From positions 1-37,791 of the forward strand of contig CAIKAN010000088.1 in the NCBI GenBank assembly GCA_903825415.1: a stretch of 37,791 nt of DNA, read 5' to 3'. The notes under the pieces are model-generated. The model did no database searches. It was given only the letters and a program-made list of their open reading frames with translations, and was not told where the DNA came from. The position numbers and the translations under genes were made by a program. The stretch comes from an uncultured bacterium. Its GTDB lineage: Bacteria > Patescibacteriota > Minisyncoccia > Phycocordibacterales > PALSA-1337. Shown piece after piece: positions 1-37,791 of this stretch (position 1 is its first letter; every line of letters begins with the position of its first letter).

Positions 1-724
1 GCTCTATATAAGCACGGATGATAGATGCCGTAGCCTCAGGGCGAAGAGTCAGTAATTCTTCATCGCGGTCGGCAAAGGTTTTCATATCCCACCAGGTATA
101 TGCGCCTATTTTATCAGGATTTAAATGTCTGAAGCTGTCAATGTAACCAGCTTTCACGACTTGGTCTAGCCAGGCGCGTTCGATGGGGAGGAAACCAGTA
201 TTCTTTTCGTTCTCCTTAGGGCGAGCTAGATCTATTTCCTGATGAGCGGTATTTACGTCACCACAAAAAATGATCTCATACCCCTTTTCTCTTAAAGCGT
301 TGATATGTTTCAAGAAAAGGTCGTAATATTTCAATTTATATTCAAGTCTGTCAGGACCACCTCCGCCGTTAGGGAAGTAGTTGTTGAAAAAGGCTAGTTT
401 AGGTATGTCCTTTATGAGGCCATCAAAATAGAGGCCTAGAAATCGCCCTTCTTGGTCGTATTCTGGAACTCCTAGCCCATATTCGATTTTTGAAGGCTTT
501 ATCTTTGAATATACTGCCACGCCGCTATAGCCTTTGCGGCCTTTTGAGTGATCGAAATAGGAGTGATAGCCTGGGGGATTTCGTACGCCTTCCTCTAATT
601 GATCGGGATGAGCTTTTGTTTCTTGAAGACAGTAGATATCTGGAGATTCATTCAGGAACCAATCAAAGCCGCCTTTTTTTACATTGGCGCGTAGGCCGTT
701 CACATTCCAGGAAATGATGCGCAT
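1..724 (-). CDS. xthA: Exodeoxyribonuclease III, 3' end replaced by HisRS-like sequence; runs off the window
   Basis: Partial at the window edge. Residues 1-213 are a typical ExoIII/AP endonuclease (Mg-dependent base-excision repair nuclease): the start reads MRIISWNVNGLRA, followed by LQETKAH with the metal-binding Glu, GDVNTAH with the catalytic Asp/Asn, and YTWWD near residue 211. The family should then continue with a conserved Arg-Ile-Asp and a final Asp-His pair. Instead residues 214-241 read MKTFADRDEELLTLRPEATA and on to RAYIE, which is the class II motif 2 region of histidyl-tRNA synthetase. The frame stays open to base 1. The nuclease as seen lacks its last roughly 50 residues including the catalytic His. 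The start is the ATG at 724-722, 15 nt after the TrmB-type gene, so the two probably share a transcript. The chimera may be an assembly error near a contig end. Confidence 0.85.
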   Translation of the reverse strand, partial: MRIISWNVNGLRANVKKGGFDWFLNESPDIYCLQETKAHPDQLEEGVRNPPGYHSYFDHSKGRKGYSGVAVYSKIKPSKIEYGLGVPEYDQEGRFLGLYFDGLIKDIPKLAFFNNYFPNGGGGPDRLEYKLKYYDLFLKHINALREKGYEIIFCGDVNTAHQEIDLARPKENEKNTGFLPIERAWLDQVVKAGYIDSFRHLNPDKIGAYTWWDMKTFADRDEELLTLRPEATASIIRAYIE

Positions 725-739
725 AGGGTAATAATAACA

Positions 740-1519
740 TTAATTCAGCTGCTCATTCAGACGCCTCGCTTCTTCCCATGCGAGCTCGTATATCTTCTTC
801 ATGACATCAGCGATCTCCTCGCTCTCTATTATGATCCCTAGCTTCTCTCGCCAGGAAGCGATCATGACCTTATTATCGTAGATGTTGATTTCAGGAGTAA
901 AACTGAATCTATCGTGAGGAACCAGAAGGCTCACTCGCTTTTCGTCGCTATCCAAAGCAGAACGTTCGTGTGCCAAAGGCGTCTCAGGAAAGATTGCACG
1001 TATATGGATATTCTTGGCAGCCCTTCTCTTGAAATACTCTGGAAAATAATTGGGGATGCCATCATTCACATCTTCAACAGATGCATATGCCCGAATCGTC
1101 TCAGAACTAGTGAGAGTATCTTCATAGACATGTTTCAACCCTTCTGTCCCTTCGTAGAATTTGATTTTGGGACGGTTTTGTACGGCATAGACACGCAGCA
1201 GCTGAGGGACAAAATTCTCAGCTCGTTTGACACGATCTGAAGCCTCTTCGGCCTTTTTCTTGTAATGAGCGATCAAGCTTTCTGGCGGTTCTGCAGCATA
1301 TTCAGTTTTTGGTTCCTTGCCAGACAGAGTGACGATCCCCTTGTTTATAAGAGAATCCAAAATCTCATATCCGGTCGTTCGATTTATCCCAGCTTTTCTT
1401 GAAATCTGCGACACTGTGCCCTTGCCTAGTTCTAATAAGGCAAGATATACCGTTGATTCTTTCTCGCTAAAATCCAAGGCTCGAAGCGTTGATTGTAGTT
1501 CACCGTTTTCTTTCATCAT
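740..1519 (-). CDS. TrmB-family transcriptional regulator
   Basis: 259 aa. Residues about 10-75 form a winged helix-turn-helix of the TrmB type (LRALDFSEKESTVYLALLEL, then a recognition-helix segment around INRTTGYEILDSLINKG). A short coiled region follows (about 85-105), then a C-terminal sensor-like domain (about 115-250). TrmB proteins are mostly archaeal sugar-responsive regulators but are common in CPR genomes; the ligand here cannot be inferred. The gene opens a minus-strand unit with the ExoIII gene 15 nt downstream, and it is divergent from the radical SAM gene. A consensus sigma70 promoter ends just before the ATG, so the mRNA is probably leaderless. Two consecutive ATGs (1519 and 1516) are possible starts. 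Confidence 0.88.
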   Translation of the reverse strand: MMKENGELQSTLRALDFSEKESTVYLALLELGKGTVSQISRKAGINRTTGYEILDSLINKGIVTLSGKEPKTEYAAEPPESLIAHYKKKAEEASDRVKRAENFVPQLLRVYAVQNRPKIKFYEGTEGLKHVYEDTLTSSETIRAYASVEDVNDGIPNYFPEYFKRRAAKNIHIRAIFPETPLAHERSALDSDEKRVSLLVPHDRFSFTPEINIYDNKVMIASWREKLGIIIESEEIADVMKKIYELAWEEARRLNEQLN

Positions 1520-1523
1520 GGTT

Positions 1524-1552
1524 AGTATAATACTTCAATAATTCTGTGTCAA
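1524..1552 (-). promoter_or_regulatory. Sigma70 promoter of the TrmB gene
   Basis: On the minus strand TTGACA (1552-1547), a 17-bp spacer and TATACT (1529-1524). The predicted transcription start, about 7 nt past the -10 box, falls on the start codon, giving an mRNA with little or no leader. Confidence 0.75.
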
Positions 1553-1579
1553 CAAGTACCGACAGTATTATGTTGATAT

Positions 1580-1594
1580 TCAATAATATATTGA
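1580..1594. promoter_or_regulatory. Palindrome between divergent genes, possible regulator operator
   Basis: TCAAT and ATTGA face each other over a 5-base AATAT centre. The site lies between the TrmB promoter and the promoter of the divergent radical SAM gene. A binding site for the neighbouring TrmB-type regulator is an inference from position only; AT-rich palindromes occur by chance. Confidence 0.3.
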
Positions 1595-1633
1595 TAAATA
1601 TGGAAGAAACAGCATAATAGCTGACGGAGTAGA

Positions 1634-1662
1634 TTGACACTACACTGTAATAATGTTATTCT
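1634..1662 (+). promoter_or_regulatory. Promoter of the radical SAM gene
   Basis: TTGACA (1634-1639), 17-bp spacer, TATTCT (1657-1662). The predicted start near 1669 leaves a leader of about 195 nt before the ATG at 1864. A second TTGACA at 1685-1690 has only a poor -10 partner (TAGACC). Confidence 0.6.
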
Positions 1663-1710
1663 CGGAGCAGAAAAGACAGATTCTTTGACAGATGATCCGA
1701 ATAATCATAG

Positions 1711-1841
1711 ACCTTACATCTTCTCGATAGATGGAAGGTGGGCAAAAACCATATGGGCCCACCGTTCATCTCTCGAGTGAGACATATGCTATGTCATTCC
1801 GCTCGCGCGGAATTAGAAAATCACAAGAACGCTGATTTTCT
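1711..1841 (+). promoter_or_regulatory. Structured 5' leader with five consecutive stem-loops
   Basis: Hairpins read from the sequence: P1 ACCTTACATCT (1711-1721) with AGATGGAAGGT (1729-1739), one A-G mismatch; P2 GGTGGGC (1737-1743) with GCCCACC (1757-1763); P3 GACATA (1781-1786) with TATGTC (1790-1795); P4 ATTCCGC (1796-1802) with GCGGAAT (1807-1813), tetraloop TCGC; P5 AGAAAATCA (1815-1823) with TGATTTTCT (1833-1841). P1 and P2 share GGT at 1737-1739 and cannot both fully form, and GGAAT at 1856-1860 could pair with ATTCC of P4. This suggests a switching leader or attenuator. It matches no riboswitch class I recognise. The frame is open through it from 1738, so an N-terminal extension of the enzyme is the alternative reading. 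Confidence 0.55.
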
Positions 1842-1863
1842 TCATAAAATAGATGGAATTATC

Positions 1864-3111
1864 ATGAAAAATCAATTTCCCAATGTCCCTACTTCCTTGC
1901 CTTCGAAGAGCGAGATCCCTTCCGGATTCAGTCTGATGGTTCACAAATTCAGTTACCCAAGCGATAGGCTCAACGAAAGGGTTGTGATAAGGGGTGAGCC
2001 CGTAAAGAAGCTTTTGACTCTCGATCTGAACATCCCTGAATCGGAATTTGCTAAAAAGGTGAACATCGCGCCTCCGGGAGACGCAAAGAGCGCGTTTGTG
2101 CGTAGCTACCCGTGCCCTCATCGGTGTCCAGGCTGCTTCAATAATGCGGAACTTCACAATCCCGTATTAACCCTCGAGGAAATCTGGAAGATCGTTGATC
2201 AAGCCCAAGAGCTCGGTCTAGAATCGGTGAAGTTTCTGGGGCCTGGAGAATTATTGGCCAATCCAGAGGTCTTTACTATCCTCGACGAATTTGAGCGTCG
2301 TGGTATCGTGATCGGTATATTTTCTAAGGGAGCCATTCTTGGAAACGACGACCTATCTCGCCATTACCACGGGATCGATTCGGACGAATTCGTTCGAAGA
2401 CTTGCTTTGTATTCAAATACGACTTTTTTGATCGGTGGCCGATCGTTCGACTCCCGATTCGAAAACAGGTTCGTTCCTCGAAATGGACGACAAATCAAGA
2501 AAGGCTTCGATTATCATCTGTCTCGCAATCTTGCGATAGAGAGGCTATGTCGCGCTGGGATGAATGCCGATCTTTTTAGGCAAAGGCTAGCGCTGCTCTG
2601 TAATCCGGTGACCGCTGAAAACCTGAATTGTATCGAGGAGATATACAGGTGGGGAACAGAAAGGAACATCCCAGTGTATCTTCCACCTACCATGGTCAGC
2701 GGCAAAGGTCACAGCTTGGTGAAAGGCGCATCCGCCGGAAAATTCGAGGATGATTACATCGACCTTGCAGTTAGGGTGTACTCTTGGGCAATTGAGCGGG
2801 GAGTTATGACCCTCGAACGATTCGAACAAGAAGGACCGCATCCTTATATCGGAGTCGCGCCATGCAATCAGCTCACGCACGGCCTCTACATTCATTACGA
2901 TGGGGCCGTGTGGCGGTGTCCTGGGAATGATACGCCAGATTTCATTGTTAATGAGAATGTCCGTAATGCGCCCTTGATTGACATCTGGAAGGGAAGCAAG
3001 AATTATCCTATCAATGAATTCAATAACGGTTGCGTTAAGGACGGAATCTCCCTGCCCCTGAGGTTCTATGAGGAGGTCAGGAAGAGGGTCACTCATCGAC
3101 TGGTCCCGTAG
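1864..3111 (+). CDS. Radical SAM enzyme of unknown specificity
   Basis: 415 aa from this start. The SAM-binding iron-sulfur motif CPHRCPGC (CX3CX2C) lies at residues 84-91, followed by the usual glycine-rich partner region (VKFLGPGELL) and a TIM-barrel-like middle. The C-terminal third holds further cysteines (APCNQ, WRCPGND, NNGCV) in a pattern resembling SPASM/twitch auxiliary cluster domains, and the phrase IHYDGAVWRCPG is typical of such C-termini. These enzymes modify peptides, proteins or small molecules by radical chemistry; I cannot name the substrate and see no adjacent precursor peptide. Starts at 1738 (GTG) and 1753 (ATG, with AGGTGGG upstream) are in frame, but they cover the hairpin leader and give an unconvincing N-terminus, so 1864 is preferred. 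The gene is monocistronic, with its own promoter and terminator. Confidence 0.8.
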   Translation: MKNQFPNVPTSLPSKSEIPSGFSLMVHKFSYPSDRLNERVVIRGEPVKKLLTLDLNIPESEFAKKVNIAPPGDAKSAFVRSYPCPHRCPGCFNNAELHNPVLTLEEIWKIVDQAQELGLESVKFLGPGELLANPEVFTILDEFERRGIVIGIFSKGAILGNDDLSRHYHGIDSDEFVRRLALYSNTTFLIGGRSFDSRFENRFVPRNGRQIKKGFDYHLSRNLAIERLCRAGMNADLFRQRLALLCNPVTAENLNCIEEIYRWGTERNIPVYLPPTMVSGKGHSLVKGASAGKFEDDYIDLAVRVYSWAIERGVMTLERFEQEGPHPYIGVAPCNQLTHGLYIHYDGAVWRCPGNDTPDFIVNENVRNAPLIDIWKGSKNYPINEFNNGCVKDGISLPLRFYEEVRKRVTHRLVP

Positions 3112-3134
3112 CTTCGCAATGATTTTCAAAACAC

Positions 3135-3166
3135 AACTCTGCGCGTTTGCTTGCGCAGAGTTTTTT
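3135..3166 (+). terminator. Intrinsic terminator of the radical SAM gene
   Basis: Perfect 10-bp stem AACTCTGCGC (3135-3144) with GCGCAGAGTT (3153-3162), an 8-base loop, and a run of six T from 3161. It lies 24 nt after the stop, between convergent genes. Confidence 0.9.
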
Positions 3167-3195
3167 CTTGATCAATCACCGTGAACTGGTAAGTA

Positions 3196-4128
3196 TCATT
3201 TACTCTTATTATGAAACTGTTTATGAACCCTTTTCAATTCAGAGTCTGTAATGTGAGTATAGATTTGTGTAGTCCCGATATTGGCATGGCCCAGAAGCAT
3301 TTGCACTGAACGGAGGTCTGCTCCGTTGCTTAAAAGGTCGGTAGCGAAGCAGTGCCTGATGACGTGCGGCGTTACTTTCTTGGATATGCCGGCTTTGATG
3401 GCATAATGTTTGATTATTCTTTCAATGGAGCGGGAAGTGAGACCTGTGTCTTCATTTATCTTCCTATCATCGCCGGCGACCTTGGCGAAAAGGGAATCAC
3501 CCATATCGACTCGCTTATCGAGATATCTTTTGACGGCTCGTTTGGCCTCTTCGGAAATGAATACCACTCGGACTTTATCTCCTTTTCCCCTCACAGATAA
3601 TTCATCGCCGTGAAGATCTATATCGCGGGGTAGGGAACAGAGCTCGGAGACGCGCAGGCCGGTGGAGAAGAGGAGTTCAAGTATGGCTTTATCGCGCAAA
3701 GCTTTTAATTCATCGCCCTTAGGAGCTTCGAGCAGCCTCTTCAATTCATCGGTAGAGATGAGGTTCAGATGCCTTTCGCCGACTTTCGCCAATTCAATAT
3801 GCTCCGGCGACAATGCTTTAACATTCCTTTTGGCCAGATACTTCAAGAAGGCGCGCAAAGAAATCAGGTAGTAATTCTGAGTCTTCTTCTTAAGAGTTCC
3901 ACCTACCTCGCTTTCCCCACGATTTCTACCTGAAGCCTGGCGATTGAGCCAGAGACGAAATTCTCGGATAACATCGTCAGTTATATCTTCGGCATTCTTG
4001 AGCTTGGAATGGTCTATGAAGCGCGTGAGGTAATGATCATAGTTTTCAACTGTCTTCAGAGCACGGCCCTTTTCTATCTCTATATATTCCAGAAATTGCT
4101 GTTTGAGCTCCTTAATATTGTGCGACAT
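3196..4128 (-). CDS. Tyrosine recombinase, XerC/XerD type
   Basis: 310 aa, the usual Xer length. The N-terminal SAM-like core-binding domain spans about 5-105 and the catalytic domain about 120-305. All catalytic residues are visible: R159 (STGLRVSEL), K182 (VRGKGDK), H255 and R258 (HVIRHCF), H281 (LLGHANI) and the nucleophile Y290 (TQIYTH). Xer enzymes resolve chromosome dimers at dif sites; no dif-like site was recognised here and there are no mobile-element neighbours, so a housekeeping role is likelier than an integrase role. It converges with the radical SAM gene. A -10 box (TACAAT, 4140-4135) lies 6 nt before the ATG, again suggesting a leaderless mRNA. Confidence 0.93.
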   Translation of the reverse strand: MSHNIKELKQQFLEYIEIEKGRALKTVENYDHYLTRFIDHSKLKNAEDITDDVIREFRLWLNRQASGRNRGESEVGGTLKKKTQNYYLISLRAFLKYLAKRNVKALSPEHIELAKVGERHLNLISTDELKRLLEAPKGDELKALRDKAILELLFSTGLRVSELCSLPRDIDLHGDELSVRGKGDKVRVVFISEEAKRAVKRYLDKRVDMGDSLFAKVAGDDRKINEDTGLTSRSIERIIKHYAIKAGISKKVTPHVIRHCFATDLLSNGADLRSVQMLLGHANIGTTQIYTHITDSELKRVHKQFHNKSK

Positions 4129-4134
4129 GACGAT

Positions 4135-4163
4135 ATTGTAGCATTAATGCGGGGAGCATTAAT
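4135..4163 (-). promoter_or_regulatory. Promoter and palindrome upstream of the recombinase gene
   Basis: Minus-strand TACAAT at 4140-4135, immediately followed upstream by an inverted repeat ATTAATGC (4143-4150) and GCATTAAT (4156-4163) around GGGGA. No good -35 box is visible where the palindrome sits, so an activator or repressor site is possible. Confidence 0.45.
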
Positions 4164-4182
4164 ATGGTTGATTAATTTACCT

Positions 4183-4293
4183 AATTTCTAATTGACCTAA
4201 TTAACCTAAGAAAATCCCAATGTCTAATTGGAACATTAGACATTGGGATTTGGGATTTTCTTAGTAATTAGGTAATTAGGTCAATTAGAAATT
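4183..4293. repeat. Long imperfect inverted repeat, 'aattaggtcaatt' type
   Basis: A 111-base hairpin fills the gap between two minus-strand genes. Outer arms 4183-4203 and 4273-4293 are complementary over 21 bases. Inner arms around 4206-4228 and 4234-4264 pair through AATCCCAATGTCTAAT, with a 7-base duplication of the TGGGATT word on the right side; the loop is TGGAAC. It begins directly at the stop codon of the 129-aa gene. It could act as a transcript-stabilising or terminating hairpin, but has no T-run. Confidence 0.85.
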
Positions 4294-4683
4294 CTACAAG
4301 TTCTGCTCCTCCACTCCATTCGTGGCATTATTCAAGTCATTTTGCAGAGATTGGATGTCATCTGACTTTCCTGTGATCGGAGTGACGGCTGGCGTCGTGG
4401 TCGCATATGAACTATCGATCGTCGTGTTCGTGTTGTGAGATGCGGCGCTGTTCATCGGTATCGTCGCAATCGGTTCAGGCTCTGAATATGACTGGGAGAT
4501 GACGGCGTAAAGAACAGCAGCGACTACCAAGATGAGGATGATAAGCACGATGATCATGAGCTTGGCTTTGTGGTGCGGCTTCTGTGTAAAATCGAGAGGG
4601 TCGTTTCCGTTGAATTTCTGGCCAGTCAGATGCTGCTCTGGCAATTCAGAGAATGATGGTTGTTGATTGTTTATTGGGGCCAT
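4294..4683 (-). CDS. Small single-pass membrane protein, unknown function
   Basis: 129 aa. A polar N-terminus of about 40 residues with a His-Lys patch (KPHHKAK), one transmembrane segment at about 41-64 (LMIIVLIILILVVAAVLYAV), then a Ser/Thr/Asn-rich outer tail of 65 residues ending in a helix-like acidic stretch (SLQNDLNNATNGVEEQ). The layout predicts a cytoplasmic N-terminus and an extracellular tail. It lies 24 nt downstream of the 373-aa secreted protein, so the two probably form an operon. The low-complexity tail prevents family assignment. Confidence 0.7.
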   Translation of the reverse strand: MAPINNQQPSFSELPEQHLTGQKFNGNDPLDFTQKPHHKAKLMIIVLIILILVVAAVLYAVISQSYSEPEPIATIPMNSAASHNTNTTIDSSYATTTPAVTPITGKSDDIQSLQNDLNNATNGVEEQNL

Positions 4684-4707
4684 GAATTTGATTTATGCTT
4701 TTAATCG

Positions 4708-5829
4708 TTAGTTGGTGGGAGGTGGGGGAGGAGTATTACTGTTATGATTTTGACCGGCAGCGCGGATGATCTCTGCTATGACATCAGACAGAGCTTTTTG
4801 TGAGCTTTTGACAGCTGTATGCACATCATCGACAAGCTTTCTTGCACCATCGAGATTGGCCTTCGGTTGGTCATTTGATTGAGTCTGGTCGCTGTTTTGA
4901 GGGACTTGAATGGTCGATGTCGCTGGAGCATAGGCTTTTAAGGTATCAATAGCTGAAGCCAGTTGAGACAACTGTGCATCAGCTGTGGCTAGAAGCTGCT
5001 TGGCTTTGCTCATATCTATTCCGCTCGCAGATTCTTTGTCTATGCGCGTGCCGATGCGTTTCCGTAGATTGGTGAGATTATTTATTGCCACCTCGAATTG
5101 TTTTGCCACATTCTCCTTTCTTTGGCGTATGGTATCGATTGCTCTCATCTCTATCCTGATCTGATTTTCACGATTGAAAATAGGTGTAGTAGAAGCATCT
5201 CTTGGAATAGGCCGTCCATCCTGACCCATCATAGGCGAAGTGCTTCCCATTCTTGGCGGGAATGGCCTGCCATCTTTGCCGAACATCGGAGGAGTCGTAG
5301 ATCCAAAACGATGATCATCGCCTGGTCGTGGAAGCTTTTGTCCGTTTGGAGAGGTCGATGAATATGCACGGTTATCATCATTCAACCTTGGAGGCATCTC
5401 TTTGATAGGCGGGGTTGTAGAAGACATCCGGCCACTATTGCCTGATTTACCGGCTCGATCAGCGGCCCTTTTTCGAAGCTCTTGGATCTGTTCAGCACTG
5501 AGCTTGGGTGGAAAAGGCGGAAGAGGGGGCGGCTGTCTATTCACTGCCGTGGAATTCGGCGTAGGATTGGGCTCACCCAGAGCTTCTCTCTCGCTTTGAG
5601 CGTAATTGTCTTGCGATTGCTGCAAATCTGCGCGCACTCTATCTCTGATCGATCCCGCATTGACGCCTGGAGCGCTGTCGACTGTGGCGCCGATGCTGGA
5701 AGCCGCTCCTGTATCCAGCAATGTTTGTGCATTGGCAGGCTTGCTATTCAAGGCAATGGCCACTATGAATGAAATGAGGAGAAGGCTTGAGATTTCGACG
5801 GCCTTCATGGTAAAAGATCTGTTTGGCAT
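4708..5829 (-). CDS. Secreted or lipid-free envelope protein, Pro-rich, unknown function
   Basis: 373 aa with a signal peptide (hydrophobic residues about 12-27, Ala-X-Ala-like site before Gln35). Residues about 75-215 are rich in Pro, Gly, Arg and Ser with short repeated phrases (MSSTTPP, FGSTTPP, MGSTSP, DASTTP), likely disordered. Residues about 225-360 look helical (IDTIRQRKENVAKQFEVAIN and onward) and may form a coiled-coil or helical bundle. The C-terminus is a run of prolines. Start: the ATG at 5829 lies 9 nt after a minus-strand TATAAT (5844-5839); ATG codons a few residues in are possible. It heads a two-gene unit with the small membrane protein. Such proteins are frequent and unnamed in CPR genomes. 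Confidence 0.7.
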   Translation of the reverse strand: MPNRSFTMKAVEISSLLLISFIVAIALNSKPANAQTLLDTGAASSIGATVDSAPGVNAGSIRDRVRADLQQSQDNYAQSEREALGEPNPTPNSTAVNRQPPPLPPFPPKLSAEQIQELRKRAADRAGKSGNSGRMSSTTPPIKEMPPRLNDDNRAYSSTSPNGQKLPRPGDDHRFGSTTPPMFGKDGRPFPPRMGSTSPMMGQDGRPIPRDASTTPIFNRENQIRIEMRAIDTIRQRKENVAKQFEVAINNLTNLRKRIGTRIDKESASGIDMSKAKQLLATADAQLSQLASAIDTLKAYAPATSTIQVPQNSDQTQSNDQPKANLDGARKLVDDVHTAVKSSQKALSDVIAEIIRAAGQNHNSNTPPPPPTN

Positions 5830-6060
5830 GGATAATGAATTATAAGTTATTGTTAATTGGGATTATTGTAACATTTTTTCTTTGAATTGGAGGGTGGGGA
5901 GTAACTTTATCTTGTTTGGCCTTCGATAGATTCAATGATTCCATATACTATGTATTTCATATACTGCATGGAATCATTGCAAATCGTACTGTGTATAACT
6001 TTCGAAAAGCGGTAGGTCGGACCTCCAGATTGTAAAATATTTTCTTTGAATTTCAGCCAA
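5830..6060. other. Intergenic region with a hairpin and an AGGTCGGACCT palindrome
   Basis: No gene is evident. Contents: the -10 box of the 373-aa protein gene at 5839-5844; a hairpin with 11-base arms AATGATTCCAT / ATGGAATCATT (about 5934-5978); and an AGGTCGGACCT palindrome at 6014-6024 flanked by GGT and CC, related to the AGGTCCGACCT family seen at 33820-34448. Confidence 0.6.
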
Positions 6061-6095
6061 GAAAAGACCCGCCAGATGTTTTTCGACATGGCGGG
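6061..6095 (-). terminator. Terminator of the H-X9-DG prepilin gene
   Basis: On the minus strand CCCGCCA (6095-6089) pairs with TGGCGGG (6074-6068) across a 14-base loop, followed by TCTTTTC. It lies 34 nt past the stop of the prepilin gene. Confidence 0.75.
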
Positions 6096-6128
6096 AAGCA
6101 GAAGGTCTGCTTAGTCCGAAAGTTTCTT

Positions 6129-6905
6129 TCAGCGGAACAATTCCGCGTGAGGTTGGTTGTCGCTGTGCCAACGCCGAAGCGAAGCGTCATCTAGATCGAA
6201 GAACAACTTCTTCAGTGTGTTAGCCTCAACATGTCCATCGGCGAAGGCAACTTGCAATCTTCCACCATGCCTCTGTGAAGCTTGGGAAATAGTTTTTGCC
6301 CAATACCCTCCTGAAAGATTTCGTGAAAGATTATCCTGTCCTTCAAACATCATGTAAATATTCGCGGGACTTAAGTGACTTTGGCGCGATAATGAATCGC
6401 CCAGCATAATCATGTCGCTGGGATTCAGTACCTCCGATTCTAGGACAGGCGCAGACCACGCCGGACCCGTATATCTATCCGACAGTCCGTAGAGCGACCT
6501 TCCAAAGAAAGGGTCCCCAATTTGGTTGAAGGTTCCTTCGCTGTAGGCGTACGAACCTACAGAAGATGAGCCGTACTCAACGGTAAACCCCTTATATGTA
6601 GGACAGCGAAAAACACCGTTGCTCCAAACATTTGGGAAGTGTGGGAAGATTTGCTTATACCATCTCGAGCCGAGTGGCTCGGAGGGATTGGGCAGTTGCC
6701 GGTACAGAGGGTAGGCACCCTCGTTATCTTGCGTATAGCCAAGAAGCGCGATCCCAATCTGCCGGAGATTATTCTTGCAGTAGGTTGCTTGCGCTTTCGA
6801 TTTTGCGCTGGAAAGTGCAGGTAAGAGAAGGCTGGCCAGAATGGCGATGATGGCGATGACCACCAGAAGCTCAATGAGCGTGAATCCGTTACTTTGTTTT
6901 TTCAC
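6129..6905 (-). CDS. Prepilin-type protein with C-terminal H-X9-DG domain
   Basis: 258 aa. The N-terminus has the type IV pilin/pseudopilin cleavage site ([18 protein letters not shown], Glu at mature +5) and one long hydrophobic helix. The C-terminus has His, nine residues, then Asp-Gly ([12 protein letters not shown]), the signature of the DUF1559-like H-X9-DG prepilins that are expanded in Planctomycetes, Verrucomicrobia and Lentisphaerae. It would be processed by a prepilin peptidase and exposed on the surface or in a pseudopilus. The start is GTG at 6905 with AAAGGAAAC just upstream; an ATG two bases earlier reads directly into TGA and is excluded. It has its own promoter and terminator and is separate from the pilus cluster at 14451-23602, which fits acquisition from a PVC-group donor. 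Confidence 0.85.
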
Positions 6906-7015
6906 ATGTTTCCTTTGGTTTGTTTTTTGTTAGATTACTAAATGCTAAATTAATGAAAATAACTGAATATTTGCATAAATTTAGCATCTAGCAACCGATT
7001 TTTTAAAGAACAATA

Positions 7016-7052
7016 TGCTATCCACAATAGCATCTATAGGTTATCCTGTCAA
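7016..7052 (-). promoter_or_regulatory. Promoter and palindrome of the H-X9-DG prepilin gene
   Basis: Minus-strand TTGACA (7052-7047), 17-bp spacer, TATTGT (7029-7024). The -10 box lies inside a palindrome TGCTAT / ATAGCA (7016-7032), a plausible operator. The leader of about 110 nt contains a second hairpin, ATGCTAAAT with ATTTAGCAT (about 6942-6987). An AAAGGAAA ribosome-binding site precedes the GTG. Confidence 0.6.
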
Positions 7053-7106
7053 TGTTTGCAAAAGGTATATCTTCATGAAATGCCGCTACTAAGCCCCCTC
7101 CAACAG

Positions 7107-7134
7107 AAAAGGAGATACCTCAGCATCTCCTTTT
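7107..7134 (-). terminator. Intrinsic terminator downstream of hppA
   Basis: Perfect 10-bp stem AAAAGGAGAT (7107-7116) with ATCTCCTTTT (7125-7134), 8-base loop. The A/T arms make it potentially active in both directions; on the minus strand it ends the pyrophosphatase transcript. Confidence 0.85.
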
Positions 7135-7162
7135 CCTCAAATATTCCTATATTTCAGTCTTT

Positions 7163-7193
7163 CCTAAACCCTAGTCCCTAAACCCTAAACCCT
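7163..7193. repeat. Short TAAACCC heptamer repeat
   Basis: Three to four imperfect copies of CCCTAAA (one changed to CCCTAGT) between the hppA stop and its terminator. The unit equals the plant telomere heptamer, but at this length it is probably slippage-prone low-complexity spacer. Confidence 0.6.
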
Positions 7194-7197
7194 CTCC

Positions 7198-9180
7198 TTA
7201 AATGATAAACGCCACAATCAGAAGTGCCACGATATTCAAGATCTTTATCATAGGATTGATAGCAGGACCGGCGGTATCCTTGTAAGGATCACCAACAGTG
7301 TCGCCGGTGACAGCGGCTTTGTGGGCATCGGAGCCTTTGCCGCCATGATTGCCTTGCTCGATATGCTTCTTGGCATTATCCCAAGCGCCTCCGCCTGAAG
7401 TCATAGAGATGGCCACGAAGAGACCGGTGACTATCGAACCTACGAGGAGACCACCGAGAGCCACTGGGCCCAAGATGAAGCCGACCAAGATAGGAACGAT
7501 GACGGGAATGAGGGCAGGGAGGACCATTTGCTTGATAGCAGCGGAAGTGACGATATCTACGCAGCGAGCATAATCAGGCTTGGCTGTGCCTTGCATGATG
7601 CCTTTGATCTCGCGGAATTGACGGCGGACTTCATCGACGACTTTTCCAGCGGCCTTGCCCACAGCTTCCATGCAGAGAGCGGCAAAGTAGTAAGGGAGCA
7701 AGCCTCCGATGAAGAGACCGACTATGACTTTGGGATCGCTCAGATTGAATGAGAGGCCATGCGTGGCTTCCGTGTATGAAGCGAAGAGAACGAGAGCAGC
7801 GAGGCCGGCTGAACCGATAGCATAACCCTTGGTGACAGCCTTGGTTGTATTACCGACAGCATCCAAAGGATCAGTGACATCGCGAACGCTTTCAGGAAGC
7901 TCCGCCATTTCAGCGATGCCTCCGGCATTGTCGGTGATAGGACCATAAGCATCGATAGCGACGATGATACCGGCCATGGAGAGCATGCTCATGGTAGCGA
8001 CGGCTATACCGTAGAGTCCGCTATAGTGATAGGCGATGAGGATGCCGAGGACGATGGTGATGAGAGGCCATGCGGTAGACTTCATGGAAATGGCCAAGCC
8101 TTGAATGATATTGGTGCCATGACCTGAAATTGAAGCATTGGCGATTGATTTCACCGGATAATATTTGGTGGAAGTGTAATATTCCGTGATGATGACCAAG
8201 GCGGCGGTGACAACTAGACCGACCAAGGTGCAGATGAAGAGAGATCCGACGGAATATGTGCCATTGTCTCCCATGATCCATTTGGTGATGGGATAGAAAG
8301 CGATAGCAGCGAGGACTCCAGCAACGGCCAAGCCTTTGTACATGGCGCCCATGATATTCTCGGACTTACCGAGACTGACGAAGAATGAACCGATGATAGA
8401 AGCGATGATGGCGATGCCTCCCAGAGCGAGAGGGTAGATGAGAGCGCCATTGAAGCCCTTGAATATGGTCGCGCCCAAGAGCATGGCCGCGATGGTCGTA
8501 ACGGCGTATGTTTCAAATAAGTCCGCAGCCATTCCTGCGCAATCGCCTACATTATCTCCTACATTATCAGCGATGACTCCAGGATTTCTCGGATCATCCT
8601 CAGGAATTCCAGCTTCCACTTTACCAACCAAGTCGGTGCCGACATCGGCGGCTTTGGTGAATATGCCTCCACCCAGGCGGGCGAAGATTGAAATCAAGCT
8701 GGCACCGAATGCCAAACCGATCAATGAGTTCACATCTTTGGTGATCGCGTAGAATCCAGTGACACCAAGAAGGGCTAGTCCGACTACGAAAAGTCCTGTG
8801 ACTGATCCACCTTTGAAAGCCAAATCCAAAGCTGGTTTCAATCCTCCTCTAGCGGCTTCGGTAGTGCGGACATTGGTCCTTACCGAGACATTCATGCCGA
8901 TATAGCCTGTAACTGCTGACAAAACAGCGCCGAGCAGGAAGCCTATAGCGATCTTGAAGCTAAGGAATATCCATAGGACTATGAAAAGTACCACCGCGAT
9001 CATGGTGATCGTGCGATATTGCCTATTCAGATAGGCTTTGGCGCCTTGTTGGATGGCGAGAGCGATCTCTTTCATCTTGTCGTTTCCTGTAGGCTTCTTC
9101 ATGATCCAGGAGATCAGGAATGAAGCGTAAACGAGAGCGACGAGGGAGCTGATAAGGGCGAAAGTGATGTAAGAATTCAT
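7198..9180 (-). CDS. hppA: Membrane-bound proton-pumping pyrophosphatase
   Basis: 660 aa from [12 protein letters not shown]; the 15 codons upstream give a non-hydrophobic Cys-rich start and are excluded. The enzyme couples hydrolysis of pyrophosphate to ion transport across the membrane. Visible hallmarks are the substrate loop [13 protein letters not shown], then [20 protein letters not shown] and the conserved C-terminal [20 protein letters not shown], with about 15-16 hydrophobic segments between. The determinant segment reads GNTTKA: Lys here marks potassium-independent enzymes, while the dependent type has Ala, so this is probably a K-independent proton pump. It gives energy-poor fermenters a second use for biosynthetic pyrophosphate. 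The gene is monocistronic with a strong downstream terminator; no clear promoter is seen. Confidence 0.97.
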
Positions 9181-9193
9181 GGGATTAGTTAAA

Positions 9194-9235
9194 AGTACGC
9201 AAGAGCGCAAGGCGCAAGTGCACAAGTACTAGTGT
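9194..9235. repeat. GCAAG-rich imperfect inverted repeat upstream of hppA
   Basis: AGTAC and GTACT bracket a run of GCAAG/GCGCAAG words. The 12-mer GCAAGGCGCAAG (9207-9218) recurs exactly at 31514-31525 in the long inverted repeat after rnhA. Confidence 0.5.
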
Positions 9236-9341
9236 TTTATTAATAATGACAATGCTGGCATTCTATTGGAAAAGGTGAGAATGCGCAAGGGTTTTGAGCT
9301 GGTTATCAGTTATTAGGTTTCTATAAGACTGGCTTGTGTAG

Positions 9342-9347
9342 TACAAT
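9342..9347 (+). promoter_or_regulatory. -10 box deciding the start of the aspartoacylase-like gene
   Basis: TACAAT eight nt before ATG 9355. The upstream in-frame GTG (9334) lies before the -10 box and so would not be transcribed, which fixes the start at 9355 as a leaderless or near-leaderless gene. No convincing -35 box is seen. Confidence 0.5.
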
Positions 9348-9354
9348 TTCGAGC

Positions 9355-10557
9355 ATGATCTCACCATTCGAAAATGTGCCAGTTGAACCATCACGGGAAT
9401 CCATTGATAGTTCAAAATCTGAAGCGGTCGAACTTCTCGCAGAATTTGCCGATAAATACGACTATGAACATTTTTCATTTGAATCGCTCTACCTATATCT
9501 CAAAAGTTTTAGAACGGAAATATTGAGCGGTGGAAATACTATAAACTTAGACATCGATAGCTTTTCAAATCAAGAATTGGAAGACATATATCAGTCTATC
9601 GATGCGAAGCTGGAACAGAGAAGGCGTGAATTAATAGACAATGTTGATATGGAGACCGATGAAGGCAGATTACTTTCTTCGGAGAGTAGATTATGGGAAA
9701 TGGGCTATGATGGAAAAGTGAAACCGAAAGTACAGACTGCTGTGCTGTTAGGTGGAGTACATGGCGATGAGAGGACTTTGCCTGAACAATTGGATAAGTT
9801 GGTTCGTCACAACGAAAAGACTCGAGATTTCCATATTGACCATTCAAGGGTGTATATAAATTCAAAAGTGAATGTGCCGGCTTTGGAGAATAATACGCGA
9901 GCCTTTTCAGTAGATAAGGGTCAGCTATCTGAAGACGCTGATTTGAATCGTTCTGAAATATCTGATTCATACACTGCTGGAATCAAGAATGAATTACTGG
10001 AAGAAATTTTGAGGCTTGATAAGCCATTTGTTTTAGATATGCATAATGACAGAGAAACTATTGATCCGCACGCAGTGATAATTGGTGGCGAGATTGTTGG
10101 TGCCGTCGATGAAAGACTTCTATTCAAAATCAGATTAGCTATGGAATTGGGAATAGGGCGAATAATCATTGCCGATCCAGAAATCGCGAAAGGGACAATG
10201 ATCTCCGAGGTAGGATCCCGGGATGTCGATGCCGATGGAATGGTAATAGAAGTTAATACTGATGATAAGAAATTCGAATCGGCGAAGATAGCTTTGAAGT
10301 TTCTTTCTGGAGCCGGTGTTGTGAACGATGGACGACCAAGCACTCAGGTCATGATGCAGAAGGAGCTGGAGAGCGCGTTTGCTTTGCCGAAATCAGAGGG
10401 TGAGGTTGAAATAGTTCAATATTCGCTTAATAGGGATATTGATAGAGATCTTAGCCCAGCTAATCCCGTTATGGGAGTTGAATACATGGTGCTTAATGGA
10501 TTTCCAGTTGTGATTCGAAAATTGAAATTGGACGGACAGATATTGCGAGAGGTATGA
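9355..10557 (+). CDS. Succinylglutamate desuccinylase/aspartoacylase-like zinc hydrolase
   Basis: 400 aa. Residues about 1-120 are a charged, probably helical extension without recognised domain. From about residue 125 the pattern fits the M14-fold AstE/AspA family: LLGGVHGDERT supplies the zinc-binding His and Glu (HxxE), DLNRS is the conserved Asn-Arg substrate motif, and FVLDMHND supplies the third zinc-binding His. The family deacylates N-acyl amino acids or trims peptides; the substrate here is unknown. A beta-rich C-terminal domain (about 330-400) is also typical. It is followed after 41 nt by a small repeat protein on the same strand, with which it may be co-transcribed. Confidence 0.75.
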   Translation: MISPFENVPVEPSRESIDSSKSEAVELLAEFADKYDYEHFSFESLYLYLKSFRTEILSGGNTINLDIDSFSNQELEDIYQSIDAKLEQRRRELIDNVDMETDEGRLLSSESRLWEMGYDGKVKPKVQTAVLLGGVHGDERTLPEQLDKLVRHNEKTRDFHIDHSRVYINSKVNVPALENNTRAFSVDKGQLSEDADLNRSEISDSYTAGIKNELLEEILRLDKPFVLDMHNDRETIDPHAVIIGGEIVGAVDERLLFKIRLAMELGIGRIIIADPEIAKGTMISEVGSRDVDADGMVIEVNTDDKKFESAKIALKFLSGAGVVNDGRPSTQVMMQKELESAFALPKSEGEVEIVQYSLNRDIDRDLSPANPVMGVEYMVLNGFPVVIRKLKLDGQILREV

Positions 10558-10598
10558 TATTCTTGTTTCTAAGATTATAAGCTTAATTGTTTAATACA

Positions 10599-11003
10599 AT
10601 GTCTAGTGAATCAATGTTTCAAGGATCACAACCATTAGAAGAGAGAGATTACGATCTGGCACGCAAGCGTGCTGGTATGACCAAGAAAGAGTGGGAGGAT
10701 TATCGTCTTGAAAGGACTCGGGAACTTAATATTCCAGAAACTTCGGGTTGGCCAGATATTATCCGAGCTGGTTGGGATGCTTATAGGAAGGAAAAAGCCA
10801 TCGAATTTGGCTTGCCAGAGGATGCGAGTCAGGAAGAAGTTGAAAAAGCGCAAGCAGAGGCATGGAGAAAGAAAAGGATAATTGAGTTCAAGCTTCCGGA
10901 GAATACTCCCTTGGAAGAAGTGGTAGCAATAGAACGAAAGGAATTTATGAATATGTTAGAGAAAGGCGAATTGCAAGTTTATAATCATTTGAGAAGAAAT
11001 TAA
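10599..11003 (+). CDS. Small charged protein with degenerate 27-residue repeats
   Basis: 134 aa from the ATG (the in-frame TTG at 10587 is less likely). No family recognised. Three tandem degenerate units can be read: one containing RELNIPETSGWPDIIRAGWD, one with AIEFGLPEDASQEEVEKAQA, and one with IIEFKLPENTPLEEVVAIER. Each has a helix, an LP-turn and a second acidic helix, giving a helical-hairpin repeat reminiscent of small scaffold or binding repeats. Highly charged, with no signal peptide or membrane segment, so cytoplasmic. It follows the aspartoacylase-like gene by 41 nt and converges with the antitoxin gene, whose stop is 7 nt away. Confidence 0.7.
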   Translation: MSSESMFQGSQPLEERDYDLARKRAGMTKKEWEDYRLERTRELNIPETSGWPDIIRAGWDAYRKEKAIEFGLPEDASQEEVEKAQAEAWRKKRIIEFKLPENTPLEEVVAIERKEFMNMLEKGELQVYNHLRRN

Positions 11004-11010
11004 TCAGGTT

Positions 11011-11301
11011 TTACAACAACACGACCTTCTTCCCAAAAGCCCCAGCGATCTGATAGAGGGTAGTCAGAGAGATATTATGTTTACCGCTTTCGAGGCGGGC
11101 GATGACGCTTTGGGGCATGCCGACCTTCTGAGCGAAGGATTTCTGAGTGAGCTTCTTGGAACGGCGGAGCTCGCGGATCTGGCGGATCATTTGGAGACGG
11201 GCAACGCCGAACTCGAATTTTTCTCGGTTCACTTTCGACTTGAGCAGATCGCCGAAAACTTCGTCAAAGGTATTGAATTTTAATGTTTGTTCTTTCTTCA
11301 T
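11011..11301 (-). CDS. HigA-type antitoxin, XRE-family DNA-binding protein
   Basis: 96 aa. A helix-turn-helix of the Cro/C1 type lies at about residues 48-90 (KKLTQKSFAQKVGMPQSVIA, then RLESGKHNISLTTLYQIA). The N-terminal 45 residues probably contact the toxin. The gene starts one base after the toxin stop (TAA C ATG), the toxin-first order typical of higBA. By family knowledge the protein neutralises the toxin and represses the shared promoter, consistent with the palindrome over the -10 box at 11672-11689. Confidence 0.85.
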   Translation of the reverse strand: MKKEQTLKFNTFDEVFGDLLKSKVNREKFEFGVARLQMIRQIRELRRSKKLTQKSFAQKVGMPQSVIARLESGKHNISLTTLYQIAGAFGKKVVLL

Positions 11302-11302
11302 G

Positions 11303-11623
11303 TTATTTGTTTTGTCTTAACTGTTCCATTAGTAGTGAATAAATGCGTTCTGAAGCCTCAAGCTCTCTTCTGGGTGTTTTCATGCTCTTTTTTGTAAATC
11401 CTCTGAGAATATACAAAGTGCTTCCTTCAAGGCAGAAAATTATTCGGTTTTTTCTAGAAATCAGCTCTTTTATGGGCCCTCTAAGTGTTTTGATATAGGC
11501 TGATTCAAAGTCGCCTTGTCTCATCGACTCGATTTCCATGGCTATTTTCAACTGATCTCCTTCTGGAAGAGAATGAATGAAATTCGTTGCTTGATTTAGG
11601 AATTGTAGGCCGAGTTTGATCAT
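11303..11623 (-). CDS. HigB/RelE-superfamily toxin (Gp49-like)
   Basis: 106 aa. The core GPIKELISRKNRIIFCLEGS, then LYILRGFTKKSMKTPRRELE, matches the phage-derived Gp49-like/HigB family, which are ribosome-dependent mRNA interferases. The basic KKSMKTPRRE segment is the usual RNA-binding/catalytic surface. It is the first gene of a two-gene unit with the antitoxin. Such modules act in phage defence, stress response or plasmid-like maintenance; no mobile element is adjacent. Confidence 0.85.
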   Translation of the reverse strand: MIKLGLQFLNQATNFIHSLPEGDQLKIAMEIESMRQGDFESAYIKTLRGPIKELISRKNRIIFCLEGSTLYILRGFTKKSMKTPRRELEASERIYSLLMEQLRQNK

Positions 11624-11669
11624 TCCTGTATGTTACCCCTGTAAAGGAATTTCAACCAGCTCTTGAGCA

Positions 11670-11699
11670 AGTATAGCAAAATTGCTATATCGAAGTCAA
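11670..11699 (-). promoter_or_regulatory. Toxin-antitoxin promoter with operator palindrome
   Basis: Minus-strand TTGACT (11699-11694), 18-bp spacer, TATACT (11675-11670). A perfect palindrome TATAGCAA-AA-TTGCTATA (11672-11689) overlaps the -10 box and most of the spacer, the expected place for autorepression by the XRE antitoxin. Confidence 0.75.
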
Positions 11700-11744
11700 T
11701 AATGTTTCGGAACATAACGAACCGTCGGATAGTAAACCGCTAAC

Positions 11745-11794
11745 GCAATAACCGTAAAAACACAGCCATTTTGGTCGTATTTTCACGGTTATGC
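11745..11794 (-). other. Hairpin downstream of nusA
   Basis: ATAACCGT (11748-11755) pairs with ACGGTTAT (11785-11792), extended by A/T runs and outer GC pairs. It lies 20-70 nt past the nusA stop. No T-run follows on the minus strand, so it may stabilise or process the 3' end rather than terminate by itself. Confidence 0.45.
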
Positions 11795-11813
11795 TGACAA
11801 AAGAGTGAAAGAT

Positions 11814-12965
11814 TTACGCCACCTCTACCTCCGCTGCCGCCACTTCCGCTCCACCCGTAGACTTGATATCTATCTTCCATCCCGTAAGCTTGGCGGCAAG
11901 ACGGACATTCTGACCACCCTTGCCGATTGCAAGACTTTGCTCATCTTCGGTGACTGTGACGATAGCGCGGTGAGCGGTCTCATCCAATTCAAGGCTAACG
12001 ACCTCGGCAGGAGAGAGAGCCTCTTCAATGAAGAGGGCAGGATCCTCATTCCATTCGACGATGTCGATCTTCTCGCCTGACAATTCGCTGGTGACAGTCG
12101 AGACGCGCACTCCGCGCTGGCCGACCATGGAACCGATGGGGTCGATATGGCTATCATGGGAAATCACGGCGACTTTCGATCGTGAACCGGCCTCGCGAGC
12201 AATAGCTTTGATTTCTACAACACCTTGGACGATTTCAGGCGCTTCTGTTTCAAAAAGCTTTGCCAAGAATTTGGGATGAGAGCGAGAAAGCTTTAGGACT
12301 ATGCCTTTTGGAGTCTCCTCAACGGCATAAAGGAAAGCACGGATACGGTCTCCAGTCTTCCAATGCTCGCTGGGAATCTGCTCCTCGTAAGGGATGATGC
12401 CGAGAGCACGGCCCATATTGACATAGACTACGCCTCTTTCGACGCGCTCTACTATTCCAGCGACAATGTCGCCTTCCTTCTGACCGAATTCAGCCATGAC
12501 CGAGACTTTCTCTGCTTCGCGGATCTTCTGGATGATGACCTGTTTGGCTGTTTGAGCGGCGATGCGTCCGAAATCAGCCTTGGCTTCGAGAGGGAAGACC
12601 AGCTCTTCTCCGACCTCTACATCGCGTTTGATCTTCCTAGCATCCTCTATGAGCATATGCTGCTCTGGATTGAAACGGATCTTGATATCTTCGACGGCGG
12701 TATTCTTGAGATCCTCATGATCCATTTCCTCATCGCCTTCCATGATGACCTGATCCTTGCTGACTACGACCTTGACCTGCCAGAATTCCACGCCGCCTGA
12801 AGCAGAGTCGAATGAAGCCCTGATGATTTGGCCTTTCTTGCCATACTCTTTCTTGTAAGCCGTGGCTAGAGCCATAGCGATAGCCTCCAGCGATTTCTCC
12901 TTTGGAATGCCGCGCTCTTCTTCTAACTGGTCTACTACGGAATTGATTACTTTGAGATCGAACAT
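11814..12965 (-). CDS. nusA: Transcription termination/antitermination factor NusA
   Basis: 383 aa, the short form without the C-terminal acidic repeats of E. coli NusA. The N-terminal RNA polymerase-binding domain is at about 1-125, the S1 domain at about 130-200 (GDIVAGIVERVERGVVYVNM), and the KH1/KH2 domains at about 225-370, with the KH signatures DPIGSMVGQRGVRVSTV and IGKGGQNVRLAAKL. It ends in an Ala/Glu/Val-rich tail. NusA binds the elongating polymerase and nascent RNA hairpins. Upstream is a 75-nt leader with a GC hairpin and no clear Shine-Dalgarno sequence. It is not next to rimP/infB here, unlike the common nusA operon. Confidence 0.97.
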   Translation of the reverse strand: MFDLKVINSVVDQLEEERGIPKEKSLEAIAMALATAYKKEYGKKGQIIRASFDSASGGVEFWQVKVVVSKDQVIMEGDEEMDHEDLKNTAVEDIKIRFNPEQHMLIEDARKIKRDVEVGEELVFPLEAKADFGRIAAQTAKQVIIQKIREAEKVSVMAEFGQKEGDIVAGIVERVERGVVYVNMGRALGIIPYEEQIPSEHWKTGDRIRAFLYAVEETPKGIVLKLSRSHPKFLAKLFETEAPEIVQGVVEIKAIAREAGSRSKVAVISHDSHIDPIGSMVGQRGVRVSTVTSELSGEKIDIVEWNEDPALFIEEALSPAEVVSLELDETAHRAIVTVTEDEQSLAIGKGGQNVRLAAKLTGWKIDIKSTGGAEVAAAEVEVA

Positions 12966-13014
12966 ATATTTAGTTGTTATTAAGTTTTTCTAATGCGTTC
13001 TGTTAAACGAACAA

Positions 13015-13032
13015 GTCCGCGAACGAGCGGAC
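13015..13032 (-). promoter_or_regulatory. GC hairpin in the nusA leader
   Basis: GTCCGC and GCGGAC form a 6-bp stem with a 6-base loop (GAACGA on the plus strand), about 50 nt upstream of the start codon. A target for NusA autoregulation is conceivable, since NusA binds hairpin-containing RNA; this is inference. Confidence 0.45.
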
Positions 13033-13045
13033 GACTGATGGAGGT

Positions 13046-13074
13046 ACTATAACATGGAATGAAAATAGATACAA
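13046..13074 (-). promoter_or_regulatory. Promoter of nusA
   Basis: Minus-strand TTGTAT (13074-13069), 17-bp spacer, TATAGT (13051-13046) preceded by TGT, giving an extended -10. The predicted start is near 13040. Confidence 0.6.
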
Positions 13075-13291
13075 GGAATTCTATGTGTAAAGATACGTCA
13101 ATAAACCTATATTTATAGCCATGATTCTGATTATACATTGACAATCAAGGTAATAGTATGCTAGTCTATTGATAGTTATTTGAAAAGAGCCGTCGTTCAT
13201 ATATTGAGGATTCACTGCAGAAATTAGCCCTTTATGCTCTTGGAAGAGTGAAAGAGAGGGTTGAAACTGTAGTGAAACACTGATCAATATT
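13075..13291 (+). other. Intergenic leader region of the 71-aa membrane protein gene
   Basis: No further gene. TTGACA at 13138-13143 with TAGTCT at 13162-13167 (18-bp spacer) is a possible promoter, which would give a leader of about 120 nt. No strong hairpin or ribosome-binding site was seen in it. Confidence 0.4.
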
Positions 13292-13507
13292 ATGAAATAC
13301 GCGAGGTTATGTATAACGACATCGGCAATTATTGCTTTTGTCTTGACCATGTTGGTCATGCCTTCATCCTTTGTTGGACCGTGGAAACGGATTACGGTCC
13401 TGCTTGGAATCCCGTTGTTCGTTCAATGCTTTGGGATGGGCATTGTTTACGCGATCAATGCTTGTCGGATGGACAACAAGGATGAAGATGCGTGGCGTTC
13501 GGTGTGA
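13292..13507 (+). CDS. Small two-helix membrane protein, unknown function
   Basis: 71 aa. Two predicted transmembrane segments, about residues 6-26 (LCITTSAIIAFVLTMLVMPS) and 34-57 (ITVLLGIPLFVQCFGMGIVY), with a short loop, then a charged tail DNKDEDAW. No family recognised. The reading is supported by a strong intrinsic terminator 20 nt after the stop and by a candidate promoter upstream. The segment is more GC-balanced than the flanking intergenic DNA. TGA is the stop. Confidence 0.6.
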   Translation: MKYARLCITTSAIIAFVLTMLVMPSSFVGPWKRITVLLGIPLFVQCFGMGIVYAINACRMDNKDEDAWRSV

Positions 13508-13527
13508 TGTGATCCATCGAACATTTT

Positions 13528-13557
13528 GGCGGTTGGCGAAAGCTGGCCGCCTTTTTT
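13528..13557 (+). terminator. Intrinsic terminator with GAAA tetraloop
   Basis: GGCGGTTGGC (13528-13537), loop GAAA, GCTGGCCGCC (13542-13551) and six T. The ten-pair stem includes G-T pairs and the loop is a stable GNRA tetraloop. Confidence 0.92.
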
Positions 13558-13575
13558 GTATGAATATAAGTTATG

Positions 13576-13594
13576 GGGGATGTGTCACATCCCC
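13576..13594. promoter_or_regulatory. 19-base palindrome upstream of the dinD-like gene
   Basis: GGGGATGTG and CACATCCCC face each other around a single T, a near-perfect palindrome with operator-like symmetry, about 70 bp before the dinD -10 box. It does not resemble a LexA box. Confidence 0.45.
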
Positions 13595-13662
13595 TTCACA
13601 TCCACTTTTGAATTAAAAAATGAATATTTTTTTTCACTAGATTGAATTTTCTATGAAAAGAG

Positions 13663-13696
13663 TACAATTCACAACAGAGAAGCCTGCCTCTCTGTT
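13663..13696 (+). promoter_or_regulatory. -10 box and initial hairpin of the dinD-like gene
   Basis: TACAAT (13663-13668) with an AT-rich partner around 13640. The transcript would begin with a hairpin AACAGAGA (13673-13680) / TCTCTGTT (13689-13696), which may protect the mRNA 5' end. Confidence 0.45.
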
Positions 13697-13720
13697 TAAA
13701 AGCCTAACAATTCAAGAAAT

Positions 13721-14392
13721 ATGAAAAATACTCCAAATGAAAATAGAGAATTGCAAACGATCGGTCCGAGCAAAGATTTCGAGTCTATCAAAAAGATCGA
13801 TGAGAATGGCGTGGAATATTGGACGGCGAGGGAGCTGATGCAAGTTCTGGGTTATTCGCTTTGGCAGAATTTCGAATCAGTTATAAAGAAAGCCCAGCAG
13901 AGTTGTGTAAATAGCAGACAGTTTCCTCAAGACCATTTTATTGATATCAATAAATTGACGCAAGTAGGCCACGGAATCGTTAGAAAATTTGACGATTACA
14001 AATTGGATAGGTTTGCTTGTTATCTGATTGCACAGAATGGTGATTCGAGTAAACCTGCTATTGCATTGGCGCAAACCTACTTTGCAATTCAAACCCGCAA
14101 ACAAGAGATACTCGATAATTTATCAGAAACAGAAAAGAGGATTATGAAACGACAAGAAGTATCAGATAAGAATAAGCTTCTTTTTAGCACAGCCAAATTG
14201 GCGGGCGTTTCAAACTTCGGACTTTTCAATGATGCTGGATATAAGGGCTTGTACACAATGTCTTTGAAGGATGTTGAAAATAAGAAGGGAATTACGAAAG
14301 GAGAATTGTTAGATCGTGCAGGGGGTGAAGAATTGGCGCAATACACAGTAATCCAATGCGGCTCTCTCTCTTATTTGATACAATGTGCGTAG
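13721..14392 (+). CDS. dinD: DinD-like (DNA-damage-inducible protein D) with truncated C-terminus
   Basis: 223 aa against about 275 in the family. Family hallmarks are the BRO/KilA-like N-terminus (YWTARELMQVLGYSLWQNFE), QNGDSSKPAIALAQTYFAIQ followed by TRKQE, and GYKGLYTMSLKDVENKKGIT. In E. coli DinD is SOS-induced and inhibits RecA activities. After GGEELA, where the family continues into a conserved Asn-Leu-Phe-Arg helix, the sequence changes to about 15 unrelated residues and stops. The final codons overlap the -10 box of pilB. A deletion between dinD and pilB explains this best, so the product may be inactive. A weak hairpin (AAAGGCA 14399-14405 / TGCCTTT 14417-14423, then T) may end the transcript. 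Confidence 0.8.
   Translation: MKNTPNENRELQTIGPSKDFESIKKIDENGVEYWTARELMQVLGYSLWQNFESVIKKAQQSCVNSRQFPQDHFIDINKLTQVGHGIVRKFDDYKLDRFACYLIAQNGDSSKPAIALAQTYFAIQTRKQEILDNLSETEKRIMKRQEVSDKNKLLFSTAKLAGVSNFGLFNDAGYKGLYTMSLKDVENKKGITKGELLDRAGGEELAQYTVIQCGSLSYLIQCA
14379..14384 (+). promoter_or_regulatory. -10 box of the pilus operon
   Basis: TACAAT inside the last codons of the dinD-like gene, about 67 nt before the pilB ATG. No good -35 box. The early leader contains the AAAGGCA/TGCCTTT hairpin, so pilB transcription from this site may be attenuated. Confidence 0.4.
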
Positions 14393-14450
14393 CAAACGAA
14401 AGGCATGCGTGACTTTTGCCTTTTTACTTTCCACTTTAAACTTTTTAATC

Positions 14451-16199
14451 ATGTCTGTTGAAGATAATCAGCTATATAAGTTCATTCTAGACTCCGGACT
14501 TGTGACCAGAGCGGATCTCGACGCCGCCAAGAAAGAGACCGAGAGCAGCAAAAAGCGCTTAGGCGATATCTTGGTGGCACAAGGCAAGATCACCGCTGAC
14601 AATCTGCGACGCATGTATGCCTATGTCCTCGGCATACCATTCGTCGATCTCAAGGGCAAGAAGGTCCCTTTCGAGGTTCTTTCCTTGATCCCAGAACCGA
14701 TCGCGCGCACCCACAATATCATCGCTTTCAAGAAAACCGATACGACTCTTGAAGTCGCCATGCTAGATGTCAATGATCTGTCTGCCATCGATTTCATAAA
14801 AAAGAAAGTCCAGCTGAAGATTTTGGCGCGATTGACTGATGTTGATTCCGTCAGAGAAGCGCTGGTGCAATATCAGAAAAGCTTGAAAGCTGAGTTCGGC
14901 GATATCATCCAGAAAGAGACCGAATCTATAAGGATGATCTCGGAGGAAAAAGGCGAAGCCGTTTCGGAAGAAGATCTCAAGAAGATCGCCGAGGGTTTGC
15001 CTGTCGTCCGTATCGTTGATACCTTGGTCAAGCATGCGATCCTTCAGAATGCATCCGATATCCATATAGAACCCATGGAAGAGCAGGTTCTCGTTCGCTA
15101 CCGCATTGACGGTCTCCTTCATGATGCCATGGTCTTACCACGACAGGCTGGAGCATCGATCACGGCGCGCATCAAGGTCTTGTCCAATCTAAAGCTCGAT
15201 GAAAAACGCTTGCCCCAAGACGGTCGCTTCAAAGTAGATGTCAATAATGAAAAAGTCTCATTCCGCGTATCCATCTTGCCGACGTATTATGGCGAAAAGA
15301 CCGTCATGCGTCTTTTGCGCGAGAATATAACGGGCTTTACTTTGGAGTACTTGAATTTCCATGGAGAAGGGCTTGAGCGCATCCATAAGGCTTTGAAACA
15401 ATCTACAGGTATGATCCTCACTACTGGTCCAACAGGATCCGGAAAGACGACTACTCTGTATACCATGTTGGACCTATTGAATCAGCCGGATGTGAATATC
15501 TCGACGATCGAAGACCCTATCGAATACCAGATGGCACGCATCAATCAGACACAAGTCAGGCCGGAGATCGGGTTCTCTTTCGCCCAAGGCATACGCACTT
15601 TGGTGCGTCAAGACCCAGATATAATCATGGTCGGTGAGATCCGCGACAATGAGACGGCGGCTTTGGCTGTGAATGCTTCGCTCACAGGCCACTTGGTGCT
15701 TTCTACTTTGCACACAAATTCGGCCGCAGGAGCCATACCTCGCCTTTTGGATATGAAAGTCGAGTCTTTCTTGTTGGTATCGACTCTGGATATCGTAATT
15801 GGTCAGCGCTTGGTGCGCCGTTTGACCGATAATAAAGAGCGATATTTCCTTTCGAAAGACGAATTCGCCCAACTGAAAAAGATCGTCGATCTGGACCACG
15901 TTCTAGACGCTTTGAAAGCAGACAAGGTCGTTAAGCCTAACGATACTTGGGATAAGATTCCGTTCTATAAGCCTGTGGCTTCCGGAGATGATGACGGATT
16001 CAAGTCTCGAGTCGGCATACATGAAGTGTTGCTCATGACCCAAAGCATCAAGGAGCTGATCATGAAGACTTCGACTACTTCGGCTATCGAAGATCAGGCC
16101 AAAAAAGAAGGCATGCTTACGATGCTTGAGGATGGCATATACAAGTGTGCTGCTGGAATGACGACGATAGAGGAGGTATTGAGGGTTATTACAGAGTAA
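14451..16199 (+). CDS. pilB: Type IV pilus assembly ATPase PilB
   Basis: 582 aa from MSVEDNQLYKF; the 22 codons before it are leader. The N-terminal GspE/PilB N-domain is at about 10-150, the ATPase core at about 190-560. Walker A GPTGSGKTTT is near residue 326, Asp box and Walker B follow (DPDIIMVGEIRDNETAALAV), then the His box SLTGHLVLSTLHTNSA. PilB hexamers power pilus extension at the inner membrane. The tetracysteine zinc ribbon usual in PilB/GspE is absent: the places where CxxC pairs are expected read RRLTDNKE and PVASGDDDGFKSR. It is the first gene of a pilus block with pilC and pilins. Confidence 0.96.
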   Translation: MSVEDNQLYKFILDSGLVTRADLDAAKKETESSKKRLGDILVAQGKITADNLRRMYAYVLGIPFVDLKGKKVPFEVLSLIPEPIARTHNIIAFKKTDTTLEVAMLDVNDLSAIDFIKKKVQLKILARLTDVDSVREALVQYQKSLKAEFGDIIQKETESIRMISEEKGEAVSEEDLKKIAEGLPVVRIVDTLVKHAILQNASDIHIEPMEEQVLVRYRIDGLLHDAMVLPRQAGASITARIKVLSNLKLDEKRLPQDGRFKVDVNNEKVSFRVSILPTYYGEKTVMRLLRENITGFTLEYLNFHGEGLERIHKALKQSTGMILTTGPTGSGKTTTLYTMLDLLNQPDVNISTIEDPIEYQMARINQTQVRPEIGFSFAQGIRTLVRQDPDIIMVGEIRDNETAALAVNASLTGHLVLSTLHTNSAAGAIPRLLDMKVESFLLVSTLDIVIGQRLVRRLTDNKERYFLSKDEFAQLKKIVDLDHVLDALKADKVVKPNDTWDKIPFYKPVASGDDDGFKSRVGIHEVLLMTQSIKELIMKTSTTSAIEDQAKKEGMLTMLEDGIYKCAAGMTTIEEVLRVITE

Positions 16200-16200
16200 T

Positions 16201-16315
16201 TTCAAAATCCAAAATCCAAATGTCAAATCAAATCAAAAATCCAAATATCAAATCCAAGCTTAGTCATTTGATCTTTGGGCTTGATTTGAAATTTGGATTT
16301 TGAAATTTGGATTTT
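16201..16315. repeat. Long imperfect inverted repeat, 'aaatccaaatttcaaa' type
   Basis: The gap between pilB and pilC is filled by words AAAATCCAAA and TCAAATCAAA on the left and their complements (TTTGATT, AAATTTGGATTTTG) on the right, forming a long low-complexity hairpin with a central HindIII-like AAGCTTAG. It leaves only 7 nt before the pilC ATG. Similar in style but not in sequence to 4183-4293 and 26046-26183. Confidence 0.8.
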
Positions 16316-16322
16316 TATTATC

Positions 16323-17546
16323 ATGTCCCATTTCATCTATAAAGCCAGGAAGCCAGACGGAGAGATATACTCGAGCGAGCGCGAGGCGGCCGATCGCTTT
16401 GAGCTATATCGCTTGATAAGAGAAGGCGGCGATGAGATCGTTTCTGCCAAAGAGAGGAATGCCGCTAGCGGTATCGTTCATTGGTTGCAATCGATAACGG
16501 TATCATTCAATCCGGTCAAGGCTGTCGAGAAGATAAATTTTGTCAGGAATCTGGGTTCGATGCTAGAGGCTGGCTTGGCTCTTTCGCGCGCTCTTTCCGT
16601 CATCGAGCGTCAGACGAGGAATAAATACTTCAAGAAGATCCTATTGGCCGTGATCGCTGATATCAATAAAGGGAACACTTTCTCTGATTCTTTGAAAAAA
16701 TACCCGAAAGTCTTCTCAGAGCTTATGACGTCGATGGTGCATGCTGGCGAGCAGAGCGGCACCCTAGCTGAATCTCTCAAGATCGTCGGCGTTCAAATGG
16801 AGAATGCTAACAATCTCGAGCGTCGAGTGAGAGGGGCGCTCATCTATCCTATAGTGATCTTTGTGCTCATGATCGCGATCGGCATCCTCATGTTCATCTT
16901 TGTCGTGCCGACCCTCATGAAGACATTTACCGAGCTCAAGGTTCCTCTGCCGTTTACCACTAGGATGGTTCTGGGCGCCAGCGATTTCATTCAGACCGAT
17001 GGAATATGGGTAGCTATAGGAGCTATCATTATAGCTGGGGGAATATATTATTGGACTCGCCAAGCTTCCGGAAAAAAGCTCACGCATGCTTTGATATTGA
17101 AATTACCGTTCATCGGTTCTCTATCACAAGAGGTCAATGCCGCGCGTACGGCGCGTACGATGTCTTCTTTGCTAGGTGCTGGTGTGGATGTCGTCGAAGC
17201 GGTCAATATAACGTCCGAGGTCGTGCAAAATATATACTTCAAGGCCGTGTTAAAGCAGGCGGCTGAGGCGATAAAGAAGGGTGAGCTCATGTCCAAAGTT
17301 TTCAATGCTCATACCAAGCTATATCCGATATTCCTTGCAGAGATGATGAGCGTAGGCGAAGAAACGGGGAAGATCAAGGATATGCTCTCGAGCGTGGCTC
17401 ATTATTATGAAGACGATGTGGATATAAGGACCAAGGATATGTCGACGGTCATCGAACCTTTGCTCATGGTGGTCATCGGCGGGGCGGTCGGATTCTTCGC
17501 TATCTCGATCATTTCTCCGATTTATTCGCTTGTAAACGCTGTCTAA
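16323..17546 (+). CDS. pilC: Type IV pilus inner-membrane platform protein PilC
   Basis: 407 aa from MSHFIYKARKPDG; the earlier in-frame ATG at 16293 is inside the repeat. Two GspF/PilC domains are visible (about 70-195 and 275-400), each with the pattern FVRNLGSMLEAGLALSRALS and TARTMSSLLGAGVDVVEAVN, and three transmembrane segments (about 170-195, 222-245 and 378-402). PilC sits under the pilus fibre and connects PilB to pilin assembly. It is downstream of pilB and its stop touches the ATG of the next pilin-like gene, so they are an operon. Confidence 0.96.
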   Translation: MSHFIYKARKPDGEIYSSEREAADRFELYRLIREGGDEIVSAKERNAASGIVHWLQSITVSFNPVKAVEKINFVRNLGSMLEAGLALSRALSVIERQTRNKYFKKILLAVIADINKGNTFSDSLKKYPKVFSELMTSMVHAGEQSGTLAESLKIVGVQMENANNLERRVRGALIYPIVIFVLMIAIGILMFIFVVPTLMKTFTELKVPLPFTTRMVLGASDFIQTDGIWVAIGAIIIAGGIYYWTRQASGKKLTHALILKLPFIGSLSQEVNAARTARTMSSLLGAGVDVVEAVNITSEVVQNIYFKAVLKQAAEAIKKGELMSKVFNAHTKLYPIFLAEMMSVGEETGKIKDMLSSVAHYYEDDVDIRTKDMSTVIEPLLMVVIGGAVGFFAISIISPIYSLVNAV

Positions 17547-19328
17547 ATGAAAAGAGGCTTCACTCTCATAGAGGTAGTAGTAGGCGCGGCTATCTTTTTG
17601 ATAGTGGCTTTGGCCGCATATAGCGCGTACTCCAGCGTATTCCAGCTAGCCAATAGCAATCAATCTAGGATATTGGCCGTAGGTTTAGCAGATGAGCAAT
17701 TCGAGATCCTACGGAATATGCCTTATAGCAATATAGGAGAGGTCAATGGTATTCCTGCTGGAACCATTCCACAGACTCAGACTTTGACTCGCGGAGGCAT
17801 CTCTTTCACAGTGACCACCGTGATCCGCAATGTCGATCTGCCTTTTGATGGGATCATGGGCAGCACTACGAATAATGATCTGAAGCCTGCTGATAATAAG
17901 CTGGCACAGATCACCGTCTCCTGTGATTCATGCAAAGGATTCCAGCCTATCTCTGTGACAGGGTATATCGCTCCAAAGAACGTCGAAGCTAACTCGACCA
18001 ATGGTTCGTTGAAAGTCCAAGTCTTTAATGCGAACGGGGACCCCGTTCAAGGAGCCTCTGTGCATGTTGTTGATACGGCGACCTCGACTCCGATCATAGT
18101 CGATGACACGACGGCTAATGATGGCATATTGCAGGTCATCGACGTTCCGCCGGGAGTCACTGCATATTCGGTCTCGGCGATGAAATCAGGTTATTCTACA
18201 GATCAGACTTATTCGCCGAGCGGCGGCAATCCGAGTCCTCTGAAGCCTTATGTTACAGTCGCCGCGCAGCAGCTTTCACAGGTCAGCCTTTCCATCGACA
18301 AATTGAGCTCGTTGAACTTCAATAGCGTCAGTCCGACATGTCAGAGCGTGGGGAATTTCCACTTCAATATGGTGGGTGGAAAACAGATAGGAGTAAGTGT
18401 CCCTAAATACAGCCAGAGCTTAGTAACTAATTCCATTGGGGCTCTCGGCCTTAATTCTATGGAATGGGATTCCTATTCTGTAACTACCAATGATTCTTCG
18501 TATTATCTGGCAGGCGTCAATCCTCTGAATCCCATATCTCTCAGCCCAAATAGCACTCAAGGCGTCCAGCTTATAGTCGTTCCCAAGTCTGCGAACGCCA
18601 TTCTCGTGACTGTAAAAGACAGTTCGACTCATCTGCCTATATCCAATGCCACTGTCAGGCTTTCTGGAGGACCATCTAGCTATGATAAGACCTTGATAAC
18701 AGGACAGGGATATCTTAACCAGGTCGACTGGTCTCTGGGCAGCGGACAGGATTCGTTTGTAAACCCTAGCAGGTACTGGAATGATGATGGAAATGTCGAT
18801 ACAGCGACTTCTAGCGGTAATATCCTTTTGAAGAAAGTGTCTGGTTCATATAAGCCGAGTGGCTGGCTAGAATCATCGACTTTTGATACGGGTACATCGA
18901 GCAATTTTTATAGCCTATCATGGTTGCCAGGCAGCCAGCCTATTCCCGCAGGCGCAAGCAGTACATTGTTCCAATTCGCAACCAGTCCTTCTTCTACGCC
19001 ATCGACCTGGAATTATCTCGGACCAGATGGTACCTCAGGAAGCTATTACAATTCTCCAAATTCAACGATCAGTACTGCAAATAATGGCAATGAATATGCG
19101 CGTTACAAGCTGTTCCTGTCTACGTTGTCGACATCGGTAACGCCGTCCGTCTCTAATGTCTCGTTCACGTTCACTTCCGGCTGTACCCCTCCGGGACAAG
19201 TCATCTTTTCCGGTCTTTCCGCAGGCTCGTATCAGTTGAATATTTCAAAGAGCGGCTATACATCTTATTCTGGAACTATTCCAGTCAACAGCGGTTGGGG
19301 CGAGCAACAGATACAGTTGGGGCCATAA
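17547..19328 (+). CDS. Large minor pilin with carboxypeptidase-regulatory-like domains
   Basis: 593 aa. Type III prepilin signal RG|FTLIEVVVGAAIFLIVAL with Glu at mature +5. A long extracellular part follows: residues about 150-235 resemble a CarboxypepD_reg/SpaA-like beta-sandwich (GSLKVQVFNANGDPVQGASV, ending in GYSTD), a second similar stretch starts near 350 (VTVKDSSTHLPISNATVRLS) and a last one near 545-590 (FSGLSAGSYQLNISKSGYTS). Two Cys pairs (CDSC near 127, and later single Cys) may form disulfides. Ordinary minor pilins are 150-200 aa, so this is a pilin-anchored adhesin-like protein, probably at the pilus tip. It starts directly at the pilC stop. Confidence 0.88.
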   Translation: MKRGFTLIEVVVGAAIFLIVALAAYSAYSSVFQLANSNQSRILAVGLADEQFEILRNMPYSNIGEVNGIPAGTIPQTQTLTRGGISFTVTTVIRNVDLPFDGIMGSTTNNDLKPADNKLAQITVSCDSCKGFQPISVTGYIAPKNVEANSTNGSLKVQVFNANGDPVQGASVHVVDTATSTPIIVDDTTANDGILQVIDVPPGVTAYSVSAMKSGYSTDQTYSPSGGNPSPLKPYVTVAAQQLSQVSLSIDKLSSLNFNSVSPTCQSVGNFHFNMVGGKQIGVSVPKYSQSLVTNSIGALGLNSMEWDSYSVTTNDSSYYLAGVNPLNPISLSPNSTQGVQLIVVPKSANAILVTVKDSSTHLPISNATVRLSGGPSSYDKTLITGQGYLNQVDWSLGSGQDSFVNPSRYWNDDGNVDTATSSGNILLKKVSGSYKPSGWLESSTFDTGTSSNFYSLSWLPGSQPIPAGASSTLFQFATSPSSTPSTWNYLGPDGTSGSYYNSPNSTISTANNGNEYARYKLFLSTLSTSVTPSVSNVSFTFTSGCTPPGQVIFSGLSAGSYQLNISKSGYTSYSGTIPVNSGWGEQQIQLGP

Positions 19329-19353
19329 TAGCTATCCACAGTTATGAAAAGCG

Positions 19354-19384
19354 ATGCATCGATGCATGCTAGACTATAGTCTAG
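19354..19384. repeat. Two adjacent perfect palindromes
   Basis: ATGCATCGATGCAT (19354-19367) and CTAGACTATAGTCTAG (19369-19384), separated by one G, in the gap before the three-repeat secreted protein gene. Both are perfect 14- and 16-base dyads. Their position fits operator sites or paired hairpins; no T-run follows. Confidence 0.8.
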
Positions 19385-19429
19385 TGCTATTACTGTAGTG
19401 TCTAATTTTATTATTAATAATATATTATC

Positions 19430-21478
19430 ATGAAAAGAACCGAGTCTTATTTGATTTTGACATCCTTAACCATTCTAGTGATGGTCGGAGTGCTATTTGG
19501 CGCAAAATCATCGTATGCCATAACCTCATCAGAGGCACAATCGATCGTTAATTCCATGAATTTGACCAGCTCGCAGGCGACTGCGTTGGTGACATTCTTG
19601 AACCTGACTGATGGGCAGTCATCGGTCTTAAATACGGCTGTCACGGGTAATGTCAATCCTCCAATAATCATTCCTCCAGCAGTTGTTACAACGGGAGTCG
19701 TTTCTGCTGAGGTCTTTAATCTTAATGTCGATTATAGCCACTTTGCTTCAGAAGAGACCCAGAATCATTACACCTCGGTATATTCTTCTTCAGGGACAAA
19801 GCCTGTAGCGATCACAGTCTTTAAATTCAACGACAGCGCCACTATGACAGTTTCTCAGATCATTGCCAAGATCACTTCCTTGGGGTATCGTCCGGCTACA
19901 CTAGATGAGACATATGCTCTCGGTCAAGCAGGCAAGTGGAGCGTCGTCGGCTTGGGAACGCTACTGGGAAGCTATAATGTCTATCCTTATACAGTCAGCA
20001 ATGGTAAGAACGGTCTTTATAGCAGCGCAGGCCCATTTTCGATGCAAGCATATAGGTTCGCGGCGGTGAATACTTCAGGAACGCCGATAGTTGTATCTGC
20101 TACGGCCGTGACTACTACAACCGTCGGTTCTGCAGCGCTTCCCAAGCTCCTCAATGTTTCTGTGGATAGGAAATCATACGCTGTGGGAGATCAGGCGTAT
20201 ATATCATGGATAAAGACATTTGAATCCTCTTCTGATAGTTATATCAGGATATCCTTGTTCAGCAATAATAATGGATGGTCGGTGCCAGTGACCTCGGCAT
20301 CAAATTTGTCGTTAAACCAGACTTTGTTTAGCGCAAGGATCCCACAAAATGTCCCCATTATCGGGGGTGAATACTTGTTTGTTGTCGAGGTCTGTAATTC
20401 GAGCGGCGTTTGTAGTCAATATGATAGCAGTCACTTTACTATAGTAGCGGCAGCAACGAGCACGATACCAGCCGTGACTTCTTCATCTGTCTATACTCTG
20501 AATGTAAATTACGACAAATTCGATTCTGAAGAAGCTCAGAATCATTATGTTTCCGTCTATTCCGATTCCGGGACGAAATCAGCCGCTATCACTGTCTTCA
20601 AATTTAACGATAGCGCTACTATGACTGCTGATCAGATCAAAACTAAACTGGCCTCTCTCGGCTATCGTCCCGCGACTCTGGATGAGACATATGCTCTCGG
20701 TCAAGCAGGCAAGTGGAGCATAGTCGGCTTGGGAACGCTGCTTGGAAGCTATAATGTCTATCCTTATACCATGGTTGGTGTAGCCAATAATCTCTACAGC
20801 AGTGCCGGTCCGTTCGATACTCAGACATTTAGCTTTGCTGGAGTGAGCTTGGGTGCATCTGTTTCAAATCCAAATGTAACAATTGGTACATGTTCGACTG
20901 GACAGTCTTGGAATGGTTCTGCCTGTGCGTGGACGGTAGCGGTTGATAACTCTCAGCATTCCACTCTAGATGCAGCGAATGGCGACTTGGTGGGACAAAA
21001 TATAGTTCCGCCCGCTCAGACTCAGACTGTTTTAGCACAAAATACAGTAGCTACCTCGACGGTTGCTGTAATCTCTGTCCCTCCAGCCTCTACTGCCACC
21101 TCGGATACCTATACCTTGAATATAGATTATAGCCACTTTGCTTCTGAGGAGTCCCAATATCATTACACATCGGTTTATTCAAGCACGGGGACAAAATCTA
21201 CTGCGATCACAGTCTTCAAATTCACCGATAGCTCGACTATGACAGCCGATCAGGTCAAGACGAAATTAGCTTCTTTGGGCTACCGTCCAGCTACCTTAGA
21301 TGAGACATATGCTCTTGGTCAGGCTGGCAAGTGGAATGTCATCGGACTGGGAACATCCATGGGAAGCTTTAATGTATATCCGCTTACTCTCAATGGTGCT
21401 TCGACGGGCTTATATAATATAGGTGCCACAGCCGCGTATTCGACGCAGTTATACAAGTTCGCTGCAGTCAAGCTCTAG
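19430..21478 (+). CDS. Secreted protein with three copies of an unnamed domain
   Basis: 682 aa. The signal peptide ends near SSYA|I (residue 30). Three homologous domains lie at about 95-213, 355-472 and 561-680. Each contains a hydrophobic start (VYTLNVNYDKF-like), ITVFKFNDSATMT, LGYRPATLDETYALGQAGKW and NVYPYT. Between the first and second lies an Ig-like stretch (about 238-338), and between the second and third a Thr/Ser-rich linker with CSTGQSWNGSACAW. I do not recognise the domain by name; the GYRPAT motif recalls uncharacterised CPR proteins. It sits inside the pilus block, so a cell-surface or pilus-associated role is likely. No C-terminal anchor is visible. Confidence 0.82.
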   Translation: MKRTESYLILTSLTILVMVGVLFGAKSSYAITSSEAQSIVNSMNLTSSQATALVTFLNLTDGQSSVLNTAVTGNVNPPIIIPPAVVTTGVVSAEVFNLNVDYSHFASEETQNHYTSVYSSSGTKPVAITVFKFNDSATMTVSQIIAKITSLGYRPATLDETYALGQAGKWSVVGLGTLLGSYNVYPYTVSNGKNGLYSSAGPFSMQAYRFAAVNTSGTPIVVSATAVTTTTVGSAALPKLLNVSVDRKSYAVGDQAYISWIKTFESSSDSYIRISLFSNNNGWSVPVTSASNLSLNQTLFSARIPQNVPIIGGEYLFVVEVCNSSGVCSQYDSSHFTIVAAATSTIPAVTSSSVYTLNVNYDKFDSEEAQNHYVSVYSDSGTKSAAITVFKFNDSATMTADQIKTKLASLGYRPATLDETYALGQAGKWSIVGLGTLLGSYNVYPYTMVGVANNLYSSAGPFDTQTFSFAGVSLGASVSNPNVTIGTCSTGQSWNGSACAWTVAVDNSQHSTLDAANGDLVGQNIVPPAQTQTVLAQNTVATSTVAVISVPPASTATSDTYTLNIDYSHFASEESQYHYTSVYSSTGTKSTAITVFKFTDSSTMTADQVKTKLASLGYRPATLDETYALGQAGKWNVIGLGTSMGSFNVYPLTLNGASTGLYNIGATAAYSTQLYKFAAVKL

Positions 21479-21516
21479 GTTATTTTGTGGATATGACCAA
21501 AAGCCTAGGAATGCGG

Positions 21517-21522
21517 TACAAT
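21517..21522 (+). promoter_or_regulatory. -10 box of the minor pilin genes
   Basis: TACAAT eight nt before the ATG at 21531, so transcription would start almost on the start codon. A weak -35 (TGACCA, 21494-21499) is 17 bp upstream. Confidence 0.45.
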
Positions 21523-21530
21523 TGATTCGT

Positions 21531-22145
21531 ATGGCTCTTAATCGATGTTCAAAAGGCATGACTCTAGTCGAGATGCTTGTTGCTATCGCGATTTTCACGG
21601 TGATCATGATCGCAGTGTCGGCTTTTGAAGTGAATGTATTCTCCTACAGGAAGATCGCTTCGGATTCCTATACGACGGTCCAAGACGCGCAGACGATATT
21701 GAAGACCATGACCAAGGAGATCCGCATCATGTCTCCTGGGGGCGATGGCTCGTATGCTCTTCAGTCGGCCGCAACGAATACCCTGATGTTCTTTGCCGAT
21801 GTGAATGGCGATGGCAATAAAGAGCTTGTTAGATATTCTTATATTGGAACGAGCATATATCGAGCCGTGACTTCTCCATCTGGATCGCCTCCCGTGTATT
21901 TGAACAGCAACACATCCACTTCGACAGTGATCGTGAACGTGAGGAATAGCACGTCGACTCCTATATTTGAATACTATGATGGCAACTATGACGGCAATGA
22001 AAGCCCTCTGGCGCAACCTGTATCTATGACATCGGTCCGTCTGATAAAATTGAATGTCACTTTGGATGTCGATATAAAACAGTCGCCGATGCCGCGAACA
22101 TATTCGACACAGGTGACCTTGCGTAATCTCAAGGATAATATATGA
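21531..22145 (+). CDS. Minor pilin, PilW/PilV-like
   Basis: 204 aa from MALNRCSKGMTLVEM; earlier in-frame codons overlap the previous gene and precede the -10 box. Prepilin site SKG|MTLVEMLVAIAIFTVIMI with Glu at +5. The remainder is a pilin-like head with a long amphipathic helix continuation (TTVQDAQTILKTMTKEIRIM) and a beta-rich part. It may prime pilus assembly with the PilX-like protein. Its stop overlaps the next start by 4 nt (ATGA), indicating translational coupling. Confidence 0.85.
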   Translation: MALNRCSKGMTLVEMLVAIAIFTVIMIAVSAFEVNVFSYRKIASDSYTTVQDAQTILKTMTKEIRIMSPGGDGSYALQSAATNTLMFFADVNGDGNKELVRYSYIGTSIYRAVTSPSGSPPVYLNSNTSTSTVIVNVRNSTSTPIFEYYDGNYDGNESPLAQPVSMTSVRLIKLNVTLDVDIKQSPMPRTYSTQVTLRNLKDNI

Positions 22146-23602
22146 AGAGGAATAAAGGCGATATCATAATCTCCGTTCTGATATTTTCCGCTATAGCTTT
22201 GACTATAACGATCGGCTTGGTCAACTGGGGAGTGACTTTGCTGCGCAGTATCAGGACGGTCGCCCAAAGAGAGCAAGCCTTGCAGATTGCTGAGGCAGGC
22301 GTGGACTATTATAGATGGCATTTGGCGCATGCCCCAAATGACTTCAGGGACGGTACAAATCAAAGCGGGCCATATGTGCATCAATTTTTGGATAAAGATG
22401 GCAATATTCTCGGTTCATATGAATTGACTATCACCGCTCCGCCTATCGGGTCTACTATGGCGACGATAGTTTCCAAGGGGACTATCGCTTCTACTTCCAT
22501 ATCAAGGAGCATAAAAGCCGTGATGGCTATACCTTCTTTGGCAAAATATGCCACAGTTGCAAATGATAATATGCGCTTCGGAGACGGGACAGTCGTCTTT
22601 GGTCCTTTACATTCCAATAAAGGAATACATTTTGACGGCATCGCGCATAATCTCGTCTCTAGCGCCATGGCTACTTATACGGACCCGGATTATGGAGCGA
22701 CGCGTTGGGCTGTTTATACAGAGTCTGGAGCAGGTGACCCCAATCCTCCTACGACCTTACCGAGTCGTCCAGATGTATTCATGGCCGGTCGTCAGTTATC
22801 AGTGCCATCAGTAGATTTTGCGGGTTTGACCGTGAATATATCGCAATTGAAAACCCTGGCTACTACTAGCGGCATGTATCTCAGCCCTTCTCAATATGGG
22901 GGCCATTCAGCCTTGGGGTATCATATCGTTCTCAAGACAAATGATACCTTCGATCTGTACGTGGTCCGCTCTCTGCAGACCCCGAATTATAATTGTTTGG
23001 CAGATAGCACCTCACAAAGCCAAGTTCAATGGGGGTTGTGGAGCATCAGTACGCCTCTTTCAAATAGCAGCAATCAAGCCTTTGTCGCTAATTATGCCAT
23101 TCCTGCCAATGGCATCATATTCGTTGAAGACAATGTCTGGGTGGATGGCCAGATCGATACAGCTCGCGTGACGATCGTGGCAGGGAAGCTGCCTGATCCA
23201 GGCGCAGCTCTTGATCCCAATATCATCGTGAATAGCAATCTGCTGTATACGCATTTGGATGGAACTGACTCGATAGGCTTGATCGCACAAGGCAATATCA
23301 ATGTCGGATATGATAGTTTGGATACTTTGACTATAGATGCTGCTTTGGTGGCACAAAACGGCCGCGCTGGCAGGTATTATTACAATAATGACTGTGGGTC
23401 TAGCTATATGCGCTCTACTCTCAATCTATATGGCATGATCGCCACGAATATACGCTACGGTTTCGCCTATACCGATAATACAGGCTACGATACGCGCAAT
23501 ATCACTTATGACCCCAATCTTCTCTATGGTCCACCGCCTTCTTTCCCGCTCACATCGTCTTTCTATAGCACGCAATCGTGGCAGGAGGTGCCGTCACAAT
23601 AG
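22142..23602 (+). CDS. PilX-like pilus assembly protein, large
   Basis: 486 aa. The N-terminus KRNKGDIIISVLIFSAIALT is a pilin-like signal helix but lacks the usual Glu at +5, as in some PilX/GspK-type proteins. AREQALQIAEAGVDYYRWHL-like sequence follows (seen as QREQALQIAEAGVDYYRWHL), the typical PilX helix. The C-terminal 300 residues are beta-rich with repeated phrases on NGIIFVEDNVWVDGQI and GLIAQGNINV, recalling the beta-helix-like DUFs of bacterial PilX/'polymer-forming' proteins. Translationally coupled to the preceding minor pilin. It ends the pilus block. Confidence 0.8.
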   Translation: MKRNKGDIIISVLIFSAIALTITIGLVNWGVTLLRSIRTVAQREQALQIAEAGVDYYRWHLAHAPNDFRDGTNQSGPYVHQFLDKDGNILGSYELTITAPPIGSTMATIVSKGTIASTSISRSIKAVMAIPSLAKYATVANDNMRFGDGTVVFGPLHSNKGIHFDGIAHNLVSSAMATYTDPDYGATRWAVYTESGAGDPNPPTTLPSRPDVFMAGRQLSVPSVDFAGLTVNISQLKTLATTSGMYLSPSQYGGHSALGYHIVLKTNDTFDLYVVRSLQTPNYNCLADSTSQSQVQWGLWSISTPLSNSSNQAFVANYAIPANGIIFVEDNVWVDGQIDTARVTIVAGKLPDPGAALDPNIIVNSNLLYTHLDGTDSIGLIAQGNINVGYDSLDTLTIDAALVAQNGRAGRYYYNNDCGSSYMRSTLNLYGMIATNIRYGFAYTDNTGYDTRNITYDPNLLYGPPPSFPLTSSFYSTQSWQEVPSQ

Positions 23603-23693
23603 GGAGTCATATTCTATACTGAGGTTAAACTTCAGCATTGAGCCATATTTTGGCAGGCGTTGCACTTCACGATTTAATTCGCCAGTCATACTA

Positions 23694-23793
23694 TTGACAT
23701 ATACCAATGATAGTGCTACTCTATAGGTAGATTTCCTTGAATTTTAACTGCATCTTTGAGAGCCTTTCTTGGGCTTTGAAAGATGCGGTTAAA
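23694..23793 (+). promoter_or_regulatory. Promoter and leader hairpin of the 61-aa protein gene
   Basis: TTGACA (23694-23699), 17-bp spacer, TACTCT (23717-23722). The leader contains a 15-pair stem, 23743-23757 with 23779-23793 (TTTAACTGCATCTTT against its near-complement, one G-T pair), and an inner AGCC/GGCT pair. The hairpin ends 11 nt before the ATG, so it could control ribosome access. Confidence 0.6.
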
Positions 23794-23804
23794 TCAATAT
23801 CAAT

Positions 23805-23990
23805 ATGGAAAACGAATCATTGAATGCGGAATCAAGTCCGGGTGTGGTGGCGCCGATGTGCATTTTTGCAGTCATAATGGCGTTGTTGGCGGTCGTATCC
23901 TGGTCATCGTTCAAGACCTGCAAAGTAGTCTCTGACGAGGCTAGACAACAGGAGGTGCAGCAACAGGTAACCAACTCGCAGCCGCAGTGA
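23805..23990 (+). CDS. Small single-pass membrane protein, unknown function
   Basis: 61 aa. One hydrophobic segment at about 13-33 (GVVAPMCIFAVIMALLAVVS), then a charged Gln-rich tail (ARQQEVQQQVTNSQPQ). No family recognised. It has its own consensus promoter, a hairpin leader and an intrinsic terminator, a complete transcription unit, which supports a real gene. Confidence 0.65.
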   Translation: MENESLNAESSPGVVAPMCIFAVIMALLAVVSWSSFKTCKVVSDEARQQEVQQQVTNSQPQ

Positions 23991-24010
23991 TTCCATCCCT
24001 CTTGCAACAG

Positions 24011-24046
24011 GGCTCGTGCTGATCAAAGGCGCGAGCCTCGTTTTTT
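24011..24046 (+). terminator. Intrinsic terminator after the 61-aa protein gene
   Basis: GGCTCGTGC (24011-24019) pairs with GCGCGAGCC (24029-24037), 9-base loop, then TCG and six T. Confidence 0.88.
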
Positions 24047-24103
24047 ATCCGGATCAGTCAATAAATGATCGAGCGATGGGATACCATCGCATATTTGTTT
24101 TTA

Positions 24104-24112
24104 TGTTAGAAT
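24104..24112 (+). promoter_or_regulatory. Extended -10 promoter of tpiA-pgk
   Basis: TGT followed by TAGAAT (24107-24112). The ATG at 24113 directly follows the -10 box and would lie upstream of the transcript start, so the ATG at 24119 is taken as the true, leaderless start. Confidence 0.6.
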
Positions 24113-24118
24113 ATGCCC

Positions 24119-24883
24119 ATGTCAAAAATACTCGTCGTGGGCAATTGGAAGATGAATCCAGCGACTATCTCTGAAGCCAAGATTTTGGCCAAGAAGATAA
24201 AAGCTGTCGCTCCGAGATTACAAAATACCGATGCAGTCATGGCTCCTCCTTTGGCTTTTGCATCAGCATGCGCTCCGCAAAAGCCGGTAAAGAATCTTTA
24301 TTTGGGCGCTCAGTTTGTGTCAGTCGAATCTGGTGTCGGTCCTTTCACGGGAGAGGTGAGCGTCGATATGCTAAAAAGTTTGAATATTCAATATATCATT
24401 CTGGGACATTCAGAACAGAGGGCGAGGGGAGAGACTAGCGCTATGGTCTCAAAGAAGATGAAGAATGCTTTGGAGGCAGGAATAACTCCCGTCCTTTGTG
24501 TAGGCGAAATGAATCGTGATCAAGATGGCTCATATTTGGAGCCATTGAAGGCACAGATCAAGGAGAGCTTGGAGGGCATACCCAAGAAGTATGCCAAGGA
24601 GATAGTCATCGCTTATGAGCCCGTCTGGGCAATCGGCGCCAAAGAAGCGATGATGCCGGATCAAATATATGAGACCTCATTGTTCGTGAAGAAAGTCTTT
24701 GCTGATATCTTCACGCCTGATGCGGGAGTGAAAGCGACCATTCTTTATGGAGGTTCGGTTAATTTCCGCAATGCGGCCGATATCATTTCTATCGGGAAGG
24801 TGGATGGCTTTCTTGTTGGCCGTGAAAGCGTCAATGCCGCAGGGTTCGTAGAGCTTTTAAAAACTGTTGATTCAGTAGTTTAA
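24119..24883 (+). CDS. tpiA: Triose-phosphate isomerase
   Basis: 254 aa, normal length. It interconverts dihydroxyacetone phosphate and glyceraldehyde 3-phosphate in glycolysis. Active-site residues visible: NWKMN with Lys11, His97 in ILGHSEQR, Glu167 in AYEPVWAIG, the flexible loop 6 (IGAKEA region) and phosphate-binding GGSV. Two nt separate its stop from pgk, so the genes are co-transcribed. Confidence 0.97.
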   Translation: MSKILVVGNWKMNPATISEAKILAKKIKAVAPRLQNTDAVMAPPLAFASACAPQKPVKNLYLGAQFVSVESGVGPFTGEVSVDMLKSLNIQYIILGHSEQRARGETSAMVSKKMKNALEAGITPVLCVGEMNRDQDGSYLEPLKAQIKESLEGIPKKYAKEIVIAYEPVWAIGAKEAMMPDQIYETSLFVKKVFADIFTPDAGVKATILYGGSVNFRNAADIISIGKVDGFLVGRESVNAAGFVELLKTVDSVV

Positions 24884-24885
24884 AT

Positions 24886-26019
24886 ATGAAAACAATAAAA
24901 GATATCCAATATCTTGAGGGTGTGAAAGTCTTAGTGCGAGCTGATTTTAATGTTCCTATTAAGAATGGCGCAGTTATGGATGATTATCGCATCCGCATGA
25001 CGATACCGACTATTGAATTCTTAACAAAGAAGGGAGCCAAAGTTATTTTGATCAGTCACTTGGAAGTTAAAGAAGGAGAGAAAGCTACGCTTGCTCCTGT
25101 TTCAGATCGCCTCACCAAACTTGGAGTTTCCAACACCTTCATTGAAAATATAAGGAACGCACAGGCGGCTATCGAGAATGAATTACAGAATGGCGGTGTG
25201 GCTGTTATCGAAAATCTGCGGGTTTCTGATGGCGAAAAGAAGAACGATCCGAAGTTTGCAAAGGAATTGGCCTCATTAGCTGATGTTTATGTGAATGATG
25301 CCTTCTCTGTCTGCCATCGCAAGCATGCTTCTATCGTGGGCGTTCCAAAATTCCTGCCAAGCTATGCCGGCTTTCAGCTTGAAAAGGAGATATCCAATCT
25401 TTCAAAAGCTTTCAATGCTCCTCATCCTTTTGTTTTCGTCCTTGGTGGCGCTAAATTCGATACGAAGCTTCCTCTGCTCCAGAAATTCATAGACAAAGCA
25501 GATAGCGTTTTTGTTGGCGGTGCTTTGGCTCATGATCTATTCAAATTCAAGGGCTATGAAGTGGGTACTTCTCTGGTGAGCGAGGTCTCAGTGGACTTGA
25601 GCGCAATTGCCACAAGCCCCAAATTGATCTTGCCTATCGACGTCACAACGAAAGATCATCAAGTGAAGATGTCCGATGCTCTTTTGCCGACCGATTGCGC
25701 CTACGATGCTGGGCCAAAGACTATCGAGGCTTTGAAGCAGAAGATCGCCAGCGCGAAATTCATTCTCTGGAATGGTCCTGTGGGCATGTATGAGGATGGT
25801 TTCACAGAAGGGACGGAAGGGATTGCGAAGATGATCGCTGAGCAGACTTCAAAAGGGGCGGAGACGATCGTTGGCGGGGGAGATACTCTGGCGGCTATCG
25901 CCAAGCTTGGTATCGAAGATAAATATTCGTTTGTTTCAACAGGAGGAGGAGCGATGCTGGATTATCTGGCACAAGGAACCTTGCCGGGGATCGAAGCGCT
26001 CGATGATTCGAAAGAGTAG
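24886..26019 (+). CDS. pgk: Phosphoglycerate kinase
   Basis: 377 aa, slightly short for the family (about 390-400). Hallmarks: RADFNVPIKNG at the N-terminus, HRKHASIVG, LGGAKFDTKLPLLQ, NGPVGMYE, and the nucleotide-binding GGGDTLAAIAKLG. It makes ATP from 1,3-bisphosphoglycerate. Second gene of the tpiA-pgk unit; a long inverted repeat follows 26 nt later and may end the transcript. Confidence 0.97.
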   Translation: MKTIKDIQYLEGVKVLVRADFNVPIKNGAVMDDYRIRMTIPTIEFLTKKGAKVILISHLEVKEGEKATLAPVSDRLTKLGVSNTFIENIRNAQAAIENELQNGGVAVIENLRVSDGEKKNDPKFAKELASLADVYVNDAFSVCHRKHASIVGVPKFLPSYAGFQLEKEISNLSKAFNAPHPFVFVLGGAKFDTKLPLLQKFIDKADSVFVGGALAHDLFKFKGYEVGTSLVSEVSVDLSAIATSPKLILPIDVTTKDHQVKMSDALLPTDCAYDAGPKTIEALKQKIASAKFILWNGPVGMYEDGFTEGTEGIAKMIAEQTSKGAETIVGGGDTLAAIAKLGIEDKYSFVSTGGGAMLDYLAQGTLPGIEALDDSKE

Positions 26020-26045
26020 TTTTGTTTTCCTGGCGTGTCTTCACT

Positions 26046-26183
26046 GAATTTTCAATTTACAAATTCCAATTTTCAATCAATTATCAATGAATTAATTTTC
26101 AATTGATAGGGTTTGTCATGGAAAATTTGATAATTTTGAAATTGTAAATTGATCGTAAATTGGAATTTGTAAATTGAAAATTC
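26046..26183. repeat. Long inverted repeat, 'aattttcaaattccaa' element, copy 1
   Basis: Outer arms 26046-26072 and 26157-26183 are perfectly complementary over 27 bases (GAATTTTCAATTTACAAATT and on). The left arm continues for about 60 bases with only 3 differences from the reverse complement of the right part of 35410-35519, and the right arm likewise matches the other arm there. It is therefore the same element as the copy at 35410-35519 in opposite orientation, with an extra central segment. It lies between convergent pgk and the HIT gene. Confidence 0.9.
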
Positions 26184-26201
26184 GAGAAGCTATCATCTCG
26201 C

Positions 26202-26564
26202 CTACTCCATCGCCGCTATTATCTTCTTCTTATTCCCCTCGAAATCCCCCCTGTCTCCCTTTGCGGCTTTATCCGGATAAATCCATATATGAGCATGCGG
26301 CACATCTTCGCCCACAATCTTGCTTAGAATCATTTCTTGTCCGAAGGCTTTTCTTTGGGCTCTAGCGATCTTCTTTGCCACTTCGAAATATGCTCCGCAA
26401 TTAGGGACATCCCAGACCCAACGATAATGATTCTTGGGGATTATGAGGGTATGTCCGACAGAGAGTGGTTGATTGGATAGAAAGGCCAAGAAGTTGTCGT
26501 CTTCATAGACCACGAAAGAGGGAATCTCTGATTTTATGATCTTGCAAAATATGCAGTTCGGCAT
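26202..26564 (-). CDS. HIT-family nucleotide hydrolase/transferase, variant triad
   Basis: 120 aa from MPNCIFCKIIKSEIP; upstream codons precede the promoter. Typical HIT protein: N-terminal CxxC (C4, C7), LSVGHTLIIPKNHY, and the C-terminal active-site strand VPHAHIWIYP. The usual His-x-His-x-His reads H90-A-H92-I-W94, so the nucleophile (middle His) is kept while the third His is Trp. HIT proteins hydrolyse nucleoside phosphoramidates or dinucleotides. A minus-strand TATAAT (26576-26571) lies 6 nt before the ATG, so the mRNA is probably leaderless. Confidence 0.92.
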   Translation of the reverse strand: MPNCIFCKIIKSEIPSFVVYEDDNFLAFLSNQPLSVGHTLIIPKNHYRWVWDVPNCGAYFEVAKKIARAQRKAFGQEMILSKIVGEDVPHAHIWIYPDKAAKGDRGDFEGNKKKIIAAME

Positions 26565-26570
26565 GGAGGA

Positions 26571-26576
26571 ATTATA
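26571..26576 (-). promoter_or_regulatory. -10 box of the HIT gene
   Basis: Consensus TATAAT on the minus strand, six nt upstream of the preferred ATG; the longer reading with 12 extra codons would need transcription from before this box. No clear -35 box. Confidence 0.5.
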
Positions 26577-26723
26577 GCGCGGGATGGAGGGTGAGGACAC
26601 TTGACAGAGCGCTATTTAAGTTATAAGTTACATACAGACAAAGGCAGTCTAATAAGTATTTGACTGTATACATTGGTACAACAATGGCCGTAGTGAGCCA
26701 TAACCTGAAAGGAAAATCACGAT

Positions 26724-26858
26724 ATGATAAAGAGAATTAGTCAGACGGTGAGCGAGGAAGCACGAAAATTGATGGGGGACAAAAGAAATGTGCTGGGTTC
26801 CGGAGCGCTGTTTCAGTTGATTGCTGACCTCCAGAAGTTTGCGCTGGGCGATAACTAA
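26724..26858 (+). CDS. 44-residue reading frame with Shine-Dalgarno, unknown function
   Basis: Begins MIKRISQTVSEEARKLMGDK and ends at TAA 26856-26858. AAAGGAAAA about 8 nt before the ATG is one of the few good ribosome-binding sites in the window. The peptide is basic and probably helical, with no membrane segment. The same frame continues open after the TAA for another 85 codons. It is either a small gene or the first part of a stop-interrupted gene. Confidence 0.45.
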   Translation: MIKRISQTVSEEARKLMGDKRNVLGSGALFQLIADLQKFALGDN

Positions 26859-27113
26859 GCTGTAGTCAAATATGTCGATAACACAACGTTGCGGGGATTC
26901 TTCATTGAGGAGGCTGATAGAAGATCAGCGTCAAGCCTTCTTCATGCTCTGCAACACGGTCGCCGAATGGCCGTCTCGATTAGCCGTGCTTGGGAAGAAA
27001 TACTGGTGGCGGATATGTGTTTCTACAACCAGTGTGGAGGGGTAATGTTTGGTTGGCAGATCATGTCCGATCTACCAGGTGGCCGGCTACGATGTGTCGA
27101 TTCAAGGTTTTAG
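26859..27113 (+). pseudogene. In-frame continuation behind a single TAA; possible interrupted gene
   Basis: The frame reads on as AVVKYVDNTTLRGFFIEEAD, through ALQHGRRMAVSISRAWEEIL and CFYNQCGGVMFGWQIMSDLP, to a stop at 27113. It is GC-richer than the surroundings and no start codon with a ribosome-binding site is visible apart from TTG 26889. A strong terminator follows at 27134-27181. Either one gene of about 130 codons broken (or read through) at a TAA, or a small ORF with a long structured 3' RNA. No family recognised. Confidence 0.35.
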
Positions 27114-27133
27114 TTTCCCATCCAGACGAATTT

Positions 27134-27181
27134 ACCCGCCACTTACACGGAACCTTCCGTTGAAAGATGGCGGGTTCTTTT
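27134..27181 (+). terminator. Intrinsic terminator with two-part stem
   Basis: ACCCGCCA (27134-27141) pairs with TGGCGGGT (27168-27175), inner ACGGAA / TTCCGT, then TTCTTTT. The outer stem matches the CCCGCCA/TGGCGGG stem at 6068-6095. Confidence 0.8.
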
Positions 27182-27248
27182 ATTTGAAAAAATGATGGAT
27201 TAAAGCGATACTTATTTGTTATGCTATAGTAAATATTCAAACAAACCC

Positions 27249-27620
27249 ATGATCACATACGAAGATTTCAAGAAAGTAGAGATCCGAGCGGGCAAGATAT
27301 TATCGGCCGAAAAGATACCTGATACTGATAAGCTGCTCAAACTTTCTGTCGATTTCAATGAGACGAAGCAAGTTACTGATGAGGCTGGCGTTATTTCAAC
27401 TCTTCCAGCGCCAAGGCAGATAATATCCGGTATTTCTCTGTATTTTCCCGATCCAGCCGTTTTGGTAGGGAAGATCTGCTTATTCGTGACAAATCTCGAG
27501 CCTAGAACCATCCGAGGCTTTGAAAGCAATGGCATGCTTTTCGCTATTTCGACGAAAGAAGGAAGCTTTTCACTATTGGAGCCGAATGCGACCATACCAG
27601 CGGGGACGATGGCGGCGTAG
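27249..27620 (+). CDS. tRNA-binding domain protein (MetRS C-terminal/CsaA-like)
   Basis: 123 aa from MITYEDFKKVEIRAGKILSA; the 11 codons before it are out of pattern. An OB-fold tRNA-binding domain with the family pattern: IRAGKI near the start, PRQIISGIS in the middle, LVGKICLFVTNLEPRTIRGF and ESNGMLFA at the end. In bacteria this domain occurs fused to MetRS as a dimerisation/tRNA arm or alone, as CsaA. Here it stands alone; MetRS is not in the window. Confidence 0.88.
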   Translation: MITYEDFKKVEIRAGKILSAEKIPDTDKLLKLSVDFNETKQVTDEAGVISTLPAPRQIISGISLYFPDPAVLVGKICLFVTNLEPRTIRGFESNGMLFAISTKEGSFSLLEPNATIPAGTMAA

Positions 27621-27685
27621 TTCAGGGTGGTATATCATTAACACGTGAATAGGTACTTTCTTACTAGAAGATTAATTTAACACTT

Positions 27686-28012
27686 ATGGACAAGGAATTT
27701 AATGGTTTCTTTAGCGGCAGTAAATTGGGAATACTTTTCCGAAATGGGAGATCTACAGGAATGGTTCTTTTTCCAGAAAAGCTTATCGTCGATTCAGATA
27801 AATTGACTACTATATCGAGAACATTCAGTGGCGGAGAACAGGAGGTTATTTTGAGATCGCAGATAATTTCAATAGGGAATTCTTGGCTAGGCAGCGTGGT
27901 GATTGTGCATAGTAATCCAAATTTGCCATCACCACTTTATTTTCAGCCTGGTATCATGAAATACTCAACTCTTTTTGAATTGCTTAGGAATAAGGATTTC
28001 CCAGTCATCTAA
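27686..28012 (+). CDS. Hypothetical protein
   Basis: 108 aa, beta-strand-rich (KLGILFRNGRSTGMVLFPEK, VILRSQIISIGNSWLGSVVI), no signal peptide, ending in a helix (YSTLFELLRNKDFPVI). The pattern of short strands and a final helix would suit a PH-like fold, but no family is recognised. It lies 65 nt after the tRNA-binding protein, with no clear promoter, and converges with the nitroreductase gene. Confidence 0.55.
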   Translation: MDKEFNGFFSGSKLGILFRNGRSTGMVLFPEKLIVDSDKLTTISRTFSGGEQEVILRSQIISIGNSWLGSVVIVHSNPNLPSPLYFQPGIMKYSTLFELLRNKDFPVI

Positions 28013-28045
28013 ACTTATCTTAATTCAGAGGTCTGTATCTGTGCG

Positions 28046-28687
28046 CTATACCTCCATAATCGCTTTCTCTTTGGTGAAACGGACTTTCTTGTAATCCGCG
28101 GAGACATCTTCAGCTGAACGATATCCCACCGCAACCATCGCCAAAGAGGCGAAACTGAGCTTTTCCAAGCCGAGGATCTCATCGACCTTTTTGGGGTCGA
28201 AGCCTTCCATGGGACAAGCATCGATATTCTTGAGAGCTGCTGTTTCCAGGATTATGCCCAAGGCGATGAAGACCTGTCTCGATGACCAAGAGATCAAGTT
28301 CTCTGTACTGCGCCCACTTACGCTATTTTTAAGCATGTCAGAAAAACCCTTCAAGCTATTGGGACTCACGCCTCGTGTCTTTGCTATATCGAAGATGTAT
28401 TCATCGATATAGGCGCTATTTATCTTTTTGTTGACAGCAAGGACCATCAAGCCTGAGGCCTCTGTTACCTGGCTCTGATCATATGCCGCTTCGCGGATGC
28501 TTTGCCTGACTTTTGGGTCTTTTACGACTATGAATTTCCATGGCTGAAGGCCGAATGAAGATGGCGATAATCTAGCGGCTTCTAATATCTCTGAAAAATC
28601 CTCTTTTGATAACTTCTTGGTGGCATCGAACTTCTTGGTGGCGTATCTCCATTCCATGGAACTCACAATGGGACTGGTATTAGGCAT
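28046..28687 (-). CDS. Nitroreductase-family flavoprotein
   Basis: 213 aa, normal for the family. FMN-binding Arg/Lys near the start (WRYATKKFD), the signature ARLSPSSFGLQPWKFIVVKD, and a second flavin-contact region near the C-terminus (VAVGYRSAEDV). These are NAD(P)H-dependent oxidoreductases acting on nitroaromatics, quinones or flavins; the substrate is unknown. It is divergent from recJ across a 175-bp inverted repeat. Confidence 0.9.
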   Translation of the reverse strand: MPNTSPIVSSMEWRYATKKFDATKKLSKEDFSEILEAARLSPSSFGLQPWKFIVVKDPKVRQSIREAAYDQSQVTEASGLMVLAVNKKINSAYIDEYIFDIAKTRGVSPNSLKGFSDMLKNSVSGRSTENLISWSSRQVFIALGIILETAALKNIDACPMEGFDPKKVDEILGLEKLSFASLAMVAVGYRSAEDVSADYKKVRFTKEKAIMEV

Positions 28688-28753
28688 GTTTCTTAAAGTA
28701 AATAATAATGTTTGCTATTTTAATACGACAGATTTCTAAGTAGAGTTGCATAA

Positions 28754-28928
28754 ATGCGGTCGCGGTCGCTCACATTGCGCCCTCCTTCTCGCTCAAGACT
28801 CGCGCCTAGGAATTTGTAAGCTTTTTTGGCGTGGTCATGGCAGGAGACGCCAAAAAAGTTAACAATTCCTGGCTGCTCGAACAGGTTGAGCGAGAAGGAG
28901 GGCGCAATGTGAGCGACCGCGACCGCAT
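28754..28928. repeat. Long inverted repeat with perfect 43-bp arms
   Basis: Arms 28754-28796 and 28886-28928 are complementary at all 43 positions (beginning ATGCGGTCGCGGTCGCTCAC). Nested inside is a second perfect stem, CTTTTTTGGCGT with ACGCCAAAAAAG (about 28820-28859), and a partial AGGAATT/AATTCCT pair. The right arm ends at the recJ extended -10 box. GC-rich, unlike the AT-rich hairpins elsewhere. Confidence 0.95.
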
Positions 28929-28936
28929 GTTATACT
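28928..28936 (+). promoter_or_regulatory. Extended -10 promoter of recJ
   Basis: TGT-TATACT ends 7 nt before the ATG at 28944, giving a leaderless mRNA. The -35 region lies wholly inside the right arm of the inverted repeat. Confidence 0.65.
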
Positions 28937-28943
28937 CCTTTCC

Positions 28944-30752
28944 ATGAATTATAAGATCCGCAAACAGCTCACCCCCGACCAAAGACTTAATTATGCCGGC
29001 ATTTCCGATACCGTAGCCCATCTTTTGTTTCATAGAGGTGTTTCAAATGAGAAAGACTCCAAGAGATTCATTTCGCCCGAATACGAAAGCGATAATCTGA
29101 ACCCTTCCTTATTAAAAGATGCCGATAAAGCTGCGGTGAGGTTCATTCAAGCCGTAACAAACAATGAAAAGATAGCCATCTATTCAGACTATGACGCCGA
29201 TGGCATCCCTGGCGCTGCCATGTTCCATGATTTCCTGAAGCGGATCGGCTATTCAAATTTCATCGTCTATATACCTCATCGCCACAATGAAGGCTTTGGT
29301 TTGAATAAAGAAGCTGTTGATGAGTTAGCGAGTGGTGGCGTGAAGCTATTGATAACGATCGATTGCGGTATCGCTGATTTTGATGCGGTTAAGCATGCGA
29401 ATGGGAAGGGAATGACCGTCATCATCACTGATCATCATGAACCACCGGGTCAATTACCGGAGGCTTTTGCTATCATCGATCATAAACAAGCCGATTGTCC
29501 GTATCCTGACAAGAATATTTGCGGCACAGGCGTGGCTTATAAGTTCATTCAAGCCATTCTCGCCAAGAATAGGTTCGGACTCAAGGAGGGGATGGAAAAA
29601 TGGCTACTAGATCTGGTCGGTATTGCCACTTTATCTGATATGGTGCCGCTCACTGGCGAGAATAGAGTCTTCAGCTATTATGGCTTGAATGTTCTACGGA
29701 AAAGCCCGCGTAAAGGCATTCGACGGCTTCTGGCCAAGTTGAATATCTCACAAAGCCATCTCAATGAAGACGACATCGCCTTCATGATCACACCTAGGAT
29801 CAATGCCGCTTCTAGAATGGGTGTGCCCATGGACGCTTTCAACTTATTGATCGCCGATAATGATGAGGATGCCGATAAGAGCGCTGAGCATCTCGATAAG
29901 ATAAATACTGAAAGAAAAGGCGTTGTTGCTTCTCTGGTCAAGGAAGTGAAGAAGGTTCTTCACAAAAGGCATGGTCAGGATTCAAAATCCTTTCCTGGCG
30001 TTCTGGTCCTGGGAAATCCTGAATGGCGCCCGTCTCTTCTCGGTTTAGTGGCCAATACCTGCGCCGAAGAATTCGACCGTCCCGTATTCCTCTGGGGAAG
30101 AGATGGCGATAATGCCATCAAAGGCTCATGCCGCTCGGAAGGCAGGACCAATATCGTCCAGTTGATGCGTGCTGCTCCAGTTCAGACCTTCACCCAATTC
30201 GGTGGGCACAAGCATTCAGGAGGCTTCGCCGTTCATAACGATCAGATCCATTTTCTTGAGCAAAACCTTAACGATGCTCAAAAGAGAAGCAACGATTCGA
30301 GTGGTTCAGGTGGCATCGATTCGAACTTAATCGACCCTCTCCTTTGTGGTACCGGTGATGAATTGAAAGATAAGAGCTCTTCAGATGACCAAATAGATTT
30401 GGAGCTTTCTTTGGATGATGTCAGCTATGCATTATTCGACGATATAAATAAACTCGCACCCTTTGGTACAGGTAATCCCAAGCCGGTTTTTCTTTTTAAG
30501 GATATCGTTGTGACAGAAATCCGCAATTTCGGTAAAGCAAAAGATCATGTTGAGCTTGTATTCAAGAAGAACAATGGAGGCAAAGTCTCGGCAATCTCCT
30601 TCTTTGGCGGCGAAAGCGAATGGGCCAAATCTTTGAAGAATGGTGATATGATAGATTTGATAGCGCATTTGGAGAAGTCTATGTTCCGGGGCAGGGCAGA
30701 ATTGAGGTTGAGGGTGGTGGAGGTTATAAAAAGTAATAATAAGAATACATAA
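28944..30752 (+). CDS. recJ: Single-stranded-DNA-specific exonuclease RecJ
   Basis: 602 aa. DHH phosphoesterase motifs: YSDYDADGIPG (D82, D84, D86), VIITDHHEPPG (D163-H164-H165), and DHKQADCPYP. The DHHA1 motif FGGHKHSGGFAV follows near residue 415, and a C-terminal OB-fold region at about 490-600. RecJ degrades 5' single strands in recombination and mismatch repair. A Ser/Asp-rich insertion (about 450-480) is unusual. Operon with rnhA, 3 nt apart. Confidence 0.96.
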   Translation: MNYKIRKQLTPDQRLNYAGISDTVAHLLFHRGVSNEKDSKRFISPEYESDNLNPSLLKDADKAAVRFIQAVTNNEKIAIYSDYDADGIPGAAMFHDFLKRIGYSNFIVYIPHRHNEGFGLNKEAVDELASGGVKLLITIDCGIADFDAVKHANGKGMTVIITDHHEPPGQLPEAFAIIDHKQADCPYPDKNICGTGVAYKFIQAILAKNRFGLKEGMEKWLLDLVGIATLSDMVPLTGENRVFSYYGLNVLRKSPRKGIRRLLAKLNISQSHLNEDDIAFMITPRINAASRMGVPMDAFNLLIADNDEDADKSAEHLDKINTERKGVVASLVKEVKKVLHKRHGQDSKSFPGVLVLGNPEWRPSLLGLVANTCAEEFDRPVFLWGRDGDNAIKGSCRSEGRTNIVQLMRAAPVQTFTQFGGHKHSGGFAVHNDQIHFLEQNLNDAQKRSNDSSGSGGIDSNLIDPLLCGTGDELKDKSSSDDQIDLELSLDDVSYALFDDINKLAPFGTGNPKPVFLFKDIVVTEIRNFGKAKDHVELVFKKNNGGKVSAISFFGGESEWAKSLKNGDMIDLIAHLEKSMFRGRAELRLRVVEVIKSNNKNT

Positions 30753-30755
30753 ATC

Positions 30756-31499
30756 ATGACAACAATATTCACAGACGGCTCTTCTCGAGGGAATCCCGGC
30801 CCTGGCGGCTGGGGCGCTGTGATAATTCAAGACCTTTTGCATAATAAAGACGGCAATGTGAAGCCTGGAGGCAAGATCCAAGTCATCGAGCTTGGTGGAC
30901 GAGAAGACCATACGACCAATAATAGGATGGAATTGAGCGCGGCCTGTGAGGCCCTTGGAAAGGTTAAGGGAGACGACCTTATAACCATCCATACCGATTC
31001 TTCTTATGTAGTGAACGGTATAACCAAATGGGTCCATGGCTGGAAAAGGAATGGCTGGAAGACTAAAACTAAAGATGATGTCCTCAACAAAGATCTTTGG
31101 ATGGAGCTTGAAAAGAATGCTAGAGGCAAGCAGATAGAATGGAAGCGTGTCGACGGTCACGCCGGAATCTTAGGCAATGATAGGTGTGACCATATCGCTA
31201 CCGATATGGCCGATGATATGCCCATAAGGCTGTATAAGGGGCCATTGTCTGATTATGATTTGCCAAAGATCCTTGAGATATCTCATGATGAAGAAATGCT
31301 CTCTGCCAAGAAAAGCTCTTCCTCTAGGTCGCGCGCCCAAGCCCATTCATATGTCAGCTCAGTCGGCGGCATCATCAAGGTCCATTACTCTTGGGCTGAA
31401 TGCGAGAAAAGGGTGAAAGGCGTCAAAGGCGCGAGGTATAAGAAATCTTTGGATGACGATGATGAGAAGAGGGTCATTCAGGAATTCGAGACCATTTAA
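30756..31499 (+). CDS. rnhA: Ribonuclease HI with C-terminal viroplasmin-like domain
   Basis: 247 aa. RNase H core at about 1-155 with catalytic residues D7 (FTDGSSRGNPGPGGWG), E59 (NNRMELSA), D81 (IHTDSSY), H135 and D145 (NDRCD). It cleaves RNA in RNA-DNA hybrids. After a Ser/Arg linker, residues about 199-247 (GGIIKVHYSWAECEKRVKG, then GARYKK) match the small hybrid-binding/caulimovirus-viroplasmin domain, which in eukaryotic and many bacterial RNases H1 lies at the N-terminus. The order is therefore reversed. Co-transcribed with recJ. Confidence 0.92.
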   Translation: MTTIFTDGSSRGNPGPGGWGAVIIQDLLHNKDGNVKPGGKIQVIELGGREDHTTNNRMELSAACEALGKVKGDDLITIHTDSSYVVNGITKWVHGWKRNGWKTKTKDDVLNKDLWMELEKNARGKQIEWKRVDGHAGILGNDRCDHIATDMADDMPIRLYKGPLSDYDLPKILEISHDEEMLSAKKSSSSRSRAQAHSYVSSVGGIIKVHYSWAECEKRVKGVKGARYKKSLDDDDEKRVIQEFETI

Positions 31500-31513
31500 T
31501 TAGATATAAGTTC

Positions 31514-31715
31514 GCAAGGCGCAAGCGGGCACAGCGAAGTGAGGTATTTTCCAAGTTCGAGGACGAGTCAATTCCTGGCACGACCGGCATTTTCCAAAGA
31601 CAAAGGCCGTGCATGTCCGAGAGGCCTTTGTCTTTGTGAAAATGCGGAGTGCGAGGAAATGACCCCGCAGAGCGCGGAAGATACCTCACTTCGCTGTGTC
31701 CGCTTGCGTACTTGC
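31514..31715. repeat. Long imperfect inverted repeat after rnhA
   Basis: Outer arms 31514-31552 and about 31676-31715 are complementary at roughly 35 of 40 positions (GCAAGCGGGCACAGCGAAGT against its partner). Inner arms pair GCATTTTCC and AAAGACAAAGGCC (about 31587-31608) with the complement at about 31621-31645, and the middle segments also match partly. The whole gap folds as one 200-base hairpin. The 12-mer GCAAGGCGCAAG is shared with 9207-9218 and CAATTCCTGGC with the repeat at 28754-28928. Confidence 0.85.
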
Positions 31716-31728
31716 GTGCTTTCTAAAT

Positions 31729-31782
31729 TTTATCCTTTTTTTATCAGAAATTCAGCGTTTTTTCATTTCGAAAGCATATGAT
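31729..31782 (+). promoter_or_regulatory. 38-base conserved element and -10 box upstream of comEC
   Basis: 31729-31766 equals 33885-33922 at 37 of 38 positions; core ATCAGAAATTCAGCG flanked by T-runs and ending TTTTTTCAT. Ten bases later comes TATGAT (31777-31782), eight nt before the GTG start. The same 10-base distance to a -10-like box holds at the second copy. No standard -35 box, so the element may bind an activator. Confidence 0.7.
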
Positions 31783-31790
31783 TCTTTTCT

Positions 31791-33203
31791 GTGAAGAGAA
31801 GGATATATATTTTCTGGTCTATTCTAATAGCCGTAGCTCTGATACGGTTAGTCTTTTCCTTGAATGTAAAGCCGCCGGATATCGGCTCATGTCTTAAAAG
31901 CAATGTGAATGGTACGGGCATCGTCTCTGAAGAACCGACGCGGACGAATACTGGTCAAATATTAGTCGTACAAGTGGAGAGGATGTCTGTTGGCGAATCA
32001 AAAGGCTTAACTGGTTGTCCAAATGATATTCAAATAAGAATGAAGACCAAGCTTTATCCGGTATATTCATACGGGACAATGGTCGATTTCTCTGGAAAGA
32101 TCAACCAACCATTCAATTTCAAGAGCGGCAGTGGCCGATCATTCGACTTCAAGGGTTATCTGGCAAAAGACGATATCTACTATGAGATCAAAAGCGCCGT
32201 CGTTTCAGTTCACGATATTGAATCAATGGCCAGTTTTTCAATTTCCAATATCAGCGATAGCGTCACTTCTTTTTTGTATAAGTTAAAGCTCGGTTTTGTG
32301 GCTAATTTAAATAGAACATTAGGTGAGCCTCATTCCGCTTTGGCGGCTGGCTTGGTAGTAGGGGAGAAGAGTGCTTTGGGCAAAGACTTATTGGATGATT
32401 TTCGGACGGTTGGCCTTATTCATATCGTTGTGTTGTCTGGATTTAACATAACGATCGTTGCAGACGCATTACGCCGCATGCTTTCATTTCTTCCAAGAGT
32501 ATGGGGGATAATCATAGGCGGAATAGGGATCGCCTTATTTGGCATCTTAGTTGGTGGAGGCGCTACAGTCATTCGCTCCTGTTTCATGGCTGGAGTGGCT
32601 CTTTCAGCCGACCTAATTCGTCGAGATTATAATGTCGTTCGAGCCTTAGCTTTCGCAGCTCTGCTCATGCTTATTCAAAGCCCCATGATCCTCTTGCACG
32701 ATCCTTCATTCCAGCTTTCATTTCTAGCGACTCTCGGTCTCATCTTATTGGCCAGTCCTATAGAGAAGCGCTTAACTCGTATTCCTGAAAAATTCGGCCT
32801 GCGCGGCATAGTCGCTTCCACATTCGCCACGCAGATCTTCGTCTCGCCATACATCCTTTACATGATGGGGAAGCTCTCCATCATCGGGGTCGTTGTTAAT
32901 ATCTTGGTCCTACCCCTGATTCCAGCAACAATGCTCGCCGTATTCGTAACTGGCGCATTAGGATTCGTTTCATTCAGCTTATCGCAGATCGCCGGCTGGG
33001 CGACACATCTATTATTAGCCTACGAACTATTCATGGTCGAACATTTCGCCAGAATCCCATTCGCGGCCGTGAATGTTCCACAGTTCTCGTTCTGGTTCGT
33101 GGTGGCGTTCTACGTAATATTTTTCGTAGTGTTCTATGGATGGCGATCGTTTAGGAAATCGCCCTTTCATAATTCTCCTCCACCACCTCCCAGTTCAAAT
33201 TAG
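31791..33203 (+). CDS. comEC: ComEC/Rec2 competence channel protein, membrane part only
   Basis: 470 aa. An N-terminal transmembrane segment and OB-like DUF4131 region (about 1-150), then the competence domain with about 7-8 membrane helices. The family motif reads HIVVLSGFNITIVADALRRM, and ATVIRSCFMAGVAL follows. ComEC carries single-stranded DNA across the inner membrane. The usual C-terminal metallo-beta-lactamase domain is missing; a homolog-like piece is encoded separately at 33969-34973. The start is GTG (MKRRIYIF), probably leaderless. The 3' end overlaps the convergent superoxide dismutase gene by 53 nt. Confidence 0.9.
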   Translation: MKRRIYIFWSILIAVALIRLVFSLNVKPPDIGSCLKSNVNGTGIVSEEPTRTNTGQILVVQVERMSVGESKGLTGCPNDIQIRMKTKLYPVYSYGTMVDFSGKINQPFNFKSGSGRSFDFKGYLAKDDIYYEIKSAVVSVHDIESMASFSISNISDSVTSFLYKLKLGFVANLNRTLGEPHSALAAGLVVGEKSALGKDLLDDFRTVGLIHIVVLSGFNITIVADALRRMLSFLPRVWGIIIGGIGIALFGILVGGGATVIRSCFMAGVALSADLIRRDYNVVRALAFAALLMLIQSPMILLHDPSFQLSFLATLGLILLASPIEKRLTRIPEKFGLRGIVASTFATQIFVSPYILYMMGKLSIIGVVVNILVLPLIPATMLAVFVTGALGFVSFSLSQIAGWATHLLLAYELFMVEHFARIPFAAVNVPQFSFWFVVAFYVIFFVVFYGWRSFRKSPFHNSPPPPPSSN

Positions 33204-33747
33204 CAAAAAAATCTTCTACATAAGCTTTCTTTCCAGAAGGCTGATAGTCTGCCACATAGGAATGCTCCCACATATCCAAAGCCAATATCTTCGCACATTC
33301 TGTTAATTGACCGAGATGCTGTTCATCTACCCAGGACATGAAGAGCCTTTTATCCTGCGGATCATAGTAGAGCATGGCCCAGCCTATTCCGCGCGTCATG
33401 GCCAAAGCTTTAAAGCTGACCAGCCATTCGTCGAAGGAACCAAATTCGCCTACAATAGCCTTCTTTAGAGGGCTTGAATCGATCAGAGACTTCGAACCTC
33501 CTTCAAGAGAAGAGAAATATGCTTCATGGTTTCTCATTCCATTGAATTCAAAGCTGAAGCGTCTGGCTAATTCGCCAAGCAGATAAGCATTCTTTTCCGA
33601 GTCCTTCATCAATTCCTGGCTCTTTTCGATTACCAGATTGGTGTTTTTCACATAACCTGCGTACAGCTTCAAATGCTCCTCGATATTCTTTGTTGAGATA
33701 CCCTTAAGCGCCGGTATATTAAAAGTCTTTGCAGTGAATGTTTTCAT
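33151..33747 (-). CDS. Iron/manganese superoxide dismutase
   Basis: 198 aa, normal length. Metal ligands are visible at H25 (EEHLKLYAGYVKNTN), H74 (MRNHEAYF), D158 and H162 (LDMWEHSYVADY). The C-terminal domain carries GSFDEWLVSFKALA and GIGWAMLYYDP. Metal preference cannot be decided. It converts superoxide to peroxide and oxygen, a sign of oxygen exposure. A minus-strand TATAAT near 33788 is a likely -10, leaving a leader of about 35 nt. Its 3' end overlaps comEC. Confidence 0.95.
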   Translation of the reverse strand: MKTFTAKTFNIPALKGISTKNIEEHLKLYAGYVKNTNLVIEKSQELMKDSEKNAYLLGELARRFSFEFNGMRNHEAYFSSLEGGSKSLIDSSPLKKAIVGEFGSFDEWLVSFKALAMTRGIGWAMLYYDPQDKRLFMSWVDEQHLGQLTECAKILALDMWEHSYVADYQPSGKKAYVEDFFANLNWEVVEENYERAIS

Positions 33748-33819
33748 GGTTATTAGGGATTATTTATTAAGTCCTAATGATTATACGACATTTCAAGGAA
33801 TTAAGGCGCAGAAGAAATT

Positions 33820-33877
33820 GGCGAAGGTCCGACCTTCGCCAAGGTTAGCCGCCGTTTTGACGAAGGTCCGACCTTCG
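33820..33877. repeat. Two AGGTCCGACCT palindromes with GAA/TTC arms
   Basis: 33820-33840: arms GGCGAAGGTC and GACCTTCGCC around C. 33861-33877: arms CGAAGGTC and GACCTTCG around C. Both lie between the superoxide dismutase and metallo-beta-lactamase-like genes. Confidence 0.85.
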
Positions 33878-33884
33878 GAATGAA

Positions 33885-33965
33885 TTTATCCCTTTTTTAT
33901 CAGAAATTCAGCGTTTTTTCATAACGGTTTGATAGAGTCTTTTCTGGAGGTCCGACCTCCAGAAA
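33885..33965 (+). promoter_or_regulatory. Second 38-base element, -10 region and 5' hairpin of the ComEC-like MBL gene
   Basis: 33885-33922 is the second copy of the comEC upstream element. Ten bases later TAGAGT (33933-33938) is a poor -10 box. The transcript would then begin with a palindrome, arms TTTCTGGAGGTC and GACCTCCAGAAA around C (33941-33965), 3 nt before the ATG, which may mask the start. Confidence 0.65.
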
Positions 33966-33968
33966 TAA

Positions 33969-34973
33969 ATGCATAAGTTATTCAAGTCAAAAACGTTTAA
34001 GGTGACCACGGCTGTTTTAATTGTGCTTCTTTGTGCCGTTGCATATATTTGGATCCAAGAAAGTCGGCCGAAAATCTTAGAGATGTGGGTGATTCAGTTG
34101 AAAGGCAGCCAAGCCATCTTCATTCGCACACCGAATGATAAACGGGTATTGATCGATGGTGGGCCTAATTCAGATATAGTCAGGGTCATAACGAAGATCC
34201 TGCCATTTTATTCAAGGAGAATAGATACCATCATATCGACAGATACAGATGATAAGAATGTATCCGGACTCGTGGATATCTTGGAAAGATATAAGGTTGA
34301 AAATCTGATTGTGCCAGCGATATCCCTTCAATCGCTAAACTTGGCCAGCACCACAGGCGGCGCCTATGATTCATTGCTTGATACGGCACAGAGAAAGGCG
34401 ATTAAGATAGATTACCAAGGGTCAACCTTGCCGGGAGGTCCGACCTCCAGGAAAGATTCAGCCTCATCAACAGCTTTTGGAAACGACGGAATCGCCGACT
34501 CGATTATTATCGATGATGGCAGTGTCGACAATAAGAGGCCTGTATCGATTAGTTTCCTCTTCCCGGTCCCTCAGGGATCTTTTCAGTATTCGAAGGCTAG
34601 CTCGCCGCAGCTCATTATGAGAATAGCTTATGGAAATAAACCTTTTCTTTTGATAGGAAATGCTTCGACTAAGATCCAAAAAGACATCGCTTCAAGAAAA
34701 ATAGGGAATACATCAGTTCTCATCGTCTCGTTCAATCCTACATCTGATAGTATTTCCAAGGAATTGGCCGATGATACGCACTCTCATTATTTGATCTATT
34801 CAAAGAGCCTAACGGCAGTTTCAAGACCGTCTAAGTCGGAGAGTGTATCATCAAAAGACAAAAAAATAGATCCTTTCTACTGGATCATGGATAGCGACCG
34901 ATATAATGTGAGGGAAAAGGGAGTGGTGAAGATCGTCTCTGATGGAGAAAAGCTACAGTTTTTCGGTCAGTAG
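33969..34973 (+). CDS. ComEC-type metallo-beta-lactamase-like protein, catalytic motif degenerate
   Basis: 334 aa. One N-terminal membrane anchor (about 11-29), then a ComEC/Rec2 C-terminal-like MBL fold: LEMWVIQLKGSQAIFIRTPN, LIDGGPNSDIVRVITKILPF, RRIDTIISTDTDDKNVSGLV. At 90-100 the metal-binding HxHxDH motif reads STDTDDKNVSG, with no His, so catalysis is doubtful. It looks like the missing domain of the split comEC, 0.8 kb away across the dismutase gene. Residues 156-160 (GGPTS) are encoded by an AGGTCCGACCT palindrome inserted in frame. The stop overlaps a long inverted repeat. Confidence 0.78.
   Translation: MHKLFKSKTFKVTTAVLIVLLCAVAYIWIQESRPKILEMWVIQLKGSQAIFIRTPNDKRVLIDGGPNSDIVRVITKILPFYSRRIDTIISTDTDDKNVSGLVDILERYKVENLIVPAISLQSLNLASTTGGAYDSLLDTAQRKAIKIDYQGSTLPGGPTSRKDSASSTAFGNDGIADSIIIDDGSVDNKRPVSISFLFPVPQGSFQYSKASSPQLIMRIAYGNKPFLLIGNASTKIQKDIASRKIGNTSVLIVSFNPTSDSISKELADDTHSHYLIYSKSLTAVSRPSKSESVSSKDKKIDPFYWIMDSDRYNVREKGVVKIVSDGEKLQFFGQ
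34434..34448. repeat. AGGTCCGACCT palindrome inside a coding region
   Basis: Arms GGAGGTC and GACCTCC around C, the same sequence class as the copy at 33941-33965. It is translated as Gly-Gly-Pro-Thr-Ser in a poorly conserved Ser-rich loop of the MBL-like protein. Confidence 0.8.
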
Positions 34974-35095
34974 GACACAAACGCTTGGATACAGTTCGAG
35001 GCGCGAGTGAGGCTTGCGACCAAACTGTATTGTAAATACAGTGCGGGAGCAAACGAACGAAGCAACGAAGAAATGCGCCAAGCGTTTGTGTCCTA
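34971..35095. repeat. Long inverted repeat between convergent MBL and rpmB genes
   Basis: Perfect 18-base outer arms TAGGACACAAACGCTTGG (34971-34988) and complement (35078-35095); an inner ATACAGTT/AACTGTAT pair (34990-34997 / 35023-35030); and GCGAGTGAGGC and GAACGAAGCAACG words between. The left arm contains the MBL gene stop codon and the right arm ends one base before the rpmB stop. It may end both transcripts. Confidence 0.9.
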
Positions 35096-35096
35096 C

Positions 35097-35339
35097 CTAA
35101 ATAAGCCCTGCATCCTTGAGAGCAAGGAAAGCGCCTTTCTTGGAGATGGTGCGGAGGCCTTTGGTAGAGACGTTCAAGGTGATGCTCTTTTTGAGCTCTG
35201 GGACAAAGATGGTCTTTTTCTGGAGATTCGGATAGCGTCTGATGGCGCCGCAAGGATTGAATTGCGTAGCACGAGTGCGGTTGGAATATCTTCCGCCGTT
35301 CAGTGATCCTTTCTTTGTGATGTCGCAGACTTTGGCCAT
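35097..35339 (-). CDS. rpmB: 50S ribosomal protein L28
   Basis: 80 aa from MAKVCDITKKGSLNGGRYSN, the normal length and start of L28; nine upstream codons are excluded. Basic, with the family pattern ending GLRTISKKGAFLAL. It is a structural protein of the large subunit. A minus-strand TATGAT about 23 nt upstream may be the -10 box. A long hairpin sits immediately downstream. Confidence 0.96.
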   Translation of the reverse strand: MAKVCDITKKGSLNGGRYSNRTRATQFNPCGAIRRYPNLQKKTIFVPELKKSITLNVSTKGLRTISKKGAFLALKDAGLI

Positions 35340-35409
35340 GGGTTTAAGTAAAGGGTATGCTATCATAGGTTATAAGAAATTACAAATTTTCGAGATTATA
35401 TCCACATGG

Positions 35410-35519
35410 ATTTTCAATTTTCAAATTCCAATTTTCAATCAATTTACAATTTCAAAATTTTCAATTGGAAATTGATTCATTGATAATTGATTGAAAATTG
35501 GAATTTGAAAATTGAAAAT
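35410..35519. repeat. Long inverted repeat, 'aattttcaaattccaa' element, copy 2
   Basis: Perfect 35-base arms 35410-35444 and 35485-35519 (ATTTTCAATTTTCAAATTCC and on), with an inner loop of about 40 bases that itself pairs partly (TTTCAATTGGAAA). It is homologous over both arms to copy 1 at 26046-26183, in opposite orientation. Lies between divergent rpmB and the site-2 protease gene. Confidence 0.93.
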
Positions 35520-35551
35520 TCACGTAAATACAACCTATCAATACCGCAGCT

Positions 35552-36178
35552 ATGTTGACAATCATATCATTCATTATCCTGATCATCTCCGTCATTCTCC
35601 ATGAATTGTCCCATGGCTATATGGCTGATTTCCTGGGTGATCCCACCGCTAGACACCAAGGCCGTTTGACTCTCAATCCGCTCAAACATATAGAGCTATG
35701 GGGCTCGATCATCGTGCCTATCTTTACTTCGATGGCAGGCTTCACATTCGGCTGGGCCAAGCCGGTTCCTTTCAATCCGTACAATCTCAAGAATAGGCGC
35801 CAAGGCGAATTCCTCATCGCTGCAGCCGGCCCTCTCTCGAATATCGGTATCGCTCTCATCTTCGGTATCCTCATCCGGGTCATCATCGCCAATGTCGGCA
35901 TCGAGAATCTCTCTGCCGGCCTAGTTTCTGCGATCGTGGTCTTCAAGATCATAATCATCATCAATATCATGCTAGCGATCTTCAATCTCATCCCTTTCCC
36001 GCCTCTCGATGGCTCGAAGCTTCTCCTTTCTTTGATGCCCAATCAGTATGGCAAGACCAGGATGTTCTTGGAAAGATATGCTCTGGTATTCTTATTGATA
36101 GTGGTGCTGTTCATCTGGCAGATAATAGAGCCTATCATTCCGTGGTTGTTCAAACTGGTGGCGGGGATAGATTATTAG
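35552..36178 (+). CDS. Site-2 protease family (M50) intramembrane metalloprotease
   Basis: 208 aa. Zinc-binding HELSH (H17, E18, H21) lies in the first membrane helix, and the second motif FNLIPFPPLDGSKLL contains the metal-binding Asp. Four to five further hydrophobic segments follow. This is the minimal M50B form without PDZ domain. Such enzymes release membrane-tethered regulators or clean signal peptides; the target is unknown. Confidence 0.92.
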   Translation: MLTIISFIILIISVILHELSHGYMADFLGDPTARHQGRLTLNPLKHIELWGSIIVPIFTSMAGFTFGWAKPVPFNPYNLKNRRQGEFLIAAAGPLSNIGIALIFGILIRVIIANVGIENLSAGLVSAIVVFKIIIIINIMLAIFNLIPFPPLDGSKLLLSLMPNQYGKTRMFLERYALVFLLIVVLFIWQIIEPIIPWLFKLVAGIDY

Positions 36179-36182
36179 CAAT

Positions 36183-36212
36183 AAAAAACCGGAAGGGTGG
36201 GGACCCTTCCGG
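36183..36212 (-). terminator. Intrinsic terminator of the purC-purE fusion gene
   Basis: Perfect 10-bp stem CCGGAAGGGT (36189-36198) / ACCCTTCCGG (36203-36212) with a 4-base loop. On the minus strand six T follow (A-run 36183-36188). It is convergent with the site-2 protease gene. Confidence 0.93.
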
Positions 36213-36233
36213 AATATGGAAGCGAAGGCGAGC

Positions 36234-37622
36234 TTAATTGCAGGCCAGACGTTCTTCCTGTGCGTACTGCAGAGCGGCATAGATGCCGGGATTGCGCATA
36301 CCCAAGATCTGAAGCGCTGCCAAGACCGCATTGGCCGGAGACAGCACAGTCATTGCGGGCACGCCGCTCGGAAGGCGTAGCGAGGACCAGATATCGTCTG
36401 GGAACCCCTTGAAGTCTGCTGGCACGTTGATGACAGGGACCGAAGTGTTGGCTGACAAGGTCGGTCCCGCGCCATTGCTCATCCCGATAAAGTCGATGAT
36501 GACCGCGTCCGGATGTTTCTGAACGGTTTCGCTGAGGATCTGTAGGCCTCGAACGGATTGTTTATGCATGGAACAAGTCACTTCGATCGCGGTGACTAGC
36601 GATCCGCCAACGAGCTCGTCCACACTCTTCGTCAGAGGGGATATGTCGTCCTTTTCCGACCCGCGCCATAAGATCAGGCTCTGAGAAGGGATCGAGAACT
36701 GTCCCGTCAAATCGGCAACAAGACGGAAGTTGGCAGTCACGGTGTTCATAGCCCCATCATTGCGGAAGAGCTGTTTGCAGATATAATTGCCTGCCGCATC
36801 GCGAAGCCTCCAGGAATCATTGTCGAGCACGTCGGCCAACCTCAGTCGACCATCGGGGTCGATGCCGAACTCGACTTTGAAGTCGCCCATTGTCTTCCTG
36901 AGGAGCTGCCAAGCTTTTTCGAGGATCAAGAAAGTCCTGCGGGCGATCTTTTCCATCTCCGGCATCATAGCTTCAATGCCAGAATCGCCGAAGAACTCCT
37001 CTTTTGACACAGTCATGAACGGCTTTTGGCCGATCAGGAAATTGACGGTGCCGTCTGAGTCACGGAGTTTCCGCTGTGCCTTGGTGAAGTGGGGTAGGTA
37101 GAATTCCACATTAGTTTCTGTGACGACGATGAGGGGGTCATCCATGGGAATGTCCTTACCTCTCCATTTCCGATCCTTGGTCTTGGCGAAGAATTCGACA
37201 CGGAGCCTCGGAAATCGTTCCCGCTTCACGATGTGAGGAAAACGTTCCAGGAATGAGCCGTCTGCTTCGCGGCGCACGACCACCTCCAAGTCGACCATCT
37301 TACACTTCGGTGCGATGAATCCGTGCATTGTCCAGTCTGGAACATCAGCAGGCTGATTCACGATCTGGCTCTCGAAAGCGACCGGTATGCCGCAGGCTCT
37401 CAGTAAGTTGAAGCTGTTGCAGGTTGTTCTATTGGCCAGCTCAGCCTTGCCTGTGATGATCTCCTGCTTATCACCATCACCTGCGGTGAGGTCATCCTTG
37501 GAGATGATATACACCTGGTTGGGGGCATCGACCACGTTGAAGATCTTTTTTGTCTTTCCCTCACAGGCTGGTGGTGCGGCGACTGATCTCCCTAGTATTG
37601 ATGTTGGGGTTGTTTCGTTCAT
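36234..37622 (-). CDS. Bifunctional SAICAR synthetase/AIR carboxylase-like fusion (PAICS-like)
   Basis: 462 aa from the ATG at 37622, preceded by AAAGG; GTG 37628 is an alternative start. Residues about 18-300 are PurC: CEGKTKKIF, FIAPKCKMVDLEVVVRREAD, VEFGIDPDGRL, LADVLDNDSWRL. Residues about 316-460 are PurE-like: GSEKD for the phosphate loop, VTCSMHK with the expected His, GMSNGAGPTLSANTSVPVIN, WSSLRLPSGVPAMTVLSP. The C-terminal placing of PurE behind PurC is that of animal PAICS. The enzyme would carry out two consecutive steps of purine synthesis. No other pur gene is near, and CPR genomes usually lack the pathway. The segment is more GC-rich than its neighbours. Transfer is likely. Confidence 0.88.
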   Translation of the reverse strand: MNETTPTSILGRSVAAPPACEGKTKKIFNVVDAPNQVYIISKDDLTAGDGDKQEIITGKAELANRTTCNSFNLLRACGIPVAFESQIVNQPADVPDWTMHGFIAPKCKMVDLEVVVRREADGSFLERFPHIVKRERFPRLRVEFFAKTKDRKWRGKDIPMDDPLIVVTETNVEFYLPHFTKAQRKLRDSDGTVNFLIGQKPFMTVSKEEFFGDSGIEAMMPEMEKIARRTFLILEKAWQLLRKTMGDFKVEFGIDPDGRLRLADVLDNDSWRLRDAAGNYICKQLFRNDGAMNTVTANFRLVADLTGQFSIPSQSLILWRGSEKDDISPLTKSVDELVGGSLVTAIEVTCSMHKQSVRGLQILSETVQKHPDAVIIDFIGMSNGAGPTLSANTSVPVINVPADFKGFPDDIWSSLRLPSGVPAMTVLSPANAVLAALQILGMRNPGIYAALQYAQEERLACN

Positions 37623-37791
37623 AGACACTGCCTTTCAATGTGCGCACGGCGATGGCCGTGTTTGCTATGGGAGTTATTCCCTTAGTCTGATTGAATACTA
37701 CTTGTTTTGAGCCATAAAAGGCAAGCAATATTTGTTCATATATTCTGGCCATGAATTATTGCAATATGGTAATAGCCATGTTAATGTATCC
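37623..37791 (-). other. Upstream region of the PurC-PurE gene
   Basis: A hairpin CACGGC / GCCGTG with a 4-base loop (37645-37660) lies 25-40 nt before the start, and AAAGG is placed about 9 nt before the ATG. No confident promoter or further gene is visible to the window end. Confidence 0.4.

Follow-up and report, generated by a model that had tools for sequence, protein, structure and literature searches.

Genetic organization of the locus

The window, i.e., the whole stretch of 37,791 nt analyzed here, is a contig from a 1.05 Mb assembly of a bacterium whose order is shared with Candidatus Taylorbacteria (Patescibacteria). It encodes a radical SAM/SPASM protein (rSAM) behind a sigma-70-type promoter and a long leader, and a TrmB-like transcriptional regulator on the opposite strand (Table 1). 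Transcription probably starts near position 1669, and strong TTGACA promoters occupy the equivalent position in most TrmB-linked loci. A preliminary description had correctly placed the element between a promoter and the start codon; it also presented the rSAM gene as an orphan, which has to be revised, since the TrmB-like gene is divergent from it and this pairing is kept in relatives. The intergenic DNA between TrmB and the divergent promoter harbors two conserved motifs, TTTCCACAAAAATATGTTGAT and ATATATTGATAAATATGG, present at 1520-1660 of the window and in loci L023-L036, which likely represent a TrmB-type operator.

Homologs of the rSAM protein (54-77% identical) begin at the same ATG. 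No solved structure similar in sequence to it was found, nor any relative in viral contigs, and a role in anti-phage defence was rejected, as viperin models match weakly (E 5e-4) and over the common radical SAM core only. The motif close to the 5' end of the leader resembles the boxA antitermination element; as TTCTTTGA it is shared with the leaders of L006, L014, L009, L031, and L040, and in the form GTTCTTTGA(AA) it recurs near the 5' ends of the leaders of L006, L014, L026, L031, and L040, as well as 3' of a hammerhead in L030. Elsewhere, the window encodes a fused PurC-PurE (36234-37628, minus strand), a 464-aa ORF that joins an N-terminal SAICAR synthetase domain to a C-terminal AIR carboxylase domain, and a secreted-looking protein of 682 aa (19430-21478, plus strand) with three near-identical repeats of ~100 aa (NVDYSHFASEE.QNHYTSVYS...).

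Table 1. Coordinates of the regulator gene, promoter, leader elements and rSAM gene in the window.
Feature	Position	Strand	Remarks
TrmB-like transcriptional regulator gene	740..1519	-	Divergent from rSAM; constant neighbour of the leader RNA
Promoter, sigma-70-type, TTGACA-17-TATTCT	1634..1662	+	10/12 consensus match, extended -10
TTCTTTGA motif, boxA-like	1681..1688	+	Near leader 5' end; function a guess
P0 5' strand, CAUCU	1717..1721	+	Covaries with the RBS strand
P1, long hairpin	1723..1777	+	A5 bulge, palindromic apical 8-mer CCAUAUGG; four double-sided pair changes (n = 4 members)
Junction linker UGA, P1/P2	1778..1780	+	Identical in 4/4 members
P2, small hairpin	1781..1795	+	Begins G[A/G]CAU; A-U to G-C change
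P3 hairpin, AUUCCGC/GCGGAAU	1796..1813	+	Covariation
P4 hairpin	1815..1841	+	Covariation
Single-stranded linker UCAUAAAAU, P4/P0	1842..1850	+	UCAYAAAAU in L004 and L014; UACACAAGAU in L006
P0 3' strand, AGAUG	1851..1855	+	Lies where the ribosome-binding site is expected, 8 nt 5' of the start codon
rSAM gene, 415 aa, start ATG 1864	1864..3111	+	First gene past the leader
Intrinsic terminator 3' of rSAM	3135..3162	+	Single-gene transcript

Architecture of the leader RNA

Positions 1711-1841 (131 nt) fold at -51.8 kcal/mol, compared to a mean of -28.6 for shuffled sequences (z -6.78), and none of 200 dinucleotide shuffles folded as well. The four perfect stems of 6-9 pairs reported previously are all present at 1737-1841, namely GGTGGGC/GCCCACC (7 bp, 1737-1743 with 1757-1763), GACATA/TATGTC (6 bp, 1781-1786 with 1790-1795), ATTCCGC/GCGGAAT (7 bp, 1796-1802 with 1807-1813), and AGAAAATCA/TGATTTTCT (9 bp, 1815-1823 with 1833-1841). 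The fifth hairpin of that description, ACCTT..AAGGT at 1711-1739, is possible on paper; it is not conserved in the relatives L004 and L006, and constitutes an alternative that competes with the long P1 hairpin. Furthermore, the hairpins are not tandem stem-loops. The leader is a single domain of ~150 nt with four hairpins (P1-P4) arranged round a junction, and a helix, P0, closes it in most members. As the interval 1711-1841 truncates P0 (1717-1721 with 1851-1855), the full element extends over ~1717-1866.

Three more genomes of the order contain homologous leaders, at loci L004 (Taylorbacteria, one contig with L005), L006, and L014; the rSAM proteins behind the clearly homologous leaders of L004 and L006 are 77 and 69% identical to that of the window, respectively. 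Although the four leaders are diverged, each single-sequence minimum free energy fold consists of P1-P4 plus a closing helix, and RNAalifold recovers P0, P1, P2, P3, and P4 from the three-sequence alignment. In each member, folding is better for the plus than for the minus strand. The closing helix of L006 is short and shifted (UGUGUA:UACACA), and its start region forms a local hairpin (GGUUG-GAAA-CAACC). In a longer fold of the window, which begins at the presumed transcription start and extends past the start codon, P0 forms only in part of the ensemble and an extra upstream strand competes for the ribosome-binding site (RBS). The unpaired UGA and UCAYAAAAU linkers are conserved among these four sequences. 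P1 apical loops carry self-complementary 8-mers, CCAUAUGG in the window (1749-1756) and CUCUAGAG in L004 and L006, and could in principle mediate loop-loop dimerisation; the P1 of L014 is a GAAA-capped stem with no self-complementary apical 8-mer.

Covariation and coding potential

The stems do covary, with compensatory changes in every helix. RNAalifold z-scores against column-shuffled alignments were -12.5 for three sequences and -10.6 for four. When the four sequences were aligned so as to fit the structure, with P3 of the window slipped by one column, 14 pairs had changed on both sides, compared to 6.3 in shuffles that ignore relatedness and 2-4 in slid registers, and pairing cells amounted to 91% vs. 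38-47% in slid registers; the covariation score of 0.43 (0.29 when shuffled) was reached by no shuffle. P0 itself reads CAUCU:AGAUG in the window, CACCU:GGGUG in L004, and CAUCU:GGAUG in L014.

Protein conservation does not extend into this segment. Since the rSAM protein starts at ATG 1864 in all homologs and stop codons lie upstream in frame in L004 and L006, the segment is not coding, and an N-terminal extension of rSAM from GTG 1738 was rejected on the same grounds. A conserved upstream ORF was likewise dismissed, the peptides not being conserved. No intrinsic terminator with a T run was detected on the plus strand of 1663-1863; a transcriptional attenuator, an architecture evoked in the preliminary description, is thus rejected. 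The view that the element fits no known class was borne out. Indeed, cmscan against Rfam 15 (4227 families) returned no family at the gathering threshold in the window or in L030, which holds the L014 leader, and a relaxed cutoff (E up to 10) applied to the L001, L004, and L006 leaders brought no relevant family and no ribozyme. By reading, the hammerhead core CUGAUGA...GAAA is absent from 1660-1866. Searches of the open-access literature on Patescibacteria, CPR, or Parcubacteria retrieved no account of a native riboswitch or structured leader RNA in these bacteria.

The leader is therefore a real, covarying and undescribed RNA, and the preliminary description is upheld in that it is a structured leader with covariation and no Rfam match; it is probably an undescribed gene-control RNA.

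Distribution and association with TrmB

A covariance model (R1) of three members retrieved the fourth, L014 in genome G114, with an E-value of 2.2e-10 among 397 genomes. This leader is divergent from a TrmB gene and precedes an unrelated protein of 98 aa without Pfam match. In each of the four members, the model ends on the start codon. The same RNA before the unrelated L014 gene indicates that the leader is independent of the downstream gene, and its attribution to the radical SAM gene in the preliminary description has to be abandoned. An RNA specific to rSAM is rejected for this reason and also because the rSAM homologs L002 and L007-L010 lack it. Homologs of rSAM are sporadic, with two strong matches among the window's family (53 genomes, own genome included) and 7 in the 397 of the order.

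The RNA has a narrow and patchy distribution. No further member was found in 284 more genomes of the class, in the other 52 of the family of the window, or in the other 12 of the family of L014, so that four distinct members are known. Weak model matches in G108 and G316 look like chance; the former lies near another divergent TrmB-like gene and its sequence lacks the hairpin set. The TrmB-like protein is encoded in 38 of the 397 genomes and is divergent from the RNA leader in all four genomes with the RNA, which is present in only four among 30 fetched TrmB loci. The genes divergent from TrmB vary widely and comprise small proteins of unknown function, substrate-binding-like proteins, and rSAM. 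On the TrmB tree, the presence of the RNA requires at least three changes, and L031, the sister of the L014 locus (TrmB 88% identical), has the same leader start, GGAAAGATACGGTAAGTTCTTTGAGA, without the RNA.

The location of the TrmB-RNA-rSAM unit also changes. It lies between nusA and pilB in L004; in the window, only a BRO-domain gene separates nusA (11814-12965) from pilB (14385-16199) and the unit is elsewhere, and its flanks in L006 are different again. The RNA is thus tied to the TrmB-type regulator and not to the radical SAM gene, and the TrmB-RNA unit looks like a cassette that moves and swaps its cargo. A covarying leader that stays constant while the downstream gene changes, with the regulator always alongside, suggests a portable control module. 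The nusA-pilB interval seems to be an insertion spot (window 11814-16199 vs. L004 356-6314), occupied in the window by the BRO-domain/PDC-S13-like gene (13721-14392).

Other structured elements were observed in TrmB-linked loci. The leader of L007, also seen as L032, and the TrmB-driven leader of L027 each carry an unrelated, very stable long hairpin (z -6.0 and -5.7, respectively), a strand of the former pairing with the Shine-Dalgarno and start region. Three TrmB-linked operons contain, 3' of their first cargo gene, a type III hammerhead-like ribozyme with a closed stem I, a core CUGAUGA-stem II-GAAA, and a pairing stem III; these are L030 (~2957-3011), L043 (3081-3135), and L035, the latter element lying in a region shared with L030. 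The Rfam E-values are 4e-5 for L043 and 1e-3 for L030, both scoring below the gathering threshold, and only 1.2 for L035.

Proposed mechanism and alternative explanations

Between 8 and 10 nt separate the 3' strand of P0 from the start codon in each of the four members. A second upstream strand can pair with bases at or next to the start in L004 (GGUUA:UAACC) and L014 (CAUAAG:CUUAUG), which together with the position and covariation of P0 points to translational control. Occlusion of positions -15 to +3, compared to 150 shuffled leaders, was in clear excess in L004 (1/150) and not clearly above shuffled leaders in the window (41/150), L006 (99/150), or L014 (25/150); the rows of L009 and L010 were excluded because of misplaced start codons. 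The unrelated leader of L007 also exhibited significant occlusion (5/150). General start-site occlusion was consequently discarded as a proof of mechanism, since among the RNA members the statistics support L004 only. The sequence AUAGAUGGAA is repeated at 1727-1736, in the 5' arm of P1, and at 1849-1858, in the RBS strand, so that an alternative pairing exists in the window. A switch by competing pairings may exist: two partners, the P1 arm and the RBS, are available to the 5' strand in the window, but the L004 strand covaries for P0, and among the RNA members occlusion is clear only there.

The reading that we favor, giving it about an even chance, is that of a novel leader RNA regulating translation in cis, and translational control appears to be the most likely mechanism. 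In the folded domain with P0 formed, the region just 5' of the start codon would be paired, and a condition opening P0 (a small molecule, a protein, or a change in upstream pairing) would release it. The TrmB-like regulator presumably controls the promoter, and the RNA would then add a second level of control on the gene of the cassette. Sensing of a ligand or a protein is plausible. The downstream genes, unrelated to one another, give no clue to a ligand. In a more specific and rather unlikely version, the RNA would be a novel class of ligand-sensing riboswitch, a five-way junction closed on the RBS and portable with the TrmB-type regulator. If true, unrelated accessory genes of Patescibacteria would be placed under one signal, with double control of promoter and translation.

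A lesser but serious possibility is a passive structured 5' UTR that neither senses nor switches, the role of its stable hairpins being limited to mRNA protection, half-life, or processing. Other TrmB-driven leaders of the order bear strong unrelated hairpins, so hairpins as such may suffice, and start occlusion is mostly at chance level; this explanation nevertheless leaves unaccounted for the conserved unpaired UGA and UCAYAAAAU linkers, as well as one multi-helix fold kept across four families at a constant spacing from the start codons of two unrelated genes. We consider it quite unlikely that the leader gives rise to a separate RNA (a small RNA acting in trans, or an element released by self-cleavage or by an RNase) that merely shares the cargo transcript. 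Its patchy, cassette-like distribution, its independence from the downstream gene, and the hammerhead-like ribozymes of three TrmB-linked operons (that of L014, between genes 1 and 2, and two more), which bring self-cleaving RNAs into this context, would suit such a product. On the contrary, the domain extends right up to the start codon, at a constant 8-10 nt from the 3' strand of P0, and includes the RBS strand, and the leader has neither a hammerhead core nor an Rfam ribozyme match up to E 10.

That the repeats act as DNA palindromes (operator sites or ends of mobile elements) is very unlikely given that all five helices lie 3' of the promoter, that G-U pairs are tolerated, that folding favors the plus strand in each member, and that the junction linkers are conserved, even if the minus strand folds well too, the model hits the P1 inverted repeat on either strand, and the cassette seems mobile. 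A short ORF begins at or near the same position of the P1 5' arm in all four members (MEGGQKPYG..., MDGGQKTLE..., VKGGCTLEP..., MNSVQVKAR...), and translation through this arm, from ATG 1731 (MEGGQK...) for instance, might control the gene by means of a leader peptide; we regard this as highly improbable, as neither the lengths (14 to ~33 aa) nor the sequences are conserved, L004 is out of frame, and the changes track base pairing rather than codons.

Comparison with known regulatory RNAs

The leader offers a concrete RNA for probing and ligand screening, and its cargo includes an uncharacterised radical SAM/SPASM enzyme. Like transcription attenuators, it presents several potentially competing hairpins from promoter to gene; unlike them, it possesses no terminator with a T run and no conserved leader peptide. 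Large structured leaders precede other radical SAM genes, such as the Moco RNA before moaA and the TPP riboswitch before thiC. The present leader is similarly large, structured, and upstream of a radical SAM gene, but gives no cmscan match to such families up to E 10. It shares with autogenous, protein-bound leaders a multi-hairpin structure overlapping the RBS of the first gene and differs from them in that one leader precedes two unrelated first genes. For this reason, simple autoregulation by the gene product cannot account for every member, and binding by the TrmB-like protein or by some other factor would be required. Compared to riboswitches, the controlled genes are mutually unrelated, members number only four, and the candidate has no Rfam match and no known ligand. 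Nevertheless, as in translational riboswitches and orphan riboswitch candidates, a structured 5' leader contains covarying helices at a junction; the unpaired linkers conserved among its four members may correspond to the core nucleotides of such RNAs, and the closing helix on the ribosome-binding site may serve as an expression platform.
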